NCBI GenBank assembly: GCA_003859965.1
Contig: RQYR01000022.1
Coordinates: forward strand, 1-52,354
DNA from: Comamonadaceae bacterium OH2545_COT-014
Lineage (GTDB): Bacteria; Pseudomonadota; Gammaproteobacteria; Burkholderiales; Burkholderiaceae_C
DNA: 52,354 nucleotides
Direction: 5' to 3'
In this document: positions 1 through 52,354 of the stretch, piece after piece
How positions within the stretch are numbered: the first letter of the stretch is position 1
Layout of the letters: each line of letters opens with the position of its first letter
Position numbers and translations under genes: made by a program
The notes under the pieces: model-generated
The model's input: only the letters and a program-made list of their open reading frames with translations
Told to the model about the DNA's origin: nothing
Database searches by the model: none

Positions 1-89
1 CTGTGCCTGATTGAGCAGCACTGATACGCTCGCCATCACCTGTCACCCTTGTCCTCGTACATGTGTCACCCATGTCTCCGGTCCATACA

Positions 90-106
90 CTCTCCCAAGG
101 GGAGAG
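90..106. terminator. Short stem-loop downstream of hutU
   Basis: A 7-bp perfect inverted repeat (CTCTCCC, 3-nt loop, GGGAGAG) lies about 45 bp past the hutU stop codon. There is no clear T-run on the hutU strand, so it may be a weak terminator or just an intergenic stem-loop. The rest of positions 1-150 shows no gene. Confidence 0.3.
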
Positions 107-150
107 GGAGGCAAAGCGTGCCACGATTGAAAGAACCGGCTTCTTCACCT

Positions 151-1869
<1,719 letters not shown>

Positions 1870-1925
1870 GGCGTGGTCTCCTTGGGGCGTGAAAGGTGTT
1901 GCGAGGTGTCGCGAACGGAGCGGCG

Positions 1926-3494
1926 CTACAAAGTCTGGCTGGGCAGCGGCGCCGTGGCGGCGGCGGGCCATTCCTCCAGCGGGCGCAAGGCCCAGCGGCG
2001 CATGGCCTCCACGTCCGGCGCCAGCAGGCGGTCTTGCCCGACGAAGCGGACGCGGGCGCGGATGGCCGCGAACTCGGCTTCGAGCGCGGACGAGGAGCGG
2101 GGGCCGCGCTTGAGCTCCATGCCCTGGCAGGCCGCCATGGCCTCGATGCCCACAACCACCGCCGTGTTGTTCACCATCTCGGCCAGGCGCCGGGCAGCGA
2201 AGGTGGCCATGCTCACGTGGTCTTCCTGGTTGGCCGAGGTGGGCAGGCTGTCCACGCTGGCCGGGTGCGCGAGCGACTTGTTCTCCGACGCCAGCGCCGC
2301 CGCCGTGACCTGCGCGATCATGAAGCCCGAGTTCACCCCGCCATCGGTCACCAGGAAGGGCGGCAGGCCCGACAGGCCCGAGTCCAGCAGCAGCGCCAGC
2401 CGCCGCTCGCTGATAGCGCCCACCTCCGCCACCGCCAGCGCCACGATGTCCGCCGCGAAGGCCACCGGCTCGGCGTGAAAGTTACCGCCCGAGATGACCT
2501 CGCCCGTGTCGGTGAACACCAGCGGGTTGTCCGAAGCGGCGTTGGCCTCCGTCGTCAGCACCCGCGCCGCGTGGGCCAGGTTGTCCAGGCACGCGCCCAT
2601 CACCTGCGGCACGCAGCGGATGGAATAGGGGTCTTGCACCCGCCCGCAGTCGGCATGCGAGGCCACGATGGCGCTGCCCTGCAGCAACTGCCGCAGCGCC
2701 GCCGCCACCGCCATCTGGCCCGGCTGCCCGCGCGCGGCGTGGATGCGCGCGTCCAGCGGCTTGACCGAGCCCTGAATGGCCTCCAGCGACAGCGCGCCCG
2801 CCACCAGCCCGGCCGCAAACACGCGCTCGGCCCCGAACAGGCCCGCCAGCGCCAGCGCGGTGGACACCTGCGTGCCGTTCAGCAGCGCCAGCCCCTCCTT
2901 GGGCCCCAGCACAAAGGGCGCCATGTCAATGCGCTGCATGGCCTGGCGCCCGTCGATCACCTCGCCCTCGGGCGTCGTCGCCTCGCCCTCGCCAATCAGC
3001 ACGCAGGCCAGGTGCGCCAGCGGCGCCAGATCGCCCGACGCGCCCACCGAACCCTTGGCCGGAATGCGCGGCAGCAGGCCCGCGTTGCACAGCGCCAGCA
3101 GCGCATCCACGATTTCCGGGCGCACGCCCGAATGCCCCCGCGCCAGGCTCACCGCCTTGGTCGCCAGCACCAGCCGCACCACCTCGGGCGGCAGCGGCTC
3201 GCCCGTGCCCACGCTGTGCGACAGCACCAGGTTGCGCTGCAGATCGGCCAGCCGTTCAGGGGCAATGATGGTTTGCGCCAGCTTGCCGAAGCCGGTGTTG
3301 ATGCCATAGACCACATCACCGGCTTCCAGAATGCGCTGAACCGCCGCCTGCGCCTCGCCCAGCCGGGCGCGCGCCGCCGCCTCCAGCGTGAGGCGGACGC
3401 CGCCGCCATGAATGCGGCGCAGGTCGGCCAGACTTACCTGTCCGGGGAGCAAGGTCAGCGCGGATGCGGGGAGGGCGGTGCTGGCTTGGGGCAT
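1926..3494 (-). CDS. hutH: Histidine ammonia-lyase
   Basis: First step of histidine catabolism: non-oxidative deamination of L-histidine to urocanate and ammonia. The 522-residue protein has the family's self-forming MIO cofactor triad Ala-Ser-Gly at about 152-154 inside [15 protein letters not shown], and the catalytic Tyr region YGINTGFG at 63-70. The start at 3494 ([10 protein letters not shown]) is preceded by AGGAAG. It sits between hutC and hutU on the same strand with short gaps, consistent with one HutC-repressed operon. Nothing in the sequence suggests damage. Phenylalanine or tyrosine ammonia-lyases share the fold, but the hutC/hutU neighbours settle the substrate. Confidence 0.97.
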
Positions 3495-3548
3495 GGTGTT
3501 TTCTTCCTAGAACAAAAGCGGGCGAACCAGAGGGTTGAACGTGGTCGG

Positions 3549-4349
3549 TCAGCCGAAATCGGGATTGCCATCGGCGCGGAAACGGCTGCCCAGGCGATAA
3601 CGTGAAGCCGGGTGCAGGCAGCGCACCAGGGTGATGGCGGTGTCGCGCGTCCAGGTGCGGCGGGTCAGTTGCAGGCAGGGTTCGCTCGTGGACATCGCCA
3701 GATGCGCGGCCTGCTCGGCCGAAGGCAGCACGGCATCGACCAGGTGCTCCACCTGGTCATAGGGCACATGGCGAACCAGGTACTCGCCCGGCGGGGTGGC
3801 AGACAAATCCTGCCGCAGCAAATCAGGCACGGGGCCAGGGTTGACGTAGCGGTCTTCCAGCTGCACGGGCGTGCCTTCTTCCAGATGCAGGCAGCGCACA
3901 TGAAAGACCGAATCGCCCACCTGCATGCCCAGCCAGGCCGCCACATCGGCGGGTGCGGCCACGCGCTCGGCCGTCAGAAGGGTGTAGCCGTATTCATGCC
4001 CACGGGCGCGGATTTCGCGGGCAATGCTGGCAATTTGCAAAAGCGTGGATTGCGGCTTTTCTTCAGCCACGAAGCTGCCCACACCAGCCACCCGCACGAT
4101 GCGGCCTTGCTCCACCAGCTCGCGCAGCGCACGGTTGGCCGTCATGCGCGAAACACCAAACTGCGTCACCAGTTCATGCTCTGAAGGCAGGCGATACCCT
4201 GCGGGCCAAGAGCCATCCTGGATCTTGCCGGCAATATAGGCCTTGACCTGTTCATACAGGGCCAGCCCCGGCTTGGCAGCCGGCACAGCGGCGGCAGCGC
4301 CGCTGGCGGGCATCGCGGTGTTCTTTTTCGCCAAAGCCATTGAAGCCAT
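3549..4349 (-). CDS. hutC: HutC-type GntR repressor of histidine utilisation
   Basis: Transcriptional repressor of the GntR/HutC family, normally released from DNA by urocanate. A winged helix-turn-helix lies near residues 30-95 of the chosen product (LPSEHELVTQFGVSR, then TANRALRELVEQGRI), followed by a UTRA-type ligand domain (RYVNPGPVPDLL, C-terminal RYRLGSRFRAD). I chose the start at 4349 (MASMALAKK, 266 residues) because AGGAGA lies about 10 nt upstream. The frame stays open to a further ATG at 4439 (296 residues), so a longer N-terminus is possible. It is the first gene of hutC-hutH-hutU, with a palindromic operator upstream, so autoregulation is likely. Confidence 0.93.
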   Translation of the reverse strand: MASMALAKKNTAMPASGAAAAVPAAKPGLALYEQVKAYIAGKIQDGSWPAGYRLPSEHELVTQFGVSRMTANRALRELVEQGRIVRVAGVGSFVAEEKPQSTLLQIASIAREIRARGHEYGYTLLTAERVAAPADVAAWLGMQVGDSVFHVRCLHLEEGTPVQLEDRYVNPGPVPDLLRQDLSATPPGEYLVRHVPYDQVEHLVDAVLPSAEQAAHLAMSTSEPCLQLTRRTWTRDTAITLVRCLHPASRYRLGSRFRADGNPDFG

Positions 4350-4813
4350 GGGGCGCACATCTCCTGTCAAAGCTTGGTTTGCGGCCATCTCTCGCGCCAC
4401 TTTGCTGCCTTGGAAAAGTGACGCCTGCCTTTCGGTCATCCGGATGCGGCGCCGATGCGCACAAACCGGCGTGAGGGCAAATGATTCGTCAGCAAGAAAT
4501 ACTTGTATATACAGGCTAACCCTGAGATGCTTGCACAGGCGAGTGCCTCATGCCGGATGGCATGACGGCCTTTTCTTCAGGTGTTTCTTCAGGGAAAAGT
4601 GCCCGTGGAAGTGAGAGCGATGTGCCTCATGCACGGCCTTCAAACACTTGCATTCTTTGCTCTTTTATCTTTGCGGGCAGCCTTGCTTACTTCAAAAGCG
4701 CGCCAGTGACCGGCGGGCGATGTGGTCTCGTACGGCTTTGAACAGGCTCTTTGGGACAAGCCAGTCCACGTCTTGGCGCTATCGGCGCCAAGCATCACAG
4801 GTGGCAAAAACGG
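4350..4813. other. Intergenic region between hutC and tRNA-Asn
   Basis: About 460 bp with no convincing gene. It holds the hut operator (4502-4515), presumably the hut promoter, and otherwise ordinary sequence. Small frames here (for example 4243-4614 and 4648-4896 on the plus strand) have no ribosome binding sites or recognisable products, and some run through the tRNA. Confidence 0.6.
4502..4515. promoter_or_regulatory. Hut operator (HutC binding site)
   Basis: CTTGTATATACAGG contains the perfect 10-bp palindrome TGTATATACA (4504-4513), matching the known HutC operator core of Pseudomonas and enterics (TGTA-N2-TACA). It lies about 150 bp before the chosen hutC start and 63 bp before the longer alternative, where an autoregulated operon promoter would be. 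Binding is inferred from the motif and the neighbour. Confidence 0.75.
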
Positions 4814-4850
4814 AAAAGCCCGCTGCGCACATCACGCAGCGGGCTTTTTT
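4814..4850 (-). terminator. Rho-independent terminator of tRNA-Asn
   Basis: Perfect 14-bp inverted repeat, AAAAGCCCGCTGCG (4814-4827) and CGCAGCGGGCTTTT (4835-4848), with a 7-nt loop, directly after the tRNA. On the plus strand it also ends in a long T-run, so it could work in both directions. Confidence 0.85.
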
Positions 4851-4854
4851 TATT

Positions 4855-4930
4855 TGGCTCCCCGACCTGGGCTCGAACCAGGGACCTACGGATTAACAGT
4901 CCGGCGCTCTACCGACTGAGCTATCGGGGA
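4855..4930 (-). tRNA. tRNA-Asn (anticodon GUU)
   Basis: The minus strand reads as a full cloverleaf. Acceptor arms TCCCCGA/TCGGGGA are at 4924-4930 and 4859-4865, the D-arm is AGCTCAGTCGGTAGAGC, the anticodon loop is CTGTTAATC with GTT, and the T-arm is GGTTCGAGCC. The discriminator base is G, and CCA appears encoded at 4855-4857. No integration is seen in this copy. Confidence 0.95.
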
Positions 4931-5052
4931 AGAAGCTTCGCATTGTAGCTATGTTTTCTGCACTTTGGCAAGTGGTTCGCAAAAAAATTTTTACCAGGCT
5001 CTTTGCAAGCCATGGCCAAACCGGGTTCATCACGCTGGTGATACGATGCCCG

Positions 5053-7162
<2,110 letters not shown>

Positions 7163-7223
7163 GCGGGGCTTGGGCGGGCCATGATCAGGCCTTGATCGAA
7201 CCTACTGGCAAAGCCGCGCCCGC

Positions 7224-7475
7224 ATGGTCATCCTCGCCACCACCCGCCAGGGCTTTGAATCGCTGCGCGCCCTGATCGACACCGGAGCGCATCCGGTGTG
7301 GGTCGGCGCCAGCGTGCTCACGGCAGGCGAAATCCAGTCCTGGCGCGCGCGGGGGCTGGATTTGACCATCTTCGGCAACGACATCGACCCGCGCAACCCC
7401 GGCCAACTGACCGCCGCGCTGGACACCGTGGCCGAGCACCACCCTGGCGAAGTGGTCTGGGCCGATGCCCGGTGA
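7224..7475 (+). CDS. Small conserved-looking protein of unknown function
   Basis: An 83-residue frame downstream of thiC (MVILATTRQGFESLRALID...). I do not recognise the family. It is soluble, mixed alpha/beta in composition and lacks a signal peptide or cysteine motifs. Codon use resembles its neighbours. No clear ribosome binding site precedes the ATG, so the start is uncertain. Immediately after it comes a PIN-domain toxin remnant, so it could be a relic of a toxin-antitoxin locus, though it does not look like a ribbon-helix-helix or AbrB-type antitoxin. It could also be a spurious frame. Confidence 0.45.
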   Translation: MVILATTRQGFESLRALIDTGAHPVWVGASVLTAGEIQSWRARGLDLTIFGNDIDPRNPGQLTAALDTVAEHHPGEVVWADAR

Positions 7476-7518
7476 ATGAAAACGCTCGCCTTGGCACACA
7501 CCAGAAAAAAAGAACGAC

Positions 7519-7647
7519 ATGGACAAACTCATCGCCGCCCACGCCCTGTCGATTGATGCCACGCTGGTCACCAATAACGAGGCCGACTTCGCGGCTACCC
7601 CGTGCGCGTCGAGAACTGGGCGCGCGGCCCGGCTATGCCCGACATTT
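7519..7647 (+). pseudogene. vapC (PIN-domain toxin) C-terminal remnant, frameshifted
   Basis: Read from 7519, the frame gives DKLIAAHALSIDATLVTNNE then ADFA, the typical VapC C-terminal half with its catalytic acidic residues and the TNN-x2-(D/E)F motif. After ADFA the frame breaks. Shifting it recovers YPVRVENWARGPAMPDI and a stop at 7645-7647, again typical VapC. About 90 N-terminal residues are missing and one frameshift is present, so this is a dead fragment of a VapBC RNase toxin. No vapB is visible. Confidence 0.75.
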
Positions 7648-7705
7648 GAATGAAAAGGCCGCTAGCGCCTGTCCATCCAGCGCAAGCAGCTATCAAAACC
7701 ATTGC
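7648..7705. repeat. Degenerate Comamonadaceae-type intergenic repeat
   Basis: The stretch reads AAAAGGCCGCTAGCGCCTGT-CCATCCAGCGCAAGCAGCTATCAAAACCATTGC. It resembles the short repeat common between genes in Acidovorax, Comamonas and relatives (AAAATGGCCTCTAGCGCTTG...AGCTAT-AAAA). GCTAGCGC and GCGCAAGC form a stem around CTGTCCATCCA. It sits between the vapC remnant and thiO. Recognition is from memory of the family repeat. Confidence 0.55.
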
Positions 7706-7728
7706 AAAACACCGTCAACACTTCCCCC

Positions 7729-8955
7729 ATGCGCATCGGCATCGCTGGCGCTGGCCTGCTGGGCCGCCTGCTGGCCTGGCAGCTGGCGCGCGCCGGGCAT
7801 GCGGTCAGTGTGTTCGACGCGGCCGCAGGGCCGCAACCCGTGTTCCGCAGCGAGGCGGGCGATACCCCTTGCGCCGCACGTGCCTCACATGCCGCCAGTG
7901 CCCCACATGGCGCACCGCCCGCCGCGCGGCCTGATGCAGCCGCCTACACCCCCACGGCGGCCGGCTTCACCGCCGCCGGCATGCTCAGCCCGCTGGCCGA
8001 GCTGGACAACGCCGAACCCGCCGTGGCCGCGCTGGGCTGGCGTTCGCTGGCGTTGTGGCGCGGCATCGCGGCGGCGCTGCCGCAGCGCCCCTTCTTCAAG
8101 GCCGAAGGCAGCCTGATGCTGGCCCACCGCGCCGACCTGGGCGCCGCCCAGCGCGTGCTGCAACGCCTGCACGCGGCCACCGCCACCGATGCCTGGCGCC
8201 GCGCCAGCCCGCCCCAGGGCGTGCAGCCGCTCGATGCCGCCGCCCTGCGTGCGCTGGAGCCCGCCGTGCAAGGCCCCGCCCACGCCTGGCTGTTGCCCGG
8301 CGAAGGGCAGCTGGACACCGTGGCCATGCTGGCCGCGCTGCACGCTGACAGCCCCGACGTGCAATGGCACTGGGGCCGCGCCGTGGCGCGTGTTGCCTCA
8401 GAAGGCAATGGAGAAGGGCAGGGCGGCGCGCTGCACCTGGCCGATGGCGGCCTGGCCCGCTTCGACGCCGTGATCGACGTGCGCGGCGCCGGCGCGCGCG
8501 ACGCACTGCCGGTGCGCGGCGTGCGCGGCGAAGTTGTCTGGCTGCACGCGCCCGGCCACGGCCTCACCCGCCCGGTGCGCCTGCTGCACCCGCGCCACCG
8601 CGTTTACGTGGTGCCCCGCCCGGGCGACGTGGTGCTGGTCGGCGCCAGCGAGATTGAAAGCGAAGACCGCAGCCCCGCCAGCCTGCGCAGCGTGGTGGAG
8701 TTGCTGGCCGCGGCCCACAGCGTGGCGCCCGCGCTGGCCGAGGCGCGCATCCTGCGGCTGGACGTGAACCTGCGCCCCGCGCTGCCCGACAACGCCCCCC
8801 GCATCGAACACGCCCCCGGCCTGCTGCGCATCAACGGCCTGTTCCGCCACGGCTGGTTGCTGGCCCCTGCGCTGGTGGAACAGGCGCTGGCGCAAAATGG
8901 CTGGTGCCCCGCGCCGCCGCCCCCGGCCAGCCCGTCTGCCCCGGTTGCTTCTTAA
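7729..8955 (+). CDS. thiO: FAD-dependent glycine oxidase ThiO
   Basis: Flavoprotein that oxidises glycine to dehydroglycine (iminoglycine), the two-carbon precursor used with ThiS and ThiG to build the thiamine thiazole ring. From ATG 7729 the protein has 408 residues with an N-terminal Rossmann motif IGIAGAGLLGRLLAWQLA. A DAO-type fold follows (TAAGMLSPLAELD, EGSLMLAHRADL, LLPGEGQLDT, NGLFRHGWLLAPAL). A further in-frame ATG at 7702 would add nine residues but has no better ribosome site. Residues about 40-75 form an Ala/His/Pro-rich insert, and the C-terminus is a Pro/Ala tail. It lies 46 bp before thiS. Confidence 0.9.
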   Translation: MRIGIAGAGLLGRLLAWQLARAGHAVSVFDAAAGPQPVFRSEAGDTPCAARASHAASAPHGAPPAARPDAAAYTPTAAGFTAAGMLSPLAELDNAEPAVAALGWRSLALWRGIAAALPQRPFFKAEGSLMLAHRADLGAAQRVLQRLHAATATDAWRRASPPQGVQPLDAAALRALEPAVQGPAHAWLLPGEGQLDTVAMLAALHADSPDVQWHWGRAVARVASEGNGEGQGGALHLADGGLARFDAVIDVRGAGARDALPVRGVRGEVVWLHAPGHGLTRPVRLLHPRHRVYVVPRPGDVVLVGASEIESEDRSPASLRSVVELLAAAHSVAPALAEARILRLDVNLRPALPDNAPRIEHAPGLLRINGLFRHGWLLAPALVEQALAQNGWCPAPPPPASPSAPVAS

Positions 8956-9001
8956 AAGATAGCAACCATGCTTACAACCACCTGCCCTGGAGCCTTGAGA
9001 A

Positions 9002-9226
9002 ATGCCTGCCGTTGAAACCCCGTCCATCACCATCCAGCTCGACGGCCAGCCGCACACCTTGCCCGCCGGCAGCACGCTGGCCGCGCTGGCGGCTGCGCTG
9101 GGTCACGCCCCGGAAGGCGTGGGCACGGCCGTCAACGGCGGCTTCGTGCCACGCGCCCAGCGCGCCAGCCACGTGCTGGCCGAGGGCGACCAGGTGCTGC
9201 TGTTCCAGCCCATCGTAGGCGGGTAG
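9002..9226 (+). CDS. thiS: Sulfur carrier protein ThiS
   Basis: A 74-residue ubiquitin-fold protein ending in the required Gly-Gly (FQPIVGG) whose C-terminus is adenylated and thiocarboxylated to donate sulfur to the thiazole ring. Internal motifs fit the family: [18 protein letters not shown] near the N-terminus and VAVNG-like [12 protein letters not shown] in the middle. It follows thiO by 46 bp. In most relatives thiG is the next gene. Here thiG is about 3.5 kb away, after msrAB and a transporter. Confidence 0.92.
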
Positions 9227-9413
9227 TTTTGCAACCAAGGGAGAAATCCATCGCTTTTTCGCGAACAAGCGCTTGGCAAAACGACGGCCCGCGCGCCTGA
9301 CTTCTCCCGGCAGGTGCGCTCGCTCACCGCGCTGTCAGGATTTCCGGCCTTTGCCGACTAGGGGGAAAGCATCCCGCATCACCCCCCATCTGATCGCAAA
9401 GGAGAAACCGACC

Positions 9414-11018
9414 ATGCTCATCCGTTTCCGCCGCTTCAAGCCGCTGCTGTGGCTGGCCGCCCTGGCTGCGTCCGCCTGGCTGGCGCTGCAACTGTCGCCC
9501 GCCGGGGCGCGCACGGCGGGCGATACGGCCGTGCACACGGCGCTGCGCGCGCTCAAGACCACGGCGGGCCGCCCGGCGGCTGATTTCATCCGGCCTGGCC
9601 GGCCCACGCTGGTGAAGTTCTGGGCCAGCTGGTGCCCGCTGTGCCTGTCGGAGCTGGGGCAGACCGAAAGCTGGGCCAAGGACAGCCGCTTTGGCGGCGT
9701 GAACCTGGTCACGCTGGCCTCGCCCGGCCACCTGGGCGAAAAGCCGGCCGGCGCGTTTGAGAAATGGTACGGCGGGCTGAACTACCCCGCGCTGCCGGTG
9801 CTGGTGGACGCGGGCGGCGGCATCGTGAAGGCGCTGGGCGTCAGCGTCTATCCCTCCTGGGCCGTGCTGGACGGCAGCGGCAAGCTGCTGCGCGTGGTCA
9901 AGGGCAGCCTGAGCGAGGCGCAGGCGCTGGCCCTGGTGCAAAACCCGCAGGCCGATCTGGGGCAGGTGAAAGAGCGCTTTCACAAGCCCGTGGCGCAAAA
10001 AGGCGCGGCCCCGGTGAACCCGCGCAGCATTCATCTGGCGGGCGGCTGCTTCTGGGGGCTGGAGGCGTATTTCCAGCGCGTGCCTGGCGTGGTGGACGCT
10101 GTCTCCGGCTACGCCAATGGCAAGACGGCGGCCCGCCCGTCTTATGAAGACGTAATCTACCGCCACACCGGCCACGCCGAAACCGTGCGCGTGGTGTATG
10201 ACGCCGACCGCCTCAGCCTGCCAGACGTGCTGCAATACTATTTCCGCGTCATCGACCCCACCAGCCTGAACAGGCAGGGCAACGACCGGGGCACGCAGTA
10301 CCGCACCGGCATTTACTACAGCGACCCGGCGGAAAAAACCGTCATCGCCGCCGCCCTGGCCGCCGAGCAGAAAAAGCACGCCCAGCCGCTGGTGGTGGAA
10401 AACCTGCCGCTGGCGCACTTTCACGAGGCCGAGGAATACCACCAGGACTACCTGGCGAAAAACCCCAACGGCTATTGCCACATCGACATCCGAAAGGCCG
10501 ACGAACCCTTGCAACGCCCCGCCGACACCACCTCCCAGCCTGCTGCCAAGCCCGCCGCCAAGCCCTTCGACGCCGCCACCTGGCGCAAGCCCGACGACGC
10601 CACGCTGCGCCGCCAGCTCACGCCCGAGCAATACCGCGTGACGCAGAACAGCGGCACCGAATACGCCTTCAGCCACGCCTATGACCACTTGTTCGAGCCC
10701 GGCATTTACGTGGACGTGGTCAGCGGCGAGCCGCTGTTCAGCTCGGCCGACAAGTACGACTCCGGCTGCGGCTGGCCCAGCTTCACGCGCCCCATTGAAA
10801 AAGCCGCCGTTACCGAGCACGAGGACCTGAGCTACAACATGCGCCGCGTGGAAGTGCGCAGCCGCGCCGCCGACTCGCACCTGGGCCACGTGTTCACCGA
10901 CGGCCCGCGCGACAAGGGCGGCCTGCGCTACTGCATCAATGGCGCCAGCCTGCGCTTTGTGCCGCGTGACCGCATGGACGCCGAAGGCTACGGCGCCTAC
11001 AAGGCCCAGGCCAAATAA
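9414..11018 (+). CDS. msrAB: Thioredoxin-MsrA-MsrB fusion, methionine sulfoxide reductase
   Basis: A 534-residue, three-domain repair enzyme like Neisseria PilB/MsrAB. An N-terminal hydrophobic segment (about 8-28) anchors or exports it. A thioredoxin-like domain follows with [11 protein letters not shown] (C74, C77), which recycles electrons. Next is MsrA (GGCFWG, catalytic C212; reduces Met-S-sulfoxide) and, after a Pro/Ala linker near 370-385, MsrB (GCGWPSF near 451, RYCING with catalytic C507; Met-R-sulfoxide). The chosen start 9414 has AAAGGAG nearby; the frame continues 47 codons upstream without a site. A strong terminator follows. The protein is likely periplasmic. It is not a thiamine gene but splits the thi locus. 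Confidence 0.95.
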
Positions 11019-11126
11019 GGTGCGCGGGCCAGGCAAGGCATAGGCAATCTCGGCCGGGCAGGGCAGGGCAGCGGCGCGTTACCCCTTGGGACGCCGCCGC
11101 AGCCCCGGCCACCGGGGTTGCTGACA

Positions 11127-11160
11127 GGCGGGCGGTTAAAGTCGCCCGCCTTTGTTTTTT
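11127..11160 (+). terminator. Rho-independent terminator after msrAB
   Basis: GGCGGGCG (11127-11134) pairs perfectly with CGCCCGCC (11143-11150) around an 8-nt loop, followed directly by TTTGTTTTTT. Textbook form. It separates msrAB from the antiporter gene. Confidence 0.9.
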
Positions 11161-11190
11161 GCAAGCGGATATTTCACAGCCGCGTTTTTC

Positions 11191-12618
11191 ATGAACTCAC
11201 ACATCCAATTGCGCCTGTGGCCGCTGGCGGCGCTGGTGGTCGGCTCCATGGTGGGCGGGGGGATTTTTTCGATTCCGCAGAACATCGCGGCCAGCGCCGC
11301 GCCGGCGGCCACGCTGGTGGCCTGGCTCATTACCGGGCTGGGCATGCTGGCGCTGGCCTTCGTGTTCGTCAACCTCACGCTGCGCCGCCCGGCGCTGGAC
11401 TCGGGCGTGTACGCCTACGCCCGCGCGGCGTTCGGCCCGTTCATGGGCTTTGGCTCGGCCTGGGGCTACTGGCTCATGGGGGTGCTGGGCAACGTGGGCT
11501 ATTACGTGCTGCTGATGAGCACGCTGGGCCACTACATCCCCGCCTTTGGCGAGGGCAACACGCCGCTGGCGGTGGCCTGCACGTCGGCGCTGCTGTGGAC
11601 CATGCACGCCATCATGCTGCGCGGCGTGCGCGAGGCGGCGGCGCTCAACCAGATCGTGACGGCGGCCAAGCTCGCGCCGCTGCTGCTGTTTGTGCTGCTG
11701 GTGGCGCTGGCCTTTCGTGCCGACGTGTTCACGCTGGACCTGTGGGGCCAGGGCAACCCGGCCCTGGGCGGCGCGCTGGAGCAGGTGCGCGGCGTGATGC
11801 TGGTGACGGTGTGGGTGTTCGTGGGCGTGGAAGGCGCCAGCGTTTATTCGGCCCGCGCGGCGCGGCGCACGGACGTGGGGCGCGCCACGCTGCTGGGCTT
11901 TCTGGCGGTGCTGGCGCTGCTGGTGGCCGTCAGCGTGCTGTCGATGGGGGTGATGACGCAGCCGGCGCTGGCGCAGCTCAAAAACCCTTCCATGGCGCAC
12001 GTGCTCAGCCACGTGGCCGGGCCATGGGGCGGGGCATTCATCAGCGTGGGGCTGCTGATTTCGGTGTCGGGCGCGCTGCTGTCGTGGCTCATGCTTGCCA
12101 GCGAAACGCTGTACATGGCCGCGCGCGACGGCACCGCCCCGCGTTGGCTGGCCACCGAAAACGCGCGCGGCACGCCCTCGCACGCACTGTGGCTCACCAG
12201 CGGCTGCGCCCAGCTCTTTCTGCTGGTCACGCTGCTGAGCGAATCGACCTATCTGTCGGTGGTGCAACTGGGCACCGCCATGGTGCTGCTGCCCTACACC
12301 TGGGCCGCGCTGTACGGTCTGCGCCTGGCCTGGCGCGGCGAAGGCTACGGCCCGGCCGAAACAGCGGCGCGCCAGCGCGACCTGGCCGTGGCCGCCGTGG
12401 CCGTGCTGTACGCGCTGTGGCTGCTGTACGCCAGCGGCCTGAAGTACCTGCTGCTGTCGGCCCTGCTGTATGCCCCCGGCGCGCTGCTGTACGCCTGGGC
12501 GCGGCGCGAACATGGCCGCGCGCTGTTTTCGCGGCGCGAATGGCTGCTGTTCGCCGCCATGCTGGCCGCCGCAGCCGTGGCCGCCATCAGCTTGCACCAG
12601 GGGCGGCTGACGCTTTGA
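11191..12618 (+). CDS. APC-superfamily basic amino acid antiporter (ArcD-like)
   Basis: A 475-residue inner-membrane protein with about 12 hydrophobic segments. The first holds the APC signature GSMVGGGIFSIPQNIA, which forms the substrate-binding unwound helix in this superfamily. The family type is the basic amino acid/polyamine antiporters (arginine-ornithine or lysine exchangers); the exact substrate cannot be read from the sequence. The ATG at 11191 gives MNSHIQLRLW before the first helix. The frame extends to 11152, which falls in the terminator's T-run, so the shorter start is preferred. Codon use matches the chromosome. It stands between msrAB and thiG and is not obviously linked to thiamine. 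Confidence 0.85.
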   Translation: MNSHIQLRLWPLAALVVGSMVGGGIFSIPQNIAASAAPAATLVAWLITGLGMLALAFVFVNLTLRRPALDSGVYAYARAAFGPFMGFGSAWGYWLMGVLGNVGYYVLLMSTLGHYIPAFGEGNTPLAVACTSALLWTMHAIMLRGVREAAALNQIVTAAKLAPLLLFVLLVALAFRADVFTLDLWGQGNPALGGALEQVRGVMLVTVWVFVGVEGASVYSARAARRTDVGRATLLGFLAVLALLVAVSVLSMGVMTQPALAQLKNPSMAHVLSHVAGPWGGAFISVGLLISVSGALLSWLMLASETLYMAARDGTAPRWLATENARGTPSHALWLTSGCAQLFLLVTLLSESTYLSVVQLGTAMVLLPYTWAALYGLRLAWRGEGYGPAETAARQRDLAVAAVAVLYALWLLYASGLKYLLLSALLYAPGALLYAWARREHGRALFSRREWLLFAAMLAAAAVAAISLHQGRLTL

Positions 12619-12692
12619 TGATGAAAAAAGGCATCCAGGGCTGATCTGGTATATGATTTCAGCTATATTTTAAGTAGCAAACGAATAACGCC
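12619..12692 (+). promoter_or_regulatory. AT-rich gap with putative promoter or repeat remnant before thiG
   Basis: A short AT-rich island in GC-rich DNA: GGTATATGATTTCAGCTATATTTTAAGTAGCAAACG. TATATT near 12663 could be a -10 box. AGCTATATTTTAAGTAGC resembles the inverted core of the Comamonadaceae intergenic repeat also seen near 7648. No second TPP riboswitch is visible here, so thiG-thiDE may have an independent promoter. Confidence 0.35.
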
Positions 12693-13508
12693 ATGCACTC
12701 CAGCACATCCGATCACTGGCACGTGGGCGACGTGCCGCTTGCCAGCCGCTTTCTGCTGGGTACGGCAGGCTATCCCTCGCCGCAGGCGCTGGCGCAGGCC
12801 ATTGCCGCATCGGGCGCGCAAATCGTCACCGTGGGGCTCAAGCGCCAGCTGGCCCCGGCCAATGCGGCGGGCGACAACGGCTTCATGGACATCATCCTGG
12901 CCGCCATGCGCGAACGCGGCGCGCGCCTGCTGCCCAACACCGCTGGCTGCACCACCGCGCGCGAGGCCGTGCAACTGGCCCACATGGCGCGCGAGCTGTA
13001 CGGCACGCCCTGGGTCAAGCTCGAAGTGGTGGGCGACGAATACACCCTGCAACCCGACCCGCAGGAGCTGGTGGCCGCCGCGCGCGAGCTGGCGCGCGAG
13101 GGCTTCACCGTCTTTCCCTACTGCACGGACGACCTGGTCACCGCCAAGCGCCTGCTGGACGCCGGCTGCCCCTTGCTTATGCCCTGGGGCGCGCCCATCG
13201 GCTCCGGCCAGGGGCTCATCAACCCCTTCGCGCTGCGCCTGCTGCGCGAGCGCCTGCCCGACACCGTGCTCATCATCGACGCCGGCATCGGCGCGCCCAG
13301 CCACGCCGCGCAGGCGCTGGAAATGGGCTTTGACGCCGTGCTGCTCAACAGCGCCGTCAGCCAGTCGCCTGACCCCGTGCGCATGGCCGCTGCCTTCCGC
13401 CAGGCCATTGAAGCCGGCCGCACCGCCCGCCTGGCCGGCGTGATGGACAAGCAGGACTTTGCCGTGGCCACCACGCCGGTCACGGGCAACCCGTTCCTGC
13501 TGGGCTAA
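12693..13508 (+). CDS. thiG: Thiazole synthase ThiG
   Basis: TIM-barrel enzyme that condenses deoxyxylulose phosphate, dehydroglycine (from ThiO) and ThiS-thiocarboxylate into the thiazole phosphate of thiamine. The 271-residue protein has the family motifs: SRFLLGTAGYPS at the N-terminus, LLPNTAGCTTAREAV, the Schiff-base lysine K109 in WVKLEVVGD, and phosphate-binding loops MPWGAPIGSGQG and DAGIGAPSHA. The start is ATG 12693 with a weak ribosome site. The fused thiD-thiE follows after 159 bp. ThiS, its partner, is about 3.5 kb upstream. Confidence 0.96.
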   Translation: MHSSTSDHWHVGDVPLASRFLLGTAGYPSPQALAQAIAASGAQIVTVGLKRQLAPANAAGDNGFMDIILAAMRERGARLLPNTAGCTTAREAVQLAHMARELYGTPWVKLEVVGDEYTLQPDPQELVAAARELAREGFTVFPYCTDDLVTAKRLLDAGCPLLMPWGAPIGSGQGLINPFALRLLRERLPDTVLIIDAGIGAPSHAAQALEMGFDAVLLNSAVSQSPDPVRMAAAFRQAIEAGRTARLAGVMDKQDFAVATTPVTGNPFLLG

Positions 13509-13667
13509 GCGTTTTCAAGCGCCCCCATCGCCCGTGTGGCAGCCCTTGCGTGCTCTCTTTTTTGAATGAACGTGTGTTCTTCTTGCCGTGCCGGGCGCTT
13601 CAAGCCGCCGCTGGCCCACCGGCATGACGGCCCCTGGCGGCCGTGCTGAAATCGCCCACTCCGATCC

Positions 13668-15383
13668 ATGCACCCGCAAAAAACCCATCGCCCCCCCGTT
13701 CTCTGGAGCATCGCCGGCGCCGACAGTGGCGGCGGCGCGGGCCTGAGCGCCGACCAGCGCGCCGCCGACGCCTTTGGCGTGCACCTGTGCCCGGTGGTGG
13801 CCGCCGTCACGGCGCAGCACTCGCGCGCCGTCACCCGCATCGCGCCCGTCGCGCCCGACGTGCTGGAGGCCCAGCTTGACGCGCTGGCCAGCGACATGCC
13901 GCCCGCCGCCATCAAAACCGGCCTGCTTGGCAGCGCCGGGCACATCCGCGCCGTGGCCCGCTGGGTGGACCGCCTGCGCGCCGCCCGCCCCATGCTGGCG
14001 CTGGTGGTCGATCCGGTGCTGCGCGCCAGCACCGGCGCCGCCTTTGCCGACGCCGATGTGCTGCGCGCCTATGTGGAAGAACTGTTGCCCCGCGCCACCC
14101 TCGTCACGCCCAACGAGGGTGAAGCACGGCAACTGGCCATGCTGGCGGGCAGTGGCTGCGGCAGCGGCGGCGCAGGGCAGGGCGGAAATGCGCTTGCGCC
14201 CGCACCCGCGCTGGCCCAGGCGCTGCGCGCCCTGGGCGCGGCCGCCGTGGCCGTGACCGGCGGCGACAGCGCCCCGCTTGCCGGCTGGGCGCTGGACTGG
14301 CTGGACACCCCGCATGCCCAAGGCTGGCTCGGCCTGCCGCGCGTGCCCACGCCGCACCACCACGGCACCGGCTGCACCTTTGCCAGCAGCGCTGCCGCCG
14401 CGCTGGCGCTGGGCTTCGTCAGCGCCGACGCCCTGGTGCTGGCCAAGATGGCCACCACCCATGCCCTGCGGCACGGCCACGCGGCAGGGCAGGGCGCTGG
14501 CCCGGTGTTGGCGCGGCCCGGTTTCGCGGCGCACGCCGCGCAAATGCCCTGGCTGTCTTTTGATGCCGAAGTGCCGCAGGACTGGCCGCAGCGCTGGCAG
14601 GAAAAAATCAAAAAAGATAGCAAAAAAACCTTTATGGATGTGCCTGAAGGCCATTTTTCAGACACACCCCAAGCGCAGGAGGACATGGGCCTGTACGGCA
14701 TTGCCGACAGCGCCGCACAGCTGCAAGCGCTGCTGGCCGCCGGCCTGCGCACCGTGCAGTTGCGCATGAAAGCGCCCCCCGCGCCCGACGCCGCCTGGCA
14801 CGCCGCGCTGCGCGAGGCCATGACGCACAGCATGGCCGCCAGCGCCGCCGCTGGCGCGCGCCTTTTCATCAACGACCACTGGCGCGTGGCGCACGCGCTG
14901 GCCGCCGGCCAGCCCGGCATGGCCCACGTGGGCCTGCATTTGGGGCAGGAAGACCTGGCCGCGCTCACGCCGGATGAAAGGCGGCAACTACTTGCCAGCG
15001 GCCTGCCGCTGGGCATCAGCAGCCACAGCCTGTGGGAGCTGGCGCGCGCCCGCTGCCTGACCCCGTCCTACATTGCCTGCGGCCCCGTCTGGCCCACCAC
15101 CACCAAAGACATGCCCTGGCGCCCGCAAGGCCTGGACAACCTGGCCTGGTGGGTGCGCATGGCGGGCTGCCCCGTGGCTGCCATTGGCGGCATCCTGAGC
15201 GCTGAACAGGTGGCCGATGCCGCCCAGACAGGCGCCAGCGCCATATGCGCCGTGCGCGCCCTGGCGCAAGACCCGTCCCGCCATGCCCCGCTGCTGCACG
15301 CCGCGCTGCATGAAGGCCGCGCCCGCCCGCCCCGCGTGACGCCGGCCTTGCCGCAGCCGTCCCTGCAAGGCGGGCACTTGTGA
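13668..15383 (+). CDS. thiDE: ThiD-ThiE fusion: HMP-P kinase and thiamine-phosphate synthase
   Basis: A 571-residue bifunctional enzyme. Residues about 10-285 are ThiD (WSIAGADSGGGAGLSAD, VDPVLRASTGA, TPNEGEARQL, HHHGTGCTFASS), which phosphorylates HMP-P to HMP-PP. Residues about 340-545 are ThiE (YGIADS, TVQLRMKAP, FINDHWRVA, GLHLGQEDL, GISSHS, GPVWPTTTKDMPW, AIGGIL), which joins HMP-PP to thiazole phosphate. Start is ATG 13668. The linker (about 305-335) is encoded by unusually A-rich DNA (14603-14660). A Gly/Ala-rich insert near residue 165 contains an AGGGCAGGGC repeat. The fusion completes the thiamine pathway with ThiC, ThiO, ThiS and ThiG. Confidence 0.94.
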   Translation: MHPQKTHRPPVLWSIAGADSGGGAGLSADQRAADAFGVHLCPVVAAVTAQHSRAVTRIAPVAPDVLEAQLDALASDMPPAAIKTGLLGSAGHIRAVARWVDRLRAARPMLALVVDPVLRASTGAAFADADVLRAYVEELLPRATLVTPNEGEARQLAMLAGSGCGSGGAGQGGNALAPAPALAQALRALGAAAVAVTGGDSAPLAGWALDWLDTPHAQGWLGLPRVPTPHHHGTGCTFASSAAAALALGFVSADALVLAKMATTHALRHGHAAGQGAGPVLARPGFAAHAAQMPWLSFDAEVPQDWPQRWQEKIKKDSKKTFMDVPEGHFSDTPQAQEDMGLYGIADSAAQLQALLAAGLRTVQLRMKAPPAPDAAWHAALREAMTHSMAASAAAGARLFINDHWRVAHALAAGQPGMAHVGLHLGQEDLAALTPDERRQLLASGLPLGISSHSLWELARARCLTPSYIACGPVWPTTTKDMPWRPQGLDNLAWWVRMAGCPVAAIGGILSAEQVADAAQTGASAICAVRALAQDPSRHAPLLHAALHEGRARPPRVTPALPQPSLQGGHL

Positions 15384-15477
15384 AGCAGGGCAGGGGAAGG
15401 CGTGCACGCGCCAGATGTCGTCAATGTGAATGGGGCGTTCAGGTTCTTTCCTACCGGCTTCTTTTCTCTTCTTTTGT

Positions 15478-16485
15478 ATGGCACACATCTACATCTATTC
15501 CCCCTCCAGCGCCGTGCGTGACCGCGCCGCGTTCCGCCGCGGCATCCGCCGCCTGCAAGCACAAGGCCACGAGGTAGAGGTGGACGCAGCCGCGCTGGCC
15601 AGCCACCAGCGCTTTGCCGGGGAAGATGCCACCCGGCTGGCCGCCATCGGCCGCGCGGCCGCCAGCGGCGCCGATGTGGCGCTGATTTCACGCGGCGGCT
15701 ACGGCCTCACCCGTCTGTTGCCCGCGCTGCCCTATGCCGAAGTGGAACGCGCCATTGGCCAGGGCACGCGCTTCGTCGGCTTCAGCGACTTCACCGCGCT
15801 GCAACTGGCTGTGCTGGCCCGCACCGGCGCCACCACTTGGGCTGGCCCGTCCCTTGGGGCCGATTTCGGCACGGTGGATGAGCCTGATGACATCATGCAA
15901 GCCTGCTTTGATGACCTGCTTGCCGGCATTGGCGAAGGCACGGGCTGGCGTCTGCCCGCGCCGCGCCGTCCGCGGGCAGGCGATGCGCTGGCCAGCGAAG
16001 GGGCAGGGCGCCTGCATGCGCTGCCCCAATCCTTGCACATCCATCAAGCCACCCTTTGGGGCGGCAACCTCGCCATGGTGTGCGCGCTGCTGGGCACGCC
16101 ATACTGGCCCTCCATTCAAAACGGCATTTTGTTTCTGGAAGACGTGGGCGAACACCCGTACCGCATCGAACGCATGTTGACCCAGCTGCTGCACGCCGGC
16201 GTGCTTGGCCAGCAGCAGGCCGTGCTGCTGGGCGCGTTCAGTGACTACACGCTCTCCTCGCACGACAAGGGTTTCAACCTGCACGCCGTCGTCAGCTGGC
16301 TGCGCACGCGGACCAGCACCCCCATCCTCACCGGCTTGCCCTTCGGGCATGTGCCGACCAAGGTGCTGCTACCCGTCGGCGCGTGCACCGACCTGCTGCT
16401 GCAAGGGCGCGATGCGCTGATTCTCTGGGGGCACGACCATGCACATGCAGATGATGCGGGTGGACACGATCACCATGACCATTGA
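15478..16485 (+). CDS. LD-carboxypeptidase (peptidase family S66) with His-rich tail
   Basis: Cleaves the L,D-bond of murein tetrapeptides during peptidoglycan recycling in the family. The 335-residue protein has S66 motifs: RGGYGLTRLLP near 65, the nucleophile serine in VGFSDFTALQL near 102, TLWGGNLAM near 197, LFLEDVGEHPYR near 218, and the C-terminal catalytic His in TGLPFGHVPTK. ATG 15478 (MAHIYIYSPS) is preferred, as the frame upstream has no ribosome site. The last 20 residues are extremely His/Asp-rich (HDHAHADDAGGHDHHDH), unusual for the family and possibly metal-binding. No signal peptide, so a cytoplasmic role is expected. Confidence 0.88.
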   Translation: MAHIYIYSPSSAVRDRAAFRRGIRRLQAQGHEVEVDAAALASHQRFAGEDATRLAAIGRAAASGADVALISRGGYGLTRLLPALPYAEVERAIGQGTRFVGFSDFTALQLAVLARTGATTWAGPSLGADFGTVDEPDDIMQACFDDLLAGIGEGTGWRLPAPRRPRAGDALASEGAGRLHALPQSLHIHQATLWGGNLAMVCALLGTPYWPSIQNGILFLEDVGEHPYRIERMLTQLLHAGVLGQQQAVLLGAFSDYTLSSHDKGFNLHAVVSWLRTRTSTPILTGLPFGHVPTKVLLPVGACTDLLLQGRDALILWGHDHAHADDAGGHDHHDH

Positions 16486-16532
16486 AGTGGCGCCCGGTAG
16501 TCGCTTGCTTCATGCCACGCCTTGCCATCACA

Positions 16533-16569
16533 AAACGCCACGGCCCGCGTGAGGCAGGCCGTGGCGTTT
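16533..16569. terminator. Bidirectional hairpin terminator
   Basis: A 13-bp perfect inverted repeat, AAACGCCACGGCC (16533-16545) and GGCCGTGGCGTTT (16557-16569), lies between convergent genes (the carboxypeptidase on plus, a small gene on minus). T-rich ends on both strands fit use from both sides. Confidence 0.8.
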
Positions 16570-16638
16570 GGGTTAGGAAAAATCCGGGTAAGGCGTGTGC
16601 GAGGCGGCAATGGGCAAAAGGGAAGAGCCGCCGCGCCG

Positions 16639-16977
16639 TCAGCCGCGCAAGGTGGTGGGGCGCGACATCAGTCCCTTGGGTAGAAGGCCGTCGAACATGA
16701 CAGACAAGCTGACCATGCGCTCACGCGCCGAACGTTCGCCATAAAGCCCTGCCAGCGCCGCCATCAGCTCAGCGCGGGCATACCAGAGCGCCTGCGCATC
16801 CACTGAATGCCGGATGCGTCGGGCCACATGCGGATATTGGAGCGCGCCTTCTTCGCCCAGCATGTCCAGCATGACCGTGCGGATGTCATCCATCCGATGC
16901 GCCACGCGCTCCGCGCTGAACCGGGCGCCACGCCCGATGCCCAACTTGGCCAGAAAACCGTTGCTCAACCAACCCAT
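16639..16977 (-). CDS. Small protein of unknown function
   Basis: A 112-residue soluble protein (MGWLSNGFLAKLGIGRG...) that I do not recognise. Predicted composition is mostly helical and Arg/Leu/Met-rich, with no signal peptide, membrane segment or cysteines. It is followed by a good terminator and is divergent from the cyclase-FHA gene, with a 292-bp AT-richer gap between them. The isolated position and normal codon use suggest a real gene of the host rather than of the ICE. No clear Shine-Dalgarno precedes the ATG. Confidence 0.6.
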   Translation of the reverse strand: MGWLSNGFLAKLGIGRGARFSAERVAHRMDDIRTVMLDMLGEEGALQYPHVARRIRHSVDAQALWYARAELMAALAGLYGERSARERMVSLSVMFDGLLPKGLMSRPTTLRG

Positions 16978-17269
16978 AAGCTAAAACTATTGTTTACATC
17001 TCCGGCAAATCACACGCCGGCCCCGTCACCATAGACACAAAACGACACAAGATCAATGCCTAGCCTGCTGAGAATTGTGATCAATTACCGCAGACGGAGC
17101 GGTTTTTTCCGGAGTGTTAAAGCGTGCATGAGCCGTTTTTTTGCCAAGACAAAACTTGTTGTTACATCTACAATAACCCAAAAACAAGAGGTAAACATCA
17201 CACTTCGTCCCATTGAATGAATGGGATGGCAGCATGCCGAACCTCTGATAGCAAGAACATCCCTGCGCC

Positions 17270-18256
17270 GTGAATCAACAACGTACCATCGCTTTCATTG
17301 ACCTGGCAGGCAGTACCGCCGCCTTCCAAGCCTTGGGCAATGAGCAGGCCGCTGATGTCGTCTCAAAGATCACCCGCTGGGTAGGCCGCGTCTGTGAAGC
17401 GCACAACGGAGACATCATCAAGTTTTTGGGCGATGGTGTCTTGGCGACCTTCATGAAGGCATCAGAGGCGGTACAAGCAGCCATCTTCATTCAGCAAAGC
17501 CATACGCACCGCATCCAGACATGGCCAGAGCCGCTGCGCATGCACTTGCGCATAGGCCTGGCAGCCGGACATGTTGTAGAGCTTGGCGATGACTCTTATG
17601 GCGATGTCGTCAATTTTGCCGCCCGTCTCTGCGAGATGGCCGTAGGCGACGGCATTCTGGTTTCAGACACGGTAGCAGACCAACTCGCGGGTCTGCGCAC
17701 GGACAAGCCGGTTCGCTCTCGCTCTTTGGGAACACTGAACATTCGCGGGATGAAAGAGCCCCGCAGCGTCTTCCAAATCGAGTGGAATGACGAAGTGGAA
17801 ACAGACTTGCTAACGGTGCAGGGCGGCTATCAAAGCGAAAGCGAAAACGACGCGCAAGTAACGCGCATGTCTTCCATTGCGCTTTCCAGACTCGGCGCCG
17901 CCAGTACGTTCCTCGTTCAGGACCTGCCCATCGTCCTCGGTCGCATCCCCGACTGCGCCTTCGTCATCAATGACCAGCGTGTGTCACGCCAGCACGCCAA
18001 GCTTGAGTATGTCAACGGCAGCTTTGTGCTGACCGACACTAGCAGCTATGGCACCTGGGTGCGTTTCGAAGAAACGGCTGGCTCTGAATTCGCACTCCGC
18101 CGCAGTGGGTGCACCCTGCATTCGAAAGGTGAAATTGCTCTGGGTGCGCCTTTCTCTGACCCCAGCGCGCCCATCATCACGTATCGCATCTACGACGATG
18201 TGACCACTCGAGAGCAAACCACCATGCTCCCGTCGCTTTTCGACATTCCTGGCTGA
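17270..18256 (+). CDS. Class III nucleotide cyclase fused to an FHA domain
   Basis: A 328-residue soluble protein. Residues about 5-165 form a class III adenylate/guanylate cyclase domain with both metal aspartates (D11 in FIDLAGST and D55 in KFLGDGVLATF) and the C-terminal core motif YGDVVNFAARLCE. Residues about 215-300 form an FHA phosphothreonine-binding domain (VLGRIPDCAFVI, RVSRQHAKLEYV, TDTSSYGTW). The product is likely cAMP, its output gated by a phosphoprotein partner; substrate choice is not certain. Start is GTG 17270 without a strong ribosome site. Third-position GC is visibly lower than in neighbouring genes. The 292-bp upstream gap carries the TTGTTTACATCT (16990) / TTGTTACATCT (17158) near-repeat and a CCCATT/AATGGG hairpin (17208-17226). 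A Ser/Thr kinase partner is not in the window. Confidence 0.88.
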   Translation: MNQQRTIAFIDLAGSTAAFQALGNEQAADVVSKITRWVGRVCEAHNGDIIKFLGDGVLATFMKASEAVQAAIFIQQSHTHRIQTWPEPLRMHLRIGLAAGHVVELGDDSYGDVVNFAARLCEMAVGDGILVSDTVADQLAGLRTDKPVRSRSLGTLNIRGMKEPRSVFQIEWNDEVETDLLTVQGGYQSESENDAQVTRMSSIALSRLGAASTFLVQDLPIVLGRIPDCAFVINDQRVSRQHAKLEYVNGSFVLTDTSSYGTWVRFEETAGSEFALRRSGCTLHSKGEIALGAPFSDPSAPIITYRIYDDVTTREQTTMLPSLFDIPG

Positions 18257-18306
18257 TGGGCAGATGGCGTTAAGTCGGTTTTCTCCATCCATTATTATTT
18301 ACATAA

Positions 18307-18325
18307 CACACATCGTATGAAGTCA
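18307..18325 (+). repeat. Left 19-bp direct repeat (candidate attL)
   Basis: CACACATCGTATGAAGTCA, identical to 20013-20031. It is preceded by TATTTACATAA (18296-18306), which matches the XerD arm of dif-like sites (ATTTAACATAA) at 8 of 11 positions; the XerC-side match is poor. It encodes HTSYEV in the frame of the following gene, just after an in-frame TAA stop (18304-18306). Confidence 0.75.
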
Positions 18326-18378
18326 AACAGCGGGCTGGACTGCGGCGCCACGATCCCGATACCCGCGCCCAGCTTGGC

Positions 18379-18939
18379 TTGAAGCTACGGCGCATGTATC
18401 AGTCCTTGGGCTGGTCACGCGCCGACTGCGCGCAGTTTCTTCACGTCTGCGAGCGCACTTTGCATAACTGGGAGCGTGGCAAGCACGATGTGCCTTATGC
18501 CGCCTTCCGGCTGCTGCGCATCACTTGCGGCATGGCGTTGCCCGGCCAGGCTTGGCGTGGCTGGTCTTTGCACGGCGGCAAGCTCTGGACGCCTGAGGGC
18601 GTCGGCATTGACCCGCAAACGGCTTTCTGGTGGGCTTTGCTGGTGCGGCGGGCTGAAACAGGCTCCAAGGCTCTGCGCGCACTGCATGAGGCCAAGGCGC
18701 GGCCAAGTGCCGGCTGTCAAGCCGGCGCGCGCCCATCGCGCGGGCGCGAAGGGGGCCCCGCTTGCGGGGATGCGTCGCGCTCAGCGATGGGCGCGCCGGC
18801 TCGGCTTGGTCAACGTGACGTGCTGGTTACACGTCACTTTAGTCCGGCGGGCCGGATTGCCGACAGGACCCCTGAAACCCCGCAAATCCAGCACTGGCGC
18901 GGCTTTCAGGCCGATTGGAGGCTTAAAGATGGCTTCTAA
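18379..18939 (+). CDS. VC1465-family Xer recombination activation factor, start codon displaced
   Basis: Helix-turn-helix protein of the VC1465/DUF3653 family, the group of TLC-phage XafT, which activates host XerC/XerD to integrate elements lacking an integrase. Family features: RRMYQSLGWSRADCAQFL, ERTLHNWERGKHDVPYAAF, and the DUF3653 motif WRGWSLHGGKLWTPEG. Only a TTG (18379) or an internal ATG (18394) is available here. The frame stays open back to 18307 (HTSYEVKQRAGLRRHDPD), stopping at TAA 18304. The natural start (SD GGGAGG, ATG 20004, MSIHTSYEV) is at the element's right end. Residues after about 110 are encoded over a large inverted repeat and are atypical for the family. The next gene starts inside the 3' end of this frame. 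Confidence 0.8.
   Translation: MKLRRMYQSLGWSRADCAQFLHVCERTLHNWERGKHDVPYAAFRLLRITCGMALPGQAWRGWSLHGGKLWTPEGVGIDPQTAFWWALLVRRAETGSKALRALHEAKARPSAGCQAGARPSRGREGGPACGDASRSAMGAPARLGQRDVLVTRHFSPAGRIADRTPETPQIQHWRGFQADWRLKDGF
18719..18803. repeat. Large GC-rich imperfect inverted repeat
   Basis: GCCGGCGCGCGCCCATCGC near 18720 and GCGATGGGCGCGCCGGC near 18784 are inverted complements apart from a 2-nt insertion. A smaller hairpin, GGGGCCCCGC-TTGC-GGGG, lies between them. It falls in the variable 3' part of the activation-factor frame and could be a folded signal on single-stranded element DNA. Confidence 0.6.
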
Positions 18940-19264
18940 AACTGTTGCACCCATTACAACGATACTTTCCGCCCCTTCTGGACGTGGAAAGTATCAACGT
19001 ACGCGCCTTGGTGCGGTGACTTGGCTGGCTGCTTCGCTGGGGGTTTCGCGCCAGCATGCCAATCGCTTGTTCCAGACCGGGCGCGTGGTTGGCGCCGTCA
19101 AGCTGCCTACCGGCGTCTGGGACTTGCCGCCGGGCTTTGTGGAGGTGATCGCGGGCACGCGCGGGCCGCGTCGCACGGTCGAAGACCGTGTTGCGGCCAA
19201 GCAGCGTGCGGCGCGCAATGCGGCACGCCGTCAGCGCCGTTTGCTCAAGGGAGGCCAGTCATGA
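18929..19264 (+). CDS. Small putative DNA-binding protein of the Xer-type element
   Basis: A 111-residue basic protein starting at ATG 18929, seven bases after a good GGAGG site and overlapping the upstream frame by 11 nt. Residues about 25-60 (TWLAASLGVSRQHANRLFQT, then RVVGAVKLPTGVW) look like an excisionase/MerR-type winged helix that reads DNA. The C-terminus (about 85-111) is a run of Arg, Lys and Ala typical of a nucleic-acid-contacting tail. Such a gene could be a directionality factor or repressor of the element. I do not recognise an exact family. Confidence 0.65.
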   Translation: MASKTVAPITTILSAPSGRGKYQRTRLGAVTWLAASLGVSRQHANRLFQTGRVVGAVKLPTGVWDLPPGFVEVIAGTRGPRRTVEDRVAAKQRAARNAARRQRRLLKGGQS

Positions 19265-19455
19265 ATGCTGTCTGGCAAGCAGAGTTGAAGGCGGTTGAGG
19301 CTGAAGTTGCCGAGCTGGTGGCTTTGCTGCGTCTGGGGCTGCCGGGCCAGCGCGCCGCGCTGGATCAGGCGGTGGCGCAAGCGGCCTGTCCGCGTGAGGC
19401 GGTGCAGCGCGCTTCGGCCCGGCTTCACGAGTTGGCGCGGGAGGCTCGTCCATGA
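19261..19455 (+). CDS. Small coiled-coil-like protein of the element
   Basis: A 64-residue, Ala/Leu/Glu-rich, probably all-helical protein (MNAVWQAELKAVEAEVAELV...). Its ATG overlaps the stop of the previous gene (ATGA) and follows AAGGGAGG, so it is translated by coupling. No family is recognised. Its place in the row of overlapping small genes is the main evidence that it is real. Confidence 0.55.
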   Translation: MNAVWQAELKAVEAEVAELVALLRLGLPGQRAALDQAVAQAACPREAVQRASARLHELAREARP

Positions 19456-19649
19456 GCTCCTTCACTGACCGCCTTTACCGGCAATGGCGCCGCTCCAGCG
19501 GGGGCAGCGGCGTTTTGCTGACCACGGGCAGGCCCGCCCTGCCCTTTGCGGCCCCCAAAAAAGCGAAACGCCAGCGGTTTGCCGACGCTGGCGCTTCTGT
19601 CCACAAACCGACTGAGAAGGAGTCGAATCATGGCATCTCGAAAGTGTAA
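19452..19649 (+). CDS. Small basic protein of the element
   Basis: A 65-residue frame (MSSFTDRLYRQWRRSSGGSG...) whose ATG again overlaps the preceding stop (ATGA). It is rich in Arg, Lys and Ser, with no membrane segment, and could bind nucleic acid. The stop TAA (19647-19649) overlaps the next ATG by one base. A second frame with a good AAGGAG site starts at 19630 (MASRKCNAAGG...) and runs to 20007, but its Cys/Gly/Ala composition looks non-coding. No family is recognised. Confidence 0.5.
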   Translation: MSSFTDRLYRQWRRSSGGSGVLLTTGRPALPFAAPKKAKRQRFADAGASVHKPTEKESNHGISKV

Positions 19650-19774
19650 TGCAGCTGGAGGAATGGGCTGCGGCCCTGCTCGTTCTGGTGGCGTTGGCTG
19701 GGCACATGCTGGGGTCTGTTTCCGGCGCGCCACGGCCCGTTCTGGCGCTTCCTGTGGGGGTATCGGGGGCGTAG
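19649..19774 (+). CDS. 41-residue hydrophobic peptide of the element
   Basis: MQLEEWAAALLVLVALAGHM then a short polar tail ending at TAG 19772-19774. Its ATG shares one base with the upstream stop (TAATG), the arrangement used for translational coupling. It has one clear membrane-spanning segment (residues about 6-24). Filamentous phages carry membrane proteins of this size (pVII/pIX-like), so a minor virion or assembly role is possible, but only size and hydropathy support it. Confidence 0.45.
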   Translation: MQLEEWAAALLVLVALAGHMLGSVSGAPRPVLALPVGVSGA

Positions 19775-20003
19775 CCCCTGATGTAGCCGCAACGCGGCGT
19801 AACCGCTGCGGTGGTTCTGGCGCAGCGTGCTACGCGGGCGAAGCGTTGGCTCTGCCCTGCCCTGTCTCGCGCCCTGTTCAACAGACGGCGGCGCTGGAAA
19901 TGCCCGGATCGGCATTAATGGGCGCGCGGCTTGATTATGTGGATAACCGCCTTGGGCTATTATTTGGCCCGCCCTCGAAGGATATTCATTCGGGAGGTGC
20001 GGC
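19766..20003. other. Non-coding origin-like segment of the element: hairpins and DnaA box
   Basis: Consecutive small hairpins lie at 19766-19778 (GGGGC-GTA-GCCCC) and 19786-19798 (GCCGC-AAC-GCGGC), plus an ACCGCTGCGGT palindrome at 19802-19812. A perfect DnaA box is at 19938-19946 (TGTGGATAA, reverse of TTATCCACA). The segment ends with GGGAGG just before ATG 20004. This may hold the replication or packaging signal and the promoter of the activation factor. Confidence 0.45.
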
Positions 20004-20126
20004 ATGAGTATTCACACATCGTATGAAGTCATCAAGACTTCAAAAAAGGGCTGTAAGCCCTTGATCTACCTAGCCGTTGAATCAGATGAACTGGTCGGAG
20101 ACTCTGACAGCAGCTACCCCCGCTGA
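20004..20126 (+). CDS. Displaced start of the activation-factor gene, now a 40-codon frame
   Basis: Preceded by a strong ribosome site (CGGGAGGTGCGGC, ATG), this frame reads MSIHTSYEV and then host-side residues IKTSKKGCKPL... to a stop at 20126. The first nine codons include the 19-bp repeat in the same frame as at 18307. Joining the two repeats in a circle gives MSIHTSYEVKQRAGLRRHDP..., a continuous activation-factor gene. As it stands it is a truncated product read into flanking DNA. Confidence 0.6.
   Translation: MSIHTSYEVIKTSKKGCKPLIYLAVESDELVGDSDSSYPR
20013..20031 (+). repeat. Right 19-bp direct repeat (candidate attR)
   Basis: CACACATCGTATGAAGTCA, identical to 18307-18325. Sequence diverges on both sides, as expected for the core of an attachment site. 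About 200 bp of gene-free DNA follow before the ICE relaxase gene ends at 20239; the ICE border may lie in it, but no second border repeat could be identified. Confidence 0.75.
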
Positions 20127-20238
20127 ACTGCACACGGCACCCACTCTACGACCACCAGCGGCCCGTGTCAACTTTTCTGCTTTTACTTCCATAGCATGCC
20201 CGGCGCTTGTCTGGCGCCTGGCGGATGTCGAATCTGCC

Positions 20239-22851
20239 TCAGCTTCCTTGCATCAACCTGAGCACCGGATTGGCGGGCGGCACCGGCAGCACCCAGCGAT
20301 CCGGCGCCATCAGAACGATGGCCGAGAGCCGCCCAACGCTGGCGCCGCCTCGGCCGAGTACCTCGTAGCGCAGGATGTTGACTTTGCTGCGGCCCTGGCC
20401 GGCGCCCATGCGGTGCCAGCCGGCCTTGATGACTTCGCGCTGCACTTGAAGGCCGGTGGCCTCCGCTTCGGGCTCCGGGCCGGTTTCCCGGGCATACAGC
20501 TTGAAAATCAGCGGCGAGACCAGTGCCATGCCTTCTTCGGTGAAATGCACGGGGGCGCCTGATTCGTTGTACTTGATGACGCGGGCAGCCAGGCCTTGCT
20601 GGAGCCAGTGCATAAACGCGATGGCCTTCTCACTTGGCTCCGCCTTGCGCGAGGCGGTGTCTTGCGGCAGCTCGGGCAAGCTGGGTGTGAGGACGATGGG
20701 GGCTGTGACGGCTGCGCGTGCAGTCGTGTGCGCGCCGGCATTCGATGCCAGGCCTGGCGCCTGGAACAGTGGTCGAACGGCTGCGCTTTGGCGGGTTTCC
20801 TGGGCGGTTTGTTCTGGCTTTTTCTTGGGTGGGCGGACGCCACCGCTTCTGACGGCGGTACGTGCTGCGACAGCTTCTGGAAGCCTCGGCATTGCCGCAG
20901 TTTCCTGACCGGTTGCAGGGCTTGCCGCAGGCGTGGGCGCCTTGACGGGGCGGGCTGACGCCGTTGGCTTCATGGCCCTGACCTTTGGTGCGGCCGCGCC
21001 TGACAGGCTGCGCACATCATCGTCCTCATCCAGCCAGCCGCTGTCAGGCGCATCGAAGCCGTCGATGCCGCCACCGATGACGATCACGTCGCTGGCTTGT
21101 TCGGATGGCACCGAAGTGGGAGGCACTGGCCCAGCTTCCTGCTCCTTGGCTGCTCCAGTGCTTCCAGCCGGTTTTGCGGCAGGTTTGGGCGTAGCGGCCT
21201 TGGTTGCGGCAGGCTTGGGCTTGTTGAAGCTCGGTGCGCGCAGTGCCGGTCTGGACGACTTGCTTTCTCCGGGTTTCGCCCGGCTGCTGCTTTGCTGCCT
21301 GGCTGCTTCAGCCTGGCTTTCGTTCAGCGCCGCTGGAACAGGCAACTCGGGCGATGCAGGCAACTGGGGCAACGAAATGGCCTCGTCCTGCACCACCATG
21401 GCGCGGTCCTCTCCATCCGCCGCATCCAGGTCTTCTTCGGCGCCCGGCTTGTCCGGGCGCTTTGGCTTGACTTCGATGCGGCCGCACATTTCTGGCGGGT
21501 ACTGGCTGGCATCGTCATACAGGCGGGCCAGCGGAAAGCGCAGCATGGTCAGGTTGTGGGTGTAGACGCTGCCGTCGTTGGCGCCCTGCCCTGACCCCTG
21601 CCCTGACCCCTGCCCTGCTTCCTGCTCGCCCTGCCCGGCCTCGCCATGCACGGTGACGTACCAGACGGCCTGGCCGGTGTGCGGATTGACCTGGATGCAG
21701 CCATATTCCTGCCAGGTGTCAAAGAGCCGGTCGTTCTTGCGATCACCGGGGATGCTTTCGTCGGGCGCATGGTCCTTGAGCCAGGCGCGCACGGCGTCGG
21801 CCACGCGCTTGGCCACGAACCAGATGGAGCCGTCATGCACCCACCCTGCCGCGCCCGAGCGGTTCAGGGGCAAGGCGGTGCCGCTTTTGAGCATGGCTTT
21901 CAGCGCGCCCATGAGCAGCTCGATCAGGGGCACGCTGGTGGCGGTGTCAAAGCGTGCCCGGCTTCCCTGCTGCAAGGCCTTGGCTGTCGAGACCTGGTCG
22001 GCGCGCATCACGATTTTGGCGACCAGGCTGGCGCGGTCCTGGCCCGACAGGTAGTGCGTCAGCGTGTCCAGCGCATGCGGCGTGCGCGCCAGAAAGGCAA
22101 GCGCCGTGGCGGGCGCGATCTGGTGCAGGATGGTCAGCGCGAGCCGGCTGTGTGCGCTGTAGTCGCGCGCCGAACGAGGCGTGAACTCGACGCGGTACTC
22201 GGCCTGCTGCCGGCCGGCAGCCAGCTGCACCAGGCTGCCGCCCATGGGCGTCCAGCGCAGCGGCTCGGGCATGCGTGCGGCCCGCCACTGGATGCGCAGG
22301 TCGGTCATGGGCTTGGCAATGTCGTGCAGCAGCGCGGCGTAGAAAACGACGTAGGTCCACTCATCGCGCTCGGCGTCGATCTGCTCGATGGCCGCGCCTG
22401 CTGGCAGGAAGTGGCCATTGCGCCAGGTCATGGCCGCCAGGGTCATCTCCAGGGTGTGCGTCAGCAGCCCGCCCACATGGGCGTGGTGGTGCGACTCCGA
22501 TGCCGGCATGAGTTGCACGAATTCGGCCAGCCGGTGAATGGCTGGCAGCAAATCGCGCTGCCAGGTCACGGCTGCCAGGCGCGATTGCCGCCACATGGCC
22601 TCCAGCGCGTCGGCAGCGCGCAGGCTGCGCAGCAGCTCCTCGGCATCGAGCACGCGCAGCCAGCCGCGTTCCGTTCCCTCCAGCACAGGCACGGCCGGCT
22701 CGGGCGCTGACGCGCTGGCGGCCTCCGAAGGCATCACACCGACAGCAGGCGTGGCAAGCGCTGGCATGGTCGAAGCCGCCCTGCCCTCTGCGCGACGTGC
22801 GGGCAAAAGGCTGCGCCATCTCTTGAGCCATGAAATGCCTGCGTTCACCAT
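20239..22851 (-). CDS. traI: MOBH-family conjugative relaxase (TraI_2 type)
   Basis: An 870-residue DNA relaxase expected to nick the ICE at oriT and lead the strand into the secretion channel. The N-terminal TraI_2 domain (about 60-320) has the MOBH histidine/HD signature: ESHHHAHVGGLLTHTLEM at 119-136 and LLHDIAKP with H176-D177. A long Ala/Pro/Lys-rich region (about 490-740) follows, then the C-terminal TraI_2_C domain (MHWLQQGLAARVIKYNESGA, VHFTEEGMALVSPLIF). A repeat GQGSGQGSGQG near 425 arises from tandem CAGGGTCAGGGCAGGG DNA. The start ATG 22851 has no clear ribosome site. It is transcribed away from the tra operon. The nearby palindrome-rich DNA is the natural oriT candidate. Confidence 0.92.
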   Translation of the reverse strand: MVNAGISWLKRWRSLLPARRAEGRAASTMPALATPAVGVMPSEAASASAPEPAVPVLEGTERGWLRVLDAEELLRSLRAADALEAMWRQSRLAAVTWQRDLLPAIHRLAEFVQLMPASESHHHAHVGGLLTHTLEMTLAAMTWRNGHFLPAGAAIEQIDAERDEWTYVVFYAALLHDIAKPMTDLRIQWRAARMPEPLRWTPMGGSLVQLAAGRQQAEYRVEFTPRSARDYSAHSRLALTILHQIAPATALAFLARTPHALDTLTHYLSGQDRASLVAKIVMRADQVSTAKALQQGSRARFDTATSVPLIELLMGALKAMLKSGTALPLNRSGAAGWVHDGSIWFVAKRVADAVRAWLKDHAPDESIPGDRKNDRLFDTWQEYGCIQVNPHTGQAVWYVTVHGEAGQGEQEAGQGSGQGSGQGANDGSVYTHNLTMLRFPLARLYDDASQYPPEMCGRIEVKPKRPDKPGAEEDLDAADGEDRAMVVQDEAISLPQLPASPELPVPAALNESQAEAARQQSSSRAKPGESKSSRPALRAPSFNKPKPAATKAATPKPAAKPAGSTGAAKEQEAGPVPPTSVPSEQASDVIVIGGGIDGFDAPDSGWLDEDDDVRSLSGAAAPKVRAMKPTASARPVKAPTPAASPATGQETAAMPRLPEAVAARTAVRSGGVRPPKKKPEQTAQETRQSAAVRPLFQAPGLASNAGAHTTARAAVTAPIVLTPSLPELPQDTASRKAEPSEKAIAFMHWLQQGLAARVIKYNESGAPVHFTEEGMALVSPLIFKLYARETGPEPEAEATGLQVQREVIKAGWHRMGAGQGRSKVNILRYEVLGRGGASVGRLSAIVLMAPDRWVLPVPPANPVLRLMQGS

Positions 22852-22922
22852 TGCATTTAGTGCATACCAGGCTTTAACCTGAAAGAAGCCGGATATTCAA
22901 TATTCGAGCCAGTCAGATCAAT

Positions 22923-23531
22923 TCACTTCCGGGTTTGCTCCGGGAGTGCAATAGTCTGGGCAATGGCCTCCTTGATTTCATCAATCCCGGGCGCGGTGAA
23001 AGTCGCATAAAGCCCCACGAGAAAACTTGCAATGCCGATGAAATTGACCAGCAGTGTGAATCTGCGTCGGCGCTCTACATCATTTTTGAGTTTGACATAA
23101 TCCGAAATGCTCTTGCGCACGGGTTCGATGAGCAGCTTGTCGCTGCTGAGTGCCGATTGATCGGCCATCTCCGCGAGACGAACCAGAACGGGCTTGATCT
23201 CGTCGGGCAGCTCCGCAAACGGCTCGACTTTCTCAAGCTGCCTGGCAAGCTCGTACAAGCCATCATGGTTCGGGCCATGATGATCGCCCAGCATCCTGAA
23301 AACAATTCGATTGGCAGCCGCTGGATTGAGTCCAAGTCCACGAGCGATGAGCTGGACCTTGTGTGCTGGCAGCTCGACTTTTTCTTCAAGCGCGCGTTCG
23401 AGACGGGATCTCAGTTTTCGGCGGCCAACATATTCATGCCAGATCACGACTGCACTCCCGATGAATATTGCTATCAGCAAGACCCCATAGGTCAAGATGA
23501 CAACAATATTGGATATTGTTTTCCAGTCCAT
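22923..23531 (-). CDS. Two-helix membrane protein of unknown function
   Basis: A 202-residue protein beginning at ATG 23531, six bases after a near-perfect AAGGAGGTGC site. Membrane segments lie near residues 9-30 (IVVILTYGVLLIAIFIGSAV) and 160-180. The middle is soluble and helical (VELPAHKVQLIARGLG, LAEMADQSALSSDKLLI). I do not recognise a family. The gene is 71 bp upstream of the relaxase on the same strand and may be cotranscribed with it. Third-position GC is lower than in the tra genes, suggesting a later addition. A role in exclusion or defence is only a guess. Confidence 0.65.
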   Translation of the reverse strand: MDWKTISNIVVILTYGVLLIAIFIGSAVVIWHEYVGRRKLRSRLERALEEKVELPAHKVQLIARGLGLNPAAANRIVFRMLGDHHGPNHDGLYELARQLEKVEPFAELPDEIKPVLVRLAEMADQSALSSDKLLIEPVRKSISDYVKLKNDVERRRRFTLLVNFIGIASFLVGLYATFTAPGIDEIKEAIAQTIALPEQTRK

Positions 23532-23621
23532 GAAGCACCTCCTTGAAGAAAGAGGTGATTTTGATGGGCTGACTGCCGCCGCATGCAGGTCCAGGGTAAA
23601 GCACTGTCACACACCTTTCAT

Positions 23622-24197
23622 TCATGCTTCGTGCCCATGCAGCAGATGCTCGCGCAGCACATGCAGCGGCGGCTGTGGTCTGGCGTCGGTTTGCCAGACC
23701 CAGAGCTCTTCCCCAGGCAGATGGAAGTCGATGAAGCTCAACCACGACTGCTTCAGCGGGTTCCACACCCGTGCATCCGGCTCGTGGATCAGTCCCCTGC
23801 CCCAGAAGGCGCGGTAGCGCACGAAGTCCAGGCTCAGGATGTCGCAGACGATGCGCCGCCACAGCGCATGCACTGGTTCGACCGGCGCTCTTTCCTGGCC
23901 CGGCCCGCTGCCCCAGCGCAGGGCATAGCCCGCCAGCAGGTCACGCACGCAGATGCAGGGATCGTGCCCCTCGTCAGCGTAGCGCTCGAAACCGTCATAG
24001 TGCGCCAGCCACTGCACCAGGCATCCAGTCCAGGCATGCAGGCCCAGGACGTGCATGTGGGAGACGGCCGCGAAGATCGCGTGGGCGTGATCCAGCGCGT
24101 CGCGGCCCCAGTGCGGCTATCCGGTGTTGCTTTGCTGCGGCATGTACTGCGAGCGCAGCACGGGCGCGTCCGACTTGGGGTTCATGGCGTCATCCAT
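23622..24197 (-). pseudogene. ICE protein of unknown function interrupted by an amber codon
   Basis: The downstream frame (23622-24056, 144 residues, MHVLGLHAWTGCLVQWLAHY...) is rich in Trp, His, Cys and Arg and looks like a real coding sequence. Its reading frame continues upstream without shift: PHWGRDALDHAHAIFAAVSH, then a TAG (24117-24119), then MDDAMNPKSDAPVLRSQYMP... back to ATG 24197, which has AAGGA seven bases upstream. This looks like one 191-codon gene broken by a single stop. Translation could restart at 24056, or the stop could be suppressed. I do not recognise the family. It lies beside the candidate oriT. Confidence 0.55.
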
Positions 24198-24271
24198 CCA
24201 GGCGTCCTTCATGGCCGGTTCAGTTGCGGCTTGGCGCATGCTGGTACAGCCAGCCCGGCTTGTCACGCGCT

Positions 24272-24297
24272 TGCCCTCAGAAAGATTCCTGAGGGCA
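24272..24297. repeat. GCCCTCAG palindrome, copy 1
   Basis: TGCCCTCAG (24272-24280) and CTGAGGGCA (24289-24297) around AAAGATTC. The following bases (GTCGCTTGAACTGCAATCTG) resemble those after copy 2, so the repeated unit is about 55-60 bp and degenerate. Confidence 0.8.
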
Positions 24298-24415
24298 GTC
24301 GCTTGAACTGCAATCTGTTTTCTGATAGGCGCTCGCATGGGGCAAGGGTGCAGATAAGCCCGCTGCGGCGAGTGGCTTCCCGTCAGGCGCGACGAGGCCG
24401 CGACCTGGCCCTGGC

Positions 24416-24448
24416 GCAGATGGCCAGCGCCCCGCGCTGGCCATCTGC
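24416..24448. repeat. Perfect 15-bp hairpin
   Basis: GCAGATGGCCAGCGC (24416-24430) and its exact inverted complement (24434-24448) around CCC. No T-run follows, so it is not a standard terminator. Confidence 0.8.
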
Positions 24449-24674
24449 CGCTACCCAGTAACAAGCCCTTGGCCCGTCCCCGTATTCCTTTCCCGCGCGC
24501 CGACGCCCATGAGGGAGGCGCGCGGCCCTTTGGATTGGCCCATTAACCCGTAGAGCGCCCTTTGCCCGTCTGCGCCAGCCGCCCCCGGCTGGCCTGCCGT
24601 TTCCATGGACAAACAGCTGGCCACGAAAGCCGACCCGATGGAGGCAGCACTCCCTTTCAATCACAGGGGCAAAA

Positions 24675-24721
24675 GTGCCTGTTTGGCTATTGTCCATAGC
24701 TTCAGTGTGCCTTTTTGGCTA
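24675..24721 (+). repeat. Pair of 15-bp direct repeats
   Basis: GTGCCTGTTTGGCTA (24675-24689) and GTGCCTTTTTGGCTA (24707-24721) differ at one base. Their starts are 32 bp apart, close to three helical turns, so proteins bound to both would sit on one face of the DNA, as with iterons at origins of transfer. Confidence 0.75.
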
Positions 24722-24752
24722 CCTGCACAGATGGACCGTTTTTTCAATCGTC

Positions 24753-24778
24753 TGCCCTCCTAAATCTTCCTGAGGGCA
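24753..24778. repeat. GCCCTCAG palindrome, copy 2
   Basis: TGCCCTC (24753-24759) and GAGGGCA (24772-24778) around CTAAATCTTCCT. Downstream AATGCTTGACAGATAAGCAATCTTCTGA parallels copy 1. A further hairpin, GAAACTGGC (24805-24813) with GCCAGTTTC (24831-24839), follows. Confidence 0.75.
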
Positions 24779-24947
24779 AATGCTTGACAGATAAGCAATC
24801 TTCTGAAACTGGCGTTTTTGCTGGCTTTCGGCCAGTTTCTCCCTCCACGGCGAACGCCATTTCTCGCGCTGCGACGACGATTTGTTGTTGATGGGCAACG
24901 CATCTGTCCAAGCATTGCAGACCGCTAGCAGATTTCATCAGCCATGT

Positions 24948-24989
24948 CCAGCGTTTGCCCTCAGAAATCTTGCTGAGGGCAAACGCTGG
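24948..24989. repeat. GCCCTCAG palindrome, copy 3 (17-bp arms)
   Basis: CCAGCGTTTGCCCTCAG (24948-24964) and CTGAGGGCAAACGCTGG (24973-24989) are perfect inverted complements around AAATCTTG. It is the longest and cleanest of the three copies. Confidence 0.85.
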
Positions 24990-25177
24990 CCTCCGGGCGG
25001 CCTGGCCGCAAAACTTCCTCGCACTGGCGATGCCTGACCTTCACGACAGGCGTCTTTGGCCCGGAAGCGGCGCCAGGCGCGATCAGCCTCACCTTGAATC
25101 CGTTTGCTCCAGAGACCTGAAAGCCCTGGCCACCAGCGCGAGCTGGCCGGGCAGCTTCTTCTTTCGGATGCACGGCA

Positions 25178-25765
25178 ATGGTTTTGGCTCGGATCATGAT
25201 GGCGACGCTGCTGGCCGCAGGCGCGGCGATGGCCCAGGCTGGCGAGGCAGCGCAACAGGGGGCAGACCCGGCCGCCGAGGCGGGCGCGCTGCTGGCGCCC
25301 GGCGCGGGCCGCATCGTCGATGGCTCGCAGATGCAGATCGGCCGCTACACCACGGCTGGTGCGCAGTCAGCCGAGGCGGCCAGCGATCCGCTGGATGTGT
25401 TCGTGCGCATCCACTACCCGCGCCAGACCGTTTCCACCGTGGGCGATGCCGTGCGGCACACGCTGGTGCGCACGGGCTGGCGGCTGGTTGACCCATCGGC
25501 ACTGGCGCCCCAGGCGGCCCGGTTCCTGGCCCTGCCGCTGCCCGAGTCGCAGCGCGTGCTGGGGCCGTACCGGGTACGCCAGCTCCTGCAGGTGCTGCTG
25601 GGCAGCACCTGGCGGTGGCATGAGGACCCGGCCACGCGCCAGCTCTGGTTCACGCTGGCATCGGGCCTGGGCCAGGACACGGGCAAATCCGGGGCAGCGC
25701 AGGCAGTGACCCCGGACAGCGAGGCGGCTGCCACTGGTGCAGCCCAGGTGCAGGAGGTGCGGTGA
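25178..25765 (+). CDS. pilL: PilL-like ICE protein (TIGR03748 type)
   Basis: A 195-residue exported protein with an N-terminal signal peptide (LARIMMATLLAAGAAMAQA). The core fits the PilL N-terminal domain found in clc/PFGI-type ICEs: IGRYTTAG, then VRIHYPRQTVSTVGDAVRHT, LALPLPESQRVLGPYRV, LLQVLLGSTWRWHEDP. In relatives it opens a type IV pilus cluster; here no pilQ/pilB/pilV genes follow, so it probably serves the secretion channel or is a leftover. It is the first gene of the long tra operon and overlaps the next by one base. The ribosome site is weak and the start could be ATG 25196. Confidence 0.75.
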   Translation: MVLARIMMATLLAAGAAMAQAGEAAQQGADPAAEAGALLAPGAGRIVDGSQMQIGRYTTAGAQSAEAASDPLDVFVRIHYPRQTVSTVGDAVRHTLVRTGWRLVDPSALAPQAARFLALPLPESQRVLGPYRVRQLLQVLLGSTWRWHEDPATRQLWFTLASGLGQDTGKSGAAQAVTPDSEAAATGAAQVQEVR

Positions 25766-27006
25766 TGCAGCCCAATGATCCGGTTTTCCTGCAACAGCAG
25801 CAGGCAGAGCAGGTACGGCGCCAGCAGCACGAACGCCAGCTGCTGGAGCAGCAGGAGCGCGAGTGGCGCGACCATGAGCATGAACGGGCACTGCGCGAAA
25901 GTGCCACGTCCGAGGGCGAACGGGCAGGCAGCAGGCGCGGCGAACAGGCAGCCGCTCGCCAGGCCCGGCACAAGAGCGCGGACGATGACGCGACGGCGGC
26001 CATGCCAGATGACAGCGCCACGGCGCCCTCCCGTGGAAAAGCTGGATCAGGCATGGGCACAGGCTCGCTCGTGATCGGCCTGGCGCTGGCGGCCGCGCTG
26101 GGTTTCGTCGGCTACCGCTTCATGGGCAAGGAGCGCCAGCCGGAGGTTCTGCCCGAGGCGGCCCCGGTCAGCCGGGAGCTGCCGCAGGCTTTGCCCGGCG
26201 CCGGGCTTTCCAGCCCGGTCGGTGCCGGCGCCGCTGGCATCGCTGGCGGGGATGAGTCCCCTGCCCTGGACGGGCCGGCATTGCCGCAGGCAGTTGCGGC
26301 CAGCGTGGCGGAAGGTCTGCCCGACGCGGCCACGGTGCAGGCGGAAGTGCCTGTGCCTGCGCCGGTGGCCTCCAGCGCTCTGCCGGCCGGGGATGAAGCG
26401 GTTGGCTCGGCGGCTGATATGGCCGCTGACAAGGCAGCGTCACCGCAGGTGCCGACCGTGCCAGCGTCTGCCGGGACCACGATGGCAACGCAGGTGCCTG
26501 ACCTGGCGCACGAGCAGCCCGGGCGGACGGAGACAGCCGGCACCGGAGAAGTCGACCTGTCTGCTTCTCTTGTCGCCCTTCAGTCGCGCGTCAGCGCGCT
26601 GGAAGCGCAGGTCGCGCAGCTGCTGGCCCGCCCTGCCGGTGATGCGGGTACGGTCCAGCAGGCACAACCGCGCGCAGTCCAGCCACAGAAGCGGCGCGGC
26701 CATCGTGTCGCACGCCAGGCGCAACCCGCACGACGTTCGGCCGCATCGTCTCCGGCCGGCAAGCGGTCCGCCCAGGCCGCCATGCAAGCCGAACTGCTGG
26801 CCGTCGATCTCTGGGATGGGCGCCCGTCGGTGGTGGTGGGCACCGGCCTGCCGGGCGACCAGCGCATCCGCGTTCTGCAACCGGGCGAGCAGTTCAATGG
26901 CGTCGGCCTGCAATCGGCCGATGCCGTGTCCGGCCGCGCCACGTTCTCTGTGGGCCAGGGCCAGCAGGTGACGCTGACCGTCGATGAAGGCAGGGCACGG
27001 CCATGA
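25765..27006 (+). CDS. Single-pass membrane protein of the tra operon, unknown function
   Basis: A 413-residue protein from ATG 25765, seven bases after AGGAGGT (a GTG three bases earlier is also possible). It has a Gln/Arg/Glu-rich cytoplasmic region (about 5-80), one membrane helix (about 93-112, TGSLVIGLALAAALGFVGY), a long Ala/Pro/Val-rich periplasmic stretch, a short coiled coil (LVALQSRVSALEAQVAQLLA) and a compact C-terminal beta-rich domain (about 340-410). The layout resembles cell-envelope scaffold proteins of the TraB/PilP kind, but I recognise no family. It overlaps its neighbours on both sides (TGATG and ATGA). Confidence 0.65.
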   Translation: MQPNDPVFLQQQQAEQVRRQQHERQLLEQQEREWRDHEHERALRESATSEGERAGSRRGEQAAARQARHKSADDDATAAMPDDSATAPSRGKAGSGMGTGSLVIGLALAAALGFVGYRFMGKERQPEVLPEAAPVSRELPQALPGAGLSSPVGAGAAGIAGGDESPALDGPALPQAVAASVAEGLPDAATVQAEVPVPAPVASSALPAGDEAVGSAADMAADKAASPQVPTVPASAGTTMATQVPDLAHEQPGRTETAGTGEVDLSASLVALQSRVSALEAQVAQLLARPAGDAGTVQQAQPRAVQPQKRRGHRVARQAQPARRSAASSPAGKRSAQAAMQAELLAVDLWDGRPSVVVGTGLPGDQRIRVLQPGEQFNGVGLQSADAVSGRATFSVGQGQQVTLTVDEGRARP

Positions 27007-27626
27007 GAAGCGTGACGGCCCCAGAAATCGTGCTCGCGCTCACGCTGCCCATCGGCGCTGGCCTGCTGCTGCCGCAGTCCGCGCAGGCCCAGGGGGCGCA
27101 GACCGTGGCCCGCAACCAGGCCCAACGTACACAGACAGGCAGTACCCAGGAAAGCGGCACGCAGGAAGGCGCCACCAGCGCCCACTACAGCCGCCTGGAC
27201 GAACACGATCGTCTGCTGGCGCAGATCTGGCGCCTCAGCGACGAGGAAATGATCCGCGCGAAGGTGCTGCTGCAAGGGCCGCGCAAGACGTTTTCCGTGC
27301 CCAACCTCTCGCCTATCGAGGCACTGGGCATCCATGCCCGCAATGACGCGGAACGGCGCAAGTACGCCGAGATGTTCGCGCGGGCGTTCCATGCCGACGT
27401 GGAGCGTTCGCTGGCCTGGAATGCCGCGTTCACCGAAGCCATGGGCCGCCTTTACCCCAACCTGCCCGTGATCGACCACACGGGCAGCCCGCGCACCGTG
27501 GCGCCCGTGGGCGCGGCCGATGCGCTGGGCGTGCCCCGCTCGCTCATCGTGGAACCCGCCAGACCGGCTGCCGGACAGGGCCGCGCCACACCTGCCACCG
27601 CCCCCGCCACGGCGCCCAGGCGCTGA
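27003..27626 (+). CDS. ICE transfer protein, TIGR03759 (PFL_4693) family
   Basis: A 207-residue exported protein with signal peptide (ALTLPIGAGLLLPQSAQAQ). The core WRLSDEEMIRAKVLLQGPRK then LSPIEALGIHARNDAERRKYAEMF matches the family found before the transglycosylase and TraD genes of clc/PFGI-type ICEs. Function is unknown; it is presumed periplasmic. Start ATG 27003 overlaps the previous stop (ATGA). The C-terminal 25 residues are a Pro/Ala tail. Confidence 0.85.
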   Translation: MRSVTAPEIVLALTLPIGAGLLLPQSAQAQGAQTVARNQAQRTQTGSTQESGTQEGATSAHYSRLDEHDRLLAQIWRLSDEEMIRAKVLLQGPRKTFSVPNLSPIEALGIHARNDAERRKYAEMFARAFHADVERSLAWNAAFTEAMGRLYPNLPVIDHTGSPRTVAPVGAADALGVPRSLIVEPARPAAGQGRATPATAPATAPRR

Positions 27627-27643
27627 ACCCAGGCACGACAGCC

Positions 27644-28471
27644 ATGGACACCCTGAACCTGCCATCGAAAACCGGCCTGGCACCGGGCCAGCCCTGCCGC
27701 CGCCTGCTGCTGCGGGGCGCAGTGGCGGGCGCGGCCGGCAGTGCCTGGCCCGCACTGGCGCGCATGGCGCCGGCAGAGCTGGCAGCACCTGTCTGGCAGG
27801 CGTCCGACTGGCTTCCCTACGCCGCGCATCAGGTGATGCGCATCGAGCCGTCACTGACGCAGGGGCCGGAATCCGCGCCAATGCTTCGCCTGGAACCCGT
27901 GCGCACGTCACCCCGCACGGCCAGGGCCGGCAGCAGGGCAACGGCAGGCCAGCCGCCGCGCGCCTACGTGCGCGTGGGCCAGGCCTGTGGCGTGCCGCCC
28001 TGGCTGCTCTATGGCGTCGCCTTGCAGGAATCCAAGCTCCGTTTCGGCGAACGCACCCTGCCCTACCCCTGGACGCTGTGCGTGCGCGGCCGTGGGCTGC
28101 GCTACGGCAGCTATGGGCAGGCGCTGGCCGCCTTGCGCACTTTCGTGGGCCAGCGCATTACCAATGTGGACTGCGGCGCCATGCAGGTCAACTGGCACTG
28201 GCACAGCGACAAGCTGCGCAGCTTTGAACAGGCGCTCGACCCGTACCCCAATCTCACGGTCGGCGCCGGCATCCTGCGCGGCCATTACGAGGCCCGGCGC
28301 GACTGGCGGCAGGCCGTGGCGCTCTATCACACCGGATCGGATGCGGCGCCCGCCACCCGCGCGCGTGGCGCGCGCTATGCCCGCCAGACCCTGGATCGGC
28401 TGGCACGCATGGGCGTGACGGCGCCCTGGCTGAACCAGGGCGTGATGCAGCACGGAGGCCGTCATGCCTGA
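27644..28471 (+). CDS. Lytic transglycosylase (SLT domain), transfer-associated
   Basis: A 275-residue protein expected to cut peptidoglycan locally so the secretion channel can cross the wall. The SLT fold carries catalytic Glu129 in YGVALQESKLRFGE, plus NVDCGAMQVNWHWHSD and VALYHTGSD. The N-terminus (RRLLLRGAVAGAAGSAWPALA) resembles a twin-arginine or ordinary signal peptide. Its position between the TIGR03759 and PFL_4695-type genes is the usual place for the ICE transglycosylase. It overlaps the next gene by 8 bp. A second transglycosylase-like gene occurs at 51266. Confidence 0.88.
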   Translation: MDTLNLPSKTGLAPGQPCRRLLLRGAVAGAAGSAWPALARMAPAELAAPVWQASDWLPYAAHQVMRIEPSLTQGPESAPMLRLEPVRTSPRTARAGSRATAGQPPRAYVRVGQACGVPPWLLYGVALQESKLRFGERTLPYPWTLCVRGRGLRYGSYGQALAALRTFVGQRITNVDCGAMQVNWHWHSDKLRSFEQALDPYPNLTVGAGILRGHYEARRDWRQAVALYHTGSDAAPATRARGARYARQTLDRLARMGVTAPWLNQGVMQHGGRHA

Positions 28472-29138
28472 GTGGCGTGCGAACCGTCCCGCTGCCGGCC
28501 TGCTGCTGGCCACTCTGGCCTGCATGGTTGCCGTGGCCGTGGCGCAGCCGGTCGCGGCCGGCATGCCCGGCATCAACCCGATGGAGCCGGCCCCGGAGCT
28601 GATCCAGATCGAGGCCAGCAGCGCCAGCGTGCCGGCAGCGGCGCATTTTGGTTATCTGCTGGAAGGCGAGGACCAGCCGGGCGTGCTGGCCTCGCTGGTG
28701 TTTCCCATGGTTTCGCCGCTGGCGCCAGCGAGTGCGGCCGGTGCGGCTGCCGTGGCCACCGTGCCGGCCGTGCAGGATGAAGGCGTGCCCGTGCTGGAGG
28801 GCAAGTGGCTGACCCAGCCGCTGCTGATCGCGGGTGACGACGCGGCCTCGCTCCAGTGGCTGGCGCGCCACCATGCGGCGCTGCGTGCCATGGATGCGGC
28901 CGTGATGGTCGTGGCCGCACGCGACGAGGCCGGTTTCAAGCGCGTGCAGCGCGCCGCCATCGGCCTGACCGTGGCGCCGGTGCAGGGCGCCTGGCTGACC
29001 GCGCGCCTGATGGCGGCCGGCGTGCGGGTGCGTCCCGTGCTGATCGGACTGGACGGCCGCGCGCTGCGGTCCATGCCGGCATCCGGCGGTCAAGGAGAAG
29101 GCGAGAGCAGGCAGCGCCAGACAGGGGGACGGCCATGA
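28464..29138 (+). CDS. ICE transfer protein, TIGR03765 (PFL_4695) family
   Basis: A 224-residue exported protein with signal peptide (LLLATLACMVAVAVAQPVAA). The C-terminal half fits the PFL_4695 family: LLIAGDDAASLQWLARHHAAL, then MVVAARDEAGFKRV and GLTVAPVQGAWLTARLMAAG ending in VRPVLIG. Integrating-element proteins of this family sit just before traD and are of unknown function. The stop overlaps the traD start (ATGA), so the two are translationally coupled. Confidence 0.85.
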   Translation: MPEWRANRPAAGLLLATLACMVAVAVAQPVAAGMPGINPMEPAPELIQIEASSASVPAAAHFGYLLEGEDQPGVLASLVFPMVSPLAPASAAGAAAVATVPAVQDEGVPVLEGKWLTQPLLIAGDDAASLQWLARHHAALRAMDAAVMVVAARDEAGFKRVQRAAIGLTVAPVQGAWLTARLMAAGVRVRPVLIGLDGRALRSMPASGGQGEGESRQRQTGGRP

Positions 29139-31444
29139 GCGTGCGGAGCGATTCCGTGCTGGAAGGGCTGCTGCGCCCGCCCATCGAGCTGTGGAGCACC
29201 GCCGTGAGCTGGGGCGTCGCCCTGGTCGCCCTGGTGGCGCCCTGGGCGCTGATGATGCCGACCATGCTGGGCTGGGCGGCGGCCGTGATCGCCACCTGGT
29301 TCGGCTGGGTGCGCCTGAGCCAGGCGCTGATGGTGCTGCGCTACCAGCATGGCATGAAGTTCTACACGGTCACGCGCGTGGCGCCGTCGCGTCTGCCTGT
29401 CACGCCCGACCAGCTCTACCTGGGCCAGGGCTTCGAGTGGAAGCAGTTGCATACGCAGCGCCGGCAGGATGCCTCGCAGAAATCAGCCGAGCCATTCGTG
29501 CAGCCGTCGGCGCGCGAGCAGGCGCTGCGCCGGCTGGGCCAGCGCCTGCTGGACGCCGGCAGCCGGCCCGGCGCCTCGCCAGTGGCCAGGGCGGCCGCGG
29601 CCGTGGCGGGCCTGGATGCCTGGTTCAACCCCATCCACCCCTATCCCGACCTGGGCGGCACGCCCATCCTGCACGGCGTGGGCAGCCTGGAGGAAGGGCC
29701 AGTGGCGCTGCGGCAGTCCGCCCGTTCGGGCCACCTGCTGGTGATGGGAACGACCCGGGTGGGCAAGACGCGGCTGCTGGAGCTGCTGGCCACCCAGGAC
29801 ATCCATGCCGGCAAGGTCGTCATCGTCATTGACCCCAAGGGAGACGCGGACCTGATGCTGCGCATGTTCGCCGAGGCCCGGCGCGCCGGTCGCCAGGACC
29901 AGTTCTACCTGTTCCACCTGGGCTACCCGGACATCTCCGCGCGCTACAACGGCATCGGCAACTTCGCCCGCATCACGGAAGTGGCCACGCGCGCCACCAA
30001 CGCCCTGCCCTCGTCCGGCAACTCGGCCGCGTTCAAGGAGTTTTCCTGGCGCTTCTCGAACATCGTCGCGCAGGCGCAGGTGGCGCTGGGACGGGTGCCC
30101 ACCTACGAGACGCTGCTCAAGGACGTGACGGGCATCGACGGCCTGTTCCTGGACTACGCGCAGATGGTGTTCGACCGCCTGGCCGAGGCGCCTGAAACAG
30201 CCGGCCGCTACGCCGACTGGCGCCTCAAGGTCGAGGAGCTGGCCGAGAAGATCACCCAGAAGAAGGGGCCGCCCGTGCCGCGCAGCCTGCAGGACCGCAA
30301 TCCCGAGCTGGTGGCCATGTTCCTGTGGATCCGGCAGTGCCGGCTGGATGACAAGGTGCTCACGGGCCTGGCGGCTGCGTTCAGCTACGAAAGGTCGTTC
30401 TACGAGAAGATCATCGCCAGCCTTGGTCCCTTCCTGGAAAAACTCACCACGGGGGCCGTGGGCAAGCTCATCAGTCCGGACTATTTCGACCAGGACGACC
30501 GCCGTCCCATCTTCGACTGGATGAGCGTGATGCGCCAGGGCGGCATCGTCTACGTCGGGCTGGATGCGCTGTCGGACGCGGTGGTGTCCTCGGCCGTGGG
30601 CAACTCCATGCTGGCCGACCTGGTCAGCGTGGGCGGCAAGCTCTACAAGAGCGGGCTGGACCCGCACGACCCCCAGGGAAAGCTCCGGCTGCCCGAGGTC
30701 TGCTGCCATTTCGACGAGGTCAACGAGATCGCCGGGCCGGAGTTCGTGCCCATGGTCAACAAGCTGGGCGGCTCGGGTTTCCGGATCACGGCCTACACGC
30801 AGTCCATGTTCGACATCGAGGCGCGTGTGGGCGACAAGGCCAAGGCCGGCCAGATCCTGGACAACTTCAACCACCTCGTCATGCTGCGCGTGCGCAGCGT
30901 GACCACGGCCAGCCTGCTGGCCGACCAGGTGCCGCAGGTAAACGTGGCCCAGCTCACGCCCATGTCGGGTGTGACCGACACGGCCGCGCAGGGTACAGGC
31001 GTAGATTTCACCTCCCGCAACGACGACATCGTCACCTACACCAAGGCGCCGATGATCGAGGCGGCCGACATCCTGGCGCTGCCGCAGGGCCAGGCGTTCG
31101 CGCTGCTGGAGGGCAACCGCCGCTTCAAGATCCGCATCCCGCTGGCCGATGCCCGGGGTGACCCGTTCGTGCCCGAGTCGCTGCAGAAAGTCGCGGCGGA
31201 CATGAAGCAGCGCTACCGCACCAGCGAGCAGTGGGCCAGGGAAACCGACTGGCTGGGCAGCCTGCCCTGGCTGCAGGGTCAGCCGCTGGGTGACGCCGGC
31301 ATCGGTCTGATCGACACCACGCTGGCCGGTGGTCAGGACGATCTGCTGGGCGACGCGGATTCCCACGAGGACGGCGGCGAGAACGCCCGCACGGTGCTGG
31401 CCCATGGCGCCGTGCTTGGCCAGGTGATGGGACACGCCTCATGA
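29135..31444 (+). CDS. traD: Type IV coupling protein TraD
   Basis: A 769-residue inner-membrane ATPase that recruits the relaxase-DNA complex to the channel. Two membrane helices (about 24-56) are followed by the nucleotide-binding domain with Walker A GTTRVGKT (205-212), VVIVIDPKGDADLML, and a Walker B-like VCCHFDEVNEI near 525. It matches SXT/ICE-type TraD rather than plasmid VirD4. The start is ATG 29135 overlapping the previous stop; the frame extends upstream but out of register with a real gene. It overlaps the next gene by 4 nt. Confidence 0.94.
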   Translation: MSVRSDSVLEGLLRPPIELWSTAVSWGVALVALVAPWALMMPTMLGWAAAVIATWFGWVRLSQALMVLRYQHGMKFYTVTRVAPSRLPVTPDQLYLGQGFEWKQLHTQRRQDASQKSAEPFVQPSAREQALRRLGQRLLDAGSRPGASPVARAAAAVAGLDAWFNPIHPYPDLGGTPILHGVGSLEEGPVALRQSARSGHLLVMGTTRVGKTRLLELLATQDIHAGKVVIVIDPKGDADLMLRMFAEARRAGRQDQFYLFHLGYPDISARYNGIGNFARITEVATRATNALPSSGNSAAFKEFSWRFSNIVAQAQVALGRVPTYETLLKDVTGIDGLFLDYAQMVFDRLAEAPETAGRYADWRLKVEELAEKITQKKGPPVPRSLQDRNPELVAMFLWIRQCRLDDKVLTGLAAAFSYERSFYEKIIASLGPFLEKLTTGAVGKLISPDYFDQDDRRPIFDWMSVMRQGGIVYVGLDALSDAVVSSAVGNSMLADLVSVGGKLYKSGLDPHDPQGKLRLPEVCCHFDEVNEIAGPEFVPMVNKLGGSGFRITAYTQSMFDIEARVGDKAKAGQILDNFNHLVMLRVRSVTTASLLADQVPQVNVAQLTPMSGVTDTAAQGTGVDFTSRNDDIVTYTKAPMIEAADILALPQGQAFALLEGNRRFKIRIPLADARGDPFVPESLQKVAADMKQRYRTSEQWARETDWLGSLPWLQGQPLGDAGIGLIDTTLAGGQDDLLGDADSHEDGGENARTVLAHGAVLGQVMGHAS

Positions 31445-32220
31445 GCGCCACCGCCGCCAAGCCTCCCGTCCGGCCCCGCGCGCGAGGTCCGGTGCAACTG
31501 ACGCTCGAAGTGGCGTTCGGGCTGGTGTTCATTGCGCTGTTCGCCTGGGCCGTCGGACTGATGATCGAGATCGCCGGCAGCTACACGATCTGGAAGCACG
31601 AAGGCGCCGGCCACGCCCGGCGCATCGTGCGCCAGGACCTGGGCTACATCGCGGCCGCGCCGCGCAGCCTGCTGGTGGACGACACCGCCGCGTTTGCAGG
31701 CCGGCTCCTCGGATGGGTTGAGCGGCCCTACGCCCGGCTGGGCGTGCTGGACTGGTATGCGCGCGCCCATGGCCATGCCGGCACCCCCCGCGTTTCCGCG
31801 CCGACACAGGAGCCGGCCGCTTCCGCGAACCGCCTGCGCCAGGGCATGGGCCGGGCCAGGCAGGGCATGAGCCGGACCCTGAGCCAGTGGGCCGTGATGT
31901 CCATGTACGTGGCCCAGGACTTGGCCCTTCGCCTGTCGGTGGCCCTCTTTGCCCTGCCCGCCTTCCTGCTGGCCTGCCTGGTGGGCACCGTGGACGGGCT
32001 GGTGCGGCGCGACCTGCGCCGCTGGCGGGGCGGGCGCGAATCCAGCTTCGTCTACCACCACGCCAAGCGCTACACGGGCTGGGCGCTCACAGGCGGATTC
32101 GGCCTGTACCTGACCTGGCCCTTTGGCGGCTTCAACCCCGCCTACATGGTGCTGGTGTTCACCGTGCTGGTGGCCGCCACGCTGTCCACCACGGTGGCCG
32201 CCTTCAAGAAATACGTCTAG
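31441..32220 (+). CDS. ICE inner-membrane protein, TIGR03747 (PFL_4697) family
   Basis: A 259-residue protein with about four membrane helices: near 22-45 (VAFGLVFIALFAWAVGLMI), 155-185 (LRLSVALFALPAFLLACLVG) and two near the C-terminus (210-250). The motif DGLVRRDLRRWRGGRESSFV then HHAKR is characteristic of the family located after traD. It is probably a channel or coupling-protein partner. ATG 31441 overlaps the traD stop by 4 nt. Confidence 0.85.
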   Translation: MSATAAKPPVRPRARGPVQLTLEVAFGLVFIALFAWAVGLMIEIAGSYTIWKHEGAGHARRIVRQDLGYIAAAPRSLLVDDTAAFAGRLLGWVERPYARLGVLDWYARAHGHAGTPRVSAPTQEPAASANRLRQGMGRARQGMSRTLSQWAVMSMYVAQDLALRLSVALFALPAFLLACLVGTVDGLVRRDLRRWRGGRESSFVYHHAKRYTGWALTGGFGLYLTWPFGGFNPAYMVLVFTVLVAATLSTTVAAFKKYV

Positions 32221-32242
32221 GAAAACGTCCAGGAGAACCGAG

Positions 32243-32584
32243 ATGAACCACCCCCGAACCCTGCTCCCGTCTCCAGGCGCCGCCGTGCGCCGCGCCTGGC
32301 TGCTGTCGCTGCTGCTTGCCGCCGGCATGGCCTGCGCGCCGGCCCGCGCGGGCGATGACGAGACCGAGCGCGAACACCTGGCACGCATCGACGCCGAGCT
32401 GGCCCGCGTGCAGGCCATGGTGTCGGCGGCCGCGCAGGACGCGCCCGATGGCCAGCGCATCCGCTTCCGCTATGACTGGCTGCAGCGTGATCTGCAAATG
32501 CTGCGCGACGGGATCGCGCAGCACGCCGATGCGCCGCGCCAGCCCCGGCCGGCGCCGCCCCTGCGCGGCGACTACCGCCAGTGA
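32243..32584 (+). CDS. RAQPRD-family ICE protein
   Basis: A 113-residue exported protein with signal peptide (LLSLLLAAGMACAPARAGDD) and a helical, charged mature part (ARIDAELARVQAMVSAA, FRYDWLQRDLQMLRDGI) ending in PRPAPPLRGDYRQ, as in the family whose name comes from its C-terminal signature. AGGAG precedes ATG 32243 at about 7 nt. Periplasmic and of unknown function; always near traD in these ICEs. Confidence 0.82.
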   Translation: MNHPRTLLPSPGAAVRRAWLLSLLLAAGMACAPARAGDDETEREHLARIDAELARVQAMVSAAAQDAPDGQRIRFRYDWLQRDLQMLRDGIAQHADAPRQPRPAPPLRGDYRQ

Positions 32585-32600
32585 GCCGCAGGAGGCGCCC

Positions 32601-32834
32601 GTGAACCAGGTCATGCGAGAGGCGTTCCAGGCCGGATCAGGCATTGATCCGGCCAGCGTCAGGCTGACGCTGACGCTGATCGCCGCCGGCGTGCTGTTCG
32701 CCGTGTGCGCCTGGATCGCGTTGCAGCTGCTCGACGCCATGAACCAGGAGGAGATCAGCGCCAGGCAGGCCCTGCTGGGCATGGTCAAGACGGGAGTGCT
32801 CGCCGCGCTGTGCCTGTACGCCATCTCGATGTGA
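32601..32834 (+). CDS. Small membrane T4SS protein, TIGR03758/DUF3262 (PFL_4701) family
   Basis: A 77-residue protein starting at GTG 32601 after GCAGGAGG. Two membrane helices: about 21-45 (LTLTLIAAGVLFAVCAWIAL) and 56-76. The N-terminal MREAFQAGSGIDPASVRLT is the family signature. Size and placement suggest a pilin-like or channel subunit; this is not proven. A diverged second copy forms the C-terminus of the protein at 51266-52216. Confidence 0.82.
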   Translation: MNQVMREAFQAGSGIDPASVRLTLTLIAAGVLFAVCAWIALQLLDAMNQEEISARQALLGMVKTGVLAALCLYAISM

Positions 32835-32909
32835 CCGGCCCAACCGTTTGCCCCCAACCGTTTCCCCCAACTGTCCCTTCAACCCAACCTTCCACGCAAG
32901 GAGATCACC

Positions 32910-33311
32910 ATGACAACCAAGCTCGCACAACTCGGCCAGGCGGCCGCCCGTCTCCGTGAAACATGCGCCCGCGCCGCGCTGGCGCCCTTCGTGATGTTGG
33001 CGTGCAGCCCGGCCATGGCCGCGCTGCCGACCATGCCGGCGCCCGGCGACGCCATTGGCGGCGGCACCGTCGCACAGGGCGACTGGCTGGGCACGATGGG
33101 CGCCTGGATCAAGGCGGGCCTGACCATCCTGGTGCTGGTGCTGGCTGCCCTCGGCTTTGTCTACGTGCTGATGGGCGCGCTGGGCAAGTGGCGCGCCTAC
33201 TCCATGGGACGCGCCGAAATCGGCGACCTCAAGGAATACTTCGTCATGGGCGCGGTGCTCGCCGTGTTCCTGGTCGTCATGGGCACCTACGCCTTCGAGA
33301 CCCTGGCCTGA
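32910..33311 (+). CDS. ICE membrane protein, TIGR03745 (PFL_4702) family
   Basis: A 133-residue protein with a cleavable N-terminal signal (about 24-38, FVMLACSPAMAALPTMPAPG) and two membrane helices (about 70-92 and 112-130). The segment KWRAYSMGRAEIGDLKEYFV between them is a family hallmark. The signal plus two-helix layout resembles VirB2/TrbC-type pilins, a plausible role. AAGGAG precedes ATG 32910. The 75-bp gap before it contains the repeats CCCCCAACCGTTT and CCCCCAACTG but no gene. Confidence 0.83.
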   Translation: MTTKLAQLGQAAARLRETCARAALAPFVMLACSPAMAALPTMPAPGDAIGGGTVAQGDWLGTMGAWIKAGLTILVLVLAALGFVYVLMGALGKWRAYSMGRAEIGDLKEYFVMGAVLAVFLVVMGTYAFETLA

Positions 33312-33326
33312 CGAGGGCAAGCGGCC

Positions 33327-33839
33327 ATGAGCACCAGCAGCAGACCCCGTGAGCGCGCCAGCGACACGCCGCGCGCGCCCGTGACCGACCGGGTCAACGT
33401 CGAGCCGGCCATCCTGCACGGCATGACCGTGACCGAGGCCAAGGTCATCGGCGCGGTGTCCCTGGCCATCTTCCTGCTCGCCGGCGGCATCGTTTCTGCC
33501 GCCACGGGACGGTGGCAGGCCGTGATGCTCATGGCCGTGTTCGGGCCGGCGCTAACCCTCTGGTTCGCGTCGCAGTACCTGGCGCGCATCAAGCGGGGCC
33601 GGCCCGACGCCTACTACACGCAGGCCATCCACCTGTGGCTGGTTGGCTGCGGGCTGGCCACGCCGCGCTTCATCACCCACCACGGCTGGTGGTCGCTGGG
33701 CCGCACACTTGACCTCTCGCTGGCCAGCCCGCTCGACCCTCCACCGGAAAAACCCCTCCGCTCCCCAGACGCCCCGCGTACCGCATCCAGGGCGCGGGCG
33801 CCGAACCTTCCGTCTCCGTCCGGGAGAACCGAACCATGA
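33327..33839 (+). CDS. ICE membrane protein, TIGR03750/DUF3487 family
   Basis: A 170-residue protein with two membrane helices (about 40-58 and 64-86, VIGAVSLAIFLLAGGIVSA and AVMLMAVFGPALTLWFASQ), then the conserved RIKRGRPDAYYTQAIHLWL. The shape recalls VirB3/TraL proteins that pair with VirB4. The C-terminal 45 residues are Pro/Ser-rich. The stop overlaps the next start (ATGA). Confidence 0.84.
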   Translation: MSTSSRPRERASDTPRAPVTDRVNVEPAILHGMTVTEAKVIGAVSLAIFLLAGGIVSAATGRWQAVMLMAVFGPALTLWFASQYLARIKRGRPDAYYTQAIHLWLVGCGLATPRFITHHGWWSLGRTLDLSLASPLDPPPEKPLRSPDAPRTASRARAPNLPSPSGRTEP

Positions 33840-34624
33840 GTACCAGACAGAGCCTGGATGCGCTGGCCACCGCCCGCGCGCACAACGCCTACCTGCGCCG
33901 GATCATCCTGGTGGTCGCGGCACTGGGCGCGGCCGGCATGTATTTCGCGTGGCGCCTGCCGCATTCGCTGGACATCCACATCGCGCCGGACATGAAGGCG
34001 GGCGACACCGTGCGCTACGCCGACGGCCAGGCCAGCGTGCCAGACGTGAACGTCTACGGATTCGCCTACTACATCTGGCAGCAGATCAACCGCTGGCAGC
34101 AGGACGGCGCCAAGAACTACGGCGAGCAGATCTTCCGTTTCCAGTCCTACGTGACCCCCGCCTGCCTGGCCCAGTTGCAATCGGACATGCAGGCCCGCCA
34201 CCAGGCCGGCGAGCTGCGTTCGCGCACGCGCCAGATGACCGAGATTCCGGGCCTGAGCTACGCGCCGGCCCGGGTCGTGCCCGATGGCAGCGGCGCCTGG
34301 ACGGTGCTGCTGGACATGCAGCTGATGGAGAGCTTCCGGGGCCAGCCGGTCAAGGACACCTTCATCCGCTACCCCATCCGCGTGGTCCGCTTCGACGTGG
34401 ACCGCGAACGCAACCCCTGGCGCCTGGCCGTGGACTGCTACGGCAGCCACCGTCCGCAGCGCCTGGACATGCGCGACGTGCAGGCCGGCGCCACCGGCAA
34501 ACCCGTGGCACTGCCCGGCCAGATCACCCCGGCCGCCCTGCCCCAGGCCACGGACGAGGCCGTCGATGCCGTCCTGGGCCGCACCAGCGCGCCGCCCTCC
34601 CCTGCCACGAAAGGCCAGCCATGA
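33836..34624 (+). CDS. VirB8/TraE-like ICE protein, TIGR03746/DUF2895 (PFL_4703) family
   Basis: A 262-residue protein with one N-terminal membrane helix (about 22-42, IILVVAALGAAGMYFAWRL) and a periplasmic domain (VNVYGFAYYIWQQINRWQQD, FRFQSYVTPACLAQLQSDM, VLLDMQLMESFRGQPV). Topology and gene order match the assembly factors that place the outer-membrane core. ATG 33836 and its stop both overlap neighbours by 4 nt. Confidence 0.86.
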   Translation: MSTRQSLDALATARAHNAYLRRIILVVAALGAAGMYFAWRLPHSLDIHIAPDMKAGDTVRYADGQASVPDVNVYGFAYYIWQQINRWQQDGAKNYGEQIFRFQSYVTPACLAQLQSDMQARHQAGELRSRTRQMTEIPGLSYAPARVVPDGSGAWTVLLDMQLMESFRGQPVKDTFIRYPIRVVRFDVDRERNPWRLAVDCYGSHRPQRLDMRDVQAGATGKPVALPGQITPAALPQATDEAVDAVLGRTSAPPSPATKGQP

Positions 34625-35814
34625 CGACCCTGACCGAATCGCCACGCACGGCATCCCATCGTGTTTGCGCCAGCGCCATGAGCCGGGCCGCCCGGCGCGC
34701 GCTGGCCGGCTGCGCCCTGGCGGCGCCAATGCTGCTGCTGGCCCTGCCCGCCAGCGCCCAGGACGTGACCCCTGTCTCGCTGGACAGCGTGCCGCCCGAC
34801 CTGATCCAGGTCGATGCGCCGTCCGCCGACGCTGCCCAGGCCATGCAGCCGGTGGACCTGGGCCAGGAGATTGGCGCCAGTGCTTCCTCCTCGTCCGGCC
34901 CGCCGGCCGGTGCGGTATGGCCCGCGCCGGGAACGGCGGCCCGGGCAGCGGCCATGGCGGCCATGCCCGCCGCCCGGCCGGGCATGCGGGCCGCCGCCCG
35001 CCGCAGCGCCGCCACGCGACGGCCGCCACCGGCTGCGGCCGCGCGGCGGGCCGGCATCGAGCGGGCGGTGTTCGAGCGCCACCCGGTCCGCGTACCGCTG
35101 CCGGTGGGCCAGGAGCGCCTGGTCACCCTGCCGGCGCCCGCCGCCCTGCATGTGCCGACCGACATGGCCCGGGTGGCACGCATCGAGGTCATCGACCGCA
35201 CCATGTACGTCACCGCGCTGGTGCCGTTCACGCCCATCCGCATCGTGGCCGAACTGATCGACAGCGGCCAGCAGGTCCCGATGGACCTGGTGGCAGGCGC
35301 CGACACGGCCACGGCCGTGGCGGAGCTGGAGGTGTTCGTCGTCGATGCGGGCCGCGAGTCCGTGAATGCCAGCGTGACTGCCACCGCCGCCGCTGCGGAC
35401 GACCCGGCGCAGGCTGGCGGCGAGCGGCAGCCGTCCGCGCCCGGGGCCGGCGCCGACATGGTGTCGCTGACGCGCCATGCAGCCCGCATGCTCTACGCAC
35501 CGCGCCGGCTGGCCTGGAGCGAGCCGGGCGTGCAGCAGGTGGACGTGGACACCGGCCCGGTGGACGGGCTGCTGCGCGGCGCGCACGTGCAGGCAGCGCC
35601 CGTTGGCCAGTGGCGCAGCGGCCAGCTGTACGTGACGGCCGTGCGCATCACCAACCTGTCGCGGCTGCCGCTGGAGATCCCGCTGGAGGACGTGCGTGGC
35701 CGCTGGATCTCGGCGACCGCCCAGCACGGGCGGATCGGGCCGGCCGGCAGCGAGACCGACACCACCGCCCTCTACCTGGTGTGCGACCGCGCGTTCGCCG
35801 CCTGCCTGCACTGA
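34621..35814 (+). CDS. TraK/VirB9-like ICE protein, TIGR03749/DUF3438 (PFL_4704) family
   Basis: A 397-residue exported protein with signal peptide (AALAGCALAAPMLLLALPASAQ region, about 26-47). An Ala/Arg/Pro-rich stretch follows, then the conserved domain (FERHPVRVPLPVGQERLVTL, RIEVIDRTMYVTALVPF, TRHAARMLYAPRRL). It is probably an outer-membrane-core ring component. The Ala-rich region (residues about 95-140) is longer than usual. ATG 34621 overlaps the previous stop; the open frame upstream of it is a shadow. Confidence 0.86.
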   Translation: MTTLTESPRTASHRVCASAMSRAARRALAGCALAAPMLLLALPASAQDVTPVSLDSVPPDLIQVDAPSADAAQAMQPVDLGQEIGASASSSSGPPAGAVWPAPGTAARAAAMAAMPAARPGMRAAARRSAATRRPPPAAAARRAGIERAVFERHPVRVPLPVGQERLVTLPAPAALHVPTDMARVARIEVIDRTMYVTALVPFTPIRIVAELIDSGQQVPMDLVAGADTATAVAELEVFVVDAGRESVNASVTATAAAADDPAQAGGERQPSAPGAGADMVSLTRHAARMLYAPRRLAWSEPGVQQVDVDTGPVDGLLRGAHVQAAPVGQWRSGQLYVTAVRITNLSRLPLEIPLEDVRGRWISATAQHGRIGPAGSETDTTALYLVCDRAFAACLH

Positions 35815-35835
35815 ACCCGTCAGAGGAGCGCTCCC

Positions 35836-37401
35836 ATGGCAAGCTCAAGCAACAGACTCATCCCGGTGCTGGGACTGGCCGCGCTGGTGATCGTGGGCAC
35901 CGTGCTGGTCAAGCAGTGCGCGGGGCCGGCCACGGTCAAGCCGGGCGAGGACCTGAAGAAGGTGCCCACGCCCGAGCTGCCGCGCACGGCCGGCGCCGAC
36001 AACGACACCCCTGCCGAAACCCTGGCCACGGTGGCCGCCAGCAACCAGCAGCTGCGCGACCAGGTGCAGAAGATCATCGAGAACAACCAGCGGCTGATGG
36101 AAGAAAACCGCCGCCTGCGCGGCGGCCGCGCGGGCGAATCGGCCAGCGATGGGCAGCCCTCGGCCGGTGCGCCTGGCACGTCCGCTTCGGCCGCCTCGGC
36201 CGCCAGCGGCCAGGGCGCCGGTGGTGACTTCGCCGCCTTCGACAGCGCCATGGACACGGCCGCTTCCGCCGCCGACGCCCTGATGCGCGGCTTTCCACGC
36301 CCCGGGGCGGGCAGCCGTGCGGGCGCACGGCCTGGCGATGCCACGCCAGCGGCCGCCGATGCGCAGGCCGGCGCATCGCTGGCCGCTCCGGCAGCCGGTG
36401 CACAGGCGCCTGGCGTCGTGCGCTATGGCCCGGTCATTCCGCCCATGGGCTACGTGGCCCATGTCGAGTCGGAGCGCGGCCATGGGCGCTCGCAGGGCGT
36501 GGCCATGACGCGCTTCGTGCGCACCACGCAGACGGAAGGGCTGATGGTCGGGGGCGACGCCGGCGGCGGCCCGGCATCACAGGCCCACCGGCAGGCCATG
36601 CAGGCAGAAGCCGCCGCACGCAAGCCCAGGGACGTGCCGTACTTCACCATCCCGGAAAACGCCACGCTGGCCGGCGTCACCGCCATGACCAGCATCATCG
36701 GCCGCGTGCCCATCGACGGGCGCGTGACCGACCCGATGCAGTTCAAGGCGGTGGTGGGACGCGACAACCTGGCGGCCAACGGTTTCGAGCTGCCGCCCGA
36801 TCTGGCCGGAATGATCGTCACCGGCGTGGCCATCGGCGACATGGCGCTCTCGTGCAGCGAGGGAAAGATCCGCTCGCTCACCTTCGTATTCAATGACGGC
36901 ACGATCCGCACCGTGTCGTCGCGCTCGCGCGGCGGCGCCATCCGCACGGGTGGCAGCGGCAGCGGCGATGGCGACCTGGGCTTCATCAGCGACCTGCACG
37001 GCAACCCCTGCATCACCGGCAAATTCGTCACGAACGCCCCCCGCTACCTGACCGACATGATTGCCCTGGGCGCGCTGAACGTGGCCGGCCAGGCCTACGC
37101 CGATGCCCAGCGCACCGTGCGCAACAACGCCGATGGCAGCACCACCAGCTCCATCACGGGCGACGTTGGCAGCTTCGCGCTGGGACAGGCCGTATCCGGC
37201 GGCGCCAGCGAAGTTCACAAATGGATGCTGCAGCGGCTCAAGAACAGCTTCGACGCCGTCATCACCCCATCCGGCCGCCAGCTGGTGGTGCATCTGGACA
37301 AGGAAATCCGCATCGACAAATCCCCTGACGCCCGCCGCCTGGTGCACCGCCAGCAGGGTGGACGGCAGATCGCACGAGGAGAGCACTATGGCCTGGAATG
37401 A
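35836..37401 (+). CDS. TraB/VirB10-like ICE protein, TIGR03752 (PFL_4705) family
   Basis: A 521-residue protein spanning the envelope. One membrane helix (about 9-26, IPVLGLAALVIVGTVLV), a coiled coil (about 65-96, QLRDQVQKIIENNQRLMEEN), an Ala/Gly-rich linker, then a beta-barrel domain (YFTIPENATLAGVTAMTSII, GRVPIDGRVTDPMQFKAVVG, FVTNAPRYLTDMIALGALNV). It should link inner-membrane ATPases to the outer core. AGGAG precedes ATG 35836. The 3' end overlaps the lipoprotein gene by 14 bp. Confidence 0.88.
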   Translation: MASSSNRLIPVLGLAALVIVGTVLVKQCAGPATVKPGEDLKKVPTPELPRTAGADNDTPAETLATVAASNQQLRDQVQKIIENNQRLMEENRRLRGGRAGESASDGQPSAGAPGTSASAASAASGQGAGGDFAAFDSAMDTAASAADALMRGFPRPGAGSRAGARPGDATPAAADAQAGASLAAPAAGAQAPGVVRYGPVIPPMGYVAHVESERGHGRSQGVAMTRFVRTTQTEGLMVGGDAGGGPASQAHRQAMQAEAAARKPRDVPYFTIPENATLAGVTAMTSIIGRVPIDGRVTDPMQFKAVVGRDNLAANGFELPPDLAGMIVTGVAIGDMALSCSEGKIRSLTFVFNDGTIRTVSSRSRGGAIRTGGSGSGDGDLGFISDLHGNPCITGKFVTNAPRYLTDMIALGALNVAGQAYADAQRTVRNNADGSTTSSITGDVGSFALGQAVSGGASEVHKWMLQRLKNSFDAVITPSGRQLVVHLDKEIRIDKSPDARRLVHRQQGGRQIARGEHYGLE

Positions 37402-38008
37402 ATCCCCCCGCATCCGGCGTGCCCGGCCCACCCGGAACCTGCACGCCTTGGCCACGGCAACGGCATTCGCCGCCTTTTGCCTGGCCGGCTGCTCCGTCAC
37501 CGGCGAGCGGGAGTCGCCCATCAACGAGGTCACGCGCGGCTCGCCCACTGTCCTGGACATCTACCGGGGCCAGGCAGGAGGGGATCAGCAGGCGGGACCG
37601 GCCGGGCACGGCCAGTCGGCGCAGGAGCGCCTGCGCCGCAACTCGCTGGCCAGGCCGGTGGCCGCCGGCGATGGCCGCACGCGGCGCTACTGGTCGGCCC
37701 TGGAGCCGCTGCAGCAGCGCTTCGCACGGGTGCCCAACCCCGATCTGGTGATGGTGGTCTACCCGCACCTGGCACGCGGCCGCTACCCCGTGCCCGGCTA
37801 CGTGACGGTGTTCCCGATGTACGAGCAGACGCACTACGCGCTGCCCGGCGAGGTCGCCGAGGACCTGATCGAAGGGCGGGCGCTGTACCAGCCGGCGCGG
37901 GCAGGGGCGGCAGCAGCCCGGCCTGCCCGCGAGGCGGGAGCGCAGGGGCGCCAGGCGCGGCGCGCGGCGGCTGGCGGCCAGGCTCCCCAGGACATCTACG
38001 CCAACTGA
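37388..38008 (+). CDS. Transfer lipoprotein, TIGR03751 family
   Basis: A 206-residue lipoprotein with lipobox LAGCS (Cys near residue 35) after a hydrophobic signal (ATATAFAAFCLAG). Mature-part motifs YWSALEPLQQRFARVPNPDL, VMVVYPHLARGRYPVPGYVT and FPMYEQTHYALPGE match the ICE lipoprotein between the VirB10-like and VirB4 genes, equivalent to VirB7/TraV. The last 45 residues are Ala/Arg/Gln-rich. ATG 37388 has GAGGAG upstream. Confidence 0.86.
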   Translation: MAWNESPRIRRARPTRNLHALATATAFAAFCLAGCSVTGERESPINEVTRGSPTVLDIYRGQAGGDQQAGPAGHGQSAQERLRRNSLARPVAAGDGRTRRYWSALEPLQQRFARVPNPDLVMVVYPHLARGRYPVPGYVTVFPMYEQTHYALPGEVAEDLIEGRALYQPARAGAAAARPAREAGAQGRQARRAAAGGQAPQDIYAN

Positions 38009-38043
38009 GCGCGCGCACGGCTGGCAGGCAAAGGAAACGCGGC

Positions 38044-41000
38044 ATGGACCTGATTCGACGATTTTCCCTGGGAGATTTCCTGGGCGGCACGCGCGGCGGC
38101 CGGGCGAGGCCGTCCACGCCCCAGTCACCCGAGGCGTCTGCCCGCCCCGGACCAGCGGACGGCACCCCGGCGGCGCCGCGCGCTGGCGGGCGTGCCGGCA
38201 AGGGCCAGACCGTAGGCCAGCGCCGGCGCATGGCCATGCGCCCGCCCTCGTTCACCGACATGCTGCCCTACGTCAGCTATGACGGCGAGGAACAGGTGTT
38301 CGCGCTGCGGGACGGCTCGACGCTGGGGGCGCTGTTCGAGCTGGCGCCCGTGCCCACTGAGGCGCAGTCGCTGGACTACCTGCGCGACCGTGCCCACAAG
38401 GTCCAGGAGGCGCTGCAGGCCATCCCCGAGTCCGATGCCTCGCCCTGGATCGTCCAGTTTTTCCTCAACGACGACCGCAACATCGACGGCCTGAACCAGG
38501 TGCTGGCCGGCTACATCAGCGAAACACATGCCCGCTATCCGGCCCGGCGCGAGGCCATCACGGGTTCGGCCTACAACCGGGCCGTGCTGGAGGAGGTGGC
38601 CGCGCACCTGGCCCGGGTTTCGCAGGCCGACGGCCTGTTCGTAGACACCCAGGTCACGGGCCAGGTCTGGCGCGGCCAGCAGCGGCGCGTGCGCTGCTGC
38701 ATCTACAAGCGTTTCGCGGGGCTGGCCGAGGACCCGTCGCCAGCCACCGCGCAGATCGAATCGGTGGCCATCACGCTGATGGCCACCCTCAGCGAGGCAG
38801 GCGTGCAGGCCCGCCGCTGCAACGGCCGTGACCTGTACGAATGGCTGCTGCCCTTCTTCAACCGCGACGTGCCCTGGGCCAGCGATGGCGCCAGCCTGCT
38901 GCGCCTGGCCCCCTACCCTGGCGACGATGCCCGCCAGGCCGGGCGCCTGGGGTCGGACTGCCCGGAGGATCCCGCGCCCATCTTCGGCTGGGACCTGGCC
39001 GACCAGCTCAACCTGTCGGAGCCGTTCTCCGACACGGAAGCCGGCCTGTTCGAGTTTGACGGCGTTCCGGTCAAGGCGCTGACACTGCAATCCATGCGCA
39101 GCAGCCCGCAGATCGGCCACTTCTCGGCCGAGCTGCAAAGCGGCAGCGAGGCCTTCGCCCGCTTCGACCGGCTGCCTGCCGGCTGCATGCTGTCGGTGTC
39201 GATCACGGTCGAGCCGCAGTACCGGCTGGAACGCCACATCGAACGCATCCGCGACGCCTCCCGCGCGAAGACGGCGGCGGCCATGGAAACGCACCGCGAA
39301 TGCGAGATGGTGCTGCACCGCATGATCGAGGGCGACAAGCTCCTGCCCATGATGGTCACGCTCTATGTCACCGGCGCCAACCGCGAGGCGCTGGAGTCGG
39401 CCATCTCGCAGGCCAACGCCCTGCTGGTGCCCACCGGGCTGCGCTTCGTCAACCCGCGCGAGGATCTGGTGCCGCTGGACGCCTTCATGCGCGGCCTGCC
39501 GTTCAATTTCGATCCGGCCTTCGACAACCGCAGCCTGCGGCGCGGCCGCTTAACTTTCGCCTCGCAGATCGCCGCGCTGCTGCCGGTCTACGGCCGCTCG
39601 CGCGGCACGCAGCACCCCACGTTCTGGTTCTGGAACCGTGGTGGCGAGCCGCTGTGGCTCGACCCGCTGAACAAGCGCGACCGCAAGAAAAACGCCCACA
39701 TGCTGGTGCTCGGCCCCACCGGCGCCGGCAAGTCGGCCACGCTCAACTACCTGGCGATGATGACCATGGCCGTCCATCGACCGCGCCTGGTGATCGTCGA
39801 TGCCGGCCGCTCGTTCCAGTTGCTGATGGCTTATTTCCGGGAAATGGGCCTGTCCACCCACTCGGTCACGCTCACCAGCGAGGCCGACGTGTCGCTGCCG
39901 CCCTTCGTCCATGCCTTGCGCCTGCTGGACGACCCGGACGTGATGACCTCCTACGAGGCGGCCGAACGCCAGGCGCAGCGCAATGCCGGCCTGCCGGACG
40001 CGCAGCGGCTGGACGAGCTGCTCGGCCCGGAAAGCGCCGCCGACGGCGCCCCGGACGCCGGCGCGCCGCAGGGCCACGGCGGGCGCCCCGGCACGGATGA
40101 CGGTGGGGCCGGCGCCGACGGCGATGAGCGCGACGATGACAGCGACACCGCGCGGCGCGATCTGCTGGGCGAGATGCTGATCGCCGCCATCATGATGATC
40201 ACCGGTGGCGAGGCCGAGGAGGTGACACGCATGGGCCGCGCCGACCGCTACCTGGTCACGCGCGCCATCATCCGAGCCGCGCTGCGCGCCCGGCGCGAGG
40301 GCCGTCCGCACCCGCTGACCCAGGACGTGGCCATCGAGCTGATGGCCATGCACAAAGACCCGGCTCTGTCCGCCCCGCGCCAGCTGCGCGCCGAGGAAAT
40401 GGGCCAGTCAATGATGAGCTTCACCCAGGCGCTGCGCGGCAAGCTGTTCAACCGCGAGGGCCAGGACTGGCCGGACGCGGACGTGACGCTGGTGGAAATG
40501 GGCACCCTGACCCAGGACGGCTACGGCGATGCGCTGGCCGTGGCCTACACCTCGCTGCTGGACTCGGTGCAGTCGCGTGGCGAGAAGTACCAGGACCAGG
40601 ACCGGCCCATCATCTTCCTGACCGACGAGGGGCACCTGATCACCACCAACGAGCTGCTGGGGCCGAAGATTGCCAAGGGCACCAAGATGTGGCGCAAGCT
40701 GAACATCTGGTTCTGGCTGGCCACGCAGAACCTGAAGGACTTCCCCGACAGCATGGACCGCGTGCTGTCCATGTGCGAATACTGGATGCTGCTGACCATG
40801 GACCGCTCCGAGATCGAGGAGGTGGCCCGCTTCCGCTCGCTCACGCCCGAGCAGCGCCAGATGATGGAGTCGGCGCGCAAGGAGCCGCCCAAGTACACCG
40901 AGGGCGTTTTGATCTCGGCCACGGGCCAGATGCTTTTCCGCAACGTGCCGCCGGCCCTGCCGATCGCGCTGGCGATGACCGAGGGCCACGAGAAGGCCCA

Positions 41001-41088
41001 CCGGCGTCGCCTGATGGAGCAGCACGGCTGCAGCGAACTGGAGGCCGCCCGCATGGTGGCACGCGAACTGACACAGGCGCGGCTATGA
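38044..41088 (+). CDS. VirB4-type conjugative ATPase, TIGR03744 (PFL_4706) family
   Basis: A 1014-residue cytoplasmic/inner-membrane ATPase that powers pilus and channel assembly. Walker A GPTGAGKSATLN (about 557), VIVDAGRSFQLLM, Walker B PIIFLTDEGHLITTNEL (about 853) and LATQNLKDFPDSMDRVLSMC are present. Residues about 659-706 are an acidic Gly/Asp-rich insert (GGAGADGDERDDDSD) between the two ATPase halves, longer than usual. Start ATG 38044 follows AAAGGAAA; upstream open frame is not coding. The stop overlaps the next start by 4 nt. Confidence 0.93.
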   Translation: MDLIRRFSLGDFLGGTRGGRARPSTPQSPEASARPGPADGTPAAPRAGGRAGKGQTVGQRRRMAMRPPSFTDMLPYVSYDGEEQVFALRDGSTLGALFELAPVPTEAQSLDYLRDRAHKVQEALQAIPESDASPWIVQFFLNDDRNIDGLNQVLAGYISETHARYPARREAITGSAYNRAVLEEVAAHLARVSQADGLFVDTQVTGQVWRGQQRRVRCCIYKRFAGLAEDPSPATAQIESVAITLMATLSEAGVQARRCNGRDLYEWLLPFFNRDVPWASDGASLLRLAPYPGDDARQAGRLGSDCPEDPAPIFGWDLADQLNLSEPFSDTEAGLFEFDGVPVKALTLQSMRSSPQIGHFSAELQSGSEAFARFDRLPAGCMLSVSITVEPQYRLERHIERIRDASRAKTAAAMETHRECEMVLHRMIEGDKLLPMMVTLYVTGANREALESAISQANALLVPTGLRFVNPREDLVPLDAFMRGLPFNFDPAFDNRSLRRGRLTFASQIAALLPVYGRSRGTQHPTFWFWNRGGEPLWLDPLNKRDRKKNAHMLVLGPTGAGKSATLNYLAMMTMAVHRPRLVIVDAGRSFQLLMAYFREMGLSTHSVTLTSEADVSLPPFVHALRLLDDPDVMTSYEAAERQAQRNAGLPDAQRLDELLGPESAADGAPDAGAPQGHGGRPGTDDGGAGADGDERDDDSDTARRDLLGEMLIAAIMMITGGEAEEVTRMGRADRYLVTRAIIRAALRARREGRPHPLTQDVAIELMAMHKDPALSAPRQLRAEEMGQSMMSFTQALRGKLFNREGQDWPDADVTLVEMGTLTQDGYGDALAVAYTSLLDSVQSRGEKYQDQDRPIIFLTDEGHLITTNELLGPKIAKGTKMWRKLNIWFWLATQNLKDFPDSMDRVLSMCEYWMLLTMDRSEIEEVARFRSLTPEQRQMMESARKEPPKYTEGVLISATGQMLFRNVPPALPIALAMTEGHEKAHRRRLMEQHGCSELEAARMVARELTQARL

Positions 41089-41597
41089 GCATGCGGACAC
41101 GCCCATCCCGCCCGTTCGGGTCATCGTTCACGTCATTGCCGCGTGCCGCGCTGTGCGCCATGGCGCTCGCCAGCGGCCTCGCGCACGCCGGTGACGCCGG
41201 CGGCGCCGTGGACGCCAGACAGGTGCTGCTGGTGGAGGTGTTCGCCAACTCGGCCATGCACATCACGCCTGAGCCGGGTGCGGCGCGGCCGTGGAAGATG
41301 CAGCTGTACCGGCTGGATGCGCTGCAGCGCATCGAGCAGCAGCTCAGCCGCGCGCTGCCGCAGGGCGAGGCCGAGGCCTCGGCCTGGCTGCAGGCCAACG
41401 AGGCGCGCATCCGCCAGCAGGTCACGCCGCAGGTCGTCGAGGCCGCCAACGGCGTGGCGCTGGCCCACCACTACCGGATCAACCGCCTGCCGGCCATCGT
41501 GATCGACCGCAAGGCCGTGGTCTACGGCATCACCAGCGTGGACGCGGCCATCGAACGCTATCTGCAGACGCGGCAGGCACAGGAGGGGCGGCCATGA
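41085..41597 (+). CDS. TrbC/thioredoxin-like ICE protein, TIGR03757 (PFL_4709) family
   Basis: A 170-residue exported protein with signal peptide (RAALCAMALASGLAHAGDAG). The mature part (VLLVEVFANSAMHITPEPGA, KMQLYRLDALQRIEQQLS, YRINRLPAIVIDRKAVVYGI) has the thioredoxin-like fold of the TrbC/TraW group but no CxxC pair. Overlaps its neighbours by ATGA on both sides, so it is coupled to virB4 and the TraU-like gene. Confidence 0.85.
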   Translation: MSMRTRPSRPFGSSFTSLPRAALCAMALASGLAHAGDAGGAVDARQVLLVEVFANSAMHITPEPGAARPWKMQLYRLDALQRIEQQLSRALPQGEAEASAWLQANEARIRQQVTPQVVEAANGVALAHHYRINRLPAIVIDRKAVVYGITSVDAAIERYLQTRQAQEGRP

Positions 41598-42985
41598 GAA
41601 AAGCGACCCTGCGGCGAGCGACTTCCGCCATGAGCCTGGTGGGCTTGGCCGGCCTGATGGGCCTGACAGGCGCCACCGCCGTCCACGCGCAGGTCTCGCC
41701 GGACATCGTGGGCACCACCACGCCGAAGATCCTGGCCACGACGGCCAAGGCGTTTCCCCGCTGCGTGGCCTGGCGGCCCAAGGGCGTGTGCTTCTTCCTG
41801 CGCTGCACCCCCTTCGGCTGCTCGATCCGCACCTCGCTCAAGATCAGCCATTACGTGCCCGATCTGATCGTCAGCAGCTACAACGACACGCTCAACCATC
41901 CCTGGACGGACATCGGCAAGCCCGTCTCCACCCTGTTCAAGGGCGCCGGCGCATCGCTGCTGAAGACGCCCCTGGACGCCTCGGCGACCACGGCCCGCGA
42001 GGACAGGGAAATCGTGACCTTCAAGACCGTGGACGCCATTGGCAACCCCCTGGCGGATCTGGCCGCGCTGGCCGCTGGCAGTGGCGCGCCCGCGCTGCCC
42101 AGCTCGATCTCCATTCCCAACCCGCAGGAGCTGATGCAGTTTCCGGCCACCGAGCTGCCACGCATCCTCCGGCTGTGGGCCACGGTGCCGATGCACGTGG
42201 GCAACACCATGGTCAACGATGCGCGCGCCATTGCGCAGAACCCGGCCAGCCTCATTCACGGCATCACCTCGCTGCCCGGGCAGCTGGGCGCCATCCAGAC
42301 GCCGTTTGGCAGCGTGGGCGACATGATCAGCAACGGTCTGAGCCTGGATTCGCTGGGCATTGGCGGGGGTGGCGGCGGTGGAAGCGGGGGTGGCAATGGC
42401 CAGGGCAACTTCGGCCTCAACCCCGCCGCCCTGCAAGGCGCCATCATGTCGGTGGCTGGCGGCGCCGGCGGCGACCTGTTCTGCCCGGGTGGCTCCAAGC
42501 CGTTCAACCTGTACTACCAGAGCGACCTGGACAGCTGGTTCTGGCGCGCCATGATCCCGCTGGACATGCTCTACCCGCAAGCCTGGATACCGGGCTTTGG
42601 CGAGGTGGGCAACATGCTCACGAACACCTGGGGCAGCCTGTATCCGCGTACCGGGGAGCTGGTGCAGTCGCACCCGGCCAAGTCCTCGGCCGTGCTGTCC
42701 GCCCGCGTGCACAGCATTGTCAGCCAGCCAGCGCAGGCGCACATCTACAAGAAGCTGCAAACGCCGGGCGGCTACAAGTATTTCGCGCGCTTTGCCGATC
42801 CGCGCTGGCAGCCCATCCACCCCGTCCCCGAAAACCGCTGCGTGCAGTTCGGCACCAACGACAGCCTCGGCCCGCTGTCCTGGCGCGATTTCAAGACCGC
42901 CTCCACCGACGGCTACATCTGGAACCTGTGGACCCGCTACGAGTGCTGCAAGAGCCGGGGCAAGTTCCTGTTTTCCATTCCCTGA
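41594..42985 (+). CDS. TraU-like ICE protein, TIGR03756 (PFL_4710) family
   Basis: A 463-residue exported protein with signal peptide (LVGLAGLMGLTGATAVHAQ). Cys-rich N-terminal region (AFPRCVAWRPKGVCFFLRCT, FGCSIRTSLKISHYVPDL) and C-terminal FARFADPRWQPIHPVPENRC, then RYECCKSRGKFLFSIP. Many cysteines imply disulfide bonds, in line with the DsbC encoded downstream. A Gly-rich run (about 256-270) sits mid-protein. Probably periplasmic and involved in pilus assembly or mating-pair stabilisation. Confidence 0.87.
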   Translation: MRKATLRRATSAMSLVGLAGLMGLTGATAVHAQVSPDIVGTTTPKILATTAKAFPRCVAWRPKGVCFFLRCTPFGCSIRTSLKISHYVPDLIVSSYNDTLNHPWTDIGKPVSTLFKGAGASLLKTPLDASATTAREDREIVTFKTVDAIGNPLADLAALAAGSGAPALPSSISIPNPQELMQFPATELPRILRLWATVPMHVGNTMVNDARAIAQNPASLIHGITSLPGQLGAIQTPFGSVGDMISNGLSLDSLGIGGGGGGGSGGGNGQGNFGLNPAALQGAIMSVAGGAGGDLFCPGGSKPFNLYYQSDLDSWFWRAMIPLDMLYPQAWIPGFGEVGNMLTNTWGSLYPRTGELVQSHPAKSSAVLSARVHSIVSQPAQAHIYKKLQTPGGYKYFARFADPRWQPIHPVPENRCVQFGTNDSLGPLSWRDFKTASTDGYIWNLWTRYECCKSRGKFLFSIP

Positions 42986-43012
42986 ACACCCGTGACCTGC
43001 GGAGCACGTCCC

Positions 43013-44413
43013 ATGAAGCCTGCAATCCCTTCCTCCCCTCTCCCCCCTGCCCTGCTGGCGGGCGCGGCGCTGGCGCTCGTCCTGGCCGCCGCCGCGCCGG
43101 CCGCGCTGGCCCAGCCCGTGACCAACTCCACGCTGTACTACCGCATGGGCGGCGGCACGCCGGGCGGCGCGGCCGCCAACGGGCGCCAGGTCGCGGCCAA
43201 CCTGGGTATTGGCGGCACGCTGCGGCTGAACTACTCCTGCGGCAAGTTCGACGTGGGCCTGTCATGGCAGACGCTCATGAACGGCTTCGCCCAGCTGGGC
43301 ACGCAGGTTACCAATGCCGTCAAGGCGGGCATCGCCTCCCTGCCGCTGTACATCCTCCAGCGGGCGCAGCCAGGCCTGTACCAGCTGTTCCAGAACTACA
43401 GCCAGAAGGCCGACCTGATGATTGCCGCCTCGCTCAAGACCTGCGAGGAGATGGAAGCCATGATCCGCCAGGGCCAGAACCCCTACGAGGACTGGGTCAG
43501 GCTGGCCAAGGGCGAGCTGTGGAAGGCCAAGGCCGAGGCGCGTGGCGACGTGGTGCAGGCCAAGCTGGACCTGAACAAGAACGAGGAAGCGCAAAAGCGC
43601 GGCGTCAACTGGGTTTTCGGCCGCCGCGCCGGTGGCACCTCCTCGGATGCGCTGCGGCCGATCCGCGACCTCTCCATCGCCGGCTACAACGCCACGCTCA
43701 ACAAGGCCGCCAGCGCATCTGCCACCACCAGCTACGCGAGCGCGGCCGAGAAGAACACGCGCCTGGTGCGCGCGTTCCCCTCGCCGGAGTCAATGGCCAA
43801 GTTCACCACCGAGGTGCTGGGCGACAAGCGCATCTACACCTGCACCCAGGGCAGCAGCGACTGCCCGCAGCCAACGACCGTGACCACGGCCACCGGCCTG
43901 GGTCCCAAGTACGAGGCCGAGTTCGACATCGTGGCGCCGAAGCTGGCAGAGCTGGCCAATGGCTCCGGCGCCAGCGCCCGTGTGCACGCCGAGCTGCAAG
44001 CCATTGCCGCGCCCGGCATGGCTGTCAGCCCGCAGCTGCTGGACGCGCTGCGCGGCCTGCCGCCGGCCACCCGGGCCGTGGCGGTCAACCGCCTGTCCCA
44101 GGAGCTGGCCATGCACCGCGTGATCGACAAGGCGCTGGTGGCCCGCGCCGCGCTGCTCACAGGTATGAGCCTGCCCGAGGTGACGGCCGCCGGCGAGGCC
44201 ATGCGCGATACCCAGGACACCATCGACCGGCTCACCCGCTACATCGATGACCTGATGTACGAGGCGCGCATCCGCAAGGAGCTGACCGCCGACACGGCGC
44301 TGGCCATCATGGGCAGCCAGATGCAGGCCGACAGCCAGGCCATGCGCGTGCCCGACGCCCAGATGGCCGATCCCCAGCCGCTGGACGCCGGCCGGGTGCA
44401 CACAGCGCCCTGA
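43013..44413 (+). CDS. TraH-like ICE protein, TIGR03755 (PFL_4711) family
   Basis: A 466-residue exported protein with signal peptide (ALLAGAALALVLAAAAPAALA). Conserved LYYRMGGGTPGGAAANGRQV, LRLNYSCGKFDVGLSWQTLM, LKTCEEMEAMIRQGQNPYED and a helical C-terminal half (LTRYIDDLMYEARIRKELTA). Likely periplasmic pilus-assembly protein. ATG 43013 is preferred because GGAG lies eight bases upstream; a GTG at 42992 is in frame. Confidence 0.87.
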   Translation: MKPAIPSSPLPPALLAGAALALVLAAAAPAALAQPVTNSTLYYRMGGGTPGGAAANGRQVAANLGIGGTLRLNYSCGKFDVGLSWQTLMNGFAQLGTQVTNAVKAGIASLPLYILQRAQPGLYQLFQNYSQKADLMIAASLKTCEEMEAMIRQGQNPYEDWVRLAKGELWKAKAEARGDVVQAKLDLNKNEEAQKRGVNWVFGRRAGGTSSDALRPIRDLSIAGYNATLNKAASASATTSYASAAEKNTRLVRAFPSPESMAKFTTEVLGDKRIYTCTQGSSDCPQPTTVTTATGLGPKYEAEFDIVAPKLAELANGSGASARVHAELQAIAAPGMAVSPQLLDALRGLPPATRAVAVNRLSQELAMHRVIDKALVARAALLTGMSLPEVTAAGEAMRDTQDTIDRLTRYIDDLMYEARIRKELTADTALAIMGSQMQADSQAMRVPDAQMADPQPLDAGRVHTAP

Positions 44414-44430
44414 AAGGACAGGTGCCAGCC

Positions 44431-44865
44431 ATGCCTGACGATCCGCTCTATCGGGCGCCCGCAGAAAAGCAGGCGCATGCCTCATCACCGCCGCTTGGCA
44501 AGCCCGGGGGCGCGCTGCGCATGCTGGCCTGGGCCGTGACCCTGGTGCTGTCCGCGACGCTGGCATGCGTGCTGCTGGCGGCGCTGGCCGCCCACATGCA
44601 AATCAGCACGCATCAGCTGTGGCACTGGCGACAGGTGGCCAGCGGTGTGCGGCATTGGGGAACGTTCGTCCAGTGCCTGATCCTGGCCGCCATCGGCCTG
44701 GGGTGGCGTGCCATCGTGGCGCTGGGTTTTCGCCGGGGGATTGTCAAGCCGCAGGAGCGTGAACAGCTCATCCGCCTGCGCGGGAAGGTGCTGGCGTTTG
44801 GCGTGGCCTATCTGCTGCTGGTTCCCATCGGGCCGGCGACGCTGTGGCGCTACCTGGTGCCCTGA
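44431..44865 (+). CDS. Three-helix membrane protein, unknown function
   Basis: A 144-residue protein with membrane helices near 30-53 (LAWAVTLVLSATLACVLLAA), 75-95 and 120-140. I recognise no family, but similar small membrane proteins are common between the TIGR03755 and traG genes in such ICEs. It is the last gene of the 25178-44865 operon. A GTG at 44422 is an alternative start. Confidence 0.65.
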   Translation: MPDDPLYRAPAEKQAHASSPPLGKPGGALRMLAWAVTLVLSATLACVLLAALAAHMQISTHQLWHWRQVASGVRHWGTFVQCLILAAIGLGWRAIVALGFRRGIVKPQEREQLIRLRGKVLAFGVAYLLLVPIGPATLWRYLVP

Positions 44866-45140
44866 GTACCCGCGGGATTGCACATGAGCACATGTCTTGC
44901 CCATCCATCTTGCGCGGCGGGATCAGCGCCGGCAGCCCTGCCCGGCCTGGATGCCTCCGGGCGGAATCTCGGCATCCAGTTTTGCGCAGTGAGGTTATCC
45001 ACAGGCCGGACGAGCTTCAGCTTTCGAGCCCGTGTTTTTGAGGTTACGCCCAAAAATAACGTAACTTGTTGTCCCCAAAGGAAAATCTCACTGCGCAAAA
45101 TTGCGCAGTGAGATTTCAGACCGCTTCAAGGAGAAATTTC
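44866..45140 (+). promoter_or_regulatory. Control region with palindromes and DnaA boxes before the Rha gene
   Basis: A 16-bp-arm inverted repeat (AAATCTCACTGCGCAA, AA, TTGCGCAGTGAGATTT; 45083-45116) ends 24 bp before the Rha ATG. A lone half-site TTGCGCAGTGAG is at 44982-44993. A perfect DnaA box TTATCCACA is at 44995-45003, with a one-mismatch copy TTGTCCACA at 45156-45164 just inside the gene. GTTACG/CGTAAC (45043-45048, 45060-45065) form another inverted pair. Probably an autoregulated promoter, possibly also a replication origin. Confidence 0.65.
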
Positions 45141-46355
45141 ATGGCGGAAGAAAACTTGTCCACAGAGCTTCGCCCTCGCATCCAGGTGATTCGGGGTGTG
45201 CCCCTGACCACATCCCTGGCGGTCGCGGAACACTTCGAGAAGGAGCACCGTGATGTATTGCGAGCGATCCGCAACGAGATCGACGCCCATGCCGATCCCG
45301 CTTTCACCAGCCAGCACTTCATCGAAGCCGAGCACATCAGCAGCCGTGGCCGGCCTGTTCCCATCTTCCGCCTCAGCGAAATCGGGTTTTCCCTGGTCGC
45401 CATGGGCTTTACCGGTACCCGTGCCAAGCGCTGGCAGCGCGCCTATGCCCAGACCTTCGCTGTCATGCGCCAGCAGCTGATGGACAGCTCCGATGAACGC
45501 ACACGGCAGCTGTTTCATGAGAGCACCGTGTGGCGTAGCAAGGCCATGGTGGGCGAGATGCAGCTCAAGGCCCTGCAGGAAACCAATGAGAAATTGCGCC
45601 GTGACATGCAGGAATGGCGCCGCGAGATTGCCGTCACCCGCGTTGAGCGCATGACAACCGAGGATCTGCTTCGCAAGGAATACGGCGCTGATGCGGCGCA
45701 GGCCCTGGGCAAGCTCTCCGAGGAGCTCAGCCATGCGGTGATTGATGCCCTGCTGTCCAAGGAGCATCACGAGGAGGAGCTCAGGATCGCCCGGTACGCC
45801 CAGGGCAGGCCCGAGCCGGACCGCTTCTGCGCCAGCGAGATTTTCGTGCGCCTGCTGATGGCCCTGAAGCACCGCCTCTACAGCGCCTTGCTGATATGGG
45901 CCTTGCTGCACCTGCGCGCCCTGGATACGCCGGTACGCATCGTCAGCAAGCGGTTGCACCAGGACAGGCAGCTGAAACCCCGTTCAGTGAGCATGCGGGC
46001 CATCACGGACACCCTGGGCAAGGGGTTTTCCAGGGACATGCTCTACCAGCACGCCATTCGCCTGGAAGCCGAAGGGCTGATCCATATCTCCCATGACCTC
46101 GACAGGCGCTCCCGGCGGCAACGCAAGGTCATGCATTACCAGATATGCCTGCAAGCCCTGCTGGAACGGCTGGAGTCGGTGGAGCGTTCAGCGCTGCTGA
46201 GTATCACGGGTACGCGCACCGATATCGTGCTTGGCAGCCAGGCAGGCCTGAAAAACACGCCGATGCTGCTGCTGGATGAGTACGAGGGATATGTCGGATC
46301 CAGGTCGCTCAACCTGTTTTACAGCGAGAAGCAGGAATTTGACGACGGGGAATAG
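45141..46355 (+). CDS. Rha-family phage-type regulatory protein
   Basis: A 404-residue protein whose N-terminus (about 10-115) is the pRha domain: TSLAVAEHFEKEHRDVLRAI, VPIFRLSEIGFSLVAMGFTG, AKRWQRAYAQTFAVMRQQL. Rha-type proteins are phage or phage-like regulators. The middle is helical (VWRSKAMVGEMQLKALQETN). The C-terminal half (about 240-350) may be a winged helix (SVSMRAITDTLGKGF, YQHAIRLEAEGLIHI). AAGGAG lies seven bases before ATG 45141. It splits the tra genes, has its own control region and has lower GC than its neighbours. An ICE regulator is the likely role. Confidence 0.8.
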   Translation: MAEENLSTELRPRIQVIRGVPLTTSLAVAEHFEKEHRDVLRAIRNEIDAHADPAFTSQHFIEAEHISSRGRPVPIFRLSEIGFSLVAMGFTGTRAKRWQRAYAQTFAVMRQQLMDSSDERTRQLFHESTVWRSKAMVGEMQLKALQETNEKLRRDMQEWRREIAVTRVERMTTEDLLRKEYGADAAQALGKLSEELSHAVIDALLSKEHHEEELRIARYAQGRPEPDRFCASEIFVRLLMALKHRLYSALLIWALLHLRALDTPVRIVSKRLHQDRQLKPRSVSMRAITDTLGKGFSRDMLYQHAIRLEAEGLIHISHDLDRRSRRQRKVMHYQICLQALLERLESVERSALLSITGTRTDIVLGSQAGLKNTPMLLLDEYEGYVGSRSLNLFYSEKQEFDDGE

Positions 46356-46407
46356 AACGCGGCGGGACCACCAGCAGGCGTCATGAAACCAAACACCGGG
46401 AAAACCC

Positions 46408-48036
46408 ATGCAACTGGACAGCTATCTGGAAATCTTCACGACCATGTACGGCTGGGCGTTCGCCAACATCATTGGCGAGGTCATCACGGGCACTGGCCTG
46501 GTGGTCCTGCCGTTCGCCATCATCATCTTCCAGGGCTGGCGCGAGGCCAAGGAGCAGGGGCTGCACAGCGCCGGCGTGCTGCCGCTGCTCGAGCGCGTGC
46601 AGACCCGCCTGGTCGTGGCCCTGTTCGTGATGAGCGTGTGCTTCGCAACGTCGCCGCTGACCTCGCTGCACCACACCCACCTGTCCTTCACGCCGCAGCC
46701 CAGCGTGCTGGACAGGACGCCCGAGACCGGCTCGCGCGATGGCGGCACCGGTTCGGGCTTTGATGCGGCCATGAGCGACGCCTCGGACGGCAGCATGAGC
46801 GACAGCGGCAATCTCGCGTTCGTGCCGGCCTGGTGGTACAGCGTGATGGCCATCAGCTCGGGCGTGAACACGGCCGTGCGCGCCGGCGTCAAGAACGGCG
46901 GCAACGACATCCGTCTGGTCGAGGACATGGCTCGCACCGCCACCATCGAGGACCCGCAGCTGCTGCACAGCATCCAGCGTTTCTACAGCGAGTGCTTCAT
47001 CCCGGCGCGCAGCCGCTTCCTGCGCATGGACCGCGCCAGCCTCACGCCGGCGGGCCAGGGCGTGATTGCCATGGTGAACAAGGACTACGGCCCTGGCGAC
47101 GTGGACTGGATGGGCAGCCAGCTGTTCCGTACCGAGCCGGGCTTTTACGCCGACATGCGCAGCTATAACCCGGTGCCCGGTTTCGCGGTGGATTTCTCCC
47201 GGGACACGGACTACTACAACCCGGCCGATGGCACCGAACCCCCGCACCCGGGCACGGTGAACCCGGAATGGGGCCGGCCCACCTGCAAGCAATGGTGGGA
47301 GGACGCCGACCGTGGCGTGCGCAAGCAGATGATCACGCACTCCTCCGTGTGGCAGAAGCTGCGGGAGGCCCTTGCCGAGAGCCACAGCTGGTTCAGCTTC
47401 GAGCAGCGCGACGATGCCTTGGCCAAGCTGGCCCAGGCCAAGGCAAACCCTGCCTTCATCGACCAGGACCGCGTGATGGGCAGCGAATACGACCTGAGCA
47501 CCAGCCTGGGCCGGACGGTGGCGGGCGGCGTCAGCACCTTCGGCGTGGTCAAGGAAGCCATCAAGGCGGCGCTGACCGTGGCGCCCCTGACCACGGCCCT
47601 GCCCATGATGCAGGCGCTGGTACTCATGGGCCTGTACATGTTCCTGCCGCTGGTGACCTTCTTCTCCGGCTTCGACCTGCGCGTGATGTTCTACGGCGCC
47701 GTGGCCATCTTCACGGTCAAGCTGTGGGCGGCGATGTGGGTGATTGCGCAGTGGATCGACGCCCGGCTCATCGCCGCGATGTATCCGGGCAATTCGGGCA
47801 ACGTTTTCCTGCAGGAACTGACCCATATTGCCAGCGGCTCCATTCCGCAGGGCTACAAGCGGATGATCCTCAATATCCTGATGCTGGCGATGTTCGTGGG
47901 GCTGCCGTTTATCTGGACGGCGATGATGGGGTGGATTGGTATACGGATTGGAAGCGAAGTTGGAGAAATGATCTCCAGCACGCGAAACAAAGCAGATCAG
48001 TCTGCCAGTAAATCGACGCCTCGCAAAATGAGATGA
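46408..48036 (+). CDS. traG: TraG N-terminal-type mating-pair protein
   Basis: A 542-residue inner-membrane protein with hydrophobic segments near 22-45 (IGEVITGTGLVVLPFAIIIF), 68-85, 395-420 (MMQALVLMGLYMFLPLVTFF), 425-455 and 485-515 (ILNILMLAMFVGLPFIWTAM). It matches the TraG N-terminal domain found at the end of ICE transfer operons, for mating-pair stabilisation and sometimes exclusion. Periplasmic loop 85-390. It is 52 bp after the Rha gene and convergent with a small gene. Confidence 0.88.
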   Translation: MQLDSYLEIFTTMYGWAFANIIGEVITGTGLVVLPFAIIIFQGWREAKEQGLHSAGVLPLLERVQTRLVVALFVMSVCFATSPLTSLHHTHLSFTPQPSVLDRTPETGSRDGGTGSGFDAAMSDASDGSMSDSGNLAFVPAWWYSVMAISSGVNTAVRAGVKNGGNDIRLVEDMARTATIEDPQLLHSIQRFYSECFIPARSRFLRMDRASLTPAGQGVIAMVNKDYGPGDVDWMGSQLFRTEPGFYADMRSYNPVPGFAVDFSRDTDYYNPADGTEPPHPGTVNPEWGRPTCKQWWEDADRGVRKQMITHSSVWQKLREALAESHSWFSFEQRDDALAKLAQAKANPAFIDQDRVMGSEYDLSTSLGRTVAGGVSTFGVVKEAIKAALTVAPLTTALPMMQALVLMGLYMFLPLVTFFSGFDLRVMFYGAVAIFTVKLWAAMWVIAQWIDARLIAAMYPGNSGNVFLQELTHIASGSIPQGYKRMILNILMLAMFVGLPFIWTAMMGWIGIRIGSEVGEMISSTRNKADQSASKSTPRKMR

Positions 48037-48044
48037 GTAGTTAT

Positions 48045-48311
48045 TTATATTTTTCGATTAACGCCATCACCGTAGCAAGCCTCCCAGTCTGTATGAGTGA
48101 CATTACTATCCCACGGAGTGCCATCCGCATATACCCCGAAAGGCGTATGAGGATTTTCCTCCACATCTTCTTCGCGCGAAAAAATGCTTTTTGCGGCTTT
48201 GACGAGCGAATAACCTACAACAGGCACCAGCACCATCAACACACGCCAAAGCAGGCGGCTGCCGTGCAGGCCGAGCCGCTTGAAGTAGGAAAGGGTGCTG
48301 GTCATGGTCAT
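48045..48311 (-). CDS. Small single-helix membrane protein, unknown
   Basis: An 88-residue protein from ATG 48311, with AAGGAG seven bases upstream. One membrane helix (about 20-38, LLWRVLMVLVPVVGYSLV) and an acidic C-terminus (SREEDVEENPHTPFGVYADG, SNVTHTDWEACYGDG). Convergent with traG, 8 bp apart, and AT-richer than its neighbours. I recognise no family. The opposite orientation within a tra region suggests a separately controlled function such as entry exclusion, which is a guess. Confidence 0.65.
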   Translation of the reverse strand: MTMTSTLSYFKRLGLHGSRLLWRVLMVLVPVVGYSLVKAAKSIFSREEDVEENPHTPFGVYADGTPWDSNVTHTDWEACYGDGVNRKI

Positions 48312-48445
48312 GGCTGGCTCCTTTGCCGGGCGCCTTGCGCGCGGGGGTGCGCCCATCATAGGCGCATGCGTTTGGGCTGTCAGCATGGGCGCTCTGTTGT
48401 GTGTGTGGATTGTGCAATACATAGACTGGCGCCTGATCCTTCCAG

Positions 48446-49252
48446 ATGTCCGAAGCCATGCCCGATGTGCTGACCCCCTCCCCCTCGTCGTCCCCCACGC
48501 CGACCGAGCAGACCTACGCGGAGCTGCAACAGGCTTACCGGCACTTCAACCAGCGGCTGTTCGCGGATGAGTTGCCGGGCTGCCTGATCACGCTGCAGCG
48601 CGAGAAACGCACCTGCGGCTATTTCTCGGCCAAGCGCTTTGCCAGCCTGGACGGCCAGCTGACGGACGAGATCGCGCTCAACCCGTCGTTTTTCGCCGTG
48701 GTGCCGCTGGCCGAGACCATGCAGACGCTGGTGCATGAGATGTGCCACCTGTGGCAGCACCACTTCGGCAAGCCCGGTCGCGGGCGCTATCACAACGAGG
48801 AATGGGCGGACAAGATGGAAAGCGTAGGCCTGATGCCCTCTTCCACCGGCAAGCCGGGGGGGCGCCGCACGGGCGACCACATGGCCGACTACGCCATAGA
48901 GGGCGGCCCGTTTCTGGCGGCCTGCCAGGCGCTGCTCACGCACGATTTCCGCCTGAGCTGGTATGACCGGTTTCCGGCGGCCGAGCACGTGCAGGCCGGC
49001 ATCGAGAGCATGGCCATGCAGCTGGACGCGGCCGTGGGGGGCGGCAGCGTGCCGGCGCAGTCGCTGCCCGTGCTGACGAGCCTGGTTTCGCCGGCGCTGG
49101 CGCCGGCGCCCGCCGGGCAGGCGGAAACGGCCAGGCCCAACAAGTCCAACCGGATGAAGTACGCCTGCCCGTGTGCCAAGCAGGTGTGGGGCAAGCCGGG
49201 CCTGCTGCTGATCTGCGGCGCCTGCAACGGCGCGTTCTTCGAGGTGGATTGA
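48446..49252 (+). CDS. SprT-like zinc metalloprotease domain protein
   Basis: A 268-residue protein with a SprT-like domain (about 22-180): YRHFNQRLFADELPGCLITL, ALNPSFFAVVPLAETMQTLV and the zinc motif HEMCHLWQHH (H97, E98, H101) with a third His in RYHNEEWADKM (H116). The C-terminus has a small CPC...CGAC zinc-ribbon. Family relatives (Spartan) remove proteins crosslinked to DNA. On an ICE it could process the relaxase-DNA adduct or host DNA-bound proteins on entry. First of a rightward accessory set. Confidence 0.85.
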   Translation: MSEAMPDVLTPSPSSSPTPTEQTYAELQQAYRHFNQRLFADELPGCLITLQREKRTCGYFSAKRFASLDGQLTDEIALNPSFFAVVPLAETMQTLVHEMCHLWQHHFGKPGRGRYHNEEWADKMESVGLMPSSTGKPGGRRTGDHMADYAIEGGPFLAACQALLTHDFRLSWYDRFPAAEHVQAGIESMAMQLDAAVGGGSVPAQSLPVLTSLVSPALAPAPAGQAETARPNKSNRMKYACPCAKQVWGKPGLLLICGACNGAFFEVD

Positions 49253-49264
49253 GGGAGATCAGGC

Positions 49265-49747
49265 ATGCTGGACAAGTCCCTTTCGCCCTTGCAGTCCGCC
49301 GCCATGCCGGCGCCGGACATGCGGCACCAGCCCGAGGCGCGCGTGCTCTGGTCGGCCAGCGAGGGCCAGGTGGCCAATGCAGGCGTGTTCATGCTGGCGC
49401 TGCTGCTGTGCTGGCTGGTGCTGCCCGTGCTCTATGCGCTGTACCGCTACCTGCGGACGGCCCATCACGTCTACACCCTGACCGATCAGCGCCTGCTGGA
49501 GCAAAGCGGGATCATCGTCAAGCACGTCGAGAGCGTGGAGCTGTACCGCATCAAGGACCTGACGGTATCCAGCACGCTGGCGCAGACCCTGTTCGGCCGA
49601 GGCCGCGTCGTGCTGCAAAGCACGGACACCACCTGCCCGCGCCTGCTCATCAACGCCGTCCCGGACGCCGTCGGCCTCTCCCAACTCATCCGTGATGCCG
49701 TCGAGGCCTGCCGCACCACCAAGGGCGTGCGGGCGTTCGACTACTGA
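49265..49747 (+). CDS. Bacterial PH-domain (bPH2/DUF304) membrane protein
   Basis: A 160-residue protein with a membrane segment near 36-60 (GVFMLALLLCWLVLPVLYAL) followed by a bPH2-type domain (about 62-150): YTLTDQRLLEQSGIIVKHVE, VELYRIKDLTVSSTLAQTLF, GRGRVVLQST. The fold usually serves as a membrane-associated scaffold. It begins 12 bp after the SprT-like gene and is surely cotranscribed. Its role in transfer is unknown. Confidence 0.82.
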   Translation: MLDKSLSPLQSAAMPAPDMRHQPEARVLWSASEGQVANAGVFMLALLLCWLVLPVLYALYRYLRTAHHVYTLTDQRLLEQSGIIVKHVESVELYRIKDLTVSSTLAQTLFGRGRVVLQSTDTTCPRLLINAVPDAVGLSQLIRDAVEACRTTKGVRAFDY

Positions 49748-49804
49748 TCCATTGCCCTTTCAACACCCTCCTTCACACCTTTCACACCTTTCAGGGAGAC
49801 CGTC

Positions 49805-50572
49805 ATGCAAGCAACTTCCCAGCCCGGCGCCACGCGCCGCCTGTACCAGGCCGTCGTGACCCTGGCCGTCGCCCTTGGCGCCGCAAGCGCCTGGGCGCAG
49901 AACGTCGAGGCGCAGATCAAGGCGAACATCGAGCGCCACACACAGGGCAAGGTGAAGGTGGACGAGGTGCGCGCCACCCCGGCCAAGGGCATCTACCAGG
50001 TCACGAGCGAGGCAGAGGTGTTCTACACGGATGCCTCCGGCCGCTACGGCCTAGTCGGGGGATCGCTGGTGGACATGCAGAGCCAGCAGGACCTGACCGC
50101 GCCGGAGCTGGACAGGCTCACGTCAGTTCCCTTCGATAGCCTCCCGCTGAAACTGGCCATCCGGCAGGTGCGCGGCAATGGCCAGCGCAAGCTGGCCGTC
50201 TTCGAAGACCCCAACTGCCCTATCTGCCGGGTGTTCACCAAGTTCGTGGACCAGCTGGACAACGTGACCGTGTACCGCTTCATGTATCCGGTGATCGACC
50301 CCAGCTCGCAGCAGCTGGCCCGCGTGGCTTGGTGCTCGGCCGACCGCGAAGGCGCCTGGGATCAGGTGATGAGCGGCCGCCGCCTGGCGGGCAGTGGCGA
50401 CTGCGACGTCAGCGGCCTGGCCGAGATCCTGAAGTTTGGCGACCGCCACCGCATTCACAACACGCCCACGGTTTTTCTGGGCAATGGCAAGCGCCTGGTA
50501 GGCGCCACGCCGCCCGAGCAGTTCCTGGCCGAGCTGGATGCCAGCGCGGGCCAGGGCCGGACTGGCCGCTGA
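49805..50572 (+). CDS. dsbC: DsbC-type periplasmic disulfide isomerase
   Basis: A 255-residue exported protein with signal peptide (YQAVVTLAVALGAASAWAQ), an N-terminal dimerisation domain and a thioredoxin domain with CPIC (C138, C141) in FEDPNCPICRVFTKF and the cis-proline loop NTPTVFLG. It should reshuffle disulfides in Cys-rich transfer proteins such as the TraU-like protein. AGGGAG precedes ATG 49805. Element-encoded DsbC is common in conjugative systems. Confidence 0.92.
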   Translation: MQATSQPGATRRLYQAVVTLAVALGAASAWAQNVEAQIKANIERHTQGKVKVDEVRATPAKGIYQVTSEAEVFYTDASGRYGLVGGSLVDMQSQQDLTAPELDRLTSVPFDSLPLKLAIRQVRGNGQRKLAVFEDPNCPICRVFTKFVDQLDNVTVYRFMYPVIDPSSQQLARVAWCSADREGAWDQVMSGRRLAGSGDCDVSGLAEILKFGDRHRIHNTPTVFLGNGKRLVGATPPEQFLAELDASAGQGRTGR

Positions 50573-50627
50573 CTCTCGTTTCCAGCGCCAGCCGGGGTTT
50601 CATCCATTCATCCAGGGAGTACACACC

Positions 50628-51239
50628 ATGACAAAGAACCCGATCCTCTCGGCCGTGACCATTGGCCTGGCTCTGTGCCTGGCAGGCGGCGCCCAGGCGC
50701 AGACCCAGCTGCCGGGCAAGGTGAAGTTTCCAGCGGGGTTGAAGTGGCAGACCATGGCATGGGTCACTTTCGACTCACCAACGCCTTCGGGCACGGAACA
50801 ACAGCGCCAGCTGGCCAAGGCGATCTGGGGCAAGGAAATCGAGTCAATTCCTCTCAATGACTTCCTCAAGAACGGCACCAAATACCCCAGCCAGGTGCTG
50901 ATCAGTGGATTTGAAAGCAATGCCCTGCGCTATGTCTTTACCAGCTTCGCTGCCGGGCATGCTTTTTATCCCGCCTGCGAGGACCCACCGAACAGCGGCG
51001 CAGCAGATACCCCTACCTACAGTCTCTGCCCGATGAGGGTGGTAGTCGAGGAAAAAGGCTCTGGCAGGAAAAAACATCAGGACTTTCTGAACTACTGCCA
51101 TCTGCATTTCGACGATCCGGATGCACCGGCAGCCAAGAACCACACGGAAGTGGCTGTAACAGGCAACACCGCCTATTTCCGTGTGATCCAGTATGGCAAG
51201 CACGTGCCCGAATGTGACCGGGCCATCCGGCTGCAATGA
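50628..51239 (+). CDS. Secreted Cys-containing protein, unknown
   Basis: A 203-residue exported protein with signal peptide (AVTIGLALCLAGGAQAQTQ). The mature domain has paired cysteines (FYPACEDPPNSG, YSLCPMRVVVEE, FLNYCHLHF, VPECDRAIRLQ) likely joined by the neighbouring DsbC. I recognise no family. AGGGAG precedes ATG 50628. Its mid-region is lower in GC than the tra genes. It lies 3' of dsbC and 5' of the transglycosylase fusion. Confidence 0.7.
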   Translation: MTKNPILSAVTIGLALCLAGGAQAQTQLPGKVKFPAGLKWQTMAWVTFDSPTPSGTEQQRQLAKAIWGKEIESIPLNDFLKNGTKYPSQVLISGFESNALRYVFTSFAAGHAFYPACEDPPNSGAADTPTYSLCPMRVVVEEKGSGRKKHQDFLNYCHLHFDDPDAPAAKNHTEVAVTGNTAYFRVIQYGKHVPECDRAIRLQ

Positions 51240-51265
51240 GTGGTCGATTACGGAGGATTCCCGCC

Positions 51266-52216
51266 ATGCGCTACCTGAATCTACGGGCCGTGCTGCTGGC
51301 CATCCTGGTGCTGGCTGGGCAGCTGTGGACCGCCACGGCCCACGCCCAGCCACGTCTGACCAACAACACCCGGGTCACGGCCGAGCAGATCGAGGAGGCC
51401 ATTCGCAACTCGCCGAACGCATCCCCCTGGCTGCGCGCCAACGCGCGCGCCGTGGCCAACCTGGCCATGTTCGAGAGCGGTGGCAACCTCTCCATCTACA
51501 ACGGGTCGTGCTGTTACGGGGTTCTGCAACTGAACCGGGGAAACATTAGTTATTACACCGGGCTGACACCGGAGCAGTTCCGCAATCTTCCTCTGCAGGA
51601 CCAGATCAATGCATGGGCGCGTTTGACCAACGATGCCTTGCGCAGCCGGGTCGTGCAGTCCCTGATTGCCCTGGGCACCTTCGATGGCCGCCCGGTGGAT
51701 GGCAATCTCGTGCTCGCCTGCGTGCAGCTGGGCATCGGCAACTGCCAGCGCATGATCCGCTCCGGCCGGTGCAATGGGTTTGCCGACCGCAATGGCACCA
51801 CCATCTGCGACATGGCCGACCGCATCGCCGGACGTGGCCGCACGCCCCAGCCCAATCCGGTGCCCACGCCGCCTGCGCCCGGTGCTGGCGGCGGCACGCC
51901 CGCGCCGAGCCAGCCAGGGCCGGGCATGGCCAGCGGTGGCTCCGGATGCATCAGGGATGCGCAGGGCGGGTGCCTGCCCATGAGCGAGGCCATGCGCCAG
52001 GGCTTTGAAAGCGGCTCCGGCGTTTCCATGGAGCGCCTGCGCTCGACCATCCAGCTCATCCTGGCTGCCCTCGCCTTTGCCGTGACGGGCAGCGCCATGC
52101 TGGGTACTTGGCAGAGCTATTCCAATGGGGCCATCACCAAGGCCGCCATGATCACGAACATGCAACGCGGCCTGGTCGTGATCGGCCTGGTGTTCGTGGT
52201 CATCAGCGTGCTTTGA
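51266..52216 (+). CDS. Transglycosylase-like domain fused to a DUF3262 membrane module
   Basis: A 316-residue protein from ATG 51266 (GGAGG upstream; ATG 51236 possible). Signal peptide (LLAILVLAGQLWTATAHAQ), then a lysozyme-like domain (about 40-165) with Glu70 in LAMFESGGN and YGVLQLN. A Pro/Gly linker (about 188-218) follows. The last 80 residues (MRQGFESGSGVSMERLRSTI, two helices) clearly resemble the 77-residue TIGR03758 protein at 32601, so the protein joins wall cleavage to a channel-like module. I know of no standard family with this layout. Confidence 0.75.
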   Translation: MRYLNLRAVLLAILVLAGQLWTATAHAQPRLTNNTRVTAEQIEEAIRNSPNASPWLRANARAVANLAMFESGGNLSIYNGSCCYGVLQLNRGNISYYTGLTPEQFRNLPLQDQINAWARLTNDALRSRVVQSLIALGTFDGRPVDGNLVLACVQLGIGNCQRMIRSGRCNGFADRNGTTICDMADRIAGRGRTPQPNPVPTPPAPGAGGGTPAPSQPGPGMASGGSGCIRDAQGGCLPMSEAMRQGFESGSGVSMERLRSTIQLILAALAFAVTGSAMLGTWQSYSNGAITKAAMITNMQRGLVVIGLVFVVISVL

Positions 52217-52276
52217 AGCGGCCTGCGACTTCGCTGGTGGCGAGGCTGTCGTTGACCGTGGCCGGCCAGTGCCGCT

Positions 52277-52354
52277 TCATGGCTGCCAGGGGTTGATGAC
52301 TTGCAGTCCCGCAGCCAGATACGGACCGACGTCGCGCGTGGCCACGGCGAAGCC
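52277..52354 (-). CDS. PIN-domain toxin (VapC/FitB-like), partial at window edge
   Basis: The last 25 residues of a leftward gene, GFAVATRDVGPYLAAGLQVI then NPWQP and a stop. This C-terminus is typical of VapC/FitB PIN-domain ribonucleases (ATRD-x-F/Y ... G-x-x-V-INPW). The rest and any antitoxin gene lie past the right edge. Probably an ICE maintenance toxin-antitoxin pair. Confidence 0.75.
   Translation of the reverse strand, partial: GFAVATRDVGPYLAAGLQVINPWQP

Follow-up and report, generated by a model that had tools for sequence, protein, structure and literature searches.

An Xer-exploiting mini-element of Comamonadaceae bacterium OH2545_COT-014 with an attachment site laid across the start of its own activation factor gene: a probable self-limiting integration switch

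The window considered here, by which we mean the whole stretch of 52,354 nucleotides from contig RQYR01000022.1 of Comamonadaceae bacterium OH2545_COT-014, holds a small element bounded by two exact copies of the 19-mer CACACATCGTATGAAGTCA, which sequence comparison within the window places on the + strand at 18307..18325 and, at the element's right end, at 20013..20031. These two sites are the only ones in the 3.1-Mb draft assembly (86 contigs) when up to 3 mismatches are allowed, and the pair recurred in 0 of 100 shuffles of the window. The site proper makes up 17 of the 19 bp, namely a 6-bp centre and an 11-bp XerC arm, and the remaining 2 bp are CA. The left copy provides the centre and XerC arm of the host dif, a full 28-bp site at 18296..18323 (canonical orientation on the - strand) that consists of the XerD arm (18296-18306), the centre (18307-18312), and the XerC arm (18313-18323), with the arms assigned from the annotated dif of TLC-Kn1. 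At the right copy the XerD arm (20002..20012, + strand) is divergent, the XerD arms of the two ends being TATTTACATAA and GCATGAGTATT. The canonical dif pattern found no match in the OH2545_COT-014 genome; a genus-specific pattern gave a sole match in the assembly, at the left end of the element, and matched in 20 of the 29 genus genomes searched, OH2545_COT-014 included. The cyclase/FHA gene that stands next to this site recurs at 13 of 24 dif-like loci of the genus (20 genomes, with four loci coming from one of them), in L117 on the opposite side of dif, and three loci (L123, L124, and L116) have a MobH sequence about 200 bp past dif with no xaf gene in between. The element is therefore integrated at the chromosomal dif, with a full dif left at one end, and its right neighbor, already outside it, is the MobH relaxase of a PFGI-1-type ICE (20239..22851, - strand; NF041494 341.4 bits, TIGR03760 196.5 bits).

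The first gene of the element opens at the attachment site itself: the frame opening at 18307 runs for 210 codons to a stop at 18937-18939 (18307..18939, + strand), and encodes an xaf-like protein of the VC1465/XafT family of Xer activation factors that scores 77.3 bits against NF040522 (VC1465_fam), above the cut-off of 70, and slightly under the cut-offs of Pfam HTH_31 and DUF3653. It matches HTH, DUF3653, the VC1465 family, and a handful of phage families, with no recombinase among them. The codon just before the left copy is an in-frame TAA (18304-18306, + strand) contributed by the XerD arm of dif, which after integration bounds the frame on its upstream side, and the earliest in-frame starts within the frame are TTG 18379 and ATG 18394. 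The right copy, by comparison, is preceded on the + strand by a Shine-Dalgarno sequence, GGGAGG (19992-19997), and an ATG (20004-20006), the first of three codons that run into the core in the phase of xaf, so that this ATG would be the start codon in the predicted circular form. Three further small ORFs on the + strand (18929..19264, 19261..19455, and 19452..19649, the last beginning MSSFTDRLYRQWRR and resembling small ORFs of several other family elements) gave no Pfam or PHROG match, and no replication initiator was found by this route. The same databases revealed neither Zot/pI nor coat genes of filamentous phages (Inoviridae) in the element. Elsewhere in the OH2545_COT-014 genome a Zot gene is present (C12:36121). 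The preliminary description had reported a perfect 19-bp repeat around a 1.7-kb element, a left copy in frame with a VC1465/DUF3653 factor deprived of its start, and a right copy in phase behind a strong ribosome-binding site and ATG 20004, and all of this is borne out by the features above. Its further statement, that integration would cut the factor off from both its start and its promoter, is supported for the start, since TAA abuts the frame and the start lies on the right arm; for the promoter, the scan gave no promoter-like site on the + strand.

The arrangement recurs well beyond this one locus. Our survey set comprised the window, L051-L082, L105, and L134-L177, from which we counted 63 distinct xaf copies scoring at least 60 bits; a distinct right end is present in 35 of them, 27 yielded no right end (contig end, decay, or divergence), and one further right end is a duplicate (the second of L058). 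Copies below 60 bits were dropped even where the core is present (L076, L077, L105, L162, and L173), as were those with no core (L070, L078, and L176) and rows sharing their first 120 nt with another row, among them the second copy of L064 and the middle copy of L079; VC1465-family loci outside dif, including L091-L104 and L106, were left out of the 35. The two-ended elements measure 875-2728 bp (median 1435 bp). An in-phase start stands just upstream of the right core in 25 of the 35, and within 27 nt of that core starts were found in the xaf phase in 25/35 cases versus 10/70 for the other two phases (p = 9e-9, a test that overstates independence because the elements are related). Counted by location, the start is upstream only in 24 elements, an ATG within the XerC arm only in 10, both in one, and neither in none, which makes the two positions nearly mutually exclusive. 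Homologues with the repeat lying outside the gene, named in the preliminary description as what would speak against the arrangement, were not found among the dif-integrated relatives, where the attachment site carries an in-frame initiator in 35 of 35. The start at the attachment site is a rule and not an accident. Starts placed across an attachment site might mislead gene callers.

The opposite ends show what integration takes away. Among 53 dif-type left ends, an in-frame upstream start within 30 nt occurs in two, and an in-frame stop within 13 nt occurs in 47. Both Xylophilus left ends, L051 and L057, have an in-frame TTG. Left ends that are not at dif have a start within 30 nt in five of ten cases (L058, L063, L148 with TTG only, L155, and L159), the five without an in-phase start being the second of L051, the third of L079, L082, L140, and L143; where the phase of the neighbor is known, a mismatch is seen for the second of L051, the third of L079, and L148. 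The tandem arrays (L058, L063, L155, L159, L064, and the middle copy of L079) contain naturally formed junctions, and these have an in-phase start where both neighbors are in the same phase. In the second copy of L159 and in L161 the in-arm ATG sits in the left copy, with ATA at that place in the right copy. The right copy of L105, whose only near in-phase start is a TTG at -12, is a possible counter-case, although at below 60 bits it stands outside the counts.

It is very improbable that the element is a dead remnant in which decay produced the overlap by chance: several copies of the same genus are truncated or yielded no right end (L069, L071, and L075-L077), whereas the two ends of the window copy agree perfectly over 19 bp, its open frame of 210 codons scores above the family cut-off, and the design is repeated in 35 elements. 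It is also quite unlikely that the overlap reflects compaction only, in which case attP would run into the gene's 5' end for want of room in so tiny an element, and translation after integration would be sufficient through host read-through or from a weak start, with no regulatory role. The very small size of the elements (median as above), the xafT stop that abuts dif in TLC-Kn1 too, and the retention of the ATG in the arm-class elements would fit such an account, but it sits poorly with the near exclusivity of upstream and in-arm starts, and with the fact that starts follow the xaf phase in phases 0, 1, and 2 while the XerD arm gives an in-frame TAA in phases 0 and 1.

The translation signals bear on whether the integrated gene has another start of its own. 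Pairing with the anti-Shine-Dalgarno sequence is -11.6 kcal for ATG 20004 versus -1.5 and -1.7 kcal for the internal starts 18379 and 18394, and over codons 7-24, which precede both, third positions are more variable across 12 sequences, one of them from the window (permutation p ~0.01, a weak test, as its application to the HTH part as a control missed significance, p 0.14); together these disfavor the natural start at 18379 or 18394 that the preliminary description had raised as an objection. Across the family, an internal start follows soon after the core in 25 of the 35 elements, the window among them, with a median best Shine-Dalgarno pairing of -1.7 kcal and values of -4 kcal or lower in 4 of the 25. 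These starts leave room for a reading in which the protein is changed and not silenced, such that the circle would make full-length Xaf and the integrated copy a shorter form from TTG 18379 or ATG 18394, for example a repressor or immunity factor, and comparable hypotheses have been published, in the available parts of the sources, for ORF13 of phiRSS0 (PMC3816273) and for the integration-dependent immunity of mycobacteriophage BPs (PMC4557955). We regard it as unlikely, since the examined span lacks an internal start in 10 of 35 elements, the internal Shine-Dalgarno sequences are weak, and a start at ATG 18394 would lose the conserved segment ahead of it. Loss of the start upon integration, the reading we prefer, does not take the same form in every element. 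The arm class, nine of whose ten members form one clade, keeps its ATG once integrated, and what would be lost there is the Shine-Dalgarno sequence, for which the evidence is weaker: the median pairing (n = 10) is -5.8 kcal with the element arm and +1.8 kcal with the dif arm, and reaches -4 kcal or lower in 5 of 10. In the upstream class Shine-Dalgarno pairing is unremarkable overall, at -4 kcal or lower in 12 of 25 against a background of 516 of 1890.

Besides the start, the right ends share a dyad of the form GAA-N5-TTC, represented in the window by GAAGGATATTC (19977..19987), 36 nt before the right core, and proposed as an accessory or operator site. Mostly at 35-36 nt before the right core, it is present in 30 of 35 right ends, 1 of 53 dif left ends, and 27 of 7000 background windows, as counted on the same ends in which it was discovered. 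At this spacing it occurs in only 8 of 398 genomes of the family, all of them xaf-positive, and it was not found in the 1877 bases of the TLC-Kn1 record HM134800. The HTH activator, or a partner of it, probably binds this dyad beside the divergent XerD arm, and the near-fixed spacing makes the dyad a concrete candidate for the DNA site at which an Xer activation factor acts.

The window protein gave no match in phages and plasmids (tblastn, E 0.001), nor as a single query against IMG/VR; with a relative, L080, as query, 23 weak phage records were retrieved at E values of up to 1, and a profile alignment matched nine IMG/VR loci. VC1465-family loci outside dif, L091-L104 and L106 among them, do not follow the attachment-site design: the search used found no dif core at them, and visual inspection showed an ordinary start codon shortly upstream in several of them. 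In four viral contigs of Xanthomonads (L083-L086) the core and xaf share a frame, but there is no in-phase start within 30 nt; they were excluded from the 35, and L084 and L085 are read as junctions with another phage because the DNA before their core matches XacF1/Cf1c.

Taken together, the 17 bp of dif-like centre and XerC arm, the divergent XerD arm, and the VC1465/XafT-family factor liken the element to the TLC-phi type of IMEX, a type whose exchange proceeds XerD-first and independently of FtsK. TLC-phi differs in carrying an extra VC1466-like gene, and has a replication initiator of its own. Its attP has the centre and XerC arm in common with dif and a divergent XerD arm (PMC5357621), and XafT of the V. 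cholerae IMEX is described as activating XerD (PMC9765430), both according to the available portions of these papers. In TLC-Kn1 (HM134800), by contrast, the VC1465-like gene runs the opposite way, with its stop end abutting the XerC arm and its start kept in the prophage, and is therefore not decapitated by integration, whereas in the window element the start lies across the site; another ORF of that record, VC1471-like, is annotated as disrupted by integration.

We consider it likely that this is a TLC-phi-type, Xer-exploiting mini-element in which integration severs the translation start of the activator and so serves as a self-limiting switch. The host XerC/XerD recombinases would integrate the 1.7-kb element at the host dif through an attachment site that lies within the 5' part of the activation factor gene it carries. 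In the circular form that we predict, the right arm would supply the Shine-Dalgarno sequence, the ATG, and the first codons, with the centre and XerC arm encoding the next residues (MSI-HTSYEV...), and because of this a full activator could be made and drive XerD-dependent integration; the activity of Xaf, including activation of XerD in vivo, is predicted from family membership only. Recombination with dif would then replace the element's right arm by the XerD arm of the host, whose TAA abuts the frame, and the loss of the activator's start would silence the factor and stabilize the integrated state until the factor is supplied in trans from an intact copy or the junction is rebuilt in a tandem array. 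When two right-end patterns were used to look for a free circle in IMG/VR, no such contig was found, the one contig returned being an already known tandem contig.

Several known systems place an attachment site within or beside a gene that integration alters. Among them are the suicidal integrases of the SSV type in archaea, in which attP lies within the gene driving integration and is split upon integration (PMC8371274, available part); a review, in the part available, treats recombinases that disrupt their own gene as exclusive to archaea. There the split gene is the recombinase itself, whereas the window element concerns an activator of host recombinases that would lose its translation start alone. 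In mycobacteriophage BPs, the control gene is the repressor, the integrase is phage-encoded, and the site lies at the other end of the gene than in xaf. The available sections on BPs describe an attachment site tied to that control gene, which integration alters (PMC4557955). ORF12 of the Xanthomonas inovirus XacF1 is split when integration by Xer/dif takes place at an attP in its coding region, and its 5' deletion renders the prophage unstable (PMC5666396), but it is another protein, keeps its start, and has attP near its C-terminal end. ORF13 of the Ralstonia inovirus phiRSS0, a phage regulator gene with a dif-like attP inside it (PMC3816273, PMC4471427), retains its start and is truncated by the C-terminal 26 residues, a comparison made by description and not by sequence, from the available parts of the papers. 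The gonococcal genetic island is likewise an Xer/dif element with a divergent XerD arm, but spans 57 kb, and the available portion of the source describes no split activator (PMC5357621). In the available portions of the open-access literature, among the papers listed (PMC9765430, PMC5357621, PMC3731265, PMC4471427, PMC5608472, PMC3816273, PMC8371274, and PMC5666396), no Xer activation factor is reported to lose its start by integration, although the original XafT and TLC-phi papers may mention such a case. On our best reading, the new feature is the start of an Xer activation factor removed by integration, in an element that is otherwise of the known TLC-phi type.

Whether the design can be generalized is, in our judgment, evenly balanced: a widespread bacterial family of about 1-3 kb might constitute a self-extinguishing integration cassette composed of an Xer activator, an operator dyad, and an attP doubling as translation-initiation region, in which the circle would make the activator, integration would follow and remove the start, and tandem arrays or a helper in trans would allow a restart, as a bacterial counterpart of the archaeal suicidal integrases. 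If the switch operates as proposed, a single recombination event would both insert the element and remove the start of its activator, the switch being written in the attachment site, which bears on how users of the host XerC/XerD become committed to integration and persist beside a working dif, and the self-disrupting principle would extend to bacteria, with a host recombinase.

The 19-bp repeat (18307-18325 and 20013-20031) that bounds the 1.7-kb element, the frame that enters it from the left copy without a start, and the ATG at the right copy (20004), all claimed in the preliminary description, are borne out by the sequence. The left copy lies in a 28-bp dif site made up of a XerD arm (TATTTACATAA), the centre CACACA, and a XerC arm (TCGTATGAAGT), with the arm identities assigned via the annotated dif of TLC-Kn1 (record HM134800). 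The frame, here termed xaf, matches the VC1465 family of Xer recombination activation factors (NF040522; 77.3 bits, with a cut-off of 70). Neither Pfam nor PHROG gave a match to the element's other small ORFs. The elements of loci L062, L065, L056, L063, L060, L079, and L081 encode a small protein that shares the conserved stretch LRLPxxLxxxARxRxxxxGISLNALV and presumably resembles a ribbon-helix-helix protein; the window element does not belong to this group.

The survey covered partly overlapping sets of 60 related genomes, of which 15 gave a match at E 0.001, and of 399, 369, and 399 genomes of the family, class, and order (16, 2, and 7 over the cut-off, respectively), together with further xaf loci from IMG/VR (9) and GTDB genomes (44), the titles of the latter including Acidovorax, Paracidovorax, Comamonas, Xylophilus, Hydrogenophaga, Rhodoferax, Polaromonas, Brachymonas, and Arenimonas. 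Once repeats and matches below 60 bits had been discarded, 63 xaf copies remained, 53 of them with a dif-type left end, where an in-frame stop lies within 13 nt in 47/53, an ATG falls within the XerC arm in 14, and a start in frame stands no more than 30 nt upstream in only two, both Xylophilus and both TTG. In these two loci (L051, L057) the arm on the host side (TTTGACTATACATAA) holds the TTG in phase; that arm is either a genus-specific dif or the leftover arm of another element.

We located 35 distinct right ends, at distances of 875 to 2728 bp (median 1435), and fixed the phase of xaf at the shared att core independently, from the left-end frame: an in-phase start stands within 27 nt upstream of the right core in 25/35 (ATG 24, GTG 1), versus ATG, GTG, or TTG in 10/70 for the other two phases (p = 9e-9, kinship ignored). 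In all ten right ends without an upstream start, the XerC arm itself contains an ATG in phase with xaf, and the two arrangements coincide in one element (Fisher p = 6e-8, kinship ignored); phases 0, 1, and 2 are all represented, and the start position tracks the phase. Because nine of the ten arm-class members form one clade in a protein tree built without att-encoded residues, and the tenth (Arenimonas) stands apart, the arm class would have about two origins rather than ten.

Tandem arrays hold junctions of the type expected in a circle. Where neighbours share phase, an in-phase start precedes the internal xaf (ATG at -15 in L058, -23 in L063 and L155, -20 in L159, and -7 in L079; GTG at -24 in L064), the internal copies of L155 and L159 having an in-arm ATG as well; where neighbours differ in phase (L051, the third copy of L079, and L148), there is no in-phase ATG, L148 having a TTG only. 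Outside this set of junctions with both phases fixed, the left ends of L082, L140, and L143, which are not at dif, have no start. As to which start is used, pairing with the anti-Shine-Dalgarno sequence gives -11.6 kcal for ATG 20004, versus -1.5 and -1.7 for the internal TTG 18379 and ATG 18394. Codons 7-24, which precede both internal starts, are most variable at third positions (entropy 0.75, 0.66, 1.05 in 12 sequences, window included; permutation p about 0.01), in a test of little power, since codons 31-50 gave 0.69, 0.57, 0.77 and p 0.14. The Shine-Dalgarno signal of the upstream class is modest (-4 kcal or lower in 12/25 vs a background of 516/1890), and in the arm class the median weakens from -5.8 to +1.8 (n = 10) once the dif arm stands in place of the element's own.

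The right ends share a further feature, an exact GAA-N5-TTC dyad, present in 30/35 (window copy, 19977-19987) among the last 70 nt ahead of the core. Its distance from the core is 35 or 36 nt in 25/30 and 32, 33, 34, 37, or 45 in the rest, and it often follows a run of T; four of the five remaining ends have a one-mismatch form at 35 or 36. The dyad occurs at 1/53 dif ends and in 27/7000 random windows within elements, counts that are descriptive rather than a test because the motif was first noticed in these same ends. At right-end spacing before TATACATCGT, a pattern unable to match the window with its CACACA centre, it was found once each in 8 of 398 family genomes searched, with 0 for the reversed control among the matches listed. 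All eight are among the 16 xaf-positive family genomes and were already in the survey set, so the search speaks for specificity and is not independent confirmation. Since both start classes have the dyad, it is more than a ribosome-binding site; most likely it would serve Xaf, which is of HTH type, as a binding site beside the poor XerD arm. The TLC-Kn1 record contains no such dyad.

A window-type dif (up to three mismatches) was matched in 20/29 genus genomes searched, once in that of the window, and 24 dif-like loci were drawn from these 20, one genome contributing four. One genome of the genus has, in addition to its main dif, a further dif-like site, which carries three mismatches (L131, G025:C1:4686-4711). 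An xaf frame was found at 10/24 loci, and the window's left-hand neighbour of dif, the cyclase/FHA gene, at 13/24, in one of these (L117) on the opposite side. L123, L124, and L116 are comparison sites without the element: there about 200 bp, devoid of xaf, separate dif from an ICE MobH gene; over the matched stretches only, identity to the window's MobH is 49 %, 72 %, and 35 %, respectively. A MobH, PFGI-1-type ICE also lies right of dif in the window (20031-52354), behind the element, and MobH beside dif here and in three other genus genomes suggests an ICE family that likewise uses dif. No matching core copy was found at the far ICE end in G000 (the window's genome), G022, or G028, and G008 has one extra weak match (C124:24580). 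On the ICE side the window contains three related 43-bp repeats (24261-24303, 24742-24784, and 24945-24987), which also pair as inverted repeats.

In the predicted circle, the right arm would provide the Shine-Dalgarno sequence and ATG, Xaf would be made and would activate XerD, and the centre and XerC arm would recombine with dif. Integration would then swap the start for the host XerD arm with its in-frame TAA, and Xaf production would cease; Xaf-driven excision would therefore not be self-driven, with a tandem copy or helper as possible sources of the factor. Because a Zot gene or a phage replication initiator adjoins the xaf elements of IMG/VR contigs L079-L082, a filamentous phage may be such a helper; the window's genome has one Zot gene, away from the element.

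Among known systems, two regulators, XacF1 ORF12 (PMC5666396) and phiRSS0 ORF13 (PMC3816273), lose a C-terminal portion when the phage integrates at dif, whereas here integration would remove the start. TLC-phi has an attP of the same type (PMC5357621) and a factor of the same VC1465 family, but its factor retains its start and the gene ends at the site (TLC-Kn1 record). Going by the annotation of that record, integration of the phage disrupts a VC1471-like ORF (1655-1759) at the right dif, so TLC-phi also has an ORF across attP, which is not xafT. The start-removing anatomy is conserved among the xaf elements, which are a variant of the TLC-phi type, yet one that would work like the SSV-type suicidal integrases of archaea.
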